From: Sphingobacterium spiritivorum
Lineage (GTDB): Bacteria > Bacteroidota > Bacteroidia > Sphingobacteriales > Sphingobacteriaceae
Direction of reading: 5' to 3'
DNA length: 64,000 nt
Assembly: GCF_016725325.1 (NCBI RefSeq)
Contig: NZ_CP068083.1
Span: 5,022,001-5,086,000, forward strand
Part shown: positions 1 through 64,000 of the stretch, piece by piece
Layout: every line of letters begins with the position of its first letter
Numbering within the stretch: position 1 is the stretch's first letter
Notes under the pieces: model-generated
The model's input: only the letters and a program-made list of their open reading frames with translations
Database searches by the model: none
Told to the model about the DNA's origin: nothing
Program-made: the position numbers and the translations under genes

Positions 1-11
1 TTTGACCTGTT

Positions 12-824
12 ATGAACAACAACGCTACTACTATCCTGCTGAATGATCTCGCTTTTCCGGAAGGTCCTGCATTTGCCCCAAACGGAGATCTTTGGTTTGT
101 AGAGCAGCAGCGAAATTGCCTGAGCCGATACCGTAACGGTATATTACATCGGCATCAAGTCGGCGGCAGACCTAACGGCATCGCTATAGATAACAGTGGT
201 CTGATCTGGTTTTGTGATTCGGAACGCAATCAGATACGAACGTTCAACAGTCTGACTGAGAATCAGGAAGTAATCGTAAGCGAGGTGGAAGGCAACCCTT
301 TAAACCTTCCTAATGATCTGGCGTTCGACAAAGACGGCAATCTACTCTTCACCTGCTCCGGAGACAGCCTTACCAAAGGTGACGGATATATATGCGCACT
401 ATCACCTGGAAAACAATTAAAGGTATTCCGAACCGTTTCTTTTTACCCAAACGGACTAGCTTTCAATGCAGACCACAGCAAGCTTTTTATTGCTGAAACC
501 GGCACACACGATATCTGGAAAGGCAAATGGGACAGCCAGAACATGGAATGGACTCATCCCGTCCGCTTCACAAATACCGGAGGCCCTGTTGGTCCTGACG
601 GGATGGCATTTGATGAAGAAGGTAACTTGTATATTGCCGTATACGGATCAGGAACGATACATCAGTATAATCCTCAGGGACAATTGTCAGCAAAAATACC
701 TGTTGCAGGAAACAATCCGACAAACTGTGCATTTGATCCGAGTGGAACTCTGGGACTGGTTATTACAGAAGCAGAAAAGGGACTGCTGATCAGTTATCAG
801 ACAGCGTACAGAGGTATTTTATAG
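12..824 (+). CDS. SMP-30/gluconolactonase-type lactonase
   Basis: A 270-residue six-bladed propeller of the SMP-30/gluconolactonase/LRE family, which usually opens sugar lactones with a divalent metal. Repeating blade motifs are visible: FPEGPAFAPNGDLWF, LPNDLAFDKDGNLLF, YPNGLAFNADHSKLF and GPDGMAFDEEGNLY, with Glu, Asn and Asp in the positions the family uses for metal. There is no signal peptide, so a cytoplasmic enzyme is expected. The ATG at 12 is close to the window edge and the upstream context cannot be seen, so it may be the last gene of an operon that enters from the left. It is convergent with the GntR gene. A link to the sugar dehydrogenase of the neighbouring locus (lactone made by one, opened by the other) is inference. 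Confidence 0.85.
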   Translation: MNNNATTILLNDLAFPEGPAFAPNGDLWFVEQQRNCLSRYRNGILHRHQVGGRPNGIAIDNSGLIWFCDSERNQIRTFNSLTENQEVIVSEVEGNPLNLPNDLAFDKDGNLLFTCSGDSLTKGDGYICALSPGKQLKVFRTVSFYPNGLAFNADHSKLFIAETGTHDIWKGKWDSQNMEWTHPVRFTNTGGPVGPDGMAFDEEGNLYIAVYGSGTIHQYNPQGQLSAKIPVAGNNPTNCAFDPSGTLGLVITEAEKGLLISYQTAYRGIL

Positions 825-856
825 GGAAGGTATTATTTTATACAAGGTTGTGGAGT

Positions 857-887
857 ATAAAAAAGCCGGAAGATTTCTTTTCCGGCC
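857..887 (-). terminator. Intrinsic terminator of the gntR-type gene
   Basis: Inverted repeat GCCGGAA (865-871) / TTCCGGC (880-886). Read on the minus strand the stem is followed by a run of six T (plus-strand A run ending at 864). It lies between two convergent genes and ends the regulator transcript; it may also stop transcription from the lactonase side. Confidence 0.75.
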
Positions 888-924
888 GTCAATAATGTCT
901 ATACAGATGATTGTATCTAACAAT

Positions 925-1560
925 TTAAAATTCAATAGATTCCTTCTCTCCTCTGTCAAGGTGCTCCAGCAACGTATCTATAGATTCTTTTAATTTACCC
1001 TCCTTAAGGTATTCGACTATTTTACGATGCTCTACCTCCGTCTGTTTATAGTCATCCATATGACTCAGAGCATTGCCCAGCTTTAGGTGAAACAACGGAA
1101 TATTACTATTATGATAGATATGTAGCAGGCGTTCATTACCAGTAGATTCGATTATTTTTTCATGAAAACGGACATCCGCTTCACATGCGCCCCCATAATA
1201 TCCTTTTTCTACCATAGAAGAAAAATCATCACAGATCAATTCAAGCTCTTTGATCACTGCTTTATCTCTTTTTGTAAACAAGATCTTGAGTGCACCGACT
1301 TCCAGAAGTTCACGCAGTTCACGGATATCCTTGATATCATCAGCTGTCATTTTTTTAACAAAACAACCTCCCTTTCCTCCAAACTCAACAAGCTGCTCTC
1401 CGGCCAAACGCATAAAAGCCTCACGGATAGCGACCCGACTCACACTTAATTTGTCTGCCCAGAAACTCTCGATCAGTCTGGCACCACCAACAAGCTGATT
1501 GGACAATATTTTTTTCCTGATTTCTAAATACGCTTTATAAGACAACGAGTCTTCCTTCAT
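925..1560 (-). CDS. GntR-family (FCD) transcriptional regulator
   Basis: A 211-residue regulator with an N-terminal winged helix (about residues 5-70, with SYKAYLEIRKKILS and SVSRVAIREAFMRLAGEQLV) and a C-terminal helical FCD domain (about 75-205). The FCD part carries DVRFHEKIIESTGNERLL and a later EVEHRKIVEYL, placing Asp and His where FadR-type members bind a metal or an acid ligand. Members of this subfamily typically respond to sugar acids or organic acids. A perfect palindrome ATTGTATACAAT abuts its start codon, and the same site recurs five times in the 11.1-11.6 kb region, so it probably represses itself and the two operons that face each other there. Ligand unknown. Confidence 0.9.
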   Translation of the reverse strand: MKEDSLSYKAYLEIRKKILSNQLVGGARLIESFWADKLSVSRVAIREAFMRLAGEQLVEFGGKGGCFVKKMTADDIKDIRELRELLEVGALKILFTKRDKAVIKELELICDDFSSMVEKGYYGGACEADVRFHEKIIESTGNERLLHIYHNSNIPLFHLKLGNALSHMDDYKQTEVEHRKIVEYLKEGKLKESIDTLLEHLDRGEKESIEF

Positions 1561-1572
1561 ATTGTATACAAT
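1561..1572. promoter_or_regulatory. Candidate GntR operator flush with the regulator start codon
   Basis: ATTGTATACAAT is a perfect 12-bp palindrome directly next to the ATG (complement at 1558-1560) of the GntR gene. It resembles the TnGTA/TACnA half-sites described for FadR-type GntR regulators. The same core appears in the intergenic region of the divergent operons. Autoregulation is inferred. Confidence 0.7.
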
Positions 1573-1579
1573 TTAATAT

Positions 1580-1612
1580 CAAAAATAAGAATACATCTTG
1601 TATTTATTGCAA
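1580..1612 (-). promoter_or_regulatory. Candidate Bacteroidota promoter of the GntR gene
   Basis: On the minus strand TATTTTTG (1580-1587) matches the -7 consensus TAnnTTTG, and TTG (1610-1612) sits 22 bases upstream as a -33 element. The predicted start of transcription falls in or next to the palindrome at 1561-1572. An inverted repeat ATACA-TCT-TGTAT (1591-1603) lies between the two boxes. Confidence 0.5.
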
Positions 1613-1670
1613 TAATAAAATGCATTCCTGTAACTTACTAAAAAAAATAAATGACAGCACAAACAATAAA

Positions 1671-4466
1671 TTAATTATTATTCAACCTTATCTCATTTGC
1701 TCCATATTTTCTTCCGGGGGTAAACTGCAGAACAGTTCCCTGGGATTCATAACGGATAACATGTTTACCCGCATCAACCGGAATATTTGTATCTGAAACC
1801 GGCTGTCCGGATTGAATATTCCAAAATCCTTCCTTCAACCCGGCAAGAATGATTTTGTATTTTTTATCTGCCGGAACTGTTATTTCAATCGGTTCACTGA
1901 TCAGCTGTCCGCCTTTACTGATACAGACAATACGATCATCCAGCCGGATCACATAATAAGCTGCCCTTTCTTCATACTGAAGAGGCAACGGAACGGATTG
2001 CCCTTCTACCATCTGAAAAACCGTCAGAAAACGATCTTGTTGATTTTTCTGCTCAGGTGTAACCATGATACGGTATGCACGTGCTTCCGGCCAGTTTGAT
2101 TTAACGTCATAATCATCCCCAAAAACCTGATTAGCTTTTTCACCGCTCAAAACGCTGACCAACCTGTGCTCAGGCTTAGGCAACAACATATTGACATAGG
2201 TTTTCCCGGTCCTTCCTTCCAATTCACTATGCAACACCAGTTGTCCCCGCTCTTCTTTGGGCACATTCAGCGTATTGATCTGCCAGTATTTCTTAAAGGC
2301 CGGATCATTCACTTTCATATCATCCGTTAGAATAATAGCTGCAGGTACATCTTTACGATTCAGATCAAGAAAAAGAAAACCGCGGGTATAGCTATTCATT
2401 TTAGAAGTATATGCAGCTGTGAGATCTATATTGTAATAACTAAAATCCGGTGAGATAGGGTCAGCGCCTACAGCAGCGGAGCGTACGAAACCAACATTGT
2501 ACCAGGGATCGGTCTTTGCCTCTGTCGCTGTTCTCGGAAAACGCTGACTGAAACGTGTACCACCATCATTCGTTTTTGTTCTGAACAATAGTTTTTCCTG
2601 AGGATCTACAGCCAGCATCATACTGTGAGAAACCGAGCGCTTGTTAAAATTAAAATCATAAGGCGAACCATAAGACAAATACAACCCGAGATCTCCGACC
2701 TGAATACCGTGATAATAAATCTGCAAAGCTCCAGCATCTGCATGCTGATGATTCCCAAAATGATAACCACCACCTTTTATTTCAGCAATTACATCACTAC
2801 TATTACGATCCATATTCCATCCGGTACGCGCAACCATAGCTCCCAATACCGGGCCAAAATTCTTTGTCTTAGGAAGTTGATTCAAATTATTGTCCGGCTT
2901 AAGCAACGGATCATTTAGCAACAGAAATAAAACCGGATTGTCCGGCAATGCGCCTTGCTTATAAAACTCGGCTTTGATCAGAGGATTTTGAGAATATGCA
3001 TAACACAGCAACATAGTTTGGGGATTTTTCCAGTAAAAATTAGTACTGGAAGCATATTTGACATTGAACATATCGCCATCCCGTAACATTTTACCATCTG
3101 GTGTGCGCATATACAGCCAGTAATAAGGCATATCTTTGATATTATCATCAAATACCTCCTGTCCGGTCATCCTGTAATAGAACCATACCGCATGCATTTC
3201 CCAGCCGAAGCGATATCCACCATAATCTATTCCCTGATTGTGTCGTGGAGACTGATATTCAAATTTACGCATAGGCACCAGTTGCTCTAATACGGTGTAC
3301 GACACATATTGATAGGGCAACGGATCCTCATCATATATAGCTATACTCATAGCTAACAGATCTCTGCAGATCTGTGCTTCATTACCATGTCCGTTAATAA
3401 TGCTTTCCTGACCATAGAATGGAGGCCAGCCGATTTCCATATCATCCGCTAAGCGATACATATGCCGACGAATATGCGCCCGCTGCTCGGCCGTCATCAG
3501 ATCATAGCACCAGTCGTACACAACTGCTGACGTGTAGATAGCACGTCCAATCTCACGGGTAATGTCTCCGTAAGTAATATTTCCGAATTCCAGCACAGAA
3601 AGGTAATCTGAAACCAGACGAACAGCTTCTTTTCCAACAGACTGATCCCCTGACATCAGATAATAAAAAGCTTTTGTCTCTATATTTTTCTCCAGAGTTT
3701 CATTATGAAACTGTTCCTGTTCAGGATGGATATTGAAGGTAAAAGCTGCAGTAGCTGCTGCTTTTACTTTCTCCCATTCAGGTCTGTTCTCTTCGCTGTT
3801 TAATCTGTTTTTGACCGTCACCAGACTTTCTTCATTGACCCATATACGGGGTCTGCTTTTGGGAGGTACAATAGCAGGCTTATAATGAAGGGCTTCATCA
3901 GGGACCTGAGGAGCTTCAAAACTCCGGATTTTAATCTTCTGAAACCGGACATATTCAGGTAGCCACATCTTTATCTGATGCCGACCCTTTTTCAGCTGAA
4001 ACTTGCCAAGTGTTTGCCGGCCCCCCATATGCGCATCAAACAAGATACGGCTGGTAGGCCGCTCTTCATCGATCTGCATTTTAACATTCTGCGTCATGCG
4101 ACCCGTCTTATCCTCTCTTTTTAAAACCTCCGGATCTGATGGTTCAACTACAGTTTCCAACGTATATTTACCATCCGCAGGAATATCTACTTTGAAAATT
4201 ACATCATACTTATAATCAATTTTTTGTATTGAACTCTTAATGTTATTCTTTAACACTATATAAGCTTCTGGCGACTTATTTTCTTTAGATCTTATTACGG
4301 TGTGTGTATTGATACCAGCATCAGAAGCACGGTATACTTTTTCGTATACGGACAAAGCAGATGATTGTGCATGTACGGATACGACAGACACAGCTATCAG
4401 CGTGAATAATGTTAGGATAAAGGGGATACGGCAATATTTCTTCGTTAAGGATCTTTGGCTGTACAT
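1671..4466 (-). CDS. Heparinase II/III-family polysaccharide lyase
   Basis: A 931-residue exported protein with a signal peptide ending in VHAQ. The centre and C-terminal half look like the heparinase II/III-alginate lyase superfamily: an alpha-toroid part with NGHGNEAQICRDLLAM and NQGIDYGGYRFGWEMHAVW, then the beta-sheet domain that opens with GGGYHFGNHQHADAGAL at about residues 565-580, where His and Tyr residues are typical of the catalytic cleft. Such enzymes cleave uronic-acid-containing glycans by beta-elimination. It is the last gene of the Sus operon, 89 bases after the DUF4466-like lipoprotein gene, and probably acts in the periplasm on imported oligosaccharides. The substrate (glycosaminoglycan, alginate or another polyuronide) cannot be read from the sequence. 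Confidence 0.85.
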   Translation of the reverse strand: MYSQRSLTKKYCRIPFILTLFTLIAVSVVSVHAQSSALSVYEKVYRASDAGINTHTVIRSKENKSPEAYIVLKNNIKSSIQKIDYKYDVIFKVDIPADGKYTLETVVEPSDPEVLKREDKTGRMTQNVKMQIDEERPTSRILFDAHMGGRQTLGKFQLKKGRHQIKMWLPEYVRFQKIKIRSFEAPQVPDEALHYKPAIVPPKSRPRIWVNEESLVTVKNRLNSEENRPEWEKVKAAATAAFTFNIHPEQEQFHNETLEKNIETKAFYYLMSGDQSVGKEAVRLVSDYLSVLEFGNITYGDITREIGRAIYTSAVVYDWCYDLMTAEQRAHIRRHMYRLADDMEIGWPPFYGQESIINGHGNEAQICRDLLAMSIAIYDEDPLPYQYVSYTVLEQLVPMRKFEYQSPRHNQGIDYGGYRFGWEMHAVWFYYRMTGQEVFDDNIKDMPYYWLYMRTPDGKMLRDGDMFNVKYASSTNFYWKNPQTMLLCYAYSQNPLIKAEFYKQGALPDNPVLFLLLNDPLLKPDNNLNQLPKTKNFGPVLGAMVARTGWNMDRNSSDVIAEIKGGGYHFGNHQHADAGALQIYYHGIQVGDLGLYLSYGSPYDFNFNKRSVSHSMMLAVDPQEKLLFRTKTNDGGTRFSQRFPRTATEAKTDPWYNVGFVRSAAVGADPISPDFSYYNIDLTAAYTSKMNSYTRGFLFLDLNRKDVPAAIILTDDMKVNDPAFKKYWQINTLNVPKEERGQLVLHSELEGRTGKTYVNMLLPKPEHRLVSVLSGEKANQVFGDDYDVKSNWPEARAYRIMVTPEQKNQQDRFLTVFQMVEGQSVPLPLQYEERAAYYVIRLDDRIVCISKGGQLISEPIEITVPADKKYKIILAGLKEGFWNIQSGQPVSDTNIPVDAGKHVIRYESQGTVLQFTPGRKYGANEIRLNNN

Positions 4467-4555
4467 ATTCTACTTGTTGAAACAAATTAATAAACCGAAC
4501 TTCCTTTCTGTGGAAAGGAAATCCGGATTAAACAATCAAAACAATTATACTGAAA

Positions 4556-5542
4556 TTAGTTCATTGATAATCTTTTCATACTGATTTTCAATTCTTTTGT
4601 TGCATCAGTTGAACTGTTTATATACACATATGCCCTGTATTTCTTATCCGCTGTCTCCACCCACAATCCACCTTCATTACGTACATTGACAGCGAAATCA
4701 GGAGCATCTGTAAAGTCTTTCTGTATCAGATCCAGATCATCCACAAAAACTCCGTATTGCAGACGTGCCAACTGCTGATCACGTACTGTCCACGCTTTAA
4801 TCAGCTTTGTGTTATTTTTAACTCCCGCCGGCAACGTTATTCCCGGCAAATAAATAGCATTAGCAGACGGAGCCACTACAGCGTGTTTAAAATCTATATT
4901 CGGAATAATACGATACAGGTACACCAAATCTATTTTATCCGGATTCTGAGCCGCATACGCAGCATCATATACCGCCATATCAGCAATCGAGATATAGCAG
5001 GCCTGTGCATCCTTAGCGACCAGATCCAGTTTCATATCCATTTTACGGATATCATAAGGACCAAGATTATAGGTAACTGTCTGTCCGTTGCTGGCTTTTG
5101 CTGAAAACTTAAAAGAAACAGTCTTTCCACGGGCTTCTTCCGGTATTTTATAATAATAGCGTAAGGTAGCAGCACTTGTATCTCTTGAGAAATTGACTGT
5201 AGTGGCCGTACCGGTAGTCACGGAAGGATCGCCAATCTGAACACCTACATCTATTCCCGAATTATTTGTATAATACGACTTATTATCCAGATAAGTACCA
5301 CTAGCTCCGGCAATGGTTGCTTCCACTGTAGCCGAGACTATTTTACCTTCTGTCGGCAAAAGTGCCATTGCGTAGGCGAATTCAATATTTGTCCCAACTA
5401 CATTAGGCCCCATTGATCGCTTGATCACATCGTTATGCAATCCGGATTCCGCCTCTGGAATCTGATAGGAATCTTCTTTACATGCTGTTACAAACAGGGT
5501 AAGCATGCTAACGATTCCTATATAATATATTAATTTCTTCAT
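4556..5542 (-). CDS. Surface lipoprotein, DUF4466-like
   Basis: A 328-residue lipoprotein (signal peptide with lipobox VTAC, Cys at about residue 21). After it comes SYQIPEAESGLHNDVIKRS and a beta-rich region, then a segment starting AKDAQACYISIADMAVYDA. It resembles the DUF4466 proteins of Bacteroidota polysaccharide loci; that family name is from memory and not certain. Placement after SusC, SusD and a small lipoprotein suggests an outer-membrane glycan-binding protein. No catalytic motif is visible. Confidence 0.7.
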   Translation of the reverse strand: MKKLIYYIGIVSMLTLFVTACKEDSYQIPEAESGLHNDVIKRSMGPNVVGTNIEFAYAMALLPTEGKIVSATVEATIAGASGTYLDNKSYYTNNSGIDVGVQIGDPSVTTGTATTVNFSRDTSAATLRYYYKIPEEARGKTVSFKFSAKASNGQTVTYNLGPYDIRKMDMKLDLVAKDAQACYISIADMAVYDAAYAAQNPDKIDLVYLYRIIPNIDFKHAVVAPSANAIYLPGITLPAGVKNNTKLIKAWTVRDQQLARLQYGVFVDDLDLIQKDFTDAPDFAVNVRNEGGLWVETADKKYRAYVYINSSTDATKELKISMKRLSMN

Positions 5543-5555
5543 CTTTATCAGTTTT

Positions 5556-5954
5556 TTACTGTTTAACAGTCAATGTAACGGTATATTCTTTTCTCACCTT
5601 ACGATTACCTGATACTACCGTCCATTTGCGTGGACTGCTCAGGTTAGAAAAATCCTCTTTACCGACGATTTTTGGATCTAATAAGGCATCTGCCACTAAG
5701 CTAAACTGCGGGTAAAGGTTCCGAAGATCAGTACCGAACATCACTTCTACCTTTATAGTTTGCGCTACGGTATCGATTACTGCAGCTTTGGTACGTACAG
5801 TTTGAAAATCAGCGCCCAGCAATTCAAAATTACTGACGTAACATTCTGCCCTGTTTGTGATCAGCAGCCCGTCTCCATCCATTGGATAGTCTTTTTGACA
5901 GCCTGCCACCAAGATGCACAATGTAAATAAAAGGCCTTTTATAATATTTTTCAT
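5556..5954 (-). CDS. Small surface lipoprotein of the Sus locus
   Basis: 132 residues with a lipobox (LVAGC) and a beta-rich body ending in KEYTVTLTVKQ, the pattern of the Ig-like DUF5018-type domains found in SusE/SusF-position proteins. It is 13 bases upstream of the DUF4466-like gene and 91 bases downstream of susD. A role as an outer-membrane accessory that binds or presents glycan is inferred from position. No enzyme motif is visible. Confidence 0.65.
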   Translation of the reverse strand: MKNIIKGLLFTLCILVAGCQKDYPMDGDGLLITNRAECYVSNFELLGADFQTVRTKAAVIDTVAQTIKVEVMFGTDLRNLYPQFSLVADALLDPKIVGKEDFSNLSSPRKWTVVSGNRKVRKEYTVTLTVKQ

Positions 5955-6045
5955 CTGTCTATAATTTATTTTTTAATGTTGATGAAACGCTCAGATCTTT
6001 CTTTTGAAACATCCTGATGATTTCATATTGATATCGATTAATATA

Positions 6046-7881
6046 TTATCTCCAGGGAATATTCTGTGTGAGACGGCTGTTGCGGTCACGTTCTGTCTCC
6101 GGAATCTGATAAATATAACACCGTTGGTAAGTGAGCTCCGGCTCGTTAAAGAAAAAGCGCTCCCAATTGTTGCCATAGGTATCCTGAAACCATTTTCCAT
6201 TGCCATAAGCAGCTCCAAACACCTTTTCTATGGTTCTCCAGCGTCTCAGATCGAAAGCCCGCTGACCTTCACCAAATAACTCCACAATACGTTCCTGCTC
6301 TATTGCATCAAAGAATGCTTGCTTAGAACTGGTTTTTGTACTGGAAAGAGCCGGCAGATTACCTCGACGACGCACTCTGTTTACCAGGTCTATTGCATCA
6401 GCCTGTGGTCCGCCTACCTCATTTGTAGCCTCTGCATACATCAGGAATACGTCAGCCAGACGCATCATCGGCCAGTTGTAGTCTCCCGAACTTCTGTTTT
6501 GACCGCCATAATTACGCACAAACTTACGTGTCTCAATACCCGACAGATTGGTACCGTTATCATTAAATGAAGTATAGCGAACTCCATCTATAGTGACTGC
6601 TGCACCCCATGTCTTGTAAATAAAAGGAACATAACCTGTTAATTCCGTTGTACCCATTCCCATGATTTTCTCATAATCCCAAAGCAAAGTTGCTTTCATC
6701 CGATAATCCCGGTTACGGTAAGATTCCGGATTAATTGCCGAATTAGGCATCGTACGTGCACCCGCTACTGTTGGGGCAACTTGTATCATGGGTGGCAGAA
6801 AATCTCCCGTAATAGTTGATTGATAACGATTGGCGATCTCATAACGGGCTACTACCTGATTTTGAGATAAACCTACAGACACACCGGTCCATACACGCAT
6901 ATACTCTTCACTCTGACCTGTACCGTTCCCGCCGTGCGTCAATACCATGATCATCTCTCCGTCGGTATTTGGGTTTCCTGTAGACGGGATAAACATGTAA
7001 TAATAGTTTGGCAGCACGTCGGCCTTTCCCATTTCTCCCCATTCGCCCGGCTCACCATTCCGGAACAGCCGTAATCCGTAATCATTAATAACCTTTTTAA
7101 AATCCTCTGCAGCACCACGGTATGCTTCCTGGGCTACAGCTGCAGATGGGGTAAAACGTTCCAGCTCCGGCCAGCCATTTTTATTCCAGGATCCCCAGAA
7201 TAACTGCAGCTTACCCCGGAAAGCTAACGCAGCCGGTTTGGCTGCACGACCTATCGTCGCACCTTTCACTGGCAGTTTATCATATGCATAAGTAAAATCG
7301 GCCATAATGGAATCTTTGATCCGTGCAATAGGCATCCGTGATGCCGTATCCGCTTCTATAGGATCACGCAGTATATGTGAAAAATACGGCACATCTCCCC
7401 AAAGCGAAATCAATCTGAAATAAGCAATACCTCGTAACAGTTTTGCTTCCCCGGCTATTGCTTCCAGATTTTTAAGCGAAGTCTCCGTCTTTGCATTTGG
7501 CAGCATCAGCTTATTGATATTCTCAATCACATAATTGGAATGTGTAATCGAGCCATATAATGCACGGTACAATGCTGAAGCACCACCACCATAGTTACTC
7601 GGACTATTCACCGTCATCGTAATCGGTGCAGCTCCTACATTCCATACCTTCAGAAAATCGCCGTGTCCGTCAAAATGATAATCCCGGTCAAAGCAGGGGC
7701 GAAAAACAGCGTAATTCCCCATTAGCGCACTCAATGCATCATCCTCACTTGCCCAAAATGTCTGTGTACTCGGTGCCGTTGTAGGTACCTGATTCAGCAG
7801 ATCCTTGCGACATGATGACAATCCTGTCACAGTTGCGATTATAACACTAAAAACAACTGTTATATTTAATTTCGTTCTCAT
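6046..7881 (-). CDS. SusD/RagB-family glycan-binding lipoprotein
   Basis: 611 residues from the ATG at 7881. A longer reading frame exists to 7908 but would overlap the susC stop, and the 7881 start gives a clean signal peptide with lipobox LSSC. SusD hallmarks are visible: RKDLLNQVPTTAPSTQTFWAS near the N-terminus, TPR-like helices such as EAKLLRGIAYFRLISLWGDVP, the late motif DAIEQERIVELFGEGQRAFDLRRW and the ending SRLTQNIPWR. It caps the SusC barrel at the cell surface and captures oligosaccharides. The gap to susC is only 13 bases, so the pair is co-transcribed. Confidence 0.95.
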   Translation of the reverse strand: MRTKLNITVVFSVIIATVTGLSSCRKDLLNQVPTTAPSTQTFWASEDDALSALMGNYAVFRPCFDRDYHFDGHGDFLKVWNVGAAPITMTVNSPSNYGGGASALYRALYGSITHSNYVIENINKLMLPNAKTETSLKNLEAIAGEAKLLRGIAYFRLISLWGDVPYFSHILRDPIEADTASRMPIARIKDSIMADFTYAYDKLPVKGATIGRAAKPAALAFRGKLQLFWGSWNKNGWPELERFTPSAAVAQEAYRGAAEDFKKVINDYGLRLFRNGEPGEWGEMGKADVLPNYYYMFIPSTGNPNTDGEMIMVLTHGGNGTGQSEEYMRVWTGVSVGLSQNQVVARYEIANRYQSTITGDFLPPMIQVAPTVAGARTMPNSAINPESYRNRDYRMKATLLWDYEKIMGMGTTELTGYVPFIYKTWGAAVTIDGVRYTSFNDNGTNLSGIETRKFVRNYGGQNRSSGDYNWPMMRLADVFLMYAEATNEVGGPQADAIDLVNRVRRRGNLPALSSTKTSSKQAFFDAIEQERIVELFGEGQRAFDLRRWRTIEKVFGAAYGNGKWFQDTYGNNWERFFFNEPELTYQRCYIYQIPETERDRNSRLTQNIPWR

Positions 7882-7894
7882 CCTTATAAATCTC

Positions 7895-10800
7895 TTATAG
7901 TTCCACATTCAGTCCTAACACAAAAGTTTTGGTAATGGGATATGCATCATTTGCATACGAACTTTTCTCCGGATCTAATCCTTTGAAACTCGTAATTACA
8001 GCCAGATTATCAGCTGATCCGTATACCCTTAGTTTATTGACACCCATACGCTTTACCAACCCCTTACTAAAGGTATATCCAACCTGTATATTCTTGACTC
8101 GCAGATAAGACAGATCCTGTAACCAATGTGTACTCAGGTAATTGCTGGTACTTGTCGATCCCAATGTACTTGGCAACAATCTTGGATAGTCAGCATCTCT
8201 GTTATCCAGATTCCAGGTATTATTCCACTGATCCTCAGTGATAGCCTGATTAGTGGTACCGATAAACGGACTATTAATTCTGTTCATCCAAAACTCTTTA
8301 CGTCCGGTTGCTCCCTGAAGCAGGAAGGCGAAGTCAAATCCTTTCCAGCTTGCACTTCCTCTCAACGCATAGTTAGTACTTGGTCTTCCTAATTGCGATT
8401 TAGGGTAAGCTACACGGTCATTGATATCGATCTTACCATCTCCGTTTACGTCCTTGATCAGCACATCTCCAGGAGAAGCTCCCTGAGGAGCAGCTTTATA
8501 GACATCTTCCCAGGTCTGAGCAATCCCCAATGACTCAAAGGCATACACAAAATTATAAGGCATATCGAGGAAAGTGGAGCCTTTAGGTAATTGTTCATTC
8601 CAGGACAGCAGACGGTTTGAGTTTTTAGAAAAATTGAAATTGACCATATACTGGAAGTCTTGCTTACGATCTGTCCATGTCAGATTGGATTCTACCCCCC
8701 TGTTGCGCATATCTCCAATATTTCTTCTCGGAGCAATGTATGCACCGCTCAGGTGGATGGAAACATCTGAAGGTCGGTTCATTCCTTTAGTGAGACGATC
8801 ATAATAATCTACCTCCCAGGAAAGTCTGTTATTGAAGAAAACAAGATCCATCCCCAGATTCAGTACATTTGTACGTTCCCAGGTCAGGTTATAGTTAATA
8901 AATTTCTTATTCGTAAGACCAATAACAGGAACTCCACCAGAAATATAATTACTTGCAGTCAGCAATTCCTGCTGTTCATATCTCCCCACGCCACTGTTAT
9001 TACCTAATGCACCATATGAAGCACGTAACTTACCTGTGCTCAGCGCTATTTTAGATTTCAGATCCGAGAAGAAACTTTCTTCCGTAAAACGCCATCCTGC
9101 AGATGCTGAAGGGAAAAAGCCATACTGATCTCCTTTGAGAAATTTAGAAGATCCGTCTACACGGAAATTTGTTTCTAACAGGTACTTATTGAATGCAATA
9201 TATCCAATACGACCTATGTAGGAACGCAGTCCTTCATTATCGGAAGAACCTCCTGTAGTCTGCACATTATTCAATGCACCATCTATTTCATGCAATAATG
9301 GGTTCAGACGATCCCCTCTGCTGGCAGAGAGATAGCGGTCGCTCCAGAATTCTTCACTGTAGGCCCCCATAACAGAAAGATCATGATCACCGAATTTACG
9401 TTCATAGTTTAATCTTCCCGTCAATTGGGTTTTATACCCTTCTCTGTCTACATTATAAATAGGCTCATTATTTCCAACATAGATCCTTGGGCCCCAGTCG
9501 TCTAACTGAAAATTATATGCGCGTGTGGGCAGATCCGCACGCCAGTCAAATCTGTTGTTATATTTTAAGGAATAGTCAACATGGGCGGTAAATCCCTGAA
9601 AAGGTTTCCAATCCAGGTATCCATTCAGATACGCTTCTTTCTGATTCATGGTATTCCTGTTGCGGACCAGATAATCCGCATAAGGATTGGTAGACTGTGA
9701 GCTTTCATTATAAGCCATAGCACCACCATAATAACCTGTCACAGGATCAAAAGGCAGAATACCGGCAGGTGCTGTAAAAATATCCAGACCATTCGGACTA
9801 TTTGCAGTCATCCCCTCTTCATAATTATAATGATATTTGGACCAGTTACCTGAAAATTTAACACCGGTATTAATGGTATTAGTCACCTTCAGATCAAAGT
9901 TGAATGCCGCATTGTAGCGTTTGAAATCATTTTCGATCTGAATACCTTTTTCATCCAGCGCCCCGAAAGAGACGTAATAGTTTGAATTTTCACCTCCACC
10001 GTTTACCGATACATTATAGGTATTGGATTTTCCGTCGCGAAGGATCACATCCCACCAGTCGGTATTCGGATAGCGCTTGGGGTCTATCATACTCAGTGCA
10101 AGCCATTGATCTATGGTTCCGTTTTTAAATTGAAAGTTTCCCGGCAAGGTCGTGGCAGCCTGCGCGCGCTGTGTGGCCGTCAATGCCTTTGCGTAATTAC
10201 TCAAAAATTCAAAACTCTGTGTTGGTTTCACCAGGGTCCAGCTTCCTGAAGCGCTTATTTTAGGTTTAGCATTTCGATTTCCGGTCTTTGTTGTAATCAG
10301 AATAACCCCGTTAGCAGCCCGGGAACCATACACAGAGGCTGAAGCAGCATCTTTTAATACCGACACACTCTCCACGTCATTGATATTAATCCGGTTGAGA
10401 CTGACATCCGGCATTCCGTCTACGACGATCAATGGTCCGGCATTATTGACTGTTCCCAATCCGCGAATCATGAGGTCTGCAGCATTATTTCCTGCCATTC
10501 CTGAATTCTGACTTACAGCTAATCCGGGAAGTAGTCCTTGTAAAGCTGAAGAAACATTAGACATGGACCTGCTTGTTACAGCTTCATCGATCTTCACCGA
10601 AGCCACTGAACCGGTCAGATTGACCTTCTTCTGTGTACCGTAGCCGACAACGACCACTTCATCCAGCTCTTCCAGTGAAGTCTGCAGTGTAACGGATGCA
10701 GCATCTTTAGCGTCCTTTACCTGTGACAGAAAACCAATAAGTCTGAACTGCAGTTTATCAGATGGTGCTGCTACAATGCTGAAACTACCATCTGCCTGTG

Positions 10801-11080
10801 TCAGTGCAACGACATTACTGGTCAGATTTCGGACTTCTACACTTCCCAGTCCGTTTCCATTGCCGTCTGCGACCTTCCCTTTGACTGTTGTCTGTTGAAA
10901 AGAAGTAGCAAACACCTGTATTCGATCTGTCACACCTAAAGCATGCGGATCTTTAACAGGATGAGTCCCCGTAGCGAAAGTAAAAGAAGGGCTAAGTGCC
11001 AGAAGTTGAATAACTGGAATGATAAAAAGATGGTTTTTTGTTTTACCAAAAAGCCTGTTCCGGTTAATGTTTGTTTTCAT
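7895..11080 (-). CDS. SusC/RagA-family TonB-linked outer-membrane transporter
   Basis: 1061 residues: signal peptide, carboxypeptidase D-like regulatory domain (VKGKVADGNGNGLGSVEVRN onward), TonB-box-like stretch ELDEVVVVGYGTQKK, plug domain (LQGLLPGLAVSQNSG, GPLIVVDGMP, SVYGSRAANGVILITTK) and a beta-barrel ending in KTFVLGLNVEL with the expected C-terminal aromatic/hydrophobic signature. It imports glycan fragments across the outer membrane with TonB energy. First gene of the minus-strand operon that ends with the lyase. A candidate GntR operator lies 19 bases before its start codon (11099-11110). Confidence 0.95.
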   Translation of the reverse strand: MKTNINRNRLFGKTKNHLFIIPVIQLLALSPSFTFATGTHPVKDPHALGVTDRIQVFATSFQQTTVKGKVADGNGNGLGSVEVRNLTSNVVALTQADGSFSIVAAPSDKLQFRLIGFLSQVKDAKDAASVTLQTSLEELDEVVVVGYGTQKKVNLTGSVASVKIDEAVTSRSMSNVSSALQGLLPGLAVSQNSGMAGNNAADLMIRGLGTVNNAGPLIVVDGMPDVSLNRININDVESVSVLKDAASASVYGSRAANGVILITTKTGNRNAKPKISASGSWTLVKPTQSFEFLSNYAKALTATQRAQAATTLPGNFQFKNGTIDQWLALSMIDPKRYPNTDWWDVILRDGKSNTYNVSVNGGGENSNYYVSFGALDEKGIQIENDFKRYNAAFNFDLKVTNTINTGVKFSGNWSKYHYNYEEGMTANSPNGLDIFTAPAGILPFDPVTGYYGGAMAYNESSQSTNPYADYLVRNRNTMNQKEAYLNGYLDWKPFQGFTAHVDYSLKYNNRFDWRADLPTRAYNFQLDDWGPRIYVGNNEPIYNVDREGYKTQLTGRLNYERKFGDHDLSVMGAYSEEFWSDRYLSASRGDRLNPLLHEIDGALNNVQTTGGSSDNEGLRSYIGRIGYIAFNKYLLETNFRVDGSSKFLKGDQYGFFPSASAGWRFTEESFFSDLKSKIALSTGKLRASYGALGNNSGVGRYEQQELLTASNYISGGVPVIGLTNKKFINYNLTWERTNVLNLGMDLVFFNNRLSWEVDYYDRLTKGMNRPSDVSIHLSGAYIAPRRNIGDMRNRGVESNLTWTDRKQDFQYMVNFNFSKNSNRLLSWNEQLPKGSTFLDMPYNFVYAFESLGIAQTWEDVYKAAPQGASPGDVLIKDVNGDGKIDINDRVAYPKSQLGRPSTNYALRGSASWKGFDFAFLLQGATGRKEFWMNRINSPFIGTTNQAITEDQWNNTWNLDNRDADYPRLLPSTLGSTSTSNYLSTHWLQDLSYLRVKNIQVGYTFSKGLVKRMGVNKLRVYGSADNLAVITSFKGLDPEKSSYANDAYPITKTFVLGLNVEL

Positions 11081-11098
11081 TATTTATCATGGTTTATA

Positions 11099-11110
11099 AT
11101 TGTAAACATT
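11099..11110. promoter_or_regulatory. Candidate GntR operator near susC
   Basis: ATTGTAAACATT, two mismatches from the palindrome next to the GntR gene. It is 19 bases upstream of the susC start codon, a position suited to blocking transcription elongation or initiation. Confidence 0.5.
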
Positions 11111-11401
11111 TTGAAAATTTACTGGACCCGTCATCCAGACTGATAAAAAGAGATCATTTTATCTTGACAATAAGGTAATTATCTAGTGATCATAGGCCTC
11201 CTTTCCATAGGTAATTATCGGTTTATCGATTTTCAGGTAACATTTTTACTTTTTTCTCTCCTATGATCACTGCCTTATTTTTTAACCTGCGCTAAATAAA
11301 CAGTAAGGAATGGTATGAGATAAAAAAGTACTGTAAAATACTGTCGGTTCTCCATAATTTAGGATATAAGTATATCCTTTCATAAACATTATTTCAACAA
11401 T

Positions 11402-11413
11402 AATGTATACAAT
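11402..11413. promoter_or_regulatory. Candidate GntR operator
   Basis: AATGTATACAAT, one mismatch from the perfect palindrome at 1561-1572, in the middle of the divergent region. Confidence 0.55.
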
Positions 11414-11424
11414 TATATCAATAA

Positions 11425-11436
11425 TTTGTAAACAAC
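11425..11436. promoter_or_regulatory. Candidate GntR operator
   Basis: TTTGTAAACAAC; the core TTGTAAACAA (11426-11435) has one mismatch to the reference core. It starts 23 bases after the previous site, about two helical turns, so paired dimers on one DNA face are possible. Confidence 0.45.
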
Positions 11437-11558
11437 AAAAATTATTTATTTATTTTTTTCATTTAGAAAGAATCAAACCTCAAACCTATCTATCAGAAGA
11501 AATCAAATCGTATATTTCTACTTCAGATCATATAAGCATTTGTAACAGCATATTTAAT

Positions 11559-11570
11559 ATTGTAAACAAA
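11559..11570. promoter_or_regulatory. Candidate GntR operator
   Basis: ATTGTAAACAAA with core TTGTAAACAA (11560-11569). It starts 23 bases before the perfect site at 11582, the same spacing as the pair at 11402/11425. Confidence 0.5.
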
Positions 11571-11581
11571 TAAAGTTTAAA

Positions 11582-11593
11582 ATTGTATACAAT
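11582..11593. promoter_or_regulatory. Candidate GntR operator at the dehydrogenase promoter
   Basis: ATTGTATACAAT, identical to the palindrome at the GntR start codon. It ends four bases before the -33 TTTG of the promoter for the plus-strand operon. Confidence 0.7.
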
Positions 11594-11597
11594 ATTA

Positions 11598-11628
11598 TTT
11601 GATTTTCTCAGATTAATATTTACATTTG
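11598..11628 (+). promoter_or_regulatory. Promoter of the PQQ dehydrogenase operon
   Basis: TTTG (11598-11601), 19-base spacer, TACATTTG (11621-11628): a full match to the Bacteroidota -33/-7 pattern. Transcription would start near 11635, leaving a leader of about 58 bases before the ATG at 11693. Confidence 0.7.
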
Positions 11629-11692
11629 ACTCAACAATTGAGGCATTATCTTTTACCTGAGGAGAGATGCCCGTAAACCTGAAATTTGATAC

Positions 11693-13201
11693 ATGCTTAA
11701 ATTTAACCTCTTTATTATAGTTGCTGCTAGTGTGTTTATAGCATCCTGTGGACCTGAAAAACTACCGGAAAACGTCGAATTTGTGCAATTACAGCAGACT
11801 GTATTGTCATTGACAAAAGAAGCAGACAGTCTGGATGTTCCCTGGGATTTACAATATGATAAGGCCGCTCATGCGATTATATTTTCGGAAATAGCCGGCA
11901 AAATCAAAAAACTGGATATTAAAACATCAAAAGTTGAAAACCTGATGACTATCCCGGAAGTATATCATCAACGTACACTGGGATTACTGGGAATGGCTTT
12001 ATTGCAGGAAAAAGACACTCCTTCTTATCTGTATCTTTCTTATACATCCAAATCCAAAGACAGCATATTTTCAAATCTGGTGCGTTATGATTACAGCACA
12101 ACCAGTAAACTGAGCAATCCCAAGACACTGCTCAAAATCCCCGGAAATACGGGACATAACGGCTCCCGCATAATAATAACACAAGATCAGAAAATAATCT
12201 GGGCTACAGGTGATGCGGCCAGCGATACGTATGCACAGGATAGCACCTCTCTCAACGGTAAGATTCTGCGCCTCAATCCGGACGGATCTATCCCGAAAGA
12301 CAATCCGATCCCAGGCAGCTATGTCTATGCATGGGGATTCAGAAATATGCAGGGACTGACACAGTCTCCTTCCGGAAATATCTACACTTCAGAACATGGT
12401 GATGCTATAGAAGACGAAATAAACCTCATACGCCCCCTGCACAACTATGGCTGGCCACAGATAGAAGGTATGCACGATACGGAAACGGAAAAAGCGATTG
12501 CTAAAAAATCTCTGCGTACAGAGCCTGTCCGCTCATGGACACCGGTTATCGCCCCGGCAGGACTGGCTTACTATGACCATGATGCTATCCCGGAATGGAA
12601 AAACTCATTGCTGTTAACGACACTGAAAAGTCAGTCTTTACGCATACTGAAACTCTCGGGTAACGGCAACCGCATTACAGATGAAGATATAGTATTTGCA
12701 GACAAGCTCGGCCGGCTGAGATCCGTACTGGTTCTGCCTAATGGGGACATTTATTTTTGCAGCAGCAACAGGGACTGGAACCCACAAAAGGGATTTCCGA
12801 AACCTGACGATGATGTAATTTATAGATTAAGTAAAACAGATGTACGTCCCGAAAAAACCATCAAACCGACAAAGCCTGTTGCTCCGACGACTAAAAGTGG
12901 TCAGGAATTGTATAAAGCCTATTGTGCTTCCTGTCATAAGGAAGATGGCAGCGGTGTACTATCCTCCTTTCCTCCTCTGAAACAATCCACCCTTGTCAAC
13001 GGAGCTCCTGATCCGCTGATCCATATTCTGTTAAAGGGATTAACAAACAAAAATACAGGCAAAGTGCAATATGAAGGTGCAATGCCCTCCTTTTCCTTTC
13101 TTCAGGATGAAGAGATTGCATCTATTGCGACTTATATCCGCAGCAATTTTAACAACAAGGCAAGTGCCATCTCTGCTATCCAAGTAAAATCTAACCGATA
13201 A
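11693..13201 (+). CDS. Lipoprotein PQQ-type sugar dehydrogenase fused to cytochrome c
   Basis: 502 residues. A lipobox (IASC, Cys19) is followed by a soluble glucose/sorbosone dehydrogenase-type beta-propeller (about 45-375) with LDVPWDLQYD, GNTGHNGSRI, AWGFRNMQGL and TSEHGD, motifs of the PQQ- and Ca-binding site. A C-terminal class I cytochrome c domain follows, with haem motif CASCH (411-415) and likely axial Met464 in GAMPSF. It would oxidise a sugar at the periplasmic face and pass electrons through its own haem to the respiratory chain. Its TAA overlaps the next ATG by one base, so it leads a four-gene operon. Whether this organism makes PQQ or takes it up cannot be seen here. Confidence 0.88.
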   Translation: MLKFNLFIIVAASVFIASCGPEKLPENVEFVQLQQTVLSLTKEADSLDVPWDLQYDKAAHAIIFSEIAGKIKKLDIKTSKVENLMTIPEVYHQRTLGLLGMALLQEKDTPSYLYLSYTSKSKDSIFSNLVRYDYSTTSKLSNPKTLLKIPGNTGHNGSRIIITQDQKIIWATGDAASDTYAQDSTSLNGKILRLNPDGSIPKDNPIPGSYVYAWGFRNMQGLTQSPSGNIYTSEHGDAIEDEINLIRPLHNYGWPQIEGMHDTETEKAIAKKSLRTEPVRSWTPVIAPAGLAYYDHDAIPEWKNSLLLTTLKSQSLRILKLSGNGNRITDEDIVFADKLGRLRSVLVLPNGDIYFCSSNRDWNPQKGFPKPDDDVIYRLSKTDVRPEKTIKPTKPVAPTTKSGQELYKAYCASCHKEDGSGVLSSFPPLKQSTLVNGAPDPLIHILLKGLTNKNTGKVQYEGAMPSFSFLQDEEIASIATYIRSNFNNKASAISAIQVKSNR

Positions 13202-14433
13202 TGTCAACACAACCTACAAACTCTCCGAAGGCTAAGATACACTGGCTTTCTGTGCTCGGCCCCGGTATTATTACCGCAGCACTGGTATTTGGTCCGAGTA
13301 AAATGACCATTACTTCTAAAATGGGTGCCGACTATGGCTACGACCTGCTATGGGTTATCATTCTGGCCATTTTCTTTATGATGGTCTTCACGACTATGGC
13401 CGCAAGGATAGGTGCTCAGAATAGGGAATCGCTGCTTACCCTGATAAGAAATAAATTCGGAAAGCCTGTAGCTATATTTATTGGTCTGGGGATATTTCTG
13501 GTCGCCATATCATTCCAGTCAGGCAATTCTACCGGTGTGGCCATATCAGTAGGTGAAGCCACAGGATCCAATCCGAAAATCTGGATAGTGGTATTCAATG
13601 TTGTCGGGATTCTATTGTTATTCTTTCGTTCCTTTTATAAAGTACTGGAAAAACTTATGTTGGTATTGATTATCATCATGTTATTTTCATTTCTTACGAC
13701 CGCTATACTTGTACAGCCTAATCTGATCGATATGAGCAAAGGAATTATTCCTAGCATACCAGATGGCTCGATGGTACTCATTATTGCATTTATCGCCTCC
13801 TGTTTTTCACTTGTGGGTGCCTTTTATCAATCTTATCTGGTACAGGAGCGTAAAAAAATGGTTACTTCCGATCAGCAAAATGGCACAGAAATGCTTGGAA
13901 GTCGGGTCGGCATTATTATTCTGGGCATCATGAGTACAGGCGTATTGGTATGTGCGGCTAATATTCTGCATCCTCAAGGCATCAAAGTTAACTCAGCGAC
14001 TGAAATGGGGAAAGCCTTAGAACCTTTATTCGGAGACTATGCTTCTCAGTTATTTTATATCGGACTGTTCGGAGCATCCTTTTCTTCCCTGATCGGAAAT
14101 GCGGTATTGGGAGGTTCTCTTTTAGGCGATACATTCGGATATGGCAACAATCTGAATAATAAAATGGTTAAATTATTTATTTCCATTGTCATGATTTTTG
14201 GGTCTGTTATCGCACTTGTATTTGGTAAACTTCCTCTTGAGCTGATTGTCTTTGCGCAGAGTATTACCACCCTACTCGTTCCGTTTATCGGCTTCACTTT
14301 ATATCTCATAGGGAATGATAAAACGCTGATGAAGGAACGTGTCAACTCTACATCAACCAAAATATGGGGTGCTTTGGGTCTGATCCTGATTATAGGTCTG
14401 GCTATAAGTAACCTGATCACTTTAATAAAATAA
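13201..14433 (+). CDS. Nramp-fold transporter lacking both metal-binding motifs
   Basis: 410 residues, about 11 membrane segments, clearly alignable with Nramp/MntH: LGPGIITAALVFGPSKMT...YGYDLLWV matches LMGPAFIAAIGYIDPGNFA...FGYQLLWV of MntH. The TM1 motif DPGN is GPSK here (residues 31-34), so the coordinating Asp and Asn are gone. In TM6 the MPH motif is replaced by SLV within CFSLVGAFYQSYLVQ. A metal transport role is therefore unlikely. Its place between a sugar dehydrogenase and sugar-acid-type enzymes suggests import of an organic product, which is inference. The next gene starts five bases after its stop codon. Confidence 0.85.
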   Translation: MSTQPTNSPKAKIHWLSVLGPGIITAALVFGPSKMTITSKMGADYGYDLLWVIILAIFFMMVFTTMAARIGAQNRESLLTLIRNKFGKPVAIFIGLGIFLVAISFQSGNSTGVAISVGEATGSNPKIWIVVFNVVGILLLFFRSFYKVLEKLMLVLIIIMLFSFLTTAILVQPNLIDMSKGIIPSIPDGSMVLIIAFIASCFSLVGAFYQSYLVQERKKMVTSDQQNGTEMLGSRVGIIILGIMSTGVLVCAANILHPQGIKVNSATEMGKALEPLFGDYASQLFYIGLFGASFSSLIGNAVLGGSLLGDTFGYGNNLNNKMVKLFISIVMIFGSVIALVFGKLPLELIVFAQSITTLLVPFIGFTLYLIGNDKTLMKERVNSTSTKIWGALGLILIIGLAISNLITLIK

Positions 14434-14438
14434 AGCAT

Positions 14439-15458
14439 ATGAACAGAGACTTAGTTCAATTAGAAGAAGAGATTCTGACTCCTTCTGCTGCATTAATTGC
14501 AGATATCAAACGTATAGAAGGTGATATTATGCTCCTCGGTATAGGGGGCAAAATGGGACCAAGCATGGGCAGACTGGCTGTACGTGCCATCCGCGAAGCC
14601 GGATTATCAAAACGAGTAATTGGTGTTTCCAGATTCTCAGATAACAAGGTTAAATCAGAATTAGAGGCTTATGGCATCGAAACCATATCCTGCAACCTCC
14701 TCAATCCGGAAGAATTGAAACAGCTCCCTCAGATACCTAATATTATTTACCTAGCCGGACACAAATTCGGCACCACAGGAAATGAAGATTTTACATGGGC
14801 GATGAATACTTATCTGCCGGGCATGGTTGCTCAGCATTTCAGGAATTCTAAAATTGTCGCCTTTTCTTCCGGAAATGTACTTCCCTTTGTCCCGGTCACA
14901 TCAGGAGGCGTATCGGAAGAATCTTCACCGGAGCCTGTCGGAGAGTATGCACAATCCTGTCTGGGACGGGAAAGGATTTTCCAGTATTTCTCAAAAAAGA
15001 ACCAGACAGATGTACTGATCTACAGACTCAACTATGCGGTAGACTTTCGTTATGGAGTATTGGTAGAAATTGCCAAAGCAGTTCTTCAGGATAAACCTAT
15101 CGATCTGCGGACTGAAAATGTAAATGTAATCTGGCAGGGAGATGCCAATGAAATTGCTTTGCGCTCCTTACTACATTGCGAAGCTCCGGCGAAGATGCTC
15201 AATGTAACCGGTCCGGAAACGTTATCTACACGTTGGGTTGCGGAACGATTTGCAGCGATATTTGGTAAAACAGTACATTTTGAACATGAGCCGGCCGGTA
15301 CAGCTCTTCTCAACAATGCTTCCGAATGTCACCGTCTGTTTGGTTATCCTAGAGTCACTATCCGTGAAGCTATAGATATCACAGCCAAATGGCTTACTGA
15401 AGGAGGTGAACTCTTCAATAAGGACACCCATTTTCAGGAGAGAGGAGGAAAATTTTAA
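14439..15458 (+). CDS. NAD-dependent epimerase/dehydratase-like SDR with altered active site
   Basis: 339 residues with an extended-SDR Rossmann fold: MLLGIGGKMGPSMG (31-44) for the nucleotide, IIYLAGHKFG, and FSSGN (142-146) supplying the serine position. The catalytic YxxxK reads YAQSC (170-174), so Tyr170 is kept but the Lys is Cys174. An N-terminal extension of about 28 residues precedes the first strand. It may epimerise, dehydrate or only bind a sugar-acid derivative with an unusual mechanism. Stop and the next start overlap (TAATG), so it is co-translated with the aldolase-like gene. Confidence 0.82.
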   Translation: MNRDLVQLEEEILTPSAALIADIKRIEGDIMLLGIGGKMGPSMGRLAVRAIREAGLSKRVIGVSRFSDNKVKSELEAYGIETISCNLLNPEELKQLPQIPNIIYLAGHKFGTTGNEDFTWAMNTYLPGMVAQHFRNSKIVAFSSGNVLPFVPVTSGGVSEESSPEPVGEYAQSCLGRERIFQYFSKKNQTDVLIYRLNYAVDFRYGVLVEIAKAVLQDKPIDLRTENVNVIWQGDANEIALRSLLHCEAPAKMLNVTGPETLSTRWVAERFAAIFGKTVHFEHEPAGTALLNNASECHRLFGYPRVTIREAIDITAKWLTEGGELFNKDTHFQERGGKF

Positions 15459-16516
15459 TGAAAAAATTAGATCCTGTCTTAAAAAAGCTTTTACACGAAG
15501 GCACTGTCATTCCTGCACATCCGCTAGCCTTGCATGAAGATCGCAGTATCGATGAAGAAGGTCAGCGTCTGTTGTCCAGATACTATATGGCGAGTGGTGC
15601 CGGAGGTATCGCAGTAGCGGTACATTCGACTCAGTTTGAAATTCGCGATCCGAAGATCAATCTCTTCGAAACCGTACTTCAGTGGGCAGCAGAAGAAGTA
15701 CAAAAAGCAGACTTAGAACGCCCCTTTATTAAAGTAGCGGGTATCTGCGGACCTACAGAACAAGCTATACGGGAAGCAGAGACTGCTGTACGATACAACT
15801 ATGACATTGGCCTGCTGAGTATGGGTGGATTGCAGGACTGGACGGAAGAACAGATTCTGGATCGGGTACGCAAAGTCGCTGCTATCATTCCTGTATTTGG
15901 CTTTTATCTACAGCCATCCGTAGGCGGAAGAATATTCTCGTATGCATTCTGGCAGGAATTTGTAGAGATTGACAATGTAGAAGCCATTAAATGTGCTTCG
16001 TTCAACCGCTACCAGACTTTAGATGTAATGCGGGCACTGGCCAATTCATCCCGAAGAAATGATGTTGCTATGTATACCGGCAACGACGACAATATTATTG
16101 CTGATTTGCTATCGGCTTACCGGTTTACTGTAAACGGAGAGCGTATAGAAATTAACTTTAAAGGAGGTCTGCTTGGTCACTGGGCTGTATGGACGCAGAA
16201 GGCTGTGGCGCTGATGGAAGAAATAAAGGAATACCGTAAACACAAAACCAATGAAAAAGCAGACGATCTGCTATCCCGAAATATAGAAGTGACCGATGCC
16301 AATGCTGCATTTTTTGACCCTGCACACCACTTTCATGGGTGTATCCCCGGCATTCATGAAGTATTGAGACGACAAGGCCTGATGAAAGGTATATGGTGTC
16401 TCAATCCAAATGAAAAACTGTCCACCGGACAAAAAGAAGAAATTGACAGGATATATATGGAATATCCACATCTGAATGATGATAAATTCGTTCAGGAATT
16501 TTTAAAGAAGAACTAA
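15458..16516 (+). CDS. DHDPS/N-acetylneuraminate lyase-family aldolase-like protein
   Basis: 352 residues, a class I aldolase TIM barrel of the dihydrodipicolinate synthase superfamily, some 50 longer than the usual 300. The Schiff-base lysine is in VEAIKCASFNR (Lys178) and the proton-relay tyrosine in GFYLQPSVGG (Tyr150). An early GAGGIAVAVHSTQF replaces the usual GTTGE phosphate/pyruvate motif, so the alpha-keto acid pocket probably differs from that of lysine-biosynthesis DapA. Last gene of the operon; a retro-aldol or dehydratase step on a sugar acid is the likeliest role. A strong terminator follows directly. Confidence 0.82.
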   Translation: MKKLDPVLKKLLHEGTVIPAHPLALHEDRSIDEEGQRLLSRYYMASGAGGIAVAVHSTQFEIRDPKINLFETVLQWAAEEVQKADLERPFIKVAGICGPTEQAIREAETAVRYNYDIGLLSMGGLQDWTEEQILDRVRKVAAIIPVFGFYLQPSVGGRIFSYAFWQEFVEIDNVEAIKCASFNRYQTLDVMRALANSSRRNDVAMYTGNDDNIIADLLSAYRFTVNGERIEINFKGGLLGHWAVWTQKAVALMEEIKEYRKHKTNEKADDLLSRNIEVTDANAAFFDPAHHFHGCIPGIHEVLRRQGLMKGIWCLNPNEKLSTGQKEEIDRIYMEYPHLNDDKFVQEFLKKN

Positions 16517-16555
16517 AAAAGAGAAGGTGACTCAAAAGGTCACCTTCTCTTTTTT
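16515..16555 (+). terminator. Intrinsic terminator of the dehydrogenase/aldolase operon
   Basis: Perfect 11-bp stem GAGAAGGTGAC (16521-16531) / GTCACCTTCTC (16539-16549) with a 7-base loop, T run 16550-16555 and a matching A run before it, so it can work on both strands. It overlaps the stop codon of the aldolase-like gene. Confidence 0.9.
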
Positions 16556-16633
16556 AATATCATTATCCTGATCTGGTTTAAGAATTCAAGACCAAAAATA
16601 TAAGGCTAACTCCTTTTCTGTAATTGACAGTTT

Positions 16634-17380
16634 CTACTTGAACCGGCTTATTATACCCCATATTATACCAAAAACCATAGAAAGCAACACATAGGACACC
16701 GGAATCATTATACTTCTTATGATTATCCCTCTCCTGGAATATCCGGATTCCGAAAAAAACTGATAATACACCCACACCGTATAAATCAACATGGATATAC
16801 TGAGAACAGTATAATATAAAAAGAAAAGTACTGTTTTGTCGGTATAGAAAACGGTAAGAATTGTAAATAGCAAACCGATAACTAACTCGGCCGCAGATTT
16901 ATATGAATTCAAAACCAAATGCTCGGAGTAATTGAATTTAGCTTTCCGAAACCATAAAAAACTAAACAAGGAATATAACGGAATCGTAACTAACGGAACG
17001 AGCTTAGGATATTTAGTTAAAATCCTCTCAATCGGTCCTGTTGCTTCACGGCTCTGCTCCGGCATCAGATCACTTAATTTGATATCTGAATAATGTCCGA
17101 TAATCCCTGACACCGCCACGACGATCAGTATAAGGGTGACAAAACTAAAATAACCAACCCGCTTCCCTAGTATATACTCTCTTATACTGTGACCCGGACG
17201 GGTAAATAATTCCTTAATAGTAAACAAAATTCCCCTGTCCACATGCCATACACCATGAACCAGATCATGTTCAAAAAAATGTTTGAGAGAATATCGGTGT
17301 GTACTGCTCTTCTGCCCACAGCTTTTACAGTAATTTCCGACTATTTCATCGTGACAATTCAGGCAATTCTTTTCTATCAT
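16634..17380 (-). CDS. DUF3667 zinc-ribbon membrane protein
   Basis: 248 residues. The N-terminus has a zinc ribbon with Cys6, Cys9, Cys18 and Cys21 (CLNC...YCKSCGQ), then the DUF3667 signature HVDRGILFTIKELFTRPGHSIREYILGKRVGYF, cut here into recognisable pieces, and about five membrane segments in the rest. Function of the family is unknown. It lies 13 bases downstream of a small membrane-protein gene and the two are likely co-transcribed. Confidence 0.8.
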   Translation of the reverse strand: MIEKNCLNCHDEIVGNYCKSCGQKSSTHRYSLKHFFEHDLVHGVWHVDRGILFTIKELFTRPGHSIREYILGKRVGYFSFVTLILIVVAVSGIIGHYSDIKLSDLMPEQSREATGPIERILTKYPKLVPLVTIPLYSLFSFLWFRKAKFNYSEHLVLNSYKSAAELVIGLLFTILTVFYTDKTVLFFLYYTVLSISMLIYTVWVYYQFFSESGYSRRGIIIRSIMIPVSYVLLSMVFGIIWGIISRFK

Positions 17381-17393
17381 TTGGTTTGTAATT

Positions 17394-17642
17394 CTATGTA
17401 ATTGATCTGTTTTTAATCTCGGTATTCAACACTTTCAATACGCTGACCATCGGAATAAGTGTTACTGGTAACGCCGCAACAGGAATAAATAATTTCAGAG
17501 ATGATATATATAAGTAGACATATACAGCCATACCCAACATAGCAATCCACACTATTACAGCTCCGATAAGGATACCCTTTATAAGATTTTTTCTATAGGT
17601 TAATCTTTCAATGCTTAATTCCTTCAGGTTACTTTTCAGCAT
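17394..17642 (-). CDS. Small two-helix membrane protein
   Basis: 82 residues: a charged N-terminal helix, two hydrophobic segments (GILIGAVIVWIAMLGMAVYV and LFIPVAALPVTLIPMVSVL, about residues 24-44 and 51-69) and a short charged tail. Similar small Bacteroidota proteins are sometimes labelled redox-active disulfide protein 2, but no cysteine pair is present here and the label has little support. Function unknown. Confidence 0.6.
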   Translation of the reverse strand: MLKSNLKELSIERLTYRKNLIKGILIGAVIVWIAMLGMAVYVYLYISSLKLFIPVAALPVTLIPMVSVLKVLNTEIKNRSIT

Positions 17643-17889
17643 TTTCTTATTGGCAATAATGGTTAATATACATCTTCTTCGTATAGATCAGGTAATAATA
17701 AAGGCAATTTTACAGATAATGTATGATACTATGATGTATATAGCTTATCTGTATTTTTCAATAAATTCAAATCAAACTGAACTACCCTTTATTAGCCCAC
17801 AAAAATATAGTACTGATCTGAATTATACAATAAGACTGGGTAGAATACGCTTACAATTATTTAACTTTAGTATCAGTAGATTCACATAT

Positions 17890-18267
17890 ATGACAAAGAT
17901 CCGGAAAATGATAACAAAAAGAGGTGAAGAAATCACCATGAAATACTTTGATTTTTTAGATCATCATGTCGATGATGTCATCAGTGGACGTACAGACGAA
18001 TTTATGGAGCTCAATGAGATCGCAAGCGCATTAGCGGTATCACACAAGCACCTTACAGATACCATCCAGAAGGAAAAAGGAAATCACCCCTGTCATTTCT
18101 ATGATGAAAAGATCATCGAAAAAGCAAAGGCATTATTGACCGGAACCACACTCCCGATAGCACATATAGCAATGAAAATGACATACGATCCTTCCAATTT
18201 TTCTAAATTCTTCAAAAAATGGACGGGCATGACTCCCGGAGATTTCCGTAATTCAAGCACAAAGTAA
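17890..18267 (+). CDS. Short AraC-type DNA-binding protein
   Basis: 125 residues from the ATG at 17890. The frame stays open upstream to 17611, but that part is unlike a protein and overlaps the start of the opposite gene. It holds little more than an AraC/XylS HTH domain: LNEIASALAVSHKHLTDTIQ and the second helix set IAHIAMKMTYDPSNFSKFFKKWTGMTPGDFR. There is no ligand-binding domain. It lies 86 bases upstream of an SDR gene on the same strand and probably controls it. Confidence 0.75.
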   Translation: MTKIRKMITKRGEEITMKYFDFLDHHVDDVISGRTDEFMELNEIASALAVSHKHLTDTIQKEKGNHPCHFYDEKIIEKAKALLTGTTLPIAHIAMKMTYDPSNFSKFFKKWTGMTPGDFRNSSTK

Positions 18268-18353
18268 GTGTCAACCCAAAACTTCCGAAAAGTTCACCAT
18301 ATCACTCTGATTTTGATTGCAGAACTTTGCCATACAAACAAATTAAAAATCTT

Positions 18354-19109
18354 ATGGCAAGAAATGATTTAAAAGGAAAAGTAGTATTAATCGCAGGCGG
18401 AGGTAAAAACCTTGGGGGACTGTTGAGTAGGAATTTCGCTAGTCAGGGAGCAAAAATAGCCATCCACTTTAATAGCGAAAGCACAAAAGCGGAGGCAGAA
18501 AAAACCTTAGCTGATATTGAAAATGCCGGAGGAGAAGCATTTTTATTTCAGGCAGATCTGACACATGTAGAAAACATCAAAAAACTCTTTGAAGCAACTA
18601 TTTCAAAATTCGGGGGTATTGATATTGCTGTCAACACCATTGGAATGGTATTAAAAAAACCATTTCTGGAGACAACCGAAGAAGAATACGACACGATGTT
18701 TGATATCAATTCCAAAGTCGCCTATTTCTTTATACAGGAAGCAGGTAAAACATTAAACAATAATGGAAAGATATGTACAATAGTGACCTCTCTTCTGGCG
18801 GCCTATACAGGATTGTACTCCACATATGCGGGCGCTAAAGCACCTGTTGAACATTTTACAAGAATGGCTTCCAAGGAATTTGGAGAGCGTGGTATTTCTG
18901 TCACGGCAGTAGGTCCCGGTCCGATGGACACACCTTTCTTCTATGGTCAGGAATCTGCAGATGCCGTTACGTATCACAAATCTGCCTCTGCTCTTGGAGG
19001 ACTGACAGATATCAAAGACATTGCGCCACTGATCCAGTTTCTGGTTACAGAAGGCTGGTGGATCACAGGTCAGACCATTTTTGCAAATGGGGGTTATACC
19101 ACGCGTTAA
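18354..19109 (+). CDS. Classical SDR-family oxidoreductase
   Basis: 251 residues from the ATG at 18354; an in-frame codon at 18327 would add nine residues without family support. Nucleotide motif AGGGKNLGG (14-22), NTIG in place of NNAG, and an intact active site with Ser in VTSLLA and YAGAK (YxxxK). An NAD(P)-dependent alcohol/carbonyl oxidoreductase; substrate not deducible. The C-terminal WWITGQTIFANGGYTTR is typical of the family. Preceded by the short AraC-type regulator and followed by a terminator hairpin. Confidence 0.88.
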   Translation: MARNDLKGKVVLIAGGGKNLGGLLSRNFASQGAKIAIHFNSESTKAEAEKTLADIENAGGEAFLFQADLTHVENIKKLFEATISKFGGIDIAVNTIGMVLKKPFLETTEEEYDTMFDINSKVAYFFIQEAGKTLNNNGKICTIVTSLLAAYTGLYSTYAGAKAPVEHFTRMASKEFGERGISVTAVGPGPMDTPFFYGQESADAVTYHKSASALGGLTDIKDIAPLIQFLVTEGWWITGQTIFANGGYTTR

Positions 19110-19118
19110 GTACACAGG

Positions 19119-19163
19119 AAACCATAGACAGTAGCATAAGGCTATTTGTCTATGGTTTTTCAC
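19119..19163 (+). terminator. Intrinsic terminator after the SDR gene
   Basis: 12-bp stem AAACCATAGACA (19119-19130) / TGTCTATGGTTT (19147-19158) with further TAGC/GCTA pairing inside the loop and a T run at 19156-19160. Confidence 0.8.
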
Positions 19164-19282
19164 TTCGCCACACTAGCTCACTTATAACCTTACGGACTAT
19201 GGAATTTTAAAAAAGGGCGATATTTTAGTAAACTTTATCCATTGTCGGCTGTTTCTAATCTTACACATCAATTACCTTGACC

Positions 19283-19714
19283 ATGAGAAACAGAAAGACA
19301 TCGGCGATCCGACATGTTGCCCGTATTGCATTAGGACTATTTCTTTTATTTGCAGGTATCGGTCACCTGAGTTTTGCCCGACTGGAATTTCGGGCACAAG
19401 TGCCGCCATGGGTTCCGATGGATGTAGATATGGTTGTCATTCTGTCCGGAATTGCAGAGATTGGACTTGCCTTACTGATCCTTATCTGGGGACAGCGTAA
19501 AAACTGGATTCCCTGGTTTGTGGCTCTGTTCTTTATTGCTGTTTTTCCAGGTAATGTAGCACAATACACGGAACAAAGGGACGCTTTCGGACTAAATACA
19601 GACGGACTACGGCTTTTTCGGTTATTTATGCAACCCGTACTTATTATCTGGGCACTATGGAGTATGGATGCTTTTCAAAAAAGAAAACATAATTTACGAA
19701 GACAATACAAATAA
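19283..19714 (+). CDS. DoxX-like membrane protein
   Basis: 143 residues with four hydrophobic segments. The motif ALGLFLLFAGIGHLSFAR near the N-terminus and QVPPWVP are typical of DoxX/DoxD-like proteins, many of unknown function and some tied to redox or thiol stress. The ATG at 19283 is preferred to a TTG two codons earlier. It stands alone, 69 bases before the DinB-type gene on the same strand. Confidence 0.75.
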   Translation: MRNRKTSAIRHVARIALGLFLLFAGIGHLSFARLEFRAQVPPWVPMDVDMVVILSGIAEIGLALLILIWGQRKNWIPWFVALFFIAVFPGNVAQYTEQRDAFGLNTDGLRLFRLFMQPVLIIWALWSMDAFQKRKHNLRRQYK

Positions 19715-19783
19715 GAAACACAGGAGTTCGAATGCCTTAATGTGCAAAAATAATTACTAACTTATGGTATATTACAGATCAAT

Positions 19784-20302
19784 ATGAAAAAGGCAACAGA
19801 ACCTGAAGTGTGGATGCGGGGGCCGGTTGCCGGCGTACCGGGATTATTGCAACCAGTCGCACATGCACTTCTACAGGCACAGGAAGATATCACCAATGCT
19901 GTAAAAGGTATAGATCAGCATCATCTCTGGCAACGACCATCCGGAGCGGCTTCTATAGGATTTCACTTACAGCATATCCGCGGAGTTATAGACCGTATGT
20001 TTACATATGCTTTGGACCTCCCGCTTTCTGAACAGCAACTGAGCTACCTGTCGAAGGAGGGTCTGGTAGATCCGACTGTAACTGTAGAAAGCCTGTTACT
20101 TCAGCTGGAAACACAACTGCAAGCCGCTATTTCTCAATTGTGCAATACAGATACCAATCAGCTCACTGCGACCCGTTACCTGGGCCGTAAGCGTATACCT
20201 ACTACTTTAACAGGACTGCTTTTCCATGCAGCTGAACATACTCAACGGCATACCGGGCAACTACTCGTAACGGCAAGGATACTGACATGTCCGCCCTTTT
20301 AG
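19784..20302 (+). CDS. DinB-like metal-dependent protein
   Basis: 172 residues of the DinB/YfiT four-helix fold. Three histidines in the expected places are seen: FHLQHIRGVIDRM and FHAAEHTQRHTGQLL, the last giving the HxxxH-type metal ligands. Family members include thiol-S-transferases and uncharacterised stress proteins. No partner gene is evident; the next gene is convergent. Confidence 0.8.
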   Translation: MKKATEPEVWMRGPVAGVPGLLQPVAHALLQAQEDITNAVKGIDQHHLWQRPSGAASIGFHLQHIRGVIDRMFTYALDLPLSEQQLSYLSKEGLVDPTVTVESLLLQLETQLQAAISQLCNTDTNQLTATRYLGRKRIPTTLTGLLFHAAEHTQRHTGQLLVTARILTCPPF

Positions 20303-20374
20303 TTCAGTTCAAAAAGCACTCTGTGCAGAAGAAATATGTTTGCGCTGCATGTACAGCAATTTTAAATACAGTGA

Positions 20375-20878
20375 TCAGGATTGCTTATTGAACCTGACTT
20401 CTCCCTGATATTGTTTATCTACTAGAATCATGAGTACAGGGTGCACGGTATAAGACTGCTTACCTGCCTCTTTAACTGTATAATCCAGTACAATATGATC
20501 CCCAACCTGCTTCAATGTCGAAGCCGATATCGTGGTAGCGGTATCCGTTACAGTACCGATCACGGCTAACACATAGACCTTAGCGAAATCGATAGATGTA
20601 GGTGTTCCATCCTCTCCCATCACTGCTGCCATACCAAAAATACGGTCAAACTCTTCCTGTGAAGTGATTTTCAACTCTTCCGGTTTGCTGTTCGTATAGG
20701 TATTTTTAACAAAGTAATGTTCAGCTTCTGTAAACGGAATGTCCGCTATTTTTTCAGACAACACATTTTCGCTGGTATCTGCTGCATTTTTACTGCTGTT
20801 GTCCTGATTTGTATTTGATTGACATGAAACCGCCAGAAAACCGGCCGAAAGTGTGAACAAAAAGATTCTTTTAATCAT
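20375..20878 (-). CDS. Lipoprotein, PrcB-like fold possible
   Basis: 167 residues with a signal peptide and lipobox (AVSC, Cys19), then a Ser/Asn-rich linker. The body has TSQEEFDRIFG, DFAKVYVLAVIGT and HPVLMILVDK, an order that recalls the PrcB C-terminal-type domain; this match is by eye and weak. No enzyme motif is visible. Monocistronic, convergent with the DinB-like gene. Confidence 0.65.
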   Translation of the reverse strand: MIKRIFLFTLSAGFLAVSCQSNTNQDNSSKNAADTSENVLSEKIADIPFTEAEHYFVKNTYTNSKPEELKITSQEEFDRIFGMAAVMGEDGTPTSIDFAKVYVLAVIGTVTDTATTISASTLKQVGDHIVLDYTVKEAGKQSYTVHPVLMILVDKQYQGEVRFNKQS

Positions 20879-20984
20879 AATTATTTCTCATTAACAGGTA
20901 AATATCCGGTAGCATCTGCTACATTTTGAATCTAAAATAGGAATAAAAACCGGATAGACTGCGGTAAAAATCATTTCTGATTTC

Positions 20985-21734
20985 TTAAACAAGCTGAATT
21001 CCTGATCCTCTGAAATCATCCAGCCGTTTATCATCACTTGCGACATCCGTTATCAACATACCCACTTCCGACACATCACATACTTTAAAAGGATATGTAC
21101 TGTTCAGTTTATCAGTATGACTCACAACAATTTGTTGCAGAGAAGACTTCAACATTGCTTGTTTAACATCACCTTCTTCTTTTGTAGCTACCGTAATACC
21201 GTATTGATACTGAATAGCACAGGCACCCATCAGATAAAGATCAGCCACATAGGAACCGACTTCCTGACAGGTTAGCAGTCCGGTATTTGTTTGCGTCTCG
21301 CGATTGTATGTTCCGCCCAGTACTATAATTTCTACTCCTTTGTACATAGACAACACAGGAACTAACGCCTGATTATTAGTAATCACTCTGAAATTCGCAT
21401 GCACAGGCAAATGGGCAGCAATTTCACAGATAGTTGTACCTCCATCCATAAAAATCGTTTGTCCGGATTTGATAAACGGCTGTGTTTTCAATGCAATGAT
21501 CTCCTTTTCTGTAGTAAAATAAGACCTTCGGTCTTGAAAGTTAAGCGGATTTTTAGCTGGCAATATAGCTCCTCCCCGCACTTTTACCAGTAGTCCACGA
21601 TCGGACAGTATATCTATATCTCGTCTGATGGTATCTTCCGAAACTGACAGATCAGCAGAAAGCGGAGCATACCCCACTTTTCCGGAATCCCTCAGTACAG
21701 TCAGTATATGATCAAAACGTTCTTCTTTTAGCAT
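20985..21734 (-). CDS. DeoR/GlpR-family transcriptional regulator
   Basis: 249 residues: N-terminal HTH (LKEERFDHILTVL and the hallmark SVSEDTIRRDIDILSDRGLLVKVRGGA, cut here) and a C-terminal sugar-phosphate-sensing domain with IFMDGGTTICEIAAHLP and ITNNQALVPVL. Family members mostly repress sugar catabolism and respond to a phosphorylated sugar. It is 32 bases downstream of the VOC gene, and that pair is divergent from an MFS transporter gene, so it probably controls the divergon. Confidence 0.92.
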   Translation of the reverse strand: MLKEERFDHILTVLRDSGKVGYAPLSADLSVSEDTIRRDIDILSDRGLLVKVRGGAILPAKNPLNFQDRRSYFTTEKEIIALKTQPFIKSGQTIFMDGGTTICEIAAHLPVHANFRVITNNQALVPVLSMYKGVEIIVLGGTYNRETQTNTGLLTCQEVGSYVADLYLMGACAIQYQYGITVATKEEGDVKQAMLKSSLQQIVVSHTDKLNSTYPFKVCDVSEVGMLITDVASDDKRLDDFRGSGIQLV

Positions 21735-21766
21735 AATGTAAAAAATTACAGATTAAAAATTTCACT

Positions 21767-22156
21767 TCAGGCTGCGATAAGCTCCAGATGATTACCCTCC
21801 GGATCCAGTACCACACTCTCATAATATCCGTCTCCGGTAGTGCGAGGTTCACTATAAATCGTAAATCCGTCTCTGCGCAATCTTTCTGTCATGCTATCCA
21901 CATCTTCCTTACTTCCTACAGTAATCGCAAAATGTGTAAGCCCTTCGATAATCCCTCTGTATTGAGCAGGAAAGATATCCGGCCTGTTCATCAGTTCCAG
22001 ACGGGTACCACCTTCAGAAAATTGAAGAAAATACGCCATGTATTGCTTCTTCTCATTTATATATTTCTCTTCTGCCACAGCAGCAAAATATTCTATATAG
22101 AAGTTTTTCATTCTTTCCAGATCAGCTACCCACAGCGCCAGATGTTCTATTTTCAT
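21767..22156 (-). CDS. VOC-family (glyoxalase-like) protein
   Basis: 129 residues, one complete beta-alpha-beta-beta-beta module pair. It begins KIEHLALWVADLERMKNFY and ends VVLDPEGNHLELIAA; His5 and the terminal Glu are typical metal ligands, with GLTHFAITVG at the start of the second module. Small stand-alone VOC enzymes include isomerases, dioxygenases and glyoxalase I-like proteins. Co-transcribed with the DeoR gene and divergent from the MFS gene. Confidence 0.85.
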   Translation of the reverse strand: MKIEHLALWVADLERMKNFYIEYFAAVAEEKYINEKKQYMAYFLQFSEGGTRLELMNRPDIFPAQYRGIIEGLTHFAITVGSKEDVDSMTERLRRDGFTIYSEPRTTGDGYYESVVLDPEGNHLELIAA

Positions 22157-22196
22157 GGTAAATACCTATTATATTTTCAGACAACCTATTAATTAT

Positions 22197-22230
22197 TTTG
22201 CAATTTTATGAAAATTTGCATTTATTTGCA
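22197..22230. promoter_or_regulatory. Triple TTTGCA direct repeat, candidate DeoR operator
   Basis: TTTGCA occurs at 22197-22202, 22215-22220 and 22225-22230, with start spacings of 18 and 10 bases, the last being one helical turn. It lies in the 92-base gap between the divergent VOC and MFS genes. DeoR-type repressors often bind short direct repeats; the assignment is inference. Confidence 0.45.
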
Positions 22231-22248
22231 AAACAAAATTATCAAATA

Positions 22249-23430
22249 ATGGAATTGAAACTCAAAACAACACAGGCCATCACCGCAACCAAAGCTATTT
22301 TCTTAGTTTGTGGGCTGGCAATTTCCAGTTGGGCGCCCATGGTTCCTTATGCCAAAGACAGATTGGGAATCAATGATGCCGATCTGGGAATTTTACTTTT
22401 GCTTTTGGGTGCGGGAGCTATTGCGATGATGCCTGTTAGCGGAATATTATCTCACAAATATGGTACACGCCGGGTTATACTTGTAGCGGCACTGGCTACA
22501 GCTTTTATACTTCCCTTACTTCTGGTTATTAGCTCGACGATATGGATGGGCGTTACTTTATTTCTTTTCGGAGGAGCACTTGGCACCGTGGATGTAGCCA
22601 TGAATGCACATGGTGTACAGGTACAGAACAGTGCAGAAAAGCCAATTATGTCTTCCCTCCACGGACTTTTCAGTGTCGGTGGATTGTTGGGGTCTTTAGG
22701 GCTAGGCTTTCTGATTAAGATGGGGCTCCCTCCTGTCACTGCAATTGTTGCTATATGCCTTTTACTGATCGGTATTATATCCTGGAATTTCAGATTTTTA
22801 TTTGATATGCATACCGAAAAGGAATTGATTGCAAAATTTGCGACTGCACCTGACGAAGAAAAAAAGACAGGTATATCCTGGCTACAGGCGAGTATTCTGT
22901 TTTTAGGGCTGATGTGTTTTATTACTTTTCTTTCTGAGGGAGCGATGTTAGACTGGAGTGCCATATTTCTTCGGGAAAATAAAGGTGTAGCACCGGAGCT
23001 TGCAGGCATTGGTTACGCAGCGTTTTCTGTAGCTATGGCAACCATGCGTCTTTTAGGCGACCGTATTGTTACCCGATTAGACGGAAAGACTGTGGTTGTA
23101 GGCGGTTCAGTGATTGCTGCTGCAGGGATTTTCATTGCTGTAGCTACCTCCTGGCTTCCGCTTACATTATTCGGATTTATACTTTTGGGAATAGGAGCTG
23201 CGAATATTGTCCCTGTATTCTTTAGTGAAGGCGGACGTATCCGCAATGTCCCGGCCACGATTGCAATACCGGTTATCAGCACCATGGGATATGCCGGTCA
23301 GCTGGCTGGACCGGCTATGTTGGGTTATATCTCTTTCCGTTTTTCCATAGATACGGCCTTTTTGCTGATTGCCTCCCTGATGCTTCTCGTAGCACTGACA
23401 TACGGATTGCGAAAGACATCTAAAACCTGA
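22249..23430 (+). CDS. MFS transporter, fucose-permease-like
   Basis: 393 residues from the ATG at 22249 (an upstream in-frame start at 22198 would fall among the repeats). Twelve membrane segments; MFS motif A variant HKYGTRRVI after TM2 and, in the second half, GDRIVTRLDGKTVVVGG. The ISSWAPMVPYAKDRLGINDADLG start is typical of fucose permease-like/YfkF-type carriers. A sugar or small-molecule importer or exporter regulated by the neighbouring DeoR protein is likely. Ends 30 bases from a convergent sensor kinase gene. Confidence 0.88.
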   Translation: MELKLKTTQAITATKAIFLVCGLAISSWAPMVPYAKDRLGINDADLGILLLLLGAGAIAMMPVSGILSHKYGTRRVILVAALATAFILPLLLVISSTIWMGVTLFLFGGALGTVDVAMNAHGVQVQNSAEKPIMSSLHGLFSVGGLLGSLGLGFLIKMGLPPVTAIVAICLLLIGIISWNFRFLFDMHTEKELIAKFATAPDEEKKTGISWLQASILFLGLMCFITFLSEGAMLDWSAIFLRENKGVAPELAGIGYAAFSVAMATMRLLGDRIVTRLDGKTVVVGGSVIAAAGIFIAVATSWLPLTLFGFILLGIGAANIVPVFFSEGGRIRNVPATIAIPVISTMGYAGQLAGPAMLGYISFRFSIDTAFLLIASLMLLVALTYGLRKTSKT

Positions 23431-23460
23431 GGAATCCCTGTGTATCTGTAAATCTTCCGC

Positions 23461-25425
23461 TTATCTGAGATCTGTAAGAGGGATGTGAATATAAAATATA
23501 CTTCCGAAGCCCTCCTGACTGCGGACAGAAATAGACCAGCCCATCCGGGCAGCAAAGTCATCACATAACAAGAGTCCCAGACCCGTACCTTTTTCTTCCC
23601 AGGTGCCGGGATGGCTTTTTTTCGTGGAGATACTCTTCAGACTAAGCAGTTGTTCTTCGTTCATTCCGACTCCTTCATCTTTCACATAAATCTGTAGTTC
23701 TGTATCTGAGCGTTCGGCTCCGATAGTGATCGGACGACCTGTAAAACTAAATTTAATGGCATTACTGATCAGATTACGGATAATAAATTCAAAACGTTTT
23801 TTATCTCCCTGTACAATCAATGTGTCCGGTATATGATTGAGTACAGACAAGCTCTTCATGGTGATCCTTTCCTGAAAAACCAATTGACCGGATTGCACGA
23901 TTTCCCGGACTTCAAGAGGGACCAGCCGAAGCTCTTCACTGGACATTTGCCCTGCAGACCAGACTAACAATTCATCCAGCATTGTAGATGCAATATTTAC
24001 TTCATGCCCGATTTTGAGCAATGAACTTCGGATATCTTCTGGTGGAATCTCCGCTATCTTAGAAAAAGATAACAAGGATTGAAAAGTACTGATAGGTGCA
24101 CGCAAATCATGTGAAACCACCGAAAATATACGTGACCTGAACCGTTCAGCTGCTACCAATGATCGATGTTGCTCCTTAATCATCTCTGTCTGCTGCTGTA
24201 TTTCTTCATTTGCCTTAAGCAATCTTTCTCTCTCTTCATTTAACAAATGATTTTTCCGCCTTATCAACACAAACAGCATCGCCAGTATCAGTACGATAGC
24301 TCCTGTAGCCACCCACAGTATCTTGATCCGGTTGGCTTCCTGCTCTATACTTCGATTCTCCAGCAGCAGATTTTTATTCTCCAGATCTTTTTTCTCGCTT
24401 TCATATTTTTCACGAAGTTCTTCCCTCACTTTGAGGCGCTGCAGACCAGCCTCTTCTTCACTCACGCGCAGCAGACTATCTTTATCCGTTAACAAGACTG
24501 AAGTATCTTTCTCTTTTACAGCTTTCGCAATTTTCTCAAAATCAGTACTGAATTCATCATTCAGATAATCCAGTCCACTCTCCCGGATCAGTTTTTTAAT
24601 ACGGGCAACCTCCTGTGTAGCCTCATCAAACAAACCTTGCTTCACCAGAATATTAGCACGGTTAATACGTGCATACGAACCGGCCACCTTATCTTTTGTC
24701 TTATCTGTAAGTGCTACTGCGAGATCTGTGTATTTTTTACTGAGATCCAGCTTATCATCCTTCAGATAGACGTAACTCAATAAGATATATGTATTTGAAA
24801 GATCCTGATCAGGCACATTCTTCTTTGCAAATTGTATTGTTTTCAGGAGATACTGCACCGCCTGCTTAATCGTCTCAGGCTCCCCGTTATCCAAAGCATC
24901 CTGGCTGTAGATATTCGAAATATTATTATACAGATTCCCGATAGACTGATTATCATTAATCTGTTCGGCCAGTTTCAGGCTCTCCTGATAATAACGTAAA
25001 GCCTGCTTGGTATCCCGGCTTTTATTAAATACGTTTCCGATATTCATAAAAGCACGCACCATTCCCTTCTTATCTCCTTTTGCTTCCCGGAGTTTTAAAA
25101 CCTTAAAGTGAGTTTCAATACTCTTATCATACTCATTCAGTTTCAGATATATAACACCACTAAGGTTCAGAAAGTCGAGATCCAGATCTTTTAATTTCCG
25201 CTCTTTTGTAAGCTGCATACCATTATTTACCCATTCCTGAGCACGTTTGGCATCTTGAAGATATGTTGTAGAAGCCAGCTTGTAATAATAAACTGCCTTT
25301 AAAGAATCTGATGGTTCTTTATCAATCTTAGCCAGAATGCTGTCAGCTGCTGTTTGCTGTGCAAGTAAAGAACATGGAGTCAAAAACAGAACAAACCAGG
25401 ACAAAAAATAAAACAAAAGTTTCAT
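23461..25425 (-). CDS. TPR-containing sensor histidine kinase
   Basis: 654 residues: signal peptide (ending LLAQQ), TPR repeats over about residues 25-290 (for example MVRAFMNIGNVFNKSRDT, QALRYYQESLKLAEQINDN), a coiled coil, one membrane segment near 370-390 (IKILWVATGAIVLILAMLFV) and a cytoplasmic kinase. H-box SVVSHDLRAPIS is near residue 440, N-box NLISNAIKFSF near 545, G-boxes DEGVGM and GTGLGL follow. Periplasmic TPR sensors of this build are common in Bacteroidota. No response regulator gene is adjacent, so it is an orphan here. Confidence 0.92.
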   Translation of the reverse strand: MKLLFYFLSWFVLFLTPCSLLAQQTAADSILAKIDKEPSDSLKAVYYYKLASTTYLQDAKRAQEWVNNGMQLTKERKLKDLDLDFLNLSGVIYLKLNEYDKSIETHFKVLKLREAKGDKKGMVRAFMNIGNVFNKSRDTKQALRYYQESLKLAEQINDNQSIGNLYNNISNIYSQDALDNGEPETIKQAVQYLLKTIQFAKKNVPDQDLSNTYILLSYVYLKDDKLDLSKKYTDLAVALTDKTKDKVAGSYARINRANILVKQGLFDEATQEVARIKKLIRESGLDYLNDEFSTDFEKIAKAVKEKDTSVLLTDKDSLLRVSEEEAGLQRLKVREELREKYESEKKDLENKNLLLENRSIEQEANRIKILWVATGAIVLILAMLFVLIRRKNHLLNEERERLLKANEEIQQQTEMIKEQHRSLVAAERFRSRIFSVVSHDLRAPISTFQSLLSFSKIAEIPPEDIRSSLLKIGHEVNIASTMLDELLVWSAGQMSSEELRLVPLEVREIVQSGQLVFQERITMKSLSVLNHIPDTLIVQGDKKRFEFIIRNLISNAIKFSFTGRPITIGAERSDTELQIYVKDEGVGMNEEQLLSLKSISTKKSHPGTWEEKGTGLGLLLCDDFAARMGWSISVRSQEGFGSIFYIHIPLTDLR

Positions 25426-25715
25426 GAAGAAAGAATTGGACGCATAACAGACGTCAGTTTTTATAGGTAATAGGTAACAATGCAGTACAAATGTATAAAT
25501 ACGATTGGTAAAAAAGAAATTTCAATAAAAGGTATACAACAATGTTAGAAAAGCAGACTGCTATACCTCTGTTCGAGATTCGAAAGGCTTCATTTAAAGG
25601 TAAATCAACTCCAACATATACTGTCATAAAAATATTACCGTTACGAAAACGTTTAAGTGAACAACAGGGGTAAATGCTTACAGGATAAGTACAGGTTGAT
25701 TATATATATTTGAAA

Positions 25716-28700
25716 ATGACAACCAAAATCAACCTCTTCATTCTACTTTTTATTCTTTTTATAACAAATCCCTTACAGGCTCAGGAAAATGCTGTTTCCG
25801 GTTCGGATCAGCAGACTATCTCGCTAGCCGGTCAATGGGGTATCGCACTCGACATAAATGATGAGGGCATTCATAAAAAATGGTTTACAGGGACCTTACG
25901 CGATCAGATTACACTTCCCGGGACAACAGATATTGCCGGATACGGGATTCCGGATCAGTCTCCGTGGATCAATTACCTGCAACGAAAACATAAGTATATT
26001 GGTGTCACCTGGTATCAGAAAAAGATTGTAATACCGCAGCACTGGAACGCCTATCAGGTAGAATTGCTGTTAGAACGGGTCAAATGGCAAAGCCGGGTAT
26101 GGATAGACGGCAAAGAGGTCGGAGCTCCGCAGGATGGTCTTGTCACATCGCATATGCATACTCTCGGGCAATTATCTCCGGGAGAGCATATACTTACCGT
26201 ACGGGTGGATAATCGCATGATACACCCAATAGGTGACAAAGGCCATAATTATACAGAACAGACGGAAAGTATATGGAATGGTATCGTGGGCCAAATAGCA
26301 TTAGTGCGCAAAAACATAATCACGGCAAAAAGAATACGACTGTTTCCGGATTATAAGAAGAAAACAGTTACTGCAGAAATTGATCTGTATAACCCCACCG
26401 GAAAAGAGGCTGCTGCCGAGCTTTATCTCTCTTTACAGGACAAACAACACTTACGGATCGGACAAGTCAAACATAAACAGCAAATCGGAACAGACAGTCT
26501 TGCCCGCATAAAAATCACTATTCCGGTAGACAACATCGCTTTATGGAGTGAATTTCAACAACCGCTATATACCGCACAGGGGTACATAACTGTACATGGA
26601 CAGCAGGAGCAGATCGCCCCTGTTACGTTCTCCTTTCGTGATATCAATACCACGAGTCATAAGATACTGATCAATAATATACCTACATTCATCAGAGGAA
26701 ATCAGGAAGCATTAGGCTATCCGCCTACAGGTTACCCTCCTACAGATGTAGAAACCTGGCGTAAAATATTCAGTATATACAAACAATATAATCTCAACCA
26801 GGTAAGATTTCATTCAAGCTGTCCTCCTGAAGCAGCTTTTCAGGCTGCAGATGAACTGGGGATTTATATTATGGTGGAACTGGTGTGGATGACTTCCATC
26901 AATGCAAAACCCGATATTCGTCCTATCAGTGCCACGATGGGGGTACCTCAGGGATTAGGAAATAATGACCGCAGTATAGATGATTTTGTGTACAGAGAAA
27001 CCCGCAGATTGCTGGATCAGTACGGCAATCACCCATCCTTCTGCTTTTTTGCATTCGGTAATGAAATGGACAATCTGAACAAAGAAAAAATTGACAGATG
27101 GGTAGAAGAATTTAAAACGGATGATCCCCGTCGTCTGTATGCCGGAACAACGGCCAGAATGATTTTGCCTCATGACGATTTTCAGGATTCTCATCTTGTA
27201 CCCGGAAAAGGTGCAGTAGTCAATAAGGCCGGAAACCCTTCCACCCTCACCAACTACGATTCAGCGTATTATCACAGTAAGGTTCCGGTCATTGCACATG
27301 AACTCGGCCAGTTTCCGGTTTACCCTGTCTGGTCCGAAATAAAAAAATATGACAGCACCGTATTCAGGTTTATAAATCTGGAACGCAGTCTGGCCCTGGC
27401 AAAAGAAAATCAGATCGATCATCAGGACGAAACCTTCAGAAAAGCTTCAGGCCACCTACAGCAGGTATTATATAAAGAAGAAATAGAAAGACAGTTTTCA
27501 TCCCGATACAGTGCCGGATTCAACCTGCTTCAGATGAATGATTATACCGGACAGGGAGAAGCCTTAGTCGGCTGGCTGGATGCCTTCTATGACAGCAAAG
27601 GAATCACGACTCCAGCCCTCTTTAGCCGCTTCTGCAATAGTGTAGTAGCGCTCGCAGCTTTTCCTAAAAGGGTCTTCACAAATACCGAACAACTTCCGGT
27701 AGAATTCAAAATTGCCAATTACAAAGGTTCCTCTTTACATACAGAATGGCATTGGCAACTGGGAAAAACCGGACAGCCTGCCATTCGTTCAGGTAAGATC
27801 AGAAAACAATCTGTATCTAACGGCACGGTAACTTCCGTTGGAAAAGCCGTAATAGATTTTCCAAAAATAAATACGGCAGAGGTATATACGTTGCGTCTTT
27901 ACAGCAAAGACAGCATCATACAAAACAGCTGGGACTTTTGGGTATATCCTGAAAGGGAAATTAACACTGTAGGTTCTGCAATCATAAGTACTTCTATAGA
28001 AGAGACACTTACTTTGGCAGAGAAAGGAAATAATGTACTTTTCCTCGCACATAAGGCCGGTTTTGCTTCTCAAAAGAATTTTTCGGCATTTGTACCTGTA
28101 TTCTGGTCCACTATATTTTTTCCGGGGGCCGGCACGCAAACATTAGGTGCATCTATAGCCAATACTCATCCGGCCATGGCACTTTTCCCTTCCGGTGAGG
28201 CGCTAGACTGGCAATGGCAGGACCTGTGTAACCATTCCCGAGGAACTGTTCTGGATGGAGAAGCCTTATCCATTTCTCCTATTGTACAACCGATAGATGA
28301 CTTCCATAACAATAAAAAACTGGCCGCTATCTATGAAATCAGGTATGGAAATGGCAGGATACTGATTTGTGGGTATGATCTTGAAAACGAGCTGGACAGA
28401 CGCCCTGCTGCACGTCAGCTAAGATCGAGTCTGCTCCACTATATGAATTCAGATAAATTCGACCCGCAACAAACATTAAGCAAGAGCTGGTTAATCCACA
28501 AATACACTCCGGTAGAAGAGAAACAGGAAGAGAAACCTGGTAAAACGGATGCTTCTTCTGAAATGATCGTAAAAATGCCTTCCGAAACCAGATTCAGAAA
28601 AATTTCAGCTCAGAAATACGAGATTATCAGCACCACGCTTGCATTGGGTACTATCCGCATAAAAGGTGCTGACACCACATACCCCTTCACCTATGAAGTA

Positions 28701-28877
28701 TGGATAAACGGGCGGAAAGCAACGCTTACAGAAGATGGCGCAGGATGGATAAAGACCACATATTTCAGGGAAGATTTTGAAGACAAAAAACTGATTATAG
28801 AATTCAGACCAACAAAAGAATCGAAACCTTTTGAGCTGAAAGGCATAGAAATGAATCCAGATGCCAATGCCTCCTGA
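25716..28877 (+). CDS. Glycoside hydrolase family 2-type enzyme
   Basis: 1053 residues from the ATG at 25716 with a signal peptide ending LQAQ. Order: N-terminal jelly-roll sugar-binding domain (about 30-190, WYQKKIVIPQHW, LLERVKWQSRVWIDG), Ig-like domain, TIM barrel (about 310-600), then beta-rich C-terminal parts. The acid/base is probably Glu450 in FAFGNEMDN and the nucleophile Glu529 in IAHELGQF, both in family positions. NQVRFHSSCPPEAAFQAADELGI, cut here, matches the conserved GH2 core. Probably a periplasmic beta-galactosidase/glucuronidase/mannosidase-type exo-enzyme; specificity not readable. It is not in an operon with Sus genes. A long hairpin follows. Confidence 0.88.
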   Translation: MTTKINLFILLFILFITNPLQAQENAVSGSDQQTISLAGQWGIALDINDEGIHKKWFTGTLRDQITLPGTTDIAGYGIPDQSPWINYLQRKHKYIGVTWYQKKIVIPQHWNAYQVELLLERVKWQSRVWIDGKEVGAPQDGLVTSHMHTLGQLSPGEHILTVRVDNRMIHPIGDKGHNYTEQTESIWNGIVGQIALVRKNIITAKRIRLFPDYKKKTVTAEIDLYNPTGKEAAAELYLSLQDKQHLRIGQVKHKQQIGTDSLARIKITIPVDNIALWSEFQQPLYTAQGYITVHGQQEQIAPVTFSFRDINTTSHKILINNIPTFIRGNQEALGYPPTGYPPTDVETWRKIFSIYKQYNLNQVRFHSSCPPEAAFQAADELGIYIMVELVWMTSINAKPDIRPISATMGVPQGLGNNDRSIDDFVYRETRRLLDQYGNHPSFCFFAFGNEMDNLNKEKIDRWVEEFKTDDPRRLYAGTTARMILPHDDFQDSHLVPGKGAVVNKAGNPSTLTNYDSAYYHSKVPVIAHELGQFPVYPVWSEIKKYDSTVFRFINLERSLALAKENQIDHQDETFRKASGHLQQVLYKEEIERQFSSRYSAGFNLLQMNDYTGQGEALVGWLDAFYDSKGITTPALFSRFCNSVVALAAFPKRVFTNTEQLPVEFKIANYKGSSLHTEWHWQLGKTGQPAIRSGKIRKQSVSNGTVTSVGKAVIDFPKINTAEVYTLRLYSKDSIIQNSWDFWVYPEREINTVGSAIISTSIEETLTLAEKGNNVLFLAHKAGFASQKNFSAFVPVFWSTIFFPGAGTQTLGASIANTHPAMALFPSGEALDWQWQDLCNHSRGTVLDGEALSISPIVQPIDDFHNNKKLAAIYEIRYGNGRILICGYDLENELDRRPAARQLRSSLLHYMNSDKFDPQQTLSKSWLIHKYTPVEEKQEEKPGKTDASSEMIVKMPSETRFRKISAQKYEIISTTLALGTIRIKGADTTYPFTYEVWINGRKATLTEDGAGWIKTTYFREDFEDKKLIIEFRPTKESKPFELKGIEMNPDANAS

Positions 28878-28904
28878 AAAACAACTTCATCCAGAAGTTC
28901 TGTA

Positions 28905-28947
28905 ACACAAGACCGTTATCCTCCAATCGTGGATAAGGGTCTTGTGT
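28905..28947 (+). terminator. Long hairpin after the GH2 gene
   Basis: ACACAAGACC (28905-28914) plus TTATCC (28916-28921) pair with GGATAA (28931-28936) plus GGTCTTGTGT (28938-28947), interrupted by one G/G mismatch. Only a short T run follows, but the position suits a terminator. Confidence 0.65.
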
Positions 28948-29072
28948 ACATCTTTAAGCGTATTTTATTTTGAAAGGCTGAACTAAATTCCAACTTTCGT
29001 TCATGGATGTTTATTTGAGGAATCAGTATACGTATCCGGAAAACTGACAGTATATTCCGGAGACTTCCGAAT

Positions 29073-30050
29073 TCAATGTCCGGTAAAACTATCCATTACC
29101 TGCATGACAGCCAAGCCTTCAGCTGCACTGCAGGGATTTGTACCCGCACCACCGAAATAGTTGACAACTTCTTCAATCATAGGTTGCTGTACATGAGGTA
29201 AAAGCGCAAATTCAAACTCTTGCTCCCCATCCGTGTTGGATAACCGTATAATACGCTGATCAAAAAATGAAAAAGAGATACGTCCTTCTGAACCTATGAT
29301 TTCGCATTCGTCCCGGTCCTCGTATGCATTAAAAGCCCATGTCCCCTGAAACATGACATCACTTTCAAATAAGATTTGTCCCGATACCATATCATGTGCC
29401 GGATATACTTTGGCCTGGTTGTGAGAGATACCGGTGCTTGTCACTACCTTACCGAAAAAATAATACATCAGATCGATCTGATGGGGCGCAATATCATGAA
29501 ACAAACCTCCTCCGGATTGTTCCGGATCTATCCGCCACTGTATTTTAGGCTGTTCTAACTGCTCTGCTGTAAGAATCTTCTGATAATAATTTACCGAAGC
29601 CAGTCTGACGGTGCCAATAGCTCCTTCCTTTAATAATTCTTTTATTTTTCTGAAATAAGGCTGAGCACGGCGGTAATGAGCAATGACCAGTTTGCGTCCG
29701 TATAACTGTTGAGCCTGCACCAGCTTTTCCGCTTCCGTACTGTTTAATGCCATAGGTTTTTCGACATATACATCTTTTCCGGCTTCCATAGCTGCTATGG
29801 CATATGCCACATGTGAATCCGGAGGAGTAGCAATATATACAGCATTCACATCCTTGTCTTCTATCAGCGACGGACCATCCGTGTACCATCTGGATACACC
29901 ATGTCTTTCGGCATAATCCTTAACTTTTTCTTCATTTCTTCGCATCACAGCGATCAGATCCGAATTTGCAACCTTCTTAAATGCAGGTCCGCTTTTGACC
30001 TCCGTGACATCCCCCGCTCCGATCATACCCCAGTTGATCTGTATTGCCAT
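29073..30050 (-). CDS. Gfo/Idh/MocA-family oxidoreductase
   Basis: 325 residues, cytoplasmic. N-terminal Rossmann fold with NWGMIGAGDVTE, the DVYVEKPMALN motif whose Lys belongs to the catalytic EKP signature, and FHDIAPHQIDLMYYFFG with the His of the active site. Such enzymes oxidise or reduce sugars and inositols with NAD(P). It lies 63 bases downstream of a lipoprotein gene on the same strand. Substrate unknown; proximity to the GH2 gene on the other strand is suggestive only. Confidence 0.9.
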   Translation of the reverse strand: MAIQINWGMIGAGDVTEVKSGPAFKKVANSDLIAVMRRNEEKVKDYAERHGVSRWYTDGPSLIEDKDVNAVYIATPPDSHVAYAIAAMEAGKDVYVEKPMALNSTEAEKLVQAQQLYGRKLVIAHYRRAQPYFRKIKELLKEGAIGTVRLASVNYYQKILTAEQLEQPKIQWRIDPEQSGGGLFHDIAPHQIDLMYYFFGKVVTSTGISHNQAKVYPAHDMVSGQILFESDVMFQGTWAFNAYEDRDECEIIGSEGRISFSFFDQRIIRLSNTDGEQEFEFALLPHVQQPMIEEVVNYFGGAGTNPCSAAEGLAVMQVMDSFTGH

Positions 30051-30113
30051 TTGCTTTATTTTTTGAATGAATTTCCGCAGATAATATTTAAATCCCTCTA
30101 CCCTCCGAACTGA

Positions 30114-30716
30114 TTACCAATTGGGAGGCGTAAAAGTATCTTTCACCGGCACAAATATATAGTATGCCTTATAATAATCCGTATAATACTTATCCCTGAT
30201 CTGCCCTCCTCCATCTATGGTAGAAGATACCTGTATCAATGTATCTTTTTTAACCGTAAAATAAGTATAATTAAATTGTGCCAAAGGTGTATTCATACGT
30301 TGTACGACTAACCTCTCTCCTTCTGTTCTGTAATAACTCTGAAAAAGTGTACGGCTCTTTTTTATCATCTGATCTTCGATGCTGTTATTAAAAGCATCTG
30401 CATACGTACCTTTACGGAGTAGGGTATCATCCAGATCCAGCACCATATTCACCTGACCTGTGGGATAAAATTTATAAATTTCTCTTTCCTTAGCTGCCAC
30501 AGATCTTTTGCTGTCACGCTGACTGGTCCATATTTCCTGCAGGACATACACTCCGTCAGTACGCAACATAGAGGTGTCGCTCAACTGAAAGTCCGGCTGG
30601 TAAAAAGAATAGTCTTTCTTTTGATAAAATTTATTCGAATTACAGGCCACAAACGCTGCACACATCGATGCTACGACTAGTGCAGTGATACTTCTCCGGG
30701 AATATAAAAGGTTCAT
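30114..30716 (-). CDS. Lipoprotein of unknown function
   Basis: 200 residues with a lipobox (FVAC, Cys25) followed by a beta-rich, Tyr-rich body (KFYQKKDYSFYQPDF, YYTDYYKAYYIFVPV). No family was recognised. It is upstream of the Gfo/Idh/MocA gene on the same strand. Anchoring at the periplasmic or outer membrane is likely. Confidence 0.65.
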   Translation of the reverse strand: MNLLYSRRSITALVVASMCAAFVACNSNKFYQKKDYSFYQPDFQLSDTSMLRTDGVYVLQEIWTSQRDSKRSVAAKEREIYKFYPTGQVNMVLDLDDTLLRKGTYADAFNNSIEDQMIKKSRTLFQSYYRTEGERLVVQRMNTPLAQFNYTYFTVKKDTLIQVSSTIDGGGQIRDKYYTDYYKAYYIFVPVKDTFTPPNW

Positions 30717-30927
30717 ATACGCAAGTATTTAATGCAATAACAATTTGACGGAGCGTAAGTTTGCAGCTATGACATAAGCTCACTATACTGTCCGACATGA
30801 AAATACGGCTTATTGTACAATCTTCCCTTATGATCGTCCATATTTTTACGATCAGCTCCTTAAAAAGCAAAAGATGATAAACATTTAAAGTTTTCTTACA
30901 TTCGTATATTGATATAATTTCCCCGAA

Positions 30928-32196
30928 ATGAAGAACAAAGCCAACGTCACAAATGCCAGTATTGATTCAGCAGGACTTCCAAAAGATTATCGTCAGGCCA
31001 TTGCCGAGTATATCTGGAATGGATTTGATGCCAAAGCGACACATGTCAATCTGTATGCCGAAGCCAATGAACTGGGACATATTCAGCGTATAGTCATTGA
31101 AGACAACGGCGAAGGGATTCCTTTGGAAACCCTGAATATTTCTTTCGGAAATTTCCTGGATTCCCTTAAAAAGAAAAATATTCAACGATCCTCTTACACC
31201 AGGGGTAAAAAAGGAAAAGGTCGTTTTTCTTTTTCGTTGTTTGCGACCCGCGCAACCTGGCACACCGTTTATCTTCATGAAGGAAGTCTTCTGGAATACA
31301 GTATTGTTATAGAACGTAATCAGAAAGATGAATATGAAGATATTAATAAAGTCATTTCTAAAGCCACCCATACCGGCACAAAAGTTATTCTGGAAGGTGT
31401 ATTCGGCATCACCGCAGCACAACTGAGCAGCGCTGAGTTTAATACGTTTCTGGCTCAGGAATTTGGCTGGTTTTTATTGTTGAATAAAGATCTGGGATTC
31501 AATCTTTCGATCTCAGACGAACCGCTGGCCTATGAGCAGCTAATCTTAGAAAAAGATGCCGTTGTATGGACTATAGCCGATCATCAGGAACAGGTATATC
31601 CATTCCGGATCAACTACATCCGTTGGGGAGACAGCATAGGTGACCGTTACTATTATTATTTTCTGAATAAGGACAAAGTAGAGATTGCAAAAGAACTGAC
31701 CAGCTACAATAATAATGCGATAGATTTTCATCATAGTGTATATATTGAATCTCCGTTTTTTGATTCCTTTGAACGGGAATCCTTAGCCGACGGCGAACAG
31801 GATAATCTTTTCAGTCAGCTCAATCATCATATTGTATATCGCAAACTAAACAGTGACCTGAAGGAATTTCTCTATCGGAAACAAAAGAAATATATCAAAG
31901 AAAAGGCAGCCGCTACCTATCTGGCAGATATAGAGCAAAAGGCTGTGCTTCCTGTATTTTCCAGTGCGGAACAGGATAAAAAACAAGACTTGTTGCATGT
32001 GATCAAAGAACTCTACTGTATACAACCCAAAATATTCATGGGTATAAAGACAGAAACTGAAAAAACATTAATTGGGTTACTACACTTACTCCTGTCCACC
32101 CCGCAACGTGATAATATATTGCCCCTTATGGAACAATTAGCTCCTCTTACAGAAGAGGAACGCAGCCTGTTGAGCAAGGTATTAAAACTGAATTAG
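30928..32196 (+). CDS. GHKL (Hsp90-like) ATPase-domain protein
   Basis: 422 residues. The N-terminal 200 form a GHKL ATPase: IAEYIWNGFDAKAT (Asn of the N-box), IVIEDNGEGI (G1), and RGKKGKGRFSFSLFAT (G2 lid). The middle is beta/alpha, and the C-terminus ends with helices LLHLLLSTPQRDNILPLME and PLTEEERSLLSKVLK. It is not a histidine kinase (no H-box), gyrase or MutL. It resembles the front half of larger ATP-binding proteins seen in bacterial defence islands, but no defence gene adjoins it. Role unknown. Confidence 0.75.
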   Translation: MKNKANVTNASIDSAGLPKDYRQAIAEYIWNGFDAKATHVNLYAEANELGHIQRIVIEDNGEGIPLETLNISFGNFLDSLKKKNIQRSSYTRGKKGKGRFSFSLFATRATWHTVYLHEGSLLEYSIVIERNQKDEYEDINKVISKATHTGTKVILEGVFGITAAQLSSAEFNTFLAQEFGWFLLLNKDLGFNLSISDEPLAYEQLILEKDAVVWTIADHQEQVYPFRINYIRWGDSIGDRYYYYFLNKDKVEIAKELTSYNNNAIDFHHSVYIESPFFDSFERESLADGEQDNLFSQLNHHIVYRKLNSDLKEFLYRKQKKYIKEKAAATYLADIEQKAVLPVFSSAEQDKKQDLLHVIKELYCIQPKIFMGIKTETEKTLIGLLHLLLSTPQRDNILPLMEQLAPLTEEERSLLSKVLKLN

Positions 32197-32311
32197 AACA
32201 ATAAAAAATCCGGTAATAAAGACTTTTCTAAGACATTAGATCAGATAAGGATCTTTATATTTAAATTCTTTTTAATACAAGTTTATTAACACATTTTAAT
32301 TGCAGTATACT

Positions 32312-32695
32312 ATGTCTTCCAATCCGGTTGTTTATTTTGAAATTCCCGCTACTGATCTGCACCGTGCACGTACTTTCTACGAAGCCGTATTCGGTTTTGA
32401 GTTTGAAATGGATAATATTGATCACAATGAAATGGCTATCTTTCCTTTTAAAGAGGAAGAAAAGGGAATATCCGGAGCTTTGGCAAAAGGAGATATCTAT
32501 CAACCCACTCTGACAGGGATTCTGATCTATTTTTATACACAAGATATTACAGAAACACTAAATACTGCTGTTCAAAATGGTGCAGAAATACTTTATCCGG
32601 TGACCTCTAATGGTCAGTGGGGTTTTGTCGCCGAATTTAAAGATACCGAAGGCAACAGAATAGGACTACATCAGGCTCTTACCCAGGAGGGATAA
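32312..32695 (+). CDS. VOC-family protein
   Basis: 127 residues; the ATG at 32312 is used rather than a TTG four codons earlier. NPVVYFEIPATDLHRARTFYEAVFGFEF and the final FKDTEGNRIGLHQ are typical of the glyoxalase/bleomycin-resistance/dioxygenase superfamily, although the first metal-ligand position is Tyr rather than His. It is 17 bases upstream of an AraC regulator gene on the same strand and is probably co-transcribed with it. Confidence 0.85.
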   Translation: MSSNPVVYFEIPATDLHRARTFYEAVFGFEFEMDNIDHNEMAIFPFKEEEKGISGALAKGDIYQPTLTGILIYFYTQDITETLNTAVQNGAEILYPVTSNGQWGFVAEFKDTEGNRIGLHQALTQEG

Positions 32696-32712
32696 TATAA
32701 TATCCATGCCCT

Positions 32713-33588
32713 ATGCTACTCACCATTAGTTACTTTTCAGAAAAATACAGCCGTATCAAAGATGCCGTATTGCTAAAGCCTTCAGAATTTGCTTTTGTGC
32801 AGCTCTGTTCTTTATCTGAAGAACTTGTGACCAGCCGGAATAATTTTCATATGATTATACTTGGTATAGAAGGGCAAGGTAACGCAACCGTAGCCCAGCA
32901 TCAGTTTAAAATCAGACCATCATCCATCACTATAATTCCGCCGGAAACTCTTTACAGCCTGCAAGATTACAGCACTGATTTTCAGGCCTGTGTTTTTATA
33001 TTTGAAAGCAATTTTATAAAAAAAGGGTTCGTCAGAAGCGAAGTCATGGATGAACTTTTATATATCAACCCGGACTACCCTCCCGTTTTTGATCTGCCCG
33101 AAGCCGATTTCAATGACAGCATGTACAAGATGAGCCGAATACAGCATGAAATCAGCTTACAGTCCCCTTTCTTCCCGGATATTGTCCGGCTATATGCACT
33201 ACAGCTACTCTATGATTACAATCGTATCTGCGAGATCTGTTTATTAAATTCAGGTACCGGAGTCAACAGGCCTTTTCAGATTCTGTACGCATTCAGAAGA
33301 CTGGTCGAGCAGCATTTCAAAGAATGGAAAACCGTGAAAGATTATGCTGAAACCTTACATATTTCTCCCAAATACCTGAGTGAATGTGTCAAAGCACAAC
33401 TCGGTGTACCGGCTATACACATTATTCAACAGCGGATTATCCTGGAATCTGAACTTCTGCTCAATTATGGCACTCTGAGTATCAAAGAAATTGCAGAGGA
33501 GCTGCATTTTGATACCGCCTCTCATTTTTCCAGATATTTCAAAACGGCAAAAGGTATTTCCCCAACAGAATTTCGCCAAAAACCGTAA
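32713..33588 (+). CDS. AraC-family transcriptional regulator
   Basis: 291 residues with a cupin-like N-terminal sensor domain (about 15-150, with NNFHMIILGIEGQGNATV and RPSSITIIPPETLYSL) and a C-terminal double HTH: VKDYAETLHISPKYLSECVK and IKEIAEELHFDTASHFSRYF, ending KTAKGISPTEFRQ. It sits between two VOC-family genes on the same strand and likely controls one or both. Effector unknown. Confidence 0.92.
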   Translation: MLLTISYFSEKYSRIKDAVLLKPSEFAFVQLCSLSEELVTSRNNFHMIILGIEGQGNATVAQHQFKIRPSSITIIPPETLYSLQDYSTDFQACVFIFESNFIKKGFVRSEVMDELLYINPDYPPVFDLPEADFNDSMYKMSRIQHEISLQSPFFPDIVRLYALQLLYDYNRICEICLLNSGTGVNRPFQILYAFRRLVEQHFKEWKTVKDYAETLHISPKYLSECVKAQLGVPAIHIIQQRIILESELLLNYGTLSIKEIAEELHFDTASHFSRYFKTAKGISPTEFRQKP

Positions 33589-33673
33589 AACTGATACGTC
33601 AAACCGTAGTATCGATATTGTACGACAGACCTCAACGCACGACTTTTGTATTGTTATCAAATACAATACATTT

Positions 33674-34168
33674 ATGAAAAAAGTAATATTAACTTATCTC
33701 ATTCTTACACCTCTTCTTAGTACTATGATAAAGACTTCTGCCTATGCCCAATCCTCGACATCTGCAAAATCAGAAATGAAAGCAGTACAATTCCGGATCG
33801 CAAGACCGACCAACAATTTAAAAGAAGTCGTCAGATTCTACACGGAAGGTTTAGGTTTGCCGCAGTTAGGGTCATTTAACGGACACGAAGGATATGATGG
33901 TGTAATGCTGGGCCTACCGGACAGCAGGCATCATCTCGAATTCACACAATATGCAGATCCTGTTTCATTGCCCGCTCCTACCAAGGAAAATCTATTGGTG
34001 CTGTATTATGATCGTCCGGAACAATATGAAGCTGCTAATAAAAGGTTACAGAACATGAATATTATACCTGTAGCACCTGAAAATCCGTATTGGATAGATA
34101 AAAGTAAAACCTATGAAGATCCCGATGGCTGGCGGGTTGTTTTATTCAACGGAATATACACACCATAG
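33674..34168 (+). CDS. Exported VOC-family protein
   Basis: 164 residues from the ATG at 33674. The first 31 residues form a signal peptide ending SAYAQ, which is unusual for this mainly cytoplasmic superfamily. The rest is one VOC module: VQFRIARPTNNLKEVVRFYTEGLG through YEDPDGWRVVLFNG. First ligand position is Arg or Gln rather than His, so metal binding is doubtful. Same strand as the AraC gene, 85 bases later. Confidence 0.8.
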   Translation: MKKVILTYLILTPLLSTMIKTSAYAQSSTSAKSEMKAVQFRIARPTNNLKEVVRFYTEGLGLPQLGSFNGHEGYDGVMLGLPDSRHHLEFTQYADPVSLPAPTKENLLVLYYDRPEQYEAANKRLQNMNIIPVAPENPYWIDKSKTYEDPDGWRVVLFNGIYTP

Positions 34169-34180
34169 CTATTTGGCTAT

Positions 34181-34777
34181 TAAAGGCACAAGCAACAACG
34201 GTTAAACCCAGATAATTCTCTCCTTTCCAAGGAGAGATGCCCAAAGGGCAGAGAGGTTAAAACATGAAACGAAAAAGGGACAAGCAATATCCTTTGTACT
34301 AGAACAGCAACAACGGTTAAACTAGATAATTCTCTCCTTTCCAAGGAGAGATGCCCACAGGGCAGAGAGGTTAGAACATAGAACAAAAAAGGCACAAGCA
34401 ACATCTTTGCGCCAGATAAGCAACAACGGTTAAACCCAGATAATTCTCTCCTTTCCAAGGAGAGATGCCCACAGGGCAGAGAGGTTAGAACATAGAACAA
34501 AAAAGGCACAAGCAACATCTTTGCGCCAGATAAGCAACAACGGTTAAACCCAGATAATTCTCTCCTTTCCAAGGAGAGATGCCCACAAGGGCAGAGAGGT
34601 TAGGACATGAAACGAAAAAGGCACAAGCAATATCCTTGCGCCAGAGAAGCAACAACGGTTAAACCCAGATAATTCTCTCCTTTCCAAGGAGAGATGCCCA
34701 CAGGGCAGAGAGGTTAGAACATAGAACAAAAAAGGCACAAGCAACATCTTTGCGCCAGATAAGCAACAACGGTTAAA
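34181..34777. repeat. Tandem array of about 114-bp palindromic (REP-like) units
   Basis: Five units start with GCAACAACGG at 34192, 34307, 34420, 34534 and 34649, and a sixth starts at 34763 but stops after 15 bases. Unit lengths are 115, 113, 114, 115 and 114. Each holds a perfect hairpin CTCTCCTT-TCC-AAGGAGAG followed by a second small one, GCCC-ACA-GGGC. Units 3 and 5 are identical. Units 1 and 4 share a variant tail, giving a B-A-A-B-A order that points to unequal exchange. Frames open on the minus strand through the array are artefacts of the repeat. Confidence 0.95.
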
Positions 34778-34820
34778 TAAGTATTACGGACGCCGAAACA
34801 ACTATATCTTTTATCCTCAT

Positions 34821-35276
34821 TTATTTTTTTACCAAAGGCATTTCAGAGAGAAACTGAAGTTTTTCCGGCTCTTTAAAAACCATTTTACCATCCCGTTCTT
34901 CAATATCCCCATACCCTTCGATTACCGTATCTCCTTTAAACTTAAAAGCGACCTGACGCACAGAAGTTGTACCCTCAGACTGAAATACATAATCTGCCAG
35001 CAACAGGCTGTCCGTCAATACGCCCTCAATGCTTCCGGTATTGCGATCTTTTTCCTTAATCTGGTAAGCCAGTTCACCTGTCACCTTACCTTCCAGATTT
35101 GTCAGTTGAAGCACTATAGTATCACCGTTATTCTGATAGCTGTACGTTACAGGTACAGGATTACTTTCCGTATTAATACTATCCTGAGTGGAGTCAGAAC
35201 GTCCTGAAGACTGACAGGATACAAGTAATATTCCGGATGTCAGGATTAAAATTCCTTTTAAAATAGATCTGTTCAT
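34821..35276 (-). CDS. Lipoprotein of unknown function
   Basis: 151 residues from the ATG at 35276 (another ATG five codons earlier at 35291 is possible). Lipobox LVSC is followed by a Ser/Asp-rich linker and a beta-strand-rich domain with DTIVLQLTNLEGKVTGELAY and DTVIEGYGDIEERDGKMVF. Conserved only in style with other small Bacteroidota lipoproteins; no function seen. It begins next to the end of the tandem array. Confidence 0.65.
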   Translation of the reverse strand: MNRSILKGILILTSGILLVSCQSSGRSDSTQDSINTESNPVPVTYSYQNNGDTIVLQLTNLEGKVTGELAYQIKEKDRNTGSIEGVLTDSLLLADYVFQSEGTTSVRQVAFKFKGDTVIEGYGDIEERDGKMVFKEPEKLQFLSEMPLVKK

Positions 35277-35474
35277 ACTGTTGTTTTTCATTTGATAACC
35301 ACCTTTGCACTCTTTTAAAGTAAGCTCTCAGCTAAGAAAGTAACAACAGACAACACATGTTGTTTCAAAAAACTTTCATTAGCGGTCTGGGATTATCTCC
35401 CTTTTTATATTTTTTATTCGGCCTGTGTATCGTATTCCCTTTCCTATTCGTTCTGTTATCAAATCAAATACGAT

Positions 35475-35732
35475 ATGAAACCTATACTTTACCTATCCTT
35501 TATCTGCCTGTTAAGCAGTTGCAATGCCGTTAAGCAAAATACATCGAACCCCAAAGAACTCATCAGAGACTGTCCCGAAGAAAAGATCACCAACAAAATG
35601 CCCGGCCCGGCTGTAAAAGGAGAAAAAGAAAAAAGCTATTATATCTACAAAGGCAAACGCAAAGAAATAAGTGACTTTGATGCAGCATGGATTTCCCAAA
35701 ACTGTGAGGTCAAAGAAACAGTCGTCTATTAA
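35475..35732 (+). CDS. Small lipoprotein
   Basis: 85 residues: signal peptide with lipobox LSSC (Cys16), then a short basic domain with EKSYYIYKGKRKEISDFDAAWISQNC. The YxYKGKxKEIxxFDxxWI pattern is seen in small hypothetical proteins of this phylum. Convergent with the GNAT gene and separated from it by only seven bases. Confidence 0.6.
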   Translation: MKPILYLSFICLLSSCNAVKQNTSNPKELIRDCPEEKITNKMPGPAVKGEKEKSYYIYKGKRKEISDFDAAWISQNCEVKETVVY

Positions 35733-35739
35733 TCGTACT

Positions 35740-36285
35740 TCAGGAATTACCCGAGGCGGACAGCCAGGACTCTTTAGTAATCTGATAAACGACATTTGTA
35801 CGGGATGGTTCGCCATAATAAGCAACCTCCCGCTTACCCTGACTTACTCCCCCGATTCGCTCAACGGCAGTCTGAGAACGGATATTATCTGCTCCGACAT
35901 GCAGATATACCGTATCTACATATTGGAAAATATAATCCAGCATCATCTTTTTGACCGCAGGATTAATTCCTTTACCCCAATATTTCGTTGCGTAAAAAGT
36001 ATAGCCGATCAGAATACTGCTAGCTTCTTCGTCATAATCATAGAAGCGTGTACTTCCGATGATCTCTCCTGTCTGCTTATCTACAATTTTGAAAGCCCCC
36101 TTACTGTTTACAGCACCTTCAAAGAACAACTGAAAAACCTCTCTCTTCCATCGATCCTTATTAGGATGCTGTTCCCATATTTTTTCATCTGAAGCAGCTG
36201 CATATAGCGGTTCAAAATCAGTTTCGGATAAAGGGACTAAGGCCACATAGTCATTTTCTAGAAGGGGGTGAAGAGAAAAGTTCAT
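35740..36285 (-). CDS. GNAT-family N-acetyltransferase
   Basis: 181 residues from the ATG at 36285 (an upstream start at 36321 adds residues unlike the family). RimJ/RimL-type GNAT: LVPLSETDFEPLYAAASDE at the start, IIGSTRFYDYDEEASSILIGY with the central strands, YWGKGINPAVKKMMLDYIF as the acetyl-CoA-binding loop, and ADNIRSQTAVERIG. Acetylates a small molecule or a protein N-terminus; target unknown. Confidence 0.88.
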   Translation of the reverse strand: MNFSLHPLLENDYVALVPLSETDFEPLYAAASDEKIWEQHPNKDRWKREVFQLFFEGAVNSKGAFKIVDKQTGEIIGSTRFYDYDEEASSILIGYTFYATKYWGKGINPAVKKMMLDYIFQYVDTVYLHVGADNIRSQTAVERIGGVSQGKREVAYYGEPSRTNVVYQITKESWLSASGNS

Positions 36286-36360
36286 AGTTATAAGCGAAAA
36301 AGTATCATCAATCAGTATCAAAAATAAGAGATTTTAAACCGATCCAATTACTTTCTTTCA

Positions 36361-36386
36361 AAAAATAAGACCGGATATTTCGGTCT
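36361..36386 (-). terminator. Intrinsic terminator of the lipocalin-like lipoprotein gene
   Basis: AGACCG (36368-36373) / CGGTCT (36381-36386). On the minus strand the stem is followed by a T-rich run (plus-strand A run at 36361-36365). It begins four bases after the stop codon. Confidence 0.6.
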
Positions 36387-36389
36387 CTG

Positions 36390-36845
36390 TTATCTTATCC
36401 GGATATAACTTTCAATAATCTCGTGATCAACATTTAATTCCGGAATATGTTCAATTCCTTTCTGAATCAGTGTATCTCCTTTCATCGTCAGCGTAAAATC
36501 AAAACTTTTACCTTCCCAATCCCGCAGACTGCAATACTGCAGGTTCTCCCGATACTGGTCTCCTTTCAAAATATATTTACCTGATCCGCTTACAAAGAAA
36601 GCTGTACTGTCTTTACCTTTACTCTTGTCATGATTGAAAAAAGCAAAATCTGTATCATTAAACATCTTAATCATCTCCGTTTTACTGGTATCCGTAAAGG
36701 CGACAGTAGTATCTTTTTCTTTTATTGTCTTACTTTCGATTAATTTCCAGCTTCCAGAAAGGGTATTTATTTTTTCTTCCGGTGCATGCGTACAAGAGGC
36801 CAATATGCAAAGTGCAATCAGCGGACTAATAAAGATTGTTTTCAT
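36390..36845 (-). CDS. Lipocalin-like lipoprotein
   Basis: 151 residues with lipobox LASC (Cys18), then LSGSWKLIESKTIKEKDTT, the opening of lipocalin-like domains in Bacteroidota, and a run of beta strands ending SYIRIR. A lipid- or ligand-binding or envelope-stress role is common in such folds, but nothing specific can be read. Monocistronic; a terminator follows. Confidence 0.65.
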   Translation of the reverse strand: MKTIFISPLIALCILASCTHAPEEKINTLSGSWKLIESKTIKEKDTTVAFTDTSKTEMIKMFNDTDFAFFNHDKSKGKDSTAFFVSGSGKYILKGDQYRENLQYCSLRDWEGKSFDFTLTMKGDTLIQKGIEHIPELNVDHEIIESYIRIR

Positions 36846-36904
36846 AAGGTTGATGTTACTGGTTAGTGTGCTAAAGATACTATTTTTTATTATCTCTCAG
36901 ATAC

Positions 36905-37468
36905 TTATTTCAGACTCTTCAACGTTCTGTTCAGACTTCGTATGGTAATACCCAGATAAGCGGCCATATCTTCTTTGGAGATATCCAGCTGCTGATCTGC
37001 CTGCAGCTGCAACAATTTGGAAAGATTGTATTCGACCGTATATAATTGCTGGAATGAAGCCCTGCTGCTGGTATTCACGATACGGCTGGAAAAGGATTCC
37101 ATAAGTAACCGGTTAAATACAATATCTTTTTCCAGCAGCATTCTAAAATAAGGTACGGCAATAGAAAAAGCTTCTGTTTCAGCGAGTACCTCTATACTGC
37201 ACAAACAATTGATACGGCTGATAACCTCTACTTCACCCAGTATTTCTCCTTTTCCTAAAAATTCAACGACGAACTCCTTACCGTTCTCCTCCCGGAAATA
37301 ACACTTTGTAATACCCTCATTCACAATAAACAGTCTGGACAATGGATCACCTTGCTGCAACAGCAATTCTCCCTTTTCAAATTTCCGCAGTATAATATCT
37401 TCCTTACGATCTTGACGATTATAAAGACTGCTGATATAGGATAAAAGATCCAGATTAGTTCGTAACAT
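36905..37468 (-). CDS. Crp/Fnr-family transcriptional regulator
   Basis: 187 residues with a cyclic-nucleotide-type beta-barrel (LRKFEKGELLLQQGDPLSRLFIV, cut here, and GEILGEVEVISR) and a C-terminal HTH (ISKEDMAAYLGITIRSLNRTLKSLK). No iron-sulphur cysteines as in Fnr. It is divergent from the HAD hydrolase gene. Small Crp-like proteins of this type in Bacteroidota often respond to unknown ligands. Confidence 0.88.
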   Translation of the reverse strand: MLRTNLDLLSYISSLYNRQDRKEDIILRKFEKGELLLQQGDPLSRLFIVNEGITKCYFREENGKEFVVEFLGKGEILGEVEVISRINCLCSIEVLAETEAFSIAVPYFRMLLEKDIVFNRLLMESFSSRIVNTSSRASFQQLYTVEYNLSKLLQLQADQQLDISKEDMAAYLGITIRSLNRTLKSLK

Positions 37469-37542
37469 AGGGCTTGGGACAAATGTCCTTTTTTGAAATT
37501 ATTTATATGTGCAACTTCGCAAGTGAAAAGTAAAGATTAAAC

Positions 37543-38235
37543 ATGAAAAATCAAATACAGGTTATCGCTTTTGATGCAGATGACACCCTTTGGGTCAATG
37601 AACCCTATTTTCAGGAAACGGAAAGAGAATTTTGTAATCTTCTGCAAGACTACCTGCCTCACCATAGCATCTCACAGGAGCTCTTTCGTACAGAAATGAA
37701 AAACCTGCACCTCTATGGGTATGGCGTCAAGGGATTTATGCTATGTATGATTGAGACCATCACACGCGTATCACAGGGAACGGCATCTTTTAGCCTTATA
37801 GAGAAAGCAATCGCATTAGGTCAGGATCTTTTACAAAGACCCATTGAGCTGTTACCCGGAGTAGAAGAAACTCTTCAGCAACTGCAGGGCAGGTACAAAC
37901 TGGTCATGGCGACCAAAGGAGATTTGCTGGATCAGGAACGTAAATTAAAAAAATCAGGACTGGAAAATTATTTCCATCATATTGAGATCATGAGCGACAA
38001 ACAGATCCCTGATTATCAGAAACTCCTGAAACATCTGGATTGTCAGCCCCAACAGTTTCTGATGCTGGGCAATTCGATCAAATCGGATATCCTTCCGGTA
38101 CTGGAGATCGGAGGACATGCGGCACATATTCCCTATCATGTCACCTGGACGCATGAACAGCATGAACATCGCCTCGAGCATCCTCAGTTTGTTGAATTAA
38201 GCTGTCTGGAAGATATACTTCCACATGTTTCTTAG
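37543..38235 (+). CDS. HAD-family hydrolase
   Basis: 230 residues, haloacid dehalogenase fold. Motif I is FDADDTLW (nucleophile Asp11, acid/base Asp13), motif II MATKGD, motif III region ISDxQ-like MSDKQIPDYQK and motif IV MLGNSIKSDILP. A cytoplasmic phosphatase for a small phosphorylated metabolite. Divergent from the Crp/Fnr gene, which may regulate it. Confidence 0.88.
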   Translation: MKNQIQVIAFDADDTLWVNEPYFQETEREFCNLLQDYLPHHSISQELFRTEMKNLHLYGYGVKGFMLCMIETITRVSQGTASFSLIEKAIALGQDLLQRPIELLPGVEETLQQLQGRYKLVMATKGDLLDQERKLKKSGLENYFHHIEIMSDKQIPDYQKLLKHLDCQPQQFLMLGNSIKSDILPVLEIGGHAAHIPYHVTWTHEQHEHRLEHPQFVELSCLEDILPHVS

Positions 38236-38363
38236 GAAAATCAGGAAAAGAAAGGGATTGGAAATGATCCGGTCTTGGTTATGATCAACCCATATCCAGA
38301 TGAAGTATTTTTCATATATTAGTATAAGCAAAAATTACAGTTGCAGGCTTTTATAATTCTACT

Positions 38364-39971
38364 ATGAAAAACATTCTGATCCCTTTTATATTAATACTTG
38401 GTATTCAGGTACAATTGTATGGTCAAAAAAGCAAGCGTATAGATGAGCTTCTCACCCACTATGAAAAAGCCTCCCAATTTAACGGAACCGTTTTGATAGC
38501 AGAAAAGGGAAATATAATTTTCGAAAAAAGTTATGGCTATAAAAACGGTCCGAAAAGGGAAAAGAACAGCAATAACAGTATCTATACGATTTATTCTACA
38601 ACTAAAATATTCACATCAACTGTTATTCTCAAATTAGCAGAACAAGGTAAACTTTCTTTATCGGACAAGCTCTCCAAATATTTCCCTGGATTGCCGGAAG
38701 GAGATCAGATAAATATTGAAAATCTGCTGAATCATACTTCCGGAATACCGGGCGCTGATGATGCTGACTATACGATCAATGAAGAGACATTTTTACCTTT
38801 TATTTCCGGTAAAAAACTTGATTTCCCACCCAATACCGGTTGGAATTATTCCAACTCCAACTATTATCTGCTAGGCTATATCATCAGGAAAGTCAGTGGA
38901 ATGGATTATGACAAAGCGATAAGCACCTATATTTTCAAACCGCTGCAGATGACTAATAGCGGATTTGACTTAAAAACGCTGCACAACGAGAACAAAACAA
39001 TGGGATATGAATTCTTATCGGATAAACATTCCAATGAAGCCTTACGCTTTAAAACGGCACATCCTTTCGGTGCCGGAGCCATGTACTCTACTGTAGAAGA
39101 TCTGTGGAAGTTCAACAGGGGCATGAAAAACAATAAAATTCTCAAGCAAGCTACTCTGGAAAAGGCACAGATACCTTATCAGGACAAACGTTATGGCCTC
39201 GGTTATGAAATTGACTCCCTGTACGGTAAAAAAAGAATAGGTCACAGCGGTGGTGGTCCCGGCTACAGATGCAGATATTTTAATCTTCCCGAAGATGATA
39301 TTACCGTTATCCTCCTCTGTAATGCGGAAATGAATCCAGTGGATTTCATAACGAGTAAAATCACTTCTATTCTATATAATAAACCTTACGAGATCCCGCA
39401 AAATGCGCCTGTATCGGATGACTCTTTGCAAAAACTGGAAGGCATCTATTCTTCAAAAGATCATGACTTCTGTGTTAAGATTATAGACGGACTGGTTATA
39501 TTCAATGAGCGGAATTATCCCCGCAATCAACTTTTCCCGATATCCGCGAATAAATTCCAGTTGAATGACAATTTTACATTTACGTTCAAACCCACTCCTA
39601 CAGGGGACATTGATTCCCTGATCATCAACTTTCCGAACGGGAATACAATAGGTGGTAAAAAAGTAAGCAACACTTTTGTCTGGGGAATAGCAGGCTCCGC
39701 TACTCCGAACGGATCGGAAGGCCAGGATATTCCTTTGGACAGAGATCCAGACAAACCCAATATCTACTACCTGAATAATTACAAACTGAATACAGGCGAT
39801 CTGAGATTCCGCCTTAATAATGACCCGACCAACAGCTATGCACTGAATAATACGGGAAAACTTACCTATAACGGTTATAATATCAAAATTCAGGAAGGAG
39901 TATATGATATTGTACTGGATATGACAGATCAGGTTTCGCCCAGTTATAGTATAACTAAATCAGTAAAATAA
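38364..39971 (+). CDS. Exported serine hydrolase, class C beta-lactamase-like
   Basis: 535 residues with a signal peptide (ending LYGQ). The penicillin-binding/beta-lactamase fold shows STTK (78-81, catalytic Ser78 and Lys81), YSNSNYYLLGYI for the YxN motif and IGHSGGGPGY for the HxG motif. The C-terminal 180 residues are beta-rich, an added domain seen in many esterase/D-peptidase relatives. It may act on peptidoglycan peptides, esters or D-amino-acid amides. A similar family member begins at 63709. Confidence 0.88.
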   Translation: MKNILIPFILILGIQVQLYGQKSKRIDELLTHYEKASQFNGTVLIAEKGNIIFEKSYGYKNGPKREKNSNNSIYTIYSTTKIFTSTVILKLAEQGKLSLSDKLSKYFPGLPEGDQINIENLLNHTSGIPGADDADYTINEETFLPFISGKKLDFPPNTGWNYSNSNYYLLGYIIRKVSGMDYDKAISTYIFKPLQMTNSGFDLKTLHNENKTMGYEFLSDKHSNEALRFKTAHPFGAGAMYSTVEDLWKFNRGMKNNKILKQATLEKAQIPYQDKRYGLGYEIDSLYGKKRIGHSGGGPGYRCRYFNLPEDDITVILLCNAEMNPVDFITSKITSILYNKPYEIPQNAPVSDDSLQKLEGIYSSKDHDFCVKIIDGLVIFNERNYPRNQLFPISANKFQLNDNFTFTFKPTPTGDIDSLIINFPNGNTIGGKKVSNTFVWGIAGSATPNGSEGQDIPLDRDPDKPNIYYLNNYKLNTGDLRFRLNNDPTNSYALNNTGKLTYNGYNIKIQEGVYDIVLDMTDQVSPSYSITKSVK

Positions 39972-40243
39972 GGTTACAATAAGTAAGTTTTATCTTCTTC
40001 CTTTTTTCATAAAATCCTCCTGATAACAAATTAACAATTCTAAGTATAAGCTATCCTTCTGTATATGCTCGAAAGAGGGATAAAAGCAAGCAAAAATTAC
40101 CATCTGATTAAGACAACTTATAATTAAATATTAATAAAAATTTAATTTGTAAATTAAACAAAACAACCTTACCTTAGAAATACAATTATTAACAATGCTC
40201 TTTCTTCAACAGAGCGAAATTATTTAACTTGAATTTATTAGTT

Positions 40244-43228
40244 ATGAACAGGTCCATTTGCTTAGCGGTGCTCTTTCTCATTTTTTGTGCGCATACATTC
40301 GCCCAATCTTCCGGAACTGGTAAAGAGAGTCATTCAAATACTGCTGATATATCTCCATCTGCAGCAAATGAACTTCCATTATATAATTTATTCTATTTAA
40401 GTAAGTTTATAACAAGTAAAAATTCAGAGTCAAAGGATCGTATATACAATGCTTTAAGGCAACAAATTGGGAAAGAAAATATACAGAATTTATTAAAAGA
40501 TAGCCCATATATAAATGTAAAAACATTTCTCACTGAATATGAAAACAGCATTACCATTGGAATACTTGAAAACTTAACAAAGAACAAAACTGAAATCTCT
40601 TTAGACAGTTTAAAAAAGCAAAAAGATACACTGGATAATTTGATAAATCTTGACATTCAGATCAACAATAGAATTTCTGACCTGGATGCTCTGGAAAAAG
40701 TTTTAAAAAATATAGATAAAGATAGTTTGAAAAAGGATACGTCAAATAATTTTCTTCTGGAACAACATCAGAAAGTAAATAAAAACAGACTTATTATCGA
40801 TGGAATTAAATTAAACGACCTTTGTAATGAATCCCTTTTAACGAATCCGGATTCCCTCTCCTCTTTTCTAAATTGTCTTATAAAAAACACTAGTAATGAA
40901 AAAACAGAATTAAAAAACTATAAAGAAAACACGCTTAAAACACATATAAGTAATAAAGAAATAGCATTCAAACAACTGTTGCAAAGGCAAACAAATAAAA
41001 TTCTTGAAAATCAAACAGAATCCAGAGACATAAAATTTTATTTTGAGAATCTTATAGAAACAAAAAATAACCAAAATACCCAAATCTCTATTATAACAGA
41101 CTCTCAAAATGCACAACAGAGCCTGTCTTACAGTGGACTTAGTATCCCCAGTCAATCGCAGATGATTGAGGCTATGGCTATTTTTCTAGCCAAAAGAGCA
41201 AAACAGGAAGCCGCAATCTGGTTTATGGATCAGTTGCGTGAACGAGTCAAAAATCCCCTTATTTATGACACTTTTCCCGAAACAATTGCTCTTCTGGATA
41301 ATCTGGAAGAATACCATACCGCCAATTTTGGTAAATCATGGCGATATGCAATCGCCAGTGATTTTGTAAAAATGCCCAAAAATCTGGTTAACGGCAATTG
41401 GATAAAACAAACCTTACCGGCTGATAAACAAAAAGACCTGAAAATCGCGGTGGATTTTGGATATGATCTCAATAGTCTGATTATGGAACGATATAACTAC
41501 AGAGACATTATCCGGAATTTTTATCTGAATCCGCAATACGCTAAAAATAACGAGACAGAATTATCCAAATCTTTACGCAAATCTTTTGTCGTCCTCTATA
41601 TAGCAACGAACGAGCTCTTCACCCTGCATACAGTAGACAACAAACCCACCTATCGCCTCTTATCCTATGAGGAGCTAAAAACGCTGGATCAGAATCAATG
41701 GAATACATTCATAGAATTATTAAAATTAAAGTATGGCTCAGAGTTTTCTGATCTGTATACGAAAATGGGAGATCAGGCAAAAGATTATCAAAATATTACC
41801 AAATGGATCAGTAACCTGCTGATATCGCTCAATCAGTTTGATAAGATCAACCAGGAGCAGCAGCAATTGCTGAAATCGGATAAATCTGATAATACAGGAC
41901 AATCCCTTACCAGTATCTGGAAAGTATTGAATCAGGTCATCAAAGGCATAGATATTGCGCCTTACACCGGTGCAGTAAGCAATTCTCCAATGAGTCAACA
42001 CCTAAAAAGTGTTCAGCATATACTTGGTATAATAGAAGATATCCAGCAGAAGAACTTTACAGCCGCTACGCAGAAAACTCTAAAACTTGCAGATCAATTT
42101 TATGGAAATAAATATGAATCAGCAGATTTAAATAAGATATCTTTGAATATCAAGGATAATTTATTGATCCTTAAATCCGGAAGCGAAAAGGAAATTTTCA
42201 AAACACAATTCACTTTACCGGGGATAAATCAACTAACTGTGCAACAAACAAAAGATGCACTAGAAGTTAAATATTGGAAGACCAATAATTCCGCCCCCAT
42301 AATTCTTACCCAAAAAGAACTGGAACAAATAAACAGAATAGCATTAATAACCGGGCATCTGAATGAAAAGGACAGAAAAAAAGTATTAAAGGAGTTTTCA
42401 GACACAAGCAAAACCCTAATTAACGAGCTTATAAACAACACATTAAAAGAAAAGAAGTTTAAGTTTTTCGAGATCATCTCCTTCTATGAAAAGATCACTT
42501 CGCAATCAGATTTACAAGGAGTACAAAAAAGCATTTCGGCGTATTCAAACTTGCTTAACCCGCAAAATTTAAATGATTTAAAAGCATTATTAATATCAGG
42601 TGACAGCTCACAATTCGGAAGTACCTATCTCCATAAATATGGAGAACAGTTACTCAAACTCACCAGCTTCTTCGGTGATGTAATGGCGACTCAGGATGCC
42701 AATGCATTAGCGCAGGTAATCGAATCGTATGCACTCCCTCCTACCTCTTATAAGCTAAAACAAAAAATGAAAACATCTGTAGATCTTAATGCATATGTAG
42801 GTGCTTTCGGAGGAAAACTGGTTACCCACAAATATGCTTCTCTAAGTAAGCAGTTTACAGGTGGTATCACAGCTCCTATAGGAATAACATATAAAAACAA
42901 TGGCTGGTTTAAACATATCAACCTCCATGCACAACTTCTTGATCTTGGTAATATTGTCAACCATTATTTAGTTACACCGGATTCAGCTTATAATAAGGAA
43001 GTTCATTTCACAGAGGTATTCAGTCCGGGTTTAAATCTTTTATACAGCATCAAAAATACACCATTAGTGATTTTTGCAGGAGGAAAAGGAATTCCGCTCA
43101 AATCTTATTATGATGAGACACTGAACACAAAAATGAATACCCGGGTTATAGATGCATGGGTCTTTAGCCTGGGCTTAAAACTGGATATTCCTCTGCTGAA
43201 TCTGTATTCCAGAGAAAAAAGACAGTAA
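40244..43228 (+). CDS. Large exported protein of unknown function in AT-rich DNA
   Basis: 994 residues from the ATG at 40244. Signal peptide ends in TFAQ. Residues 30-850 look mostly helical and rich in Lys, Asn, Leu and Glu (for example LDSLKKQKDTLDNLINLDIQ). The last 140 residues switch to alternating beta strands with glycine and aromatics (VDLNAYVGAFGGKLVTH, ITAPIGITYKNNGW, WVFSLGLKLDIPLL), like a piece of an outer-membrane barrel or an OmpW/PorV-like end. The first 2.4 kb is visibly richer in A+T than its neighbours, which suggests transfer or relaxed selection. No known family was recognised. Confidence 0.75.
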   Translation: MNRSICLAVLFLIFCAHTFAQSSGTGKESHSNTADISPSAANELPLYNLFYLSKFITSKNSESKDRIYNALRQQIGKENIQNLLKDSPYINVKTFLTEYENSITIGILENLTKNKTEISLDSLKKQKDTLDNLINLDIQINNRISDLDALEKVLKNIDKDSLKKDTSNNFLLEQHQKVNKNRLIIDGIKLNDLCNESLLTNPDSLSSFLNCLIKNTSNEKTELKNYKENTLKTHISNKEIAFKQLLQRQTNKILENQTESRDIKFYFENLIETKNNQNTQISIITDSQNAQQSLSYSGLSIPSQSQMIEAMAIFLAKRAKQEAAIWFMDQLRERVKNPLIYDTFPETIALLDNLEEYHTANFGKSWRYAIASDFVKMPKNLVNGNWIKQTLPADKQKDLKIAVDFGYDLNSLIMERYNYRDIIRNFYLNPQYAKNNETELSKSLRKSFVVLYIATNELFTLHTVDNKPTYRLLSYEELKTLDQNQWNTFIELLKLKYGSEFSDLYTKMGDQAKDYQNITKWISNLLISLNQFDKINQEQQQLLKSDKSDNTGQSLTSIWKVLNQVIKGIDIAPYTGAVSNSPMSQHLKSVQHILGIIEDIQQKNFTAATQKTLKLADQFYGNKYESADLNKISLNIKDNLLILKSGSEKEIFKTQFTLPGINQLTVQQTKDALEVKYWKTNNSAPIILTQKELEQINRIALITGHLNEKDRKKVLKEFSDTSKTLINELINNTLKEKKFKFFEIISFYEKITSQSDLQGVQKSISAYSNLLNPQNLNDLKALLISGDSSQFGSTYLHKYGEQLLKLTSFFGDVMATQDANALAQVIESYALPPTSYKLKQKMKTSVDLNAYVGAFGGKLVTHKYASLSKQFTGGITAPIGITYKNNGWFKHINLHAQLLDLGNIVNHYLVTPDSAYNKEVHFTEVFSPGLNLLYSIKNTPLVIFAGGKGIPLKSYYDETLNTKMNTRVIDAWVFSLGLKLDIPLLNLYSREKRQ

Positions 43229-43237
43229 GGGTAATAC

Positions 43238-43768
43238 CTAATATTGATGCTCAGCGATCAGCCTTTTCTTTCCTCTGAAAGAAAAGGTTTTTTGTAAGGT
43301 ATAACTTACTACAGTTACGATCACAGTTGTCAGCATTGCGGAAGGAGTAGGATAAATATGAAACTCCTCTACAAACAATTTGATCAACCAGTAATTCAGC
43401 AAGATACAGAGAAGTACCACCAGAAAATAACGAAAAAGATGTATCCGTTTTCGTCTGTTGGCTTCCTGAAAAACAACATACATATTCAGATAAAAGCCAA
43501 TCGGAAAGCTAATAGCAAATGCGATAATAAAAGCAAAGATATGCGGGCTGACTGCAATATGATTATTGATTTGTACGATTTGTTTTTGCAGAATGAAGTT
43601 GTAGGAAATAAAGTAAATAAAAATATTCAATGCCGATACACTCCCTCCGCAAAAGCCATATTTAAAAGTTTTGGCCGGAATAAAACGAAAAAAAGACTGA
43701 TGCAGCTTATCAAGTAACAGTATACTATTTTTCTTAAAAGTGGTATGGATACGTTTTATTAAATACAT
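43238..43768 (-). CDS. GtrA-family membrane protein
   Basis: 176 residues with four membrane segments: KYGFCGGSVSALNIFIYFI, IFAFIIAFAISFPIGFYLN, YFLVVLLCILLNYWLIKLFV and the last over TTVIVTVVSYTLQKTFSF. The RYxxxG-like start, NxxxxxF-type motif after TM2 and the C-terminal FSFR are GtrA hallmarks; members flip or transfer polyprenyl-linked sugars. The first 40 residues are an N-terminal extension. The terminator of the convergent gene lies inside its last codons. Confidence 0.82.
   Translation of the reverse strand: MYLIKRIHTTFKKNSILLLDKLHQSFFRFIPAKTFKYGFCGGSVSALNIFIYFISYNFILQKQIVQINNHIAVSPHIFAFIIAFAISFPIGFYLNMYVVFQEANRRKRIHLFRYFLVVLLCILLNYWLIKLFVEEFHIYPTPSAMLTTVIVTVVSYTLQKTFSFRGKKRLIAEHQY
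43262..43293 (+). terminator. Intrinsic terminator inside the 3' end of gtrA-like gene
   Basis: Perfect 11-bp stem CCTTTTCTTTC (43262-43272) / GAAAGAAAAGG (43277-43287), loop CTCT, then six T. It serves the plus-strand large exported protein gene, 33 bases upstream, while lying within the coding sequence of the convergent gene. Confidence 0.85.
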
Positions 43769-43888
43769 GGATAGACAAAGATACTTTTTGTACCTAGAAA
43801 AAGTAAATTATTATGGTGAGGAATCAAGCAACCGCCCCCCTACTACAATCCTTAGCTATACAAATTCAATGACAAAGATTGTTGCTTC

Positions 43889-43919
43889 TTGCTTTCCCTC
43901 CGGATATTTACTACCTTAG
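43889..43919 (+). promoter_or_regulatory. Candidate promoter of the thiamin operon
   Basis: TTG (43889-43891), 20-base spacer, TACCTTAG (43912-43919), one mismatch from TAnnTTTG. Transcription would begin near 43925, just where the aptamer's first stem starts. Confidence 0.5.
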
Positions 43920-43924
43920 TACTG

Positions 43925-44001
43925 GCTTTAGGGGTATTCTGAAAAAGAATTGAGACAGTCCCTTCGAACCTGATCCGGCTTACACCGGCGTAGGGAAAAG
44001 C
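43925..44001 (+). promoter_or_regulatory. TPP riboswitch (THI element)
   Basis: The conserved core is present: TTGAGA (43950-43955), CCTTCGAACCTGATC (43960-43974 region), and CGTAGGGAA (43988-43996). Stem P1 closes as GCTTT (43925-43929) with AAAGC (43997-44001). The downstream genes are all thiamin genes, as expected. Binding of thiamin pyrophosphate would lower their expression. Confidence 0.95.
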
Positions 44002-44003
44002 GC

Positions 44004-44025
44004 ATAAGACTGATTATAGTCTTAT
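44004..44025 (+). promoter_or_regulatory. Hairpin after the TPP aptamer, possible expression platform
   Basis: ATAAGACT (44004-44011) / AGTCTTAT (44018-44025), loop GATTAT. There is no T run behind it, so it is not a simple terminator; it is 71 bases from the thiM start and may be part of the switching structure. Confidence 0.45.
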
Positions 44026-44096
44026 CCTATCTGCTTCCATTCGGAAATTTCCTCAAGCCATTTTTATAGTATTCATCACATTGAAACAAAATTAAA

Positions 44097-44882
44097 ATGC
44101 TCTGGAAACACATTCTCGAAGTACGCAAACAAGCTCCGCTCGTACATAATATCACCAATTACGTTGTCATGAACAATACAGCCAATGCGTTGCTGGCTAT
44201 CGGTGCATCTCCTATTATGGCACATGCACACAGCGAAGTCAAGGATATGATCAGTATCTGCCAATCTCTGGTCATCAATATCGGCACATTGGATGAATAC
44301 AAAACGACTTCCATGAAACTGGCTATTGAAACTGCTATCGAATTGGAAAAACCCTGGATACTGGATCCCGTTGGTGCCGGAGCAACTCCTTACCGGGATC
44401 AGATACTGGCCGAACTGCTCCCTTACAGACCTGCCGTGATCCGCGGAAATGCATCCGAGATCATGGCACTGGCTAAGACCAATACCTCTCCTACAAAAGG
44501 TGTAGACAGCAGTAATCAAAGTGACGAAGCGCTTGAAGCCGCCAGACAATTACAACAATCCTTCGGCAGTGTAGTCTGCATCTCCGGAGAGACTGATATT
44601 ATTGTCGGGGAAAACCGCATATACCGTATTGCTAACGGCCATCCGCTGATGACTCGGGTTACCGGACTAGGTTGCAGTGCAACAGCAGTGATTGGAGCAT
44701 TTATAGGTGTAATAGAAGATAAAGCTGAGGCGACTGTTGCAGCGACAGCCTTGTTCAGTATTGCAGGAGAACTGGCACAACAGATCAGTACCGGACCGGG
44801 ATCGCTGCAGGTCCACATACTGGACAAACTCTATAATATCACGGAGCAACAGTTTATCGATACTCTAAAGATTCAAAGCTGA
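44097..44882 (+). CDS. thiM: Hydroxyethylthiazole kinase
   Basis: 261 residues. Ribokinase-like fold with PLVHNITNYVVMNNTANALLA at the start, WILDPVGAGATPYR for the substrate and ATP site, RGNASEIMALA and the C-terminal TGLGCSATAVIGAF with the catalytic-site Cys. It phosphorylates 4-methyl-5-hydroxyethylthiazole for thiamin salvage. First gene of the TPP-regulated operon; its TGA overlaps the thiE ATG by one base. Confidence 0.95.
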   Translation: MLWKHILEVRKQAPLVHNITNYVVMNNTANALLAIGASPIMAHAHSEVKDMISICQSLVINIGTLDEYKTTSMKLAIETAIELEKPWILDPVGAGATPYRDQILAELLPYRPAVIRGNASEIMALAKTNTSPTKGVDSSNQSDEALEAARQLQQSFGSVVCISGETDIIVGENRIYRIANGHPLMTRVTGLGCSATAVIGAFIGVIEDKAEATVAATALFSIAGELAQQISTGPGSLQVHILDKLYNITEQQFIDTLKIQS

Positions 44883-45520
44883 TGCAAATACATCCTGCTT
44901 TTCCCTATCCGCTCTATCTTGTCATCTCTGAGGCCGACTGTCAGGGAAAAGATATTCTTCATGTAGCTGAACAGGCTATACTCGGAGGGGTAGACATAAT
45001 TCAGCTTCGGGAAAAGCATGCTTCCACCCGTGAATTTATTGAGAAGGCACTGCGATTGAAAGAAATCACAGAAAAGTATCATATCCCACTTATGATCAAC
45101 GACAATTTAAGAGTGGCTATCGCAGTAGATGCATTTGGTATACATGTAGGCAACAGCGATACTCCACCTACTGTGATCCGTGACAAGTGGCCGGACTGCA
45201 GTTGCCTGGGCTATTCTATAGAATATCTGGATCAATTGGATAATCCCGAGACGGCTACGGCAGATTATCTGGGTATCAGTCCTGTATTCGTCACCGACAC
45301 CAAAACAGACACCGTGACTGAATGGGGACTGGAAGGTATACAGCAGATCCGGCAACGAAGTGACAAACCACTGATTGCAATTGGCCATATGAATTCACAA
45401 AATATCTCTTCTGTTATGCAGGCAGGAGCTGATGCTATCGCTGTAGTATCTGCTATCTGTGCAGCGGCGAACCCGCAGCAGGCCGCATATGAACTTAAAA
45501 ACAAGATTTTAACCTCATGA
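44882..45520 (+). CDS. thiE: Thiamin-phosphate synthase
   Basis: 212 residues, TIM barrel. Family motifs: VDIIQLREKHAS, IPLMINDNLRVAIAVDAFGIHVG (split), SCLGYSIE, DYLGISPVFVTDTKTD and QAGADAIAVVSAI. It joins thiazole phosphate and HMP pyrophosphate to thiamin phosphate. The start overlaps the thiM stop and its own stop overlaps the thiD ATG (ATGA), so translation is coupled. Confidence 0.95.
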   Translation: MQIHPAFPYPLYLVISEADCQGKDILHVAEQAILGGVDIIQLREKHASTREFIEKALRLKEITEKYHIPLMINDNLRVAIAVDAFGIHVGNSDTPPTVIRDKWPDCSCLGYSIEYLDQLDNPETATADYLGISPVFVTDTKTDTVTEWGLEGIQQIRQRSDKPLIAIGHMNSQNISSVMQAGADAIAVVSAICAAANPQQAAYELKNKILTS

Positions 45521-46353
45521 ATACCAGATACAATTATATCCCCGTACTCAGTATTGCCGGATTTGATGGAAGTGGCGGTGCAGGCATACAAGCCGATATG
45601 AAGACTTTTTCAGCGCTCGGATGTTATGCCACCTCTGTCCTGACTGCACTACCGGTACAAAATACACAGGGAGTACGCAGCATTTATCCCATTCCTACCG
45701 CTGCCGTACAGGAACAGATACACACTATCCTGGATGATATCTTTCCAAAAGCCATAAAAATAGGAATGGTTCACACCTCTGAACTGGTTCACATTATAAC
45801 AGACACTTTAGGCCACTATCCTTCTGTACCTGTCGTTTTTGATCCGGTCATGGTCGCTACAAGCGGACACAAGCTGATAGAAGAAAGCACTATCCGTACG
45901 CTTGTCGAACAACTCTTCCCAATCACAACAGTACTTACACCCAATATGGATGAAGCGGCTATATTAGCCGAAATGGACGTAAAAACGCTGGATGACATGT
46001 ATATAGCCGGTGAAAAAATACTAAAACTTGGCTGTCAGTCGGTATTACTAAAAGGTGGTCATCTGCAAACTTCCATGCTCACCTCTCTTTTCTTCGATCA
46101 ATCGGGATCAGTACAAACATTCGAATTTGAAAAATTCGAAACAAATAATACACATGGTTCGGGCTGCACCCTGTCTTCAGCTATCGCAAGTTATCTGGCC
46201 CGGGGAGAAAGCCTGTCTGAAGCTGTCAGACTCGGACAGGACTATGTCCACCAGGCAATTCTGAACGGTAAAGACGTACAGATCGGAAAAGGTAACGGCC
46301 CACTTAATCATTTTTTCAACCCTCAAAAGCTTATCAAACATGAACTGGTCTGA
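45517..46353 (+). CDS. thiD: Hydroxymethylpyrimidine (phosphate) kinase
   Basis: 278 residues. Opens VLSIAGFDGSGGAGIQADMKTF, cut here to its core GSGGAGIQAD, then VLTALPVQNTQGV, VFDPVMVATSGHKL, LTPNMDEAAIL and the catalytic HGSGCTLSSAIASYLARGE. It phosphorylates HMP twice for thiamin synthesis or salvage. It overlaps tenA by 14 bases. Confidence 0.95.
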   Translation: MNTRYNYIPVLSIAGFDGSGGAGIQADMKTFSALGCYATSVLTALPVQNTQGVRSIYPIPTAAVQEQIHTILDDIFPKAIKIGMVHTSELVHIITDTLGHYPSVPVVFDPVMVATSGHKLIEESTIRTLVEQLFPITTVLTPNMDEAAILAEMDVKTLDDMYIAGEKILKLGCQSVLLKGGHLQTSMLTSLFFDQSGSVQTFEFEKFETNNTHGSGCTLSSAIASYLARGESLSEAVRLGQDYVHQAILNGKDVQIGKGNGPLNHFFNPQKLIKHELV

Positions 46354-46987
46354 ACAAGCCTGGAAAACAATCCAGCCGGTCTATACGAATATATTGCAGA
46401 TGCCTTTTATTACTGAATTAAGGAATGGCACCTTAGCTGTTGAAAAGTTTCAGTTCTATATGGCACAGGATTCCGCTTATCTGGAACATTTCGGAAGAGC
46501 ATTATCTCTTATCGGAGCACGTGCAGATCACATACAGGATGCTCTGGCATTTATGCGCTTCGGAGCCAATGCAATTATTGTTGAAAATGCCCTGCATGAG
46601 TCTTATTTTAAAGATTTTGGTGTTACGGAGCGCGGACAGATCCAGCCGGCATGTCATCACTACATTCACTTTTTGAAAAGCACCGCAGCATTGGATGCAG
46701 TCGAAGTAGGAATTGCCGCCTTACTTCCCTGTTTCTGGATTTACAAACAGGTAGGCGATTATATCTATACACATCAGCGACAGGAAAATAATCCTTATCA
46801 GAAATGGATAGACACCTATGCAGGTGAAGAATTCGGAGAAGAGGTCCGAAAAGCAATCGCTATATGTGACAGAGTAGCCACATCAGCAACTACAGACATC
46901 CGTCTAAAAATGACAGAGGCCTTTGTCACAGCTTCCCGACTGGAATTTGAGTTTTGGGAGGCAGCTTATCAGTTAAGAAAATGGTAA
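46340..46987 (+). CDS. tenA: Aminopyrimidine aminohydrolase / thiaminase II
   Basis: 215 residues, all-helical TenA fold. FYMAQDSAYLEHFGRAL, the catalytic cysteine Cys131 in LLPCFWIY, and the late WIDTYAGEEFGEEV with the terminal FEFWEAAY are conserved. TenA recovers HMP from degraded thiamin, so with thiM, thiD and thiE the operon is a complete salvage unit; no thiC or thiG is present in the window. Confidence 0.93.
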   Translation: MNWSEQAWKTIQPVYTNILQMPFITELRNGTLAVEKFQFYMAQDSAYLEHFGRALSLIGARADHIQDALAFMRFGANAIIVENALHESYFKDFGVTERGQIQPACHHYIHFLKSTAALDAVEVGIAALLPCFWIYKQVGDYIYTHQRQENNPYQKWIDTYAGEEFGEEVRKAIAICDRVATSATTDIRLKMTEAFVTASRLEFEFWEAAYQLRKW

Positions 46988-47013
46988 GAGCGTATTTTTA
47001 AGATACGCTCTTA
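46985..47013 (+). terminator. Hairpin at the end of the thiamin operon
   Basis: TAAGAGCGTAT (46985-46995) / ATACGCTCTTA (47003-47013), an 11-bp perfect stem that includes the tenA stop codon. There is no T run behind it, so termination strength is uncertain. Confidence 0.6.
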
Positions 47014-47071
47014 TACAAAATTGTATTCTGAGAATTTGTTTCAAATGGAGAAATAAACAAATCCGGATTGC

Positions 47072-48214
47072 CTAATCTCTGGGTAATTTATCCGGTCTGC
47101 GCATTTTATAGTCTGTAGCGGTAATTGCATTGAGGAATGCCGCTACGTCCTGTATCTCTTCTTTCGTCAGTTTTAAAGGTTTCATCAGCGGATCAGTCAC
47201 CGGGTACATCGGATCTTTGGCCTTCTGCTCGGCAGTAGCACTATTCATCTGCATACCACTATTATACATATTCAGCAATCCTGTGATATCCCAAAATAAT
47301 CCATTGTGCATCCAGGGGTTTGTACTCATTACATCCCGCAACGATGGTGTACGAAATTTACCTACATCATCCGGATTATGTGTTACATGATAACGTCCCA
47401 GATCTTCATACTTGCGTTTGTAATAAGTCAAACCGATATTATGAAAATCCTCATCTGTAAAATACTGCCCGTTATGGCAATTCATACAACGCGCTTTGGT
47501 TCGGAAAAGATGCAGACCACTGATTTCCTGATCCGAAAGATACTTATATTCGCCATCTAAAAACCGGTCAAACCGGCTTCTCCGGCTGGATATAGTATTC
47601 TGAAATGCTGCCAGAGACTGGGTAATCATATTGAAAGTAATAACATCTGTTCCGAAAGCCTTTTGAAACAGTTCACGGTAAGCTTTATACTGCTGCAGTT
47701 TGGCCGGAAGCTGAGAAGCATCCATTGCCATTTCATTATGTGCCTGGATCGGCCCCAGTACCTGCTCTTCTAATGTAGCGGCTCGTCCGTCCCAGAAAAA
47801 GGTCTTACGGGAATGTGCATTCAGAAGAGAAGGTGTATTACGGTTGCCACTCAGATGATCATGTCCTACAGGCACCTGTACTTTATCTGCCCATGAGGTC
47901 TGCGGATTGTGACAGGAACTACATGAGATCTGATTTGAGCCGGACAATATGGGATCGAAAAAAAGATTTTTACCCAGAATCACTTCCGGGCGTTCCATCA
48001 TAGCAAAATATCCGGTATCAAAGTTAGGCAGAGATTTGAATTCTTCCCATTTCACCCCCGAATCTATAACAGGTCTCGGCCATTCTCCAACCGGACGCTG
48101 ATATAAAGACCGTAAAGAATCCACTCCTATTTGTTCGTGTTGTGACTCAAATCCTTTAAAAGAAAGCAACACTACAAAACCAATTATTAAGCTCAAGATA
48201 ATACCAATCCTCAT
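47072..48214 (-). CDS. Di-haem cytochrome c peroxidase
   Basis: 380 residues with an N-terminal signal or anchor segment (about 2-20). Two haem motifs: CSSCH (98-102) and CMNCH (243-247), with GKNLFFDPILSGSNQIS and KFRTPSLRDV typical of the MauG/CcpA family. It reduces hydrogen peroxide in the periplasm with electrons from cytochrome c. It is divergent from a TonB-receptor operon and shares its 138-base control region, which suggests joint iron- or oxidant-linked control. Confidence 0.93.
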   Translation of the reverse strand: MRIGIILSLIIGFVVLLSFKGFESQHEQIGVDSLRSLYQRPVGEWPRPVIDSGVKWEEFKSLPNFDTGYFAMMERPEVILGKNLFFDPILSGSNQISCSSCHNPQTSWADKVQVPVGHDHLSGNRNTPSLLNAHSRKTFFWDGRAATLEEQVLGPIQAHNEMAMDASQLPAKLQQYKAYRELFQKAFGTDVITFNMITQSLAAFQNTISSRRSRFDRFLDGEYKYLSDQEISGLHLFRTKARCMNCHNGQYFTDEDFHNIGLTYYKRKYEDLGRYHVTHNPDDVGKFRTPSLRDVMSTNPWMHNGLFWDITGLLNMYNSGMQMNSATAEQKAKDPMYPVTDPLMKPLKLTKEEIQDVAAFLNAITATDYKMRRPDKLPRD

Positions 48215-48248
48215 TTTTCGACGTTTCTGGGCACAAAATTAACTTTTT

Positions 48249-48326
48249 TATTTAGATTTAGTATAAATAATTTGCAACTAATCTGTTTCTTTGCGTACTT
48301 TTGCCGTCTATTTAGATTAATTTAAA
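48249..48326. promoter_or_regulatory. Two TATTTAGATT-containing dyads between peroxidase and TonB receptor
   Basis: TATTTAGATT occurs at 48249-48258 and again at 48309-48318, exactly 60 bases apart. The second is the left half of a near-palindrome TTTAGATTAATTTAAA (48311-48326); the first is flanked by TTATTTA / TAAATAA arms. They look like operators for a Fur-like regulator; this is inference. Confidence 0.5.
48271..48303 (+). promoter_or_regulatory. Promoter of the TonB receptor operon
   Basis: TTTG (48271-48274), 21-base spacer, TACTTTTG (48296-48303): an exact match to the Bacteroidota -33/-7 pattern. The predicted start of transcription near 48310 falls on the second dyad, a good site for repression. 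Confidence 0.7.
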
Positions 48327-48352
48327 ATAGAGGTTAACCCAAACTTTTCTGT

Positions 48353-51139
48353 ATGTTTCGTTTTCTGCCTATATATTTATTCTTTGTGCTTGAGGTCACC
48401 TCCATTATAGGAACACCAAATAAATTGTACGCACAACAAAAGACAATAAAAGGTACTCTTACAGATGAACAATCCAAACCACTCGCTTTTGCCAATATAC
48501 AGATTTTAGAAATTGGATTGGATACACGTTCTGATGAGAAAGGATCATACAGTATACAGTTAAACGGAGCAATCCCTTCCAGTTATACCATCCGGTTTTC
48601 ATTCTTAGGAAAGAAGACCATTGAACGGGAGTATAACTTCAATAACATGAGTACAATTCCTCCAGTTACTCTATATAACAATAGTCTGGCTTTAGAGGAA
48701 GTATCTGTGCAAGCTACTAAAGGATCTCAGAGTAATTCCTCTCTCCTCATTGACAGAGATATGATTGAGCGGTATCCATCGTTGAGTCTGAACGATCTGC
48801 TCAACTTGCTCCCTAATAGAAAAGTCTCTGCCCCATCTGTTCAGGAGATGCAGAACATAACTTTAAGAGGAGCATTTGAAGAGACTTCAGGCCGATTTAG
48901 AAATGTGCACGGGATGAGCAATGCTTTCGGTGTCGCCATTATTATGGATGATATTGCGATGAGTAACAATGCAAATATGCAAAGTAGGAATCCAGGTATT
49001 TTTGGATTGAGCGGTTCTAACCTCGCGGTATCGCAATCTGAATACAACCTGACCGGAAATCGGGCTGCTACGGCAAACAGCTACAGTGGAGAGAGCAGTT
49101 TTGGAGGAATAGATTTAAGGCAAATTCCGACAGAGAATATCGAACGTATAGAAGTTATCTCCGGTGTAGCTCCGGTACGCTATGGAGATATATCTGATGG
49201 AGCAATTATTATTGAGAGACAAGCGGGTAAAACTCCAGCGTTTGTTCGTCTTCAAAGCAGAAATAATGCGACCTCATATGGTTTTTCCAAAGGATTCAGT
49301 CTGAGTCCTGCTTTAGGTGATCTAAATGTAGACATGGGATATGTCAATTCCTTTGCAGACAACCGCGATAAGATCAAACAGTATCGCAGAATTAACGGTA
49401 CTGTAATCTGGACAACCAGATTCGGGAATAAAAAACAGTGGAAACATACTCTGCAGGGTACATACAACAAAGTGCTGGATGGAGTAGCCAAAGATGAAGA
49501 TGATACACAATCTACTATAGTAAAATATGGCAACTGGAACTTTAATGCATCAAGCAGGACCAGTTATCAGATTAATAACAGTTTTTTCAAACGTTTTGGA
49601 TTAAATTTAGGCGTTAGCACAGCTCATCAGCAATCTTATAAAGAGTATTATTATAATGACGCTTTTGTCCTTTATACAGACACGTTACAAACTGGAATCG
49701 TAGAAGGAAATTACGATAAAGGTCAATATACTGCCGTTGATCATGTGGATGGAAGGCCCTTAAATCTAACCGGTAGATTAGAAACCAATGCCGTTTGGAA
49801 GATTGGAAACTTAACACACAACATCAATTTTGGTGTCAATGCGGATTATTCTATAAATAATGGAAAAGGAAGACTGGCTGATCCCAGCAGACCCAATAAA
49901 GGCCTAAGCCTTAATACAGAAAGGTATTACGACTTTTCTCTCCTTACGCCTGTAAAGAATTTAGGACTATATCTTGAAGATCAGTTCAAAGCATCCGTTT
50001 TTGGCAATCCGCTTGCTGTATCAGCCGGAGTAAGATGGGATACACAAAATGGTCACCAATCCTTTTCACCACGCACAAATATCAGTTACAGACCCAGCAA
50101 AGAACTACAGCTTGGCCTTGCTTATGGATTATCCTTTAAAGCACCGAGTCTCGCCCATCTCTATCCGGGACCGGTATTTACCGAATACCTGTTATTGAAT
50201 GCATACAACGGAAAACAAGCTGAAAGTACATCAAGAATATATGTCCACCGGTATGATCCGCCAAGTGAACAATTAAAAGCTCAGTATTCGCAAACATTAG
50301 AAGGCTCAGCAATGTGGAATAAACACAACCACTCCGTTCGTGTAAATGCCTTTTTGAAGCAAAACAGAAATGGAATTAATACCATATCTAACCGTGAAAG
50401 ATTAATGTTACCGGTCTATGAAGCAACTCCTGTCACAGGAAGCAAGCCATTAGTGGAAGTCGTTGGAGAAAAAGCCTATATGCTTAATAAAAGAACACTT
50501 CAAAATTCGCTAAGTACAGATAATTACGGGTTTGAAGTACTATACAGTTCTCCAAAGATTGAAGCACTCTACACATCTGTAAATATTGCAGGAGGTCTGA
50601 CTAAAGCGACCTCAAAGAGTAATGCGAAATATGAAGAGAGTTTCAATACTTCAGGTTCTGATCCAAAGGATGTAACCCTCGGAATTTTTAATCCGCTTAA
50701 AAATAACAGCTACCTCAGCAACGCTCGTGTCGGCACAACAACACATTTTCCAAAACTACGTCTCATTATACAAATAATGGCTGACTTTCAACTCCTTAAT
50801 TATTCCTCACTTACAGACATCCAATACTATCCGATAGCATACTACACCAGGGATCTAACCTACTATGAGGTTACAAAATATGACCCTCAAAACCCTGCAC
50901 ATCTCTATTTGTATGAACAAAGAGTAAAAAAAATGAAAGATTACAATAGTGAAAACGATGGTATCTTCTGCAATTTCAATCTTAGTATGGCTAAAGAAAT
51001 CAATAAAAACTTACGTCTGTCTTTTAATGTATACAACTTCTTAGATTATCAGCCCAGATATTATATAGTTCAAAACACTACCGTGAAAACACCTAATTCT
51101 TCACCTAATTATGGCGCACAGATTACCTATAAATTTTAA
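48353..51139 (+). CDS. TonB-dependent outer-membrane receptor
   Basis: 928 residues: signal peptide ending LYAQQ, carboxypeptidase D-like domain (KGTLTDEQSKPLAFANIQIL), plug (ALEEVSVQATKG as TonB-box region, RNVHGMSNAFGVAIIMDDI, NIERIEVISGVAPVRYGDIS) and a 22-strand-type barrel ending NYGAQITYKF. Not SusC-like: it lacks the SusC plug signature and no SusD gene follows. With the DUF4876 and DUF6850-type genes behind it and the peroxidase gene opposite, uptake of an iron, haem or other metal complex is the likely role. Confidence 0.9.
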   Translation: MFRFLPIYLFFVLEVTSIIGTPNKLYAQQKTIKGTLTDEQSKPLAFANIQILEIGLDTRSDEKGSYSIQLNGAIPSSYTIRFSFLGKKTIEREYNFNNMSTIPPVTLYNNSLALEEVSVQATKGSQSNSSLLIDRDMIERYPSLSLNDLLNLLPNRKVSAPSVQEMQNITLRGAFEETSGRFRNVHGMSNAFGVAIIMDDIAMSNNANMQSRNPGIFGLSGSNLAVSQSEYNLTGNRAATANSYSGESSFGGIDLRQIPTENIERIEVISGVAPVRYGDISDGAIIIERQAGKTPAFVRLQSRNNATSYGFSKGFSLSPALGDLNVDMGYVNSFADNRDKIKQYRRINGTVIWTTRFGNKKQWKHTLQGTYNKVLDGVAKDEDDTQSTIVKYGNWNFNASSRTSYQINNSFFKRFGLNLGVSTAHQQSYKEYYYNDAFVLYTDTLQTGIVEGNYDKGQYTAVDHVDGRPLNLTGRLETNAVWKIGNLTHNINFGVNADYSINNGKGRLADPSRPNKGLSLNTERYYDFSLLTPVKNLGLYLEDQFKASVFGNPLAVSAGVRWDTQNGHQSFSPRTNISYRPSKELQLGLAYGLSFKAPSLAHLYPGPVFTEYLLLNAYNGKQAESTSRIYVHRYDPPSEQLKAQYSQTLEGSAMWNKHNHSVRVNAFLKQNRNGINTISNRERLMLPVYEATPVTGSKPLVEVVGEKAYMLNKRTLQNSLSTDNYGFEVLYSSPKIEALYTSVNIAGGLTKATSKSNAKYEESFNTSGSDPKDVTLGIFNPLKNNSYLSNARVGTTTHFPKLRLIIQIMADFQLLNYSSLTDIQYYPIAYYTRDLTYYEVTKYDPQNPAHLYLYEQRVKKMKDYNSENDGIFCNFNLSMAKEINKNLRLSFNVYNFLDYQPRYYIVQNTTVKTPNSSPNYGAQITYKF

Positions 51140-51156
51140 CACTATATTTTAATAAC

Positions 51157-52470
51157 ATGAAAAAAATACTTTACCTTTTCATCCTACTACTCCCGTTTGC
51201 GGCATGTAAAAAGGAAACTCCGGATGTTGCAACAATAGATGTTGATTTAAAGATCAATTACTCCAATACTGATTTTCAAAAAACCTTTCCTTTGAAAAAT
51301 ATTCAGATAACATTAAGAAATCTGTCTACAAATGTTGTCACAAAATATGTTGCAAACGGAGGTACTTTTCAGATTGCCGGATTAGCACCGGGATCATATG
51401 ACATAGATGCATCTGTAACTATTCCCAGACAAGAATACACTACTCTTGCCGGAGAAGATCCCGGAACAGACATTACATTTAATGCATCCAATAAAAGAGT
51501 ATCTCTGATTGACGCTACATCACTTGAATTTAATTTGATTGCCGGGCAGACAGGCTCATTTGTAATCAAACAAATCTACTATGCAGGATCAGATAACAAG
51601 GAAGGAGCGCTGTACAGAGATCAGTTTATAGAAATATACAACAATACAGATCAGGTTCTTTATGCTGACAGTCTTTATTTCGGTCGTTTGTATGGAAGAC
51701 AGAGTACCAGAACGGCTACGACTCATATACAGGCCAATGGTCAGCATGACTGGAGTAAATCTCTTAACATGACTGTAGGAAATGCTGCTAATACAGATTA
51801 TGTATATGGTCGTGATTTATTTATGGTTCCGGGAACAGGGAAAAATTATCCGGTACAGCCTGGTCAAAGCATTATTATTGCGCAAAACGCACTGAACCAT
51901 AAAATTCCTTTTATAGGAGCAGATGGTAAAGAAGTTCCGATTAAAAAACCTGAATTAACAGTTGACCTGAGCGGTGCAAATTTTGAAGTATATTATGGTA
52001 AACTACCGAGTATAAACCCTTTACCATCCGATATTGACAATCCTTCCGTACCTAATGTTGATATTATCGACTATGAAGCGCGTGACTGGATCCTGGACAG
52101 TCCGGGAAGAGATTCTTATTTTATATTTAAAGGACAAACACGCCAGGCAGTAGAAGCACTGAAAAGCTACTATGAACCGACTTTATCAGCTCCGTCAGCA
52201 AGTGCAAAAACATACAGACAGATCCCATCAGCATGGTTAATGGATGCTGTAGAAGTTCAACCTAATCTACCAGATAGCCGTATACCTAAAAAATTACTTC
52301 CTGCATTTGATTCAGGATATACATTCGCAACAGACGGCTCTTATTCTTCACAATCTGTTATCCGCAAAACAGCGACTACTGTCTCAGGCCGGAGAGTATT
52401 GAAAGATACAAATAACTCAACAGAAGATTTTACAGTAATAAAAGCAAACCCAAGAGGATTTGCAGACTAA
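51157..52470 (+). CDS. DUF4876 lipoprotein
   Basis: 437 residues with lipobox FAAC (Cys17). The N-terminal 110 residues resemble a carboxypeptidase-like/Ig fold (FPLKNIQITLRNLSTNVVTK, GTFQIAGLAPGSYDIDAS), followed by the DUF4876 core with FVIKQIYYAGSDNKEGALYRD and QFIEIYNNTDQVLYADSLY. Typical partner of the preceding TonB receptor, 17 bases after its stop. Probably a surface-exposed ligand-binding lipoprotein. Confidence 0.85.
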   Translation: MKKILYLFILLLPFAACKKETPDVATIDVDLKINYSNTDFQKTFPLKNIQITLRNLSTNVVTKYVANGGTFQIAGLAPGSYDIDASVTIPRQEYTTLAGEDPGTDITFNASNKRVSLIDATSLEFNLIAGQTGSFVIKQIYYAGSDNKEGALYRDQFIEIYNNTDQVLYADSLYFGRLYGRQSTRTATTHIQANGQHDWSKSLNMTVGNAANTDYVYGRDLFMVPGTGKNYPVQPGQSIIIAQNALNHKIPFIGADGKEVPIKKPELTVDLSGANFEVYYGKLPSINPLPSDIDNPSVPNVDIIDYEARDWILDSPGRDSYFIFKGQTRQAVEALKSYYEPTLSAPSASAKTYRQIPSAWLMDAVEVQPNLPDSRIPKKLLPAFDSGYTFATDGSYSSQSVIRKTATTVSGRRVLKDTNNSTEDFTVIKANPRGFAD

Positions 52471-52477
52471 TAACTGA

Positions 52478-52506
52478 GCGTGTCTTTTTACAAAGACACG
52501 CTTTCT
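52478..52506 (+). terminator. Hairpin between the DUF4876 and barrel genes
   Basis: GCGTGTCTTT (52478-52487) / AAAGACACGC (52492-52501), 4-base loop, then TTTCT. It is a good terminator-like hairpin in the 52-base gap, seven bases after the stop codon, and may reduce read-through into the last gene. Confidence 0.7.
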
Positions 52507-52522
52507 ATTCTTTTCTATTCAA

Positions 52523-54079
52523 ATGAAAGCATACATAAAGTATTTCTATTTAGGCCTGATAGTTTTTCTTCCATCTCACAGAATTGTGGCTCAGCAATAT
52601 CCTGTTATTGACAGTATATCCAACATTAGCTATTCCACACATTCGGTATATATGAGAAGTTATCAGATGGCTGCCCAAAACAGTGTATGGATGTCAAAAG
52701 AAGTAAAGAATAACTTTAATCAGATCCTGATTGCCGGCAACTATAATACCGGGGATTTTATTGCTTCACAGGATGCAACCAGGCTCAGAAAACTGCAAGT
52801 ACAAACTGAAGGAAAAACAGAATGGAGAGGAACTCAGCTTTGGGGTAAATTTGCCTATTCCAAACAAATGGAAGACAGCACAAGATTAAGACATCAGACA
52901 AGGTGGAATGAGGACGCTCCTGTTTATTATGGTTCTTTAAAAAACAATTATTATGAGCGGGATACCTACAAGTTAGATGCAGGAATTCAGCATGTTTTTT
53001 TCAACAACCGTATTCCTGTGACATTAGATCTCGATTACCGGGTAGGAAATAATTTTTCAAACAATGATCCCAGAGGAGATGTCAAAGATCACAATTTCAA
53101 TACCGCACTATCAGTAGGTTATCAAACTGAAAAATGGATCTACCATTTAAGAGGCTTGTACGGATATGGAAGAGAACGTGTAAATGTTGCATTTAAAAAC
53201 AGTAAATACACTGAAAATACATCAGATCCGCTATACGTAAATTGGTTTATGAATGGATATGGAAATGCTATTGAACGTATTAAAGATATCAATTACAATA
53301 ATGACCTCAAAAGACATGGTATCAGTGTCCATGTACGTCATCAGTTAAACAGAGAGCAGCGTCTTTATGTTAATCTTGCAACTATTCAGGAAGAACAATT
53401 TTTTAAACAATACAATATTTCAGTATTGACCTATATCCCAATGAATAAATATAAAAGGGATAGTTATACTGCTTCTGCATTGTGGATATTAGAAAAAGAC
53501 CTGAATCATCAGACAGCTGTGGGATTAGAAGGAGGAATTATTGACGGGCGGGATTTTAACTACGATCTGATGAAGAATAATTATCTGTATCGTCAGGAAT
53601 ACGTAAAAGCAGATGCTACACAAGTATGGAGAAGCTATCAGTTCAATGGAATAATAGGCTATCAGTCTGAAGATAAAAAAGAAGGATTAACAGGTAATCA
53701 CATCTCGATTTCCACAATGACTGCAGGATTGGGAACTAAAAAAACATTTAACTTAACGAGACTAACAGATTTAATTGGATCTCTGCGTATAAGACATAGG
53801 CTACCGATAGCGCAGGAATTACTTCTACCTGTCACCAATTCGGGTGTATTTGCCAAAACGTTAATATACCATGACTATCTGTACAATGCCTCCTCTTCAA
53901 CTGAAGTTGGCACTTCATGGGGATTTAATATTAACAAAATTAAAAGTTCGGCATGGCGCTTCTCTTTTGATATTGACTACGAGATGAGAAATAAGTTACC
54001 AACTTATTCCTTTGATCCTCTTTCTGTACCTGGAAAAAACAGAACAAGGCTAGGTGCACAAATTGCTTATTTATTCTGA
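52523..54079 (+). CDS. DUF6850-type outer-membrane beta-barrel protein
   Basis: 518 residues with a signal peptide (ending RIVAQQ) and beta-hairpin repeats with alternating aromatic residues throughout, ending RTRLGAQIAYLF as barrel proteins do. The match to the DUF6850 family is from its usual place behind DUF4876 genes and its general look. It has no plug domain. A second pore or accessory of the TonB receptor is possible. Confidence 0.75.
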   Translation: MKAYIKYFYLGLIVFLPSHRIVAQQYPVIDSISNISYSTHSVYMRSYQMAAQNSVWMSKEVKNNFNQILIAGNYNTGDFIASQDATRLRKLQVQTEGKTEWRGTQLWGKFAYSKQMEDSTRLRHQTRWNEDAPVYYGSLKNNYYERDTYKLDAGIQHVFFNNRIPVTLDLDYRVGNNFSNNDPRGDVKDHNFNTALSVGYQTEKWIYHLRGLYGYGRERVNVAFKNSKYTENTSDPLYVNWFMNGYGNAIERIKDINYNNDLKRHGISVHVRHQLNREQRLYVNLATIQEEQFFKQYNISVLTYIPMNKYKRDSYTASALWILEKDLNHQTAVGLEGGIIDGRDFNYDLMKNNYLYRQEYVKADATQVWRSYQFNGIIGYQSEDKKEGLTGNHISISTMTAGLGTKKTFNLTRLTDLIGSLRIRHRLPIAQELLLPVTNSGVFAKTLIYHDYLYNASSSTEVGTSWGFNINKIKSSAWRFSFDIDYEMRNKLPTYSFDPLSVPGKNRTRLGAQIAYLF

Positions 54080-54090
54080 TAATATTCAAC

Positions 54091-54129
54091 AAAAAAAAGG
54101 ATCTGCAGTTTGATTGCAGATCCTTTTTC
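54091..54129. terminator. Bidirectional terminator
   Basis: GGATCTGCA (54099-54107) / TGCAGATCC (54115-54123) between an A run (54091-54098) and a T run (54124-54128). It separates the convergent barrel and M1 peptidase genes and suits both. Confidence 0.88.
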
Positions 54130-54147
54130 ACTTTAGAAAAATCCCTG

Positions 54148-56010
54148 TTAAAGTGCTTTTACATTATCTTTAGGAGTATAATCCATAAAAATACCACCAT
54201 CCAGTTCCACTTTCTTCACCGTTTGTTTGACAGGAATACGCAGAGTTGTTTGTTTTGCATCTTTCTCCCACACCTGAGGAGTATAATGTGTTGTGGTAGA
54301 TTTACCATCGGCAAAAGTAATATGTACATCAAACGGAACTGCGAATCCTCCGATATTGTCTACTGATACTTCTATATTGCCGGAAACAGGCTTCACGTTG
54401 TTAATTTTCAGATCAATATAATTATTGCTGAAAAACCAGTTTTGCCAAAACCAGTTCAGGTTTTTCCCTGATCCGGTATTCATAGAGTAGAAGTAATCCC
54501 AGGGAATCGGATGCTTACCATTCCAGTTATTCATATAATGATGTAATGCTTTTTTAAATAAAGCATCTCCCAGATAATCTTTAAGTGCAAGATAAGAAAG
54601 CGCTGATTTGATATAAGAGTTATTTCCATATCCGGTACCGCTTAGCTGAGAGCTCATGGAGATCAATGGTTGATCCTGCTCAGCAGAAGGATCCGAGATC
54701 CATCCTTTAACCCTGAAATCCTGAAACATTTTTTTCGTAGTAGCTTCACCGTTCTCGTCAAGTCCGATCAGGTATTCAAAAGCTGTAGCCCAGCCCTCAT
54801 CCATAAAAGCATAGCGGGCTTCATTAGTACCCATATAAAACGGAAAATAGGTGTGCGCAATCTCATGATCCACCGTCTGACGCGCATCCAGCAGATTATC
54901 CGGTACACTCGAATCATTTATCATCATGGGATATTCCATATCCGCAAACCCTTGTACAGCGGTCATCGTCGTATACGGGTACTCTACCCCCGGCCAGTGT
55001 TTGGAAAACCAGTCAATACAATACTGCTCCCAACCCACATACTGCTCAAAATCTTTCGTTCCCGCTTTATAAGCCGCCTGTACACTTACCCGCTTAGAGG
55101 GCAGCTGTACACTTGAAGCATCCCAGACGTAATGGTTGCTCATTGCAAAACAAAAATCCGTAACCTTATCAGCCTTAAATTTCCATATGTTCCATTCTTT
55201 AGGTTGGGTAACATTTCCCGATTTCATTTCCTGTTCATTCGCGATATGCATACGTGTATCACTGTTTAATGACTGTTTGAATCGCTTTAAAAATTCAGGC
55301 ATCAGTACCTCTTCCGGATTCAGAAATGTACCGGTCGCCCATACTACATAATTTTTGGGTGCAGCAATAGTAAACGTATAATCATTAAAGTCATTGTAAA
55401 ACTCCTGCCTTCCATTATGCGCGAGCATATCCCATCCGTTATAATCGTCATACACTGCAATTCTCGGATATGAATAAGCCACATAAAATGTCTCCGGATC
55501 AATCTGCCCTTCCCTGTCACTCTGTACAGATAAAGGATATTCCCATGAAATCGTAAACGTCGCTTTTCCGTTAGGCAAGATAGCATCTTCAAAAGCACCC
55601 AAAGTTACAGTCCCCCAATCCTGAGCATCTACCTCATATTGATTGCCATTCATAGCAAAAGAATGAATTTTCAATCCCGAAGTCAGAAAATCAGTTTCAG
55701 CATAAGCGGCTCGTGGGGAATTAGGTTTGTGCACATTATTATCAAATCGAATCGCCACCTGTCTCAATGTATCCGGACTGTTATTGGTATATACGATAGT
55801 CTCCATACCACTGACCATCTTTGTATTCGCATCTACTTTCACCTGCACATCATATACACCCTTATTTTGCCAGTATGCCGGTCCGGGAGCTCCGGACAGA
55901 CTGCGTGTACCACGCTCATAAGCCAGTTTAATATTTCGGGGAATATATAATTCCTGCGCAAATGCCGACAAAGCCAACATAAAACATAAAACACTCAGTA
56001 ATTTTTTCAT
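54148..56010 (-). CDS. M1-family metallopeptidase
   Basis: 620 residues with a signal peptide (ending LSAFAQ). N-terminal beta domain, then the gluzincin active site: VDHEIAHTYFPFY near residue 381 gives HExxH, followed 18 residues on by the third zinc ligand in EARYAFMDEGWA, and FADMEYPMM occupies the place of the GAMEN substrate motif. A periplasmic aminopeptidase-like enzyme. The C-terminal domain is beta-rich (KKVELDGGIFMDY). Confidence 0.9.
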   Translation of the reverse strand: MKKLLSVLCFMLALSAFAQELYIPRNIKLAYERGTRSLSGAPGPAYWQNKGVYDVQVKVDANTKMVSGMETIVYTNNSPDTLRQVAIRFDNNVHKPNSPRAAYAETDFLTSGLKIHSFAMNGNQYEVDAQDWGTVTLGAFEDAILPNGKATFTISWEYPLSVQSDREGQIDPETFYVAYSYPRIAVYDDYNGWDMLAHNGRQEFYNDFNDYTFTIAAPKNYVVWATGTFLNPEEVLMPEFLKRFKQSLNSDTRMHIANEQEMKSGNVTQPKEWNIWKFKADKVTDFCFAMSNHYVWDASSVQLPSKRVSVQAAYKAGTKDFEQYVGWEQYCIDWFSKHWPGVEYPYTTMTAVQGFADMEYPMMINDSSVPDNLLDARQTVDHEIAHTYFPFYMGTNEARYAFMDEGWATAFEYLIGLDENGEATTKKMFQDFRVKGWISDPSAEQDQPLISMSSQLSGTGYGNNSYIKSALSYLALKDYLGDALFKKALHHYMNNWNGKHPIPWDYFYSMNTGSGKNLNWFWQNWFFSNNYIDLKINNVKPVSGNIEVSVDNIGGFAVPFDVHITFADGKSTTTHYTPQVWEKDAKQTTLRIPVKQTVKKVELDGGIFMDYTPKDNVKAL

Positions 56011-56104
56011 ATCATCACGATTGGATAATCAAAAATAACTAAAGTTAACAGAATTGGAATGTCTATTTAACATTAGAGTAAAAAAGCTAAAGACACAGCT
56101 GATC

Positions 56105-56126
56105 TTGCTGGTGGGGACACCAGCAA
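56105..56126. other. Perfect 9-bp hairpin upstream of the M1 peptidase gene
   Basis: TTGCTGGTG (56105-56113) / CACCAGCAA (56118-56126) with a 4-base loop. No T run follows on either strand. It lies between the terminator at 56141 and the peptidase start at 56010, so it may sit in that gene's leader. Confidence 0.5.
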
Positions 56127-56140
56127 AAGTATTAACAATA

Positions 56141-56169
56141 AAAAAGCCGGATCAATGATCCGGCTTTTT
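56141..56169. terminator. Bidirectional terminator after the SH3 protein gene
   Basis: GCCGGATC (56146-56153) / GATCCGGC (56157-56164), loop AAT, flanked by A and T runs. On the minus strand it follows the SH3-domain gene by about 20 bases. Confidence 0.88.
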
Positions 56170-56188
56170 ATATCCTATGTAGAAAAAG

Positions 56189-56608
56189 TTATACAGATTC
56201 CAGATACTGCGCATAGCAATACCCTTCCTCATTATCTTTTGTACGTACAAGCCACCACTGATCGTTTGCTTTGCTGATCAGCGTGATAATTTCCCCTTTT
56301 GCCGCCTTACCTACAATAGGCTGATCTGTTCCCGGGCCTTTACGAATATTCAGATTACTGTTTTCCGTAATTACACGCACTTCGCTCCCCGGTACTTCCG
56401 TAGCGACATCTACATTCATGACCACATCGCCGGTCAGAAAATTAGGGTCAATCTGCCCGTAGATATCCCAAAGTTTATTTTTCACTTCCGCTGTCGGAGC
56501 TGTTCCAGCTATACGAAGTACACCATCCTGTTCAGCGAATTGCAAATCATTTATTCCTGATGCCTGAGCAGTATCTAATAATGCTCTGTATTTATCCTGT
56601 AATGCCAT
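56189..56608 (-). CDS. BON-like and SH3b-domain protein
   Basis: 139 residues without signal peptide. The N-terminal 70 resemble a BON-type alpha/beta fold (LQFAEQDGVLRIAGTAPT, KNKLWDIYGQ) and the C-terminal 60 are a bacterial SH3 domain (LNIRKGPGTDQPIVGKAAKGE, WWLVRTKDNEEGYCYAQYL). Together they look like a LysM/BON-family envelope-stress protein in which SH3b has replaced LysM. It follows the double-BON lipoprotein gene after 21 bases. Confidence 0.8.
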   Translation of the reverse strand: MALQDKYRALLDTAQASGINDLQFAEQDGVLRIAGTAPTAEVKNKLWDIYGQIDPNFLTGDVVMNVDVATEVPGSEVRVITENSNLNIRKGPGTDQPIVGKAAKGEIITLISKANDQWWLVRTKDNEEGYCYAQYLESV

Positions 56609-56629
56609 ATTAATGCTTCTTTAAAATGA

Positions 56630-57115
56630 TTATTTGACCGATAATCCCGAAAGATCTACTTTTTTAGGATTCAGATTATCCAAAGCTTGTTTCAATGTTT
56701 TGATACGCGCCTGTTCAATTGTTCCTGTCACCTGGATAACTCCATCTTTCACGTTTGCCGATAAGGCAGGAAAGTCCTTCATTACATCTGCAACATTCTT
56801 AACTAAAGTATCATCTACAGGAGTAGGTAATACCGGCGCAGCCTCTACAATAATGTTATTGACAACAGATTTAACACCTTTTTCTGCCGATTTTGCAGCA
56901 GTTTCGAGACTAATCTTTTCTTGTTCAGTAGCCACTGTACCGGATAACGTGACAACTCCGTCTTTCACATCCACCAATACATCAGGATTACCACTTACAG
57001 CGGTTTCAACCTTCGTTTTCAGATCCGCATCCGAGATCTTGGATTTACATGAAATCATACTCATAGTCAAAAGTCCGGCCATGAATAAAACGGGAATAAA
57101 TCTTTTTACATTCAT
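56630..57115 (-). CDS. Lipoprotein with two BON domains
   Basis: 161 residues: signal peptide with lipobox MISC (Cys23), a first BON domain (about 28-90, DVLVDVKDGVVTLSGTVAT) and a second (about 98-155, ALSANVKDGVIQVTGTIEQ). BON domains bind phospholipid and help keep the envelope intact, as in OsmY. Upstream partner of the SH3b protein gene on the same strand. Confidence 0.85.
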   Translation of the reverse strand: MNVKRFIPVLFMAGLLTMSMISCKSKISDADLKTKVETAVSGNPDVLVDVKDGVVTLSGTVATEQEKISLETAAKSAEKGVKSVVNNIIVEAAPVLPTPVDDTLVKNVADVMKDFPALSANVKDGVIQVTGTIEQARIKTLKQALDNLNPKKVDLSGLSVK

Positions 57116-57231
57116 AATTTTTTAATTTAACAGTTCTTATATTCAACCTTTACATCTTATTCAGGATTCATACTGAAAAGACTATCATACTAACAACTCT
57201 GATTTCAATTTGTTTGAATGGATGTAAGATC

Positions 57232-57690
57232 TTAATATATCCCTTTTATTACCTGCCGGATACCATTAAATTCAAAATCCTGATCCTTTTTCTTACCAAT
57301 CAGTTGTTTACCTATTGGTGATTGAGCAGAAACAACTGCATATTTATTTCCATCGATAATAAGCTGCCCAAGACTCGTTGCCAGAAAATAGGTAAATCTG
57401 TCGGTGACCACCAGAGCACCCAATTTTCCAACATCAGTTCCCTCCTGCTCGATCTTATTAATAATATCCAGTTCACGTATCACTTCCGTCCGTTGCTGTT
57501 GCAATCTGTTGATATCCTGCTGGATCATCTCACGTGAAGTTTCGTACTTATCCCCTGCACTGCTCTTGGTGTCATCATTAGCAGATTCCTGCGCCTGTAC
57601 CAGTGCTGTATCAATTTCCAGCAATCGTCTGTCAGTAGTCTCTTTAATGTGCTTAACAAGCTTTTCTTTTAGTTGTACCGGATCTTTCAT
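57232..57690 (-). CDS. GreA/GreB-like transcription factor
   Basis: 152 residues from the ATG at 57690 (a start at 57729 adds 13 residues unlike the family). N-terminal coiled coil (about 1-70) followed by the FKBP-like Gre C-terminal domain, with VGKLGALVVTDRFTYFLATSLG and the late SAQSPIGKQLIGKKKDQDF, where SPIGKxLxGK is the Gre signature. The tip of the coiled coil has DDTKSSAGDKYE in place of the usual DLSENAEY, so secretion-channel chemistry may differ. Bacteroidota copies are sometimes mislabelled 3-oxoacyl-ACP synthase. Confidence 0.82.
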   Translation of the reverse strand: MKDPVQLKEKLVKHIKETTDRRLLEIDTALVQAQESANDDTKSSAGDKYETSREMIQQDINRLQQQRTEVIRELDIINKIEQEGTDVGKLGALVVTDRFTYFLATSLGQLIIDGNKYAVVSAQSPIGKQLIGKKKDQDFEFNGIRQVIKGIY

Positions 57691-57814
57691 ACCCGAAACT
57701 AAGATATATTTCCGAAATACCAAGCACACTTTTAAGATAGCTATTTTGTGACGTTAGTAATACATTCATTTTCAACAAAATTTAATATTTTTACTCAAAC
57801 ACTTTCAGATATTA

Positions 57815-58870
57815 ATGAAAAGAATACTTTCCATAGATGGTGGTGGAATCCGTGGTATTATCCCCGGTCTTCTGCTGGTCAATCTTGAAGATAAACTTAA
57901 AATAGCCACCAATGATCCGAATATCCATATCTCGGATTTTTTCGATTTTTTTGCCGGGACCAGTACAGGAGGTATTCTCACAGCATTGTTATTATGTCCG
58001 AGTGAGGATAATCCCAATCGCCCCCGCTTCTCTACCCGTGAAGCGCTTAATATTTATCTGGATCATGGACCTCAGATTTTCTCCACCACACGCTGGAGAA
58101 GATTTTTAAGTAAATTCGGTGTCCTGAGTGAACTTTATGATGAATCTATATTCGAAAGTGTGCTCATGGATTACTTTGGAGATACCAAACTGAGCCAGCT
58201 CATCAAACCCTGTATTATCACAGCGTATAATATTGAGTTGCGGAAAAATCATTTCTTCAGACAACAAAAAGCCATAAGCCATGGTGAATCGAGAGATTTT
58301 TACCTGCGGGATGTGTGTCGTGCCACTGCAGCAGCACCTACTTACTTTTCAGTAGCTGAAATATTTTCGCTGGCTAATATCCGTTACCCACTTTTGGATG
58401 GTGGCGTATTCGCTCAAAACCCTTCCATTTCGGCCTTACTTGAAGTATTAAAAAACTTCAATACATTCAAGATAACGGACATATCTATTCTGTCACTGGG
58501 AACAGGTGTAGCGAGAAATGCGTACAATTATGAAGATTTTAAGAAAAAATGGGCTATTTCGATTGGTCCTGCTCTTGTCGACATTATGACCAGCAGCTCA
58601 TCGGAGAGCACAGATTATTTCCTTCGGCAGCTTTTCAGATCTGTACAACGTACCGAAAACTACATCCGGATAGAACCAAACAACTTACTGTCGGTAGAAT
58701 CTTCACTGGATGCAGCAACAAAAAGCAATATCCAGAAATTAGAATCACTTGCCGACCGTATGATCAGTGAGAATGAAGCCCTCATAGACGACATCGTAGT
58801 TGATCTTATTGCTGACCGGAAATCCAGAAATCGCAAATCTGCCTGGAACTTTTTGAAGAATAAGGACTAA
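57815..58870 (+). CDS. Patatin-like phospholipase
   Basis: 351 residues. Oxyanion-hole motif DGGGIRG (8-14), nucleophile Ser50 in GTSTGG and the catalytic Asp in LLDGGVFAQNP, all intact. Soluble, no signal peptide. It hydrolyses acyl esters of phospholipids. CBASS-type effectors share the fold, but no nucleotide cyclase gene is near, so a housekeeping or unknown role is more likely. It is 31 bases upstream of the SpmA/SpmB gene. Confidence 0.9.
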   Translation: MKRILSIDGGGIRGIIPGLLLVNLEDKLKIATNDPNIHISDFFDFFAGTSTGGILTALLLCPSEDNPNRPRFSTREALNIYLDHGPQIFSTTRWRRFLSKFGVLSELYDESIFESVLMDYFGDTKLSQLIKPCIITAYNIELRKNHFFRQQKAISHGESRDFYLRDVCRATAAAPTYFSVAEIFSLANIRYPLLDGGVFAQNPSISALLEVLKNFNTFKITDISILSLGTGVARNAYNYEDFKKKWAISIGPALVDIMTSSSSESTDYFLRQLFRSVQRTENYIRIEPNNLLSVESSLDAATKSNIQKLESLADRMISENEALIDDIVVDLIADRKSRNRKSAWNFLKNKD

Positions 58871-58901
58871 AACACTACTTTTACGCTATCAAATAAACAA
58901 T

Positions 58902-60134
58902 ATGGCCTTAAACTACGTATGGATAGCCTTCTTTATCATTGCATTTATTGTTGCGCTATGCAGATTACTCTTCCTCGGTGATACCGAAATATTCTCTCAG
59001 GTTATCAACGGTATGTTTGACAGTGCCAAGACCGGAGCTGAAATTTCACTGGGTCTTGTAGGCATGATGACTTTTTGGCTGGGTATTATGAAGGTAGGTG
59101 AAAAGGCTGGTATGATAAGCTTATTTGCAAAAGGCGTAAATCCGTTCTTTAGCAAACTATTTCCCGGAGTACCTAAAAACCATCCGGCAAACGGTTCTAT
59201 CATTATGAATTTCTCCGCCAATATGTTGGGACTGGACAATGCAGCCACTCCTGTAGGACTGAAAGCTATGAAAGAACTGCAGGAACTTAATCCGCAGAAA
59301 GATACAGCGACCAATGCACAGATTATGTTTCTGGTGCTTAATACTGCCGGAATTGCTCTGATACCGACTTCTGTAATAGCCCTTCGCCTGGCTAACGGAG
59401 CAGCCAATCCGGCCGATATCTTTATCCCCTCTTTGATAGGTACCTTTATTTCTTTTATTGCAGGGATGATCTCCGTTGCTTTCTTTCAGAAGATCAATCT
59501 CTTTAAACTTCCGATACTGATCTTTCTGGGTATTTTTGCAGGTTTGATGGCCGCTCTTTATTTTGGCCTCAACGGTCTTCCGCCCGAGCAGATCGAAAAG
59601 ATCACCGGTCTTATCGGAGGTTTACTCATTTTTTCTATTATTGTACTGTTCATCGCTTACGGAGCTGCAAAAAAGATAAATGTATATGATGCCTTTATAG
59701 ATGGTGCGAAAGAAGGTTTTCAAACTTCCGTCATGATTATTCCTTTTTTGATTGCCATACTGGTGGCTATATCTGCATTCCGCACGACAGGCTGTATGGA
59801 TTACATTGTCAACGGAATTGGTTCTGCTTTTGCTGCCATGGGCTTTGATACCCGGTTTGTACCCGCATTACCTGTCGGTCTGATGAAAACACTGAGTGGT
59901 GGCGGAGCCAGAGGACTCATGGTTGATGTCATGACCACATATGGTGCAGATTCATTTCAGGGAAGATTAGCCAGTGTTATACAAGGTTCGTCAGAGACTA
60001 CATTTTATGTACTGGCGGTGTATTTTGGATCTGTCGGCATCAAAAACACACGTCACGCATTGACCTGCGGTCTGATTGCAGATGCGGTAGGATTGATAGC
60101 AGCAATTATAATAGCATATATTTTCTTTGGTTAA
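58902..60134 (+). CDS. Fused SpmA/SpmB nucleoside-recognition (Gate) membrane protein
   Basis: 410 residues with about ten membrane segments. The first half matches SpmA (FPGVPKNHPANGSIIMNFSAN, cut here, and MLGLDNAATPVGLKAMKELQ), the second matches SpmB (DAFIDGAKEGFQTSVMIIPF, VGLMKTLSGGGARGLMVDVM, and SETTFYVLAVYFGSVGI). In spore formers the two halves are separate; here they are one chain in a non-spore former. Transport substrate unknown. Followed after 16 bases by mgsA. Confidence 0.9.
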   Translation: MALNYVWIAFFIIAFIVALCRLLFLGDTEIFSQVINGMFDSAKTGAEISLGLVGMMTFWLGIMKVGEKAGMISLFAKGVNPFFSKLFPGVPKNHPANGSIIMNFSANMLGLDNAATPVGLKAMKELQELNPQKDTATNAQIMFLVLNTAGIALIPTSVIALRLANGAANPADIFIPSLIGTFISFIAGMISVAFFQKINLFKLPILIFLGIFAGLMAALYFGLNGLPPEQIEKITGLIGGLLIFSIIVLFIAYGAAKKINVYDAFIDGAKEGFQTSVMIIPFLIAILVAISAFRTTGCMDYIVNGIGSAFAAMGFDTRFVPALPVGLMKTLSGGGARGLMVDVMTTYGADSFQGRLASVIQGSSETTFYVLAVYFGSVGIKNTRHALTCGLIADAVGLIAAIIIAYIFFG

Positions 60135-60150
60135 CTTTTAAAAAGTAGAG

Positions 60151-60528
60151 ATGAAAAAAACAATAGCCCTGATTGCTCACGATGGAAAAAAAGCCGAAAT
60201 GGTAGCCTTTGTCAAAGACCATATTGAATCCCTGAGACACGCACATCTTGTTGCAACAGGCACTACAGGCTCCTATGTACAGCAGACTGGATTGCCGGTA
60301 GAACTCAAACTAAGCGGCCCTAAAGGAGGTGACGCACAGATTGCAGCAATGGCAGCAGAAGGTTTGGTCAATGGTATTATATTTTTCAGAGACCCGCTGG
60401 GTAAACATCCCCACGAACCGGATATACAGATGCTGATGCGTATATGCGACCTCTACAATGTACCTTTAGCAACCAACCCTGCCACCGGTGCACTTATTAT
60501 TGAAGGTTTGCTGGAAGATAAAGATTAA
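60151..60528 (+). CDS. mgsA: Methylglyoxal synthase
   Basis: 125 residues. ALIAHDGKKAEMVAF at the start, TGTTGSYVQQTGL for phosphate binding, GGDAQIAAM with the second Asp and FFRDPLGKHPHEPD for the catalytic region, all as in MgsA. It converts dihydroxyacetone phosphate to methylglyoxal, relieving sugar-phosphate stress. Its neighbours SpmA/B and OsmC are on the same strand and closely spaced. Confidence 0.93.
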   Translation: MKKTIALIAHDGKKAEMVAFVKDHIESLRHAHLVATGTTGSYVQQTGLPVELKLSGPKGGDAQIAAMAAEGLVNGIIFFRDPLGKHPHEPDIQMLMRICDLYNVPLATNPATGALIIEGLLEDKD

Positions 60529-60559
60529 TATTTTCAAAGATACAGACGTTACATTCCCC

Positions 60560-60961
60560 ATGAACAGAGAGATTACCGTTACAATAGAACAGGAAAAATA
60601 CAAGACAACAATTACAGACAATGTAAATACGCTAATTGTAGATGAGCCGGCAGAAGTGGGCGGACAGGATAAAGGCCTGGCACCTACACAACTTTTACTG
60701 TCATCCTTAGGCTCCTGTAAAGCGATTACAGTCCGGATGTATGCAGATCAGAAAAAATGGGAGCTGAATAAAGTAATCATCCGTCTTTCTTCAGAAGTCA
60801 AGAGAAGTGTCCAGCAGCAAACCACCTATATCAAGTGTCATATTTCATTTGAAGGGAATCTCGATGACGATCAGAAAAAAAGATTAGCAATTATTGCAGA
60901 CAGATGTCCTGTGCACAAAATATTATCCAATCCGATTGTGATCGACTCCAATATGCTTTAA
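60560..60961 (+). CDS. OsmC-family peroxiredoxin-like protein
   Basis: 133 residues from the ATG at 60560; an in-frame start at 60488 lies inside mgsA. Two redox cysteines are in place: SSLGSCKAITVRMYA and RCPVHKIL. OsmC/YhfA proteins reduce organic hydroperoxides. The gap to mgsA is 31 bases, so a joint transcript and a link to methylglyoxal or peroxide stress are plausible. Confidence 0.9.
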   Translation: MNREITVTIEQEKYKTTITDNVNTLIVDEPAEVGGQDKGLAPTQLLLSSLGSCKAITVRMYADQKKWELNKVIIRLSSEVKRSVQQQTTYIKCHISFEGNLDDDQKKRLAIIADRCPVHKILSNPIVIDSNML

Positions 60962-60992
60962 TTATTTTACATTAATATTTTAAAGAACATTT

Positions 60993-61000
60993 TATATTTG
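60993..61000 (+). promoter_or_regulatory. Candidate -7 box of coaA
   Basis: TATATTTG matches TAnnTTTG exactly and lies 26 bases before the coaA start. No clear -33 element was seen at the right distance. Confidence 0.45.
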
Positions 61001-61026
61001 CACCTCACAAGTATCGATATATACTG

Positions 61027-61962
61027 ATGTCAAATCCAAATTCAGTCAATAGTCCTTTTCAACAGCTCTCCCGTGAAGAATGGAAACAGCTTAACGGCCA
61101 CTTTTCACACAGCATCTCAGATAGCGATATTCAACATTTACGTGCGTTGAATGAGCCATTGACAATGGAAGAAATTGAAGAAGTATATTTTCCGTTAGCG
61201 CATCTGCTTGACATACACATTCAACATTCCAAAATATTACATCACGATACAAACAGTTTTTTTCAGGCTAATAATAAGAAGCTACCCTTTATTATCGGTA
61301 TAGCAGGCTCAGTCGCTGTAGGAAAGAGCACCACAGCTCGTGTGCTGCAAAAAGTACTTTCGCTGCTACCCGGAAAACCTAAAGTAGATCTGGTTACAAC
61401 AGACGGATTTCTGTATCCCAACAAGATACTACAGGAAAGAGGGATTATGAACAGAAAAGGATTTCCGGAAAGTTATGATACTAAAGGTCTGTTAACGTTT
61501 CTTTCGGATATGAAGTCCGGAGAATCCAATATAAAAGTTCCGGTATACTCCCATCTTGCCTACGATGTTCTTGCCGAAAAGATTGTCATCGACGGACCTG
61601 ACATCCTGATTGTAGAAGGAATCAACGTGCTTCAGGTCAATTCACAGCGCACAGGAGTCTTTGTCTCGGACTTTTTTGATTATTCCATATACGTAGATGC
61701 CAAGGAAAAAGATATTATGGAATGGTATATTGATCGGTTTGAATCACTTAGAGCCACAGCCTTTCAGGATCCCAAATCATTTTTCCACAGATATGCCAGC
61801 ATGGATCAGGGAGAAAGCACCCAAATGGCCACTGATATCTGGAACGAAATCAACAGACCCAACCTGATAGAAAACATCCTCCCTACGCGCAACCGCGCAG
61901 ATCTGATCCTTGAAAAAGGAAATCACCACTTCGTCAGAAAAGTAAAAATCAGAAAAATTTAA
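61027..61962 (+). CDS. coaA: Type I pantothenate kinase
   Basis: 311 residues, prokaryotic CoaA. P-loop GSVAVGKST near residue 98, [37 protein letters not shown] and VEGINVLQ are all family motifs. It phosphorylates pantothenate, the first step of coenzyme A synthesis. Its TAA and the TAA of the convergent MscS gene share the four bases TTAA (61959-61962). Confidence 0.95.
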
Positions 61963-62819
61963 TGTTCACGTTGCTGCTTTAAGATAAGCGTTAATACTTC
62001 ATTTTCCAATTGACGGTGCAATTTATTGGTGCTGTTTAACGCATTAAATTCAATTTTATATTGCACATAATCTTTGCCTATATTCACAACTTTGAGCGCA
62101 ACATCATCTGTCCAGTGTACATCCGGATGATGCATTAGTAATTTCTTTAACTTATCTTCCAGCTCCTCCATATTTGCAGCAGCATATAAGGGAAGCTCAA
62201 ATTTGACAGATAGTTTATTAGACTGATTGACAGACTTATTAACGATTTTCTCTGTAAAAGCAGCGTTATTCGGAATCAGCACAATATCATCTTCATCGTT
62301 CTTGACCACAATATTAGCCAACGTAATATCCACGATTTTGCCATGATACTCCCCTACTTTAATCCGGTCTCCGATCGAAAACTGATCTGAAAACATAAGA
62401 ATAAGACCGCTGATCATATTGGTAATATACTCTCTGAATGTGACAGCTATCGCCATCGCAACGATGGTCATACTTGTCACAAATCCCACAGGATTGATAC
62501 CGAAAGCAAGCATCAGTGCAATAATGGCAAAAATGGAATTTAATACTGCGGTCACCCTGTTAATACCCAGCACAAAATTACCGCGCACACTCTGGCGTTC
62601 GGTTCTGCGCGTATATAAGGCGATCATCACGAAGCGACCTACTGAAAATAAAACACTTGCGGTCAGAAAAGTATTCAATGCATATGCAATCTGAGAAAGA
62701 TAGGCACTCCTGTTGTACACATCCTGAAGAAGAGGAAAAGATAAGATCAATGCCAGCCATACGACAACTTTTACAATAAAAACAATAGGCCATTTACCTT
62801 TTTTAGAATAATCCTGCAT
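61959..62819 (-). CDS. Small mechanosensitive channel (MscS family)
   Basis: 286 residues: three or four membrane segments, the pore-lining TM3 ([27 protein letters not shown], cut to its core [18 protein letters not shown]), then the beta domain with [21 protein letters not shown] and the alpha/beta C-terminal domain. It releases solutes upon hypo-osmotic shock. The gene overlaps the convergent coaA stop codon. Confidence 0.92.
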
Positions 62820-63027
62820 AGTTTATGTTTACTTCAGCCGCTAAACTAATCAATTTTGCTCCTTTCTTCAACATCATCCTCCAATAAGATTATCAATTTT
62901 TGTCAGGGTGATAATTAACTTAATGCAGGACTGCAATTCTAATAAAACAATTAGGTGATAATTCCATTATTAAAATTTAACCGATCTGTGTATCATATAT
63001 TCACACTTTTATGTTATATTGACATAT

Positions 63028-63681
63028 ATGAAACAATACCGCAATTTGCTTTTCGACCTGGATGGTACACTGACAGATCCTTTTGAAGGCATTACCAAAT
63101 CAATTGCATATGCCCTTGAACACTTTGATATTGAGACAACGGATCTGAACACTTTGAAGCCTCTCATTGGTCCTCCCCTCAAGCAATCTTTAATAGAAAT
63201 ATATCATTTTGACGAGCAGAAGGCGAATGAAGGTGTCGCTAAATACAGAGAAAGGTTTGCAGACAAAGGTATTTTTGAAAATATCCTGTTTGAAGGTATA
63301 CCCGAACTTTTGGCATCAGCCCGTTCGAAAGGACACAAACTTTACCTGGCGACTTCCAAACCTACAGTATTTGCTGTACAGATACTCCATCATTTTAATT
63401 TAGATCAATATTTCGAATTTGTTGGAGGTAGCGAACTGGATGATTCCCGGCCAACCAAAACCCATGTTATTGAATATGTACTAGAGGAAAACAAGATTCA
63501 GGACCTGTCAGAAACATTAATGATCGGAGACCGAAAGCATGATATCATCGGTGCTAAAAACACAGGTCTGGACTCTGTAGGGGTCTTATATGGTTTTGGG
63601 GATCAGGAAGAGCTGAGTCATGCGGGAGCAACCTATATCGCAGAAGATATTCCTGCTCTTAAAAACATGCTTCAATTATAA
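63028..63681 (+). CDS. HAD-family phosphatase, phosphoglycolate phosphatase-like
   Basis: 217 residues from the ATG at 63028 (a TTG at 63019 is less likely). Motif I LLFDLDGTLTDP (Asp10, Asp12), motif II LATSKP, Lys in RPTKTHVI and motif IV MIGDRKHDIIGAKNTG. This is the Gph/PgmB-like subfamily with a helical cap (PLIGPPLKQSLIEIY). Function in phosphoglycolate or nucleotide clearing is likely, not certain. Confidence 0.9.
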   Translation: MKQYRNLLFDLDGTLTDPFEGITKSIAYALEHFDIETTDLNTLKPLIGPPLKQSLIEIYHFDEQKANEGVAKYRERFADKGIFENILFEGIPELLASARSKGHKLYLATSKPTVFAVQILHHFNLDQYFEFVGGSELDDSRPTKTHVIEYVLEENKIQDLSETLMIGDRKHDIIGAKNTGLDSVGVLYGFGDQEELSHAGATYIAEDIPALKNMLQL

Positions 63682-63708
63682 TATACCACCGGAATAAAGT
63701 ACAGACAT

Positions 63709-64000
63709 ATGTATAAGATACCCCCTGGAAACCTGAAAAGAATATATCTGGCCGTTATTTTTGGCCTTTGCAGCTTCCACTTCACTTATGGACAACAAAT
63801 CGAAGAAAGCAAAGTAGATGAACTGGTAGAGCATGTCAGGAAAACATTCCATGTACCCGGTATAGCTGTAGGTATCGTTAAAGACGGAAAAGTCATCCTC
63901 AAGAAAGGGTACGGTGTATCCAGTATCAACACCGGACAAGCTGTCGATCCGCTGACCAACTTTGGGATCGCATCCAATTCCAAGGCTTTCACAGCTACTG
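63709..64000 (+). CDS. Exported serine hydrolase (beta-lactamase family), cut by window end
   Basis: 97 residues are visible from the ATG at 63709, with no stop before the end. Signal peptide ends FTYGQQ. VPGIAVGIVKDGKVILKKGYG, and SNSK with the catalytic Ser-Lys pair at about residues 90-93, identify a class C beta-lactamase/esterase-type protein. It follows the HAD gene by 27 bases. The rest, including YxN and HxG motifs, lies beyond the window. Confidence 0.85.
   Translation, partial: MYKIPPGNLKRIYLAVIFGLCSFHFTYGQQIEESKVDELVEHVRKTFHVPGIAVGIVKDGKVILKKGYGVSSINTGQAVDPLTNFGIASNSKAFTAT

Follow-up and report, generated by a model that had tools for sequence, protein, structure and literature searches.

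Based on the computational analysis of a 64,000-nucleotide stretch of the Sphingobacterium spiritivorum genome (the window), it was concluded that four neighbouring genes, encoding a di-haem c-type enzyme, a TonB-dependent receptor, a DUF4876 lipoprotein and a DUF6850 barrel, very probably constitute an iron-controlled uptake system. The cassette represents a type of outer-membrane uptake system that has no name, is widespread in Bacteroidota and appears to be switched on at iron scarcity. The "peroxidase" seems to serve less for protection from peroxide than for remodelling a tryptophan of a partner protein, possibly the lipoprotein at the surface. Pairs of a TonB receptor and a surface lipoprotein decide the access to iron, vitamins and glycans in communities rich in Bacteroidota; the literature searched held no description of the four-gene set as a system.

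The original prediction had grouped a peroxidase gene divergently with receptor, DUF4876 and DUF6850 genes around one short control region, and all of these elements were found, the families being assigned by Pfam. The gene of the MauG/MbnH-like di-haem enzyme (47072-48214, minus strand) encodes 380 aa and matches CCP_MauG (E 6.9e-55). Across a control region of 138 bp (48215-48352) lie, on the plus strand, the genes of the non-SusC TonB-dependent receptor (48353-51139, 928 aa; CarbopepD_reg_2, plug and barrel), the DUF4876 lipoprotein (51157-52470, 437 aa; PF16215, E 2.2e-33) and the DUF6850 outer-membrane barrel (52523-54079, 518 aa; PF21012, E 7.3e-66).

The gene grouping is far above chance. 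When the S. spiritivorum genome was surveyed by pattern and family searches, a DUF6850 gene adjoined the DUF4876 gene in all four DUF4876 copies, and three of six CCP_MauG genes stood beside DUF4876/DUF6850 pairs, where simple arithmetic gave about 0.1 expected within 10 kb. A DUF6850 gene was present in the locus for 125 of the 126 DUF4876 ORFs from 124 survey loci. It also accompanied DUF4876 in all 80 complete loci of a second, separately fetched named set; over both sets, which overlap in some species, the adjacency was seen in about 200 relatives. The genetic linkage of DUF4876 and DUF6850 is very strong, and even without any modification of the lipoprotein it supplies the first context for DUF6850, a name of which no mention was found in the literature searched. 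The peroxidase gene was local for about 88 of the 126 survey ORFs and in 73 of 81 named-set loci. The cassette is no local oddity, a closely related peroxidase being its usual fourth gene in several Bacteroidota orders.

Within the control region, whose footprint was kept in ten related divergent loci, two Fur-type boxes, predicted from the sequence, are tied to back-to-back Bacteroidota promoters. The putative -7 element of the peroxidase, TAATTTTG (48234-48241, minus strand), has the form TAnnTTTG, which was found on the peroxidase strand in nine of the ten other divergent loci and was not listed in L137. Box 1, TATTTAGATTTAGTATAAATA (48249-48269), has one mismatch to the palindrome and lies 35 bp from the peroxidase ATG. 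The putative receptor promoter (48271-48303, plus strand) consists of TTTG at 48271-48274, a 21-bp spacer and a -7 element, TACTTTTG, at 48296-48303, the latter being present in nine of the ten other divergent loci. Box 2, TATTTAGATTAATTTAAAATA (48309-48329), has two mismatches and covers the position where transcription of the receptor operon is expected to begin. The distance from box 1 to box 2 is 60 bp, and the same spacing was recorded in L101, L124, L125, L137 and L257.

Since no published Fur-box consensus for Bacteroidota was found in the literature searched, the box was defined from the organism's own regulon. The pattern occurred at 54 sites in the genome versus 12 for the reversed control, and preceded genes for SIP (siderophore-interacting protein), HmuY, ferritin and TonB receptors, as well as the receptor or sigma-factor gene in all four DUF4876 systems. 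With up to three mismatches allowed, it was located upstream of 137 of 180 receptors versus 0.2 in shuffles, while in FecR-type loci it stood ahead of the sigma gene in 8 of 10. The cassette thus carries at its promoter an operator common to iron genes, for which Fur binding is predicted.

The mentions of DUF4876 in the literature searched were expression data only, and its relatives belong to the Bacteroidota proteins for which the strongest induction by iron starvation is known. In RNA-seq of Porphyromonas and Bacteroides, DUF4876 loci were among those most induced by iron starvation (PMC10434189, PMC10470040), with up to 214-fold induction of PG1019-22 and more than 110-fold induction of BT3631-33 on iron depletion (PMC10434189). 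The loci PG1019-PG1022 of P. gingivalis and BT1933-BT1939/BT3625-BT3633 of B. thetaiotaomicron resemble the window in combining DUF4876 with a TonB-dependent receptor under iron-depletion induction, and were termed merely an outer membrane transport system; unlike the window, their quoted annotations are without a peroxidase (PMC10434189). The enzyme is dispensable for the general function, as iron induction was also seen in other species for DUF4876 loci whose annotation lists no peroxidase. The iron-controlled uptake is well supported by the boxes shared with the classic iron regulon together with this published induction, and the iron or haem uptake proposed originally was thereby upheld.

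The enzyme belongs to the di-haem CCP/MauG superfamily, with CxxCH at 98-102 and 243-247 and a bridging Trp141, and has a Sec-type N-terminus without a lipobox. Tyr317 (codon 47264-47266) aligns with the tyrosine of MbnH (6e1c) and of MauG, and is predicted to be the axial (sixth) ligand of the second haem, as in the MauG/MbnH type. Both CxxCH motifs, Trp141 and Tyr317 were kept in 121 of 121 distinct linked relatives. A tyrosine axial ligand is a hallmark of the protein-modifying MauG and MbnH, whereas in the peroxide-detoxifying cytochrome c peroxidases (CCPs) a methionine ligates the electron-transferring haem. The enzyme does not conform to a classical bacterial CCP, since tyrosine stands at the Met-ligand position in all 121 relatives. 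The curated NCBIfam cut-offs were reached neither for MauG (TIGR03791, 205.6 versus 443.85 bits) nor for the MbnH family (TIGR04039, 207.4 versus 362.85), and the MbnP-linked copies of the genome were likewise below them; the enzyme would work like, but is not filed as, MauG or MbnH.

Those MbnP-linked copies are the two remaining Tyr-type enzymes of the genome outside the DUF4876 systems, each encoded downstream of an MbnP lipoprotein gene. The two pairs (L220) are of the MbnP-MbnH type, which resembles the cassette in that a lipoprotein gene adjoins the gene of a Tyr-type di-haem enzyme. However, MbnP (PF20243) has no Pfam match to DUF4876, and the two MbnP-linked enzymes have lipobox-like N-termini, unlike the window enzyme.

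The DUF4876 protein scored 116.3 bits against a Pfam gathering cut-off of 27.9, and its lipobox Cys17 is followed by KKE, which is surface-export-like. The original prediction that the DUF proteins have no known function still holds, but DUF4876 is not structurally unknown, as the model matched the crystal structure of the family member BT_1938, encoded in BT1933-BT1939 (4q1z, Foldseek E 1.9e-25). The window protein is a long form with Gln-x-Asp-Trp199 (Trp codon 51751-51753). Trp199 was the sole invariant tryptophan, present in 82 of 82 long forms and in 41 of 41 across orders, and one histidine, His248, was invariant as well. Long forms without a local peroxidase had a copy elsewhere, 52-68% identical, in eight of eight genomes checked, and the stand-alone peroxidase copies L223 and L225-L227 each had their own Fur-type box (2-3 mismatches). 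Of 400 genomes surveyed from the order, both genes were present in 120, the peroxidase alone in four, DUF4876 alone in 28 and neither gene in 248 (Fisher 1e-68, kinship among genomes ignored).

Trp199 is the obvious candidate for the target of the enzyme, although a rather doubtful one, the evidence being a correlation of single origin. An invariant tryptophan is often structural in cause, and independent-pair testing gave no support for coevolution of Trp199 with the peroxidase; since all long forms fall into one clade, their tie represents one event. Short forms without a peroxidase keep a clade-specific tryptophan (alignment column 374), and one peroxidase-linked short clade, which lacks Trp199 and has its own invariant tryptophan at column 573, would need another target.

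The receptor had no SusC/RagA match in NCBIfam, in agreement with its earlier description as a non-SusC receptor, and was followed by DUF4876 rather than SusD; a SusCD-like glycan system was ruled out by the absence of the SusC/SusD signature. Its best NCBIfam matches were weak and included FepA, B12, CirA and haemin receptors, and an STN domain was not found in it. The DUF6850 protein scored 223.6 bits against a gathering cut-off of 27, and has a signal peptide and N-terminal helices at 28-60. Its AlphaFold2 model (mean pLDDT 90.9) contains 18 long strands, confidently predicting an 18-strand outer-membrane barrel. The protein has no close solved relative: the sequence search of the PDB returned chance matches only, mostly antibodies, and the fold search returned generic barrels only (TM-scores, normalised by query length, of at most about 0.42 and rmsd values mostly of 10 Å or above).

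We proposed that, under iron limitation, Fur would leave both boxes and both promoters would fire. The DUF4876 lipoprotein would be displayed outside the cell, above the TonB receptor, and would capture a ligand that carries iron (a siderophore, haem or iron held by a protein) for TonB-driven import by the receptor, while the DUF6850 protein may be a second, dedicated barrel of the uptake machine. With peroxide, the periplasmic di-haem enzyme would oxidise a residue of a protein, the likeliest being Trp199 of the not yet exported DUF4876, and this oxidation would complete a site for binding a metal or ligand, as proposed for CorB on CorA and MbnH on MbnP. Computed directly were the conserved gene set, the Fur-type boxes and the iron regulon, the MauG-type residues, the conserved Trp199 and the barrel prediction. 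From these we infer the surface exposure, the receptor-lipoprotein-barrel complex, the class of substrate and the tryptophan oxidation. A Fur-controlled uptake cassette with a partner-modifying enzyme of the MauG/MbnH type was the best explanation of the whole, with about an even chance of being correct, and the action of the enzyme on a protein of the cassette came slightly short of even.

The gene linkage suggests that the receptor and DUF4876 may form a lid pair like those of Xus and BtuG. XusA-XusB (PMC13142918) and BtuB-BtuG also pair a TonB receptor with a lipoprotein at the surface, which captures the ligand and passes it to the receptor. Xus is likewise iron-regulated, but XusB is a beta-propeller (DUF4374), whereas DUF4876 has another fold (4q1z), and the published description of Xus includes an inner-membrane reductase, XusC, and neither a second barrel nor a MauG-like enzyme (PMC13142918). 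The CorA-CorB and MopE-SACCP units of methanotrophs share with the cassette a surface protein that is induced by metal starvation and encoded alongside a MauG-like di-haem protein, and at the metal site the oxidation of a tryptophan in that surface protein yields kynurenine; they differ in copper regulation and protein family, and the available part of the source describes no TonB receptor or second barrel in the unit (PMC3912023). A tentative reading, slightly more doubtful than the Trp199 target itself, is a hitherto undescribed system for iron acquisition in Bacteroidota whose surface lipoprotein gains a protein-derived cofactor (kynurenine at Trp199, for example) through a MauG-type enzyme and feeds a TonB receptor, assisted by a second, dedicated barrel; it would move the CorA/MbnP maturation principle from copper to iron. 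If the enzyme modifies the lipoprotein, protein-derived cofactors would be extended to iron uptake, and a mass shift at one residue is predicted.

The alternative that survived best, though unlikely, is that the di-haem protein acts in the periplasm on the imported ligand, be it a siderophore, haem or a different chelator, and releases iron by oxidising it, the other three proteins serving for capture and transport. The enzyme is Fur-boxed with the receptor and mostly lies in the receptor operon, a Fur-boxed esterase beside the L017 system indicates that ligand processing belongs to such biology, and di-haem enzymes recur in iron uptake, the HmuY cluster also containing MauG-like and haem-oxygenase-like genes. 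HmuY-HmuR (L206) is, like the cassette, a Fur-boxed lipoprotein/receptor set of the same genome. However, HmuY (PF14064) has no match to DUF4876, and the MauG-like protein of its cluster is of a different type, having Leu where the window enzyme has the axial Tyr that marks protein-modifying MauG/MbnH; the other Tyr-type copies of the genome are paired with MbnP.

It is still less likely that the peroxidase is a passenger kept beside the cassette by common Fur control and history, performing no work with DUF4876. The single origin of the Trp199 link and the short forms that exist without a peroxidase, with protease-like partners or none, fit a passenger. Against it, the gene was conserved over several orders, its non-adjacent copy was retained in all eight long-form genomes checked, and it occurred without DUF4876 in only four of 124 genomes. 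Of the protease-like partners, the HEAT protein of the L015 system may be so called solely for the GHG and NSC motifs seen in its sequence; its matches in Pfam and the PDB were confined to the HEAT repeats, and BT1933-39 also lists a HEAT-repeat protein (PMC10434189).

A slightly lower probability was given to an iron-regulated cassette with another cargo, either copper or a cofactor that spares iron, such as cobalamin or a haem precursor, the enzyme making a copper site like that of CorA/MbnP. The B12 receptor family is among the weak receptor matches, and CorA and MopE are surface proteins of copper starvation with kynurenine in the copper site (PMC3912023). In contrast, the boxes are part of the iron regulon, the published induction of DUF4876 loci was by iron or haemin limitation, and DUF4876 has one invariant histidine versus two histidines in CorA.

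The peroxide protection of the original prediction, in which a periplasmic CCP clears peroxide during iron import, was the least probable reading and was rejected as the main role: the best PDB matches of the whole enzyme (phmmer, E down to 4e-48) are ordinary bacterial CCPs and PG1019/1020 were up in an oxidative-stress study, though together with hmu genes (PMC10101095), but the CCP methionine at the second haem is replaced by an invariant tyrosine, control is by iron-type boxes shared with the receptor, the gene context is of the kind seen with protein-modifying MauG relatives, and a scavenger of peroxide in general would not usually be tied so tightly to one lipoprotein-receptor set in the genome. 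By the linkage, the function given in many "cytochrome c peroxidase" annotations of such bacteria is probably wrong.

A strong hairpin with a 12-bp stem (52476-52503, plus strand; z -6.5) separates the DUF4876 and DUF6850 genes and is possibly a partial terminator or an mRNA stabiliser; related Sphingobacterium loci have hairpins of differing sequence in the equivalent position.

The gene calls and profile search placed all four genes of the cassette (47072-54079) as in the original prediction: the minus-strand gene (47072-48214) encodes a di-haem c-type protein, and the three plus-strand genes encode a TonB-dependent receptor (928 aa), a DUF4876 lipoprotein (437 aa) and a DUF6850 barrel (518 aa). 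The receptor was not SusC-like in the NCBIfam profile search. The flanking genes, a thiamine cluster upstream and a convergent M1 peptidase gene downstream, appeared not to belong to the cassette, and the closest named genomes to the locus were those of Sphingobacterium. The cassette was classed as a variant of the TonB receptor and surface lipoprotein kind. No characterisation of the complete system was found in the literature searched, and something newer than such a pair is a possibility that can be tested.

The genome itself contained four DUF4876 and four DUF6850 genes, adjacent in every case, each pair behind a TonB receptor. A CCP_MauG gene was present in three of the four systems, operon-terminal and close to an ECF sigma/FecR pair in two and divergent in the window. 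Two sets with overlapping species were surveyed. DUF6850 was present in the locus for 125 of 126 DUF4876 genes in 120 neighbourhoods fetched by DUF4876 match, and for all 80 complete ones in 80 named neighbourhoods; the peroxidase gene was within the locus in about 88/126 and 73/81 cases, respectively. The hosts included Sphingobacterium, Pedobacter, Parapedobacter, Nubsella, Mucilaginibacter, Chitinophaga, Filimonas, Rufibacter, Flavobacterium (F. johnsoniae among them), Mesonia and Psychroflexus. About 14 short-form loci carried a HEAT-repeat protein with protease-like motifs in place of the peroxidase. In the sibling locus L015 (6844-9060) and its ~14 relatives this fourth gene encoded GHG and NSC motifs resembling a clan CD cysteine protease, and known families were matched by the HEAT part only. 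In locus L075 the gene order was reversed (DUF6850-DUF4876), and its peroxidase adjoined a lipoprotein that by eye resembled clostripain-type proteases (L222:2671-3795).

The iron part of the original prediction was well supported by Fur-type boxes and by published iron and haemin responses. Within the 138-bp control region lay two palindromic boxes of 21 bp at a 60-bp spacing, each paired with its own Bacteroidota-type promoter (-7 element TAnnTTTG), one per direction. This layout was repeated in related divergent loci, a few of which missed a single element. The box pattern occurred at 54 genomic sites versus 12 for the reversed control, and the best sites preceded many TonB receptor genes and those of HmuY, ferritin, a siderophore-interacting protein, an ABC exporter and a periplasmic binding protein, the gene content of a Fur regulon. 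A box was found in all four own-genome systems, ahead of the receptor or cognate sigma gene. Across loci, it was present (≤3 mismatches) upstream of 137/180 receptors versus 0.2 in shuffles, and in 8/10 FecR-type loci it preceded the sigma gene. Published expression data agree with iron control of DUF4876 systems: iron depletion raised PG1019-22 by a factor of 21 to 214 and BT3631-33 by a factor above 110 (PMC10434189), and haemin availability strongly affected a P. gingivalis DUF4876 gene (PMC10470040). Beside another sibling system, a Fur-boxed esterase gene (PF00756) was followed by that of a YncE-like propeller protein (L017:13876-16224), which suggests siderophore processing. In locus L204 (3802-5400), a MAC/perforin-domain lipoprotein gene stood immediately behind a Fur-type box (1 mismatch).

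The best structural match of the DUF4876 model was BT_1938 (4q1z), a family member within an iron-responsive B. thetaiotaomicron locus. The lipid cysteine was invariant and often followed by Lys-Lys-Asp/Glu, a known surface-export pattern in this phylum. The high-confidence model of DUF6850 showed an 18-strand barrel and N-terminal helices; PDB sequence and fold searches returned no close solved relative. The DUF4876 and DUF6850 genes were separated by a hairpin (52476-52503, z -6.5) through which the relative amounts of their products could be set; related loci of Sphingobacterium had a hairpin of another sequence at the same place.

It was concluded that the peroxidase belongs to the DUF4876 system. 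In the DUF4876 tree, the long forms (~430-490 aa) made up a single well-supported clade in which the peroxidase was nearly always present, and a second peroxidase-bearing clade was of the short form. All eight genomes with a long DUF4876 and no local peroxidase encoded a 52-68% identical copy elsewhere, in two cases adjoining the same genome's other, short DUF4876; in one genome (G442) the local gene may be missing through a contig break. Stand-alone copies (L223, L225-L227) had a Fur-type box upstream. Among 400 genomes of the order, 120 had both the close peroxidase type and DUF4876, 4 the peroxidase alone, 28 DUF4876 alone and 248 neither; the p-value of this co-occurrence takes no account of relatedness and is descriptive only.

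Peroxide protection was the weak part of the original prediction. Overall, the nearest PDB entries by sequence were CCPs. Tyr317 was invariant, together with both CxxCH motifs and Trp141, in 121 distinct linked relatives. In the alignment it fell on the tyrosine that ligates the second haem in MbnH (6e1c) and MauG, a position at which peroxide-removing CCPs carry Met. Judged by these residues, the enzyme most likely works like MauG/MbnH, and a protein-modifying role is more likely than peroxide defence. It scored below the NCBIfam cut-offs for MauG and for MbnH and was thus filed as neither.

The long DUF4876 proteins contained an insert with Gln-x-Asp-Trp. Its Trp199, the sole invariant Trp, was found in 82/82 long forms (41/41 across orders) and lay within a confidently modelled region. 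We proposed Trp199 as a candidate target of the enzyme, as a lead rather than a result, because the insert had a single origin in the DUF4876 tree, each of the short-form clades lacking the peroxidase retained a Trp specific to that clade, and in the short clade linked to the peroxidase another Trp was invariant.

A precedent comes from methanotrophs, whose copper proteins CorA and MopE are located at the surface and contain a Trp-derived kynurenine; a MauG-like protein encoded alongside them is the proposed maker of this residue (PMC3912023). The present genome contained two tandem MbnP-MauG-like gene pairs, which shows that the pairing of a Tyr-type enzyme with an adjacent lipoprotein gene is well established in it. 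These pairs (L220:5783-9706; genome 4935782-4939705), each an MbnP lipoprotein gene followed by a Tyr-type MauG-like gene whose product had a lipobox-like N-terminus, sat downstream of a YtkA-like protein gene and are possibly a copper-related operon. In the region covered by L206:681-4775 and L221:3360-6693, Fur-boxed TonB receptor and HmuY genes preceded a cluster with S41-peptidase-like and haem-oxygenase-like genes and a MauG-like lipoprotein with Leu in place of the axial Tyr, a further case of a di-haem protein among genes for iron/haem uptake.
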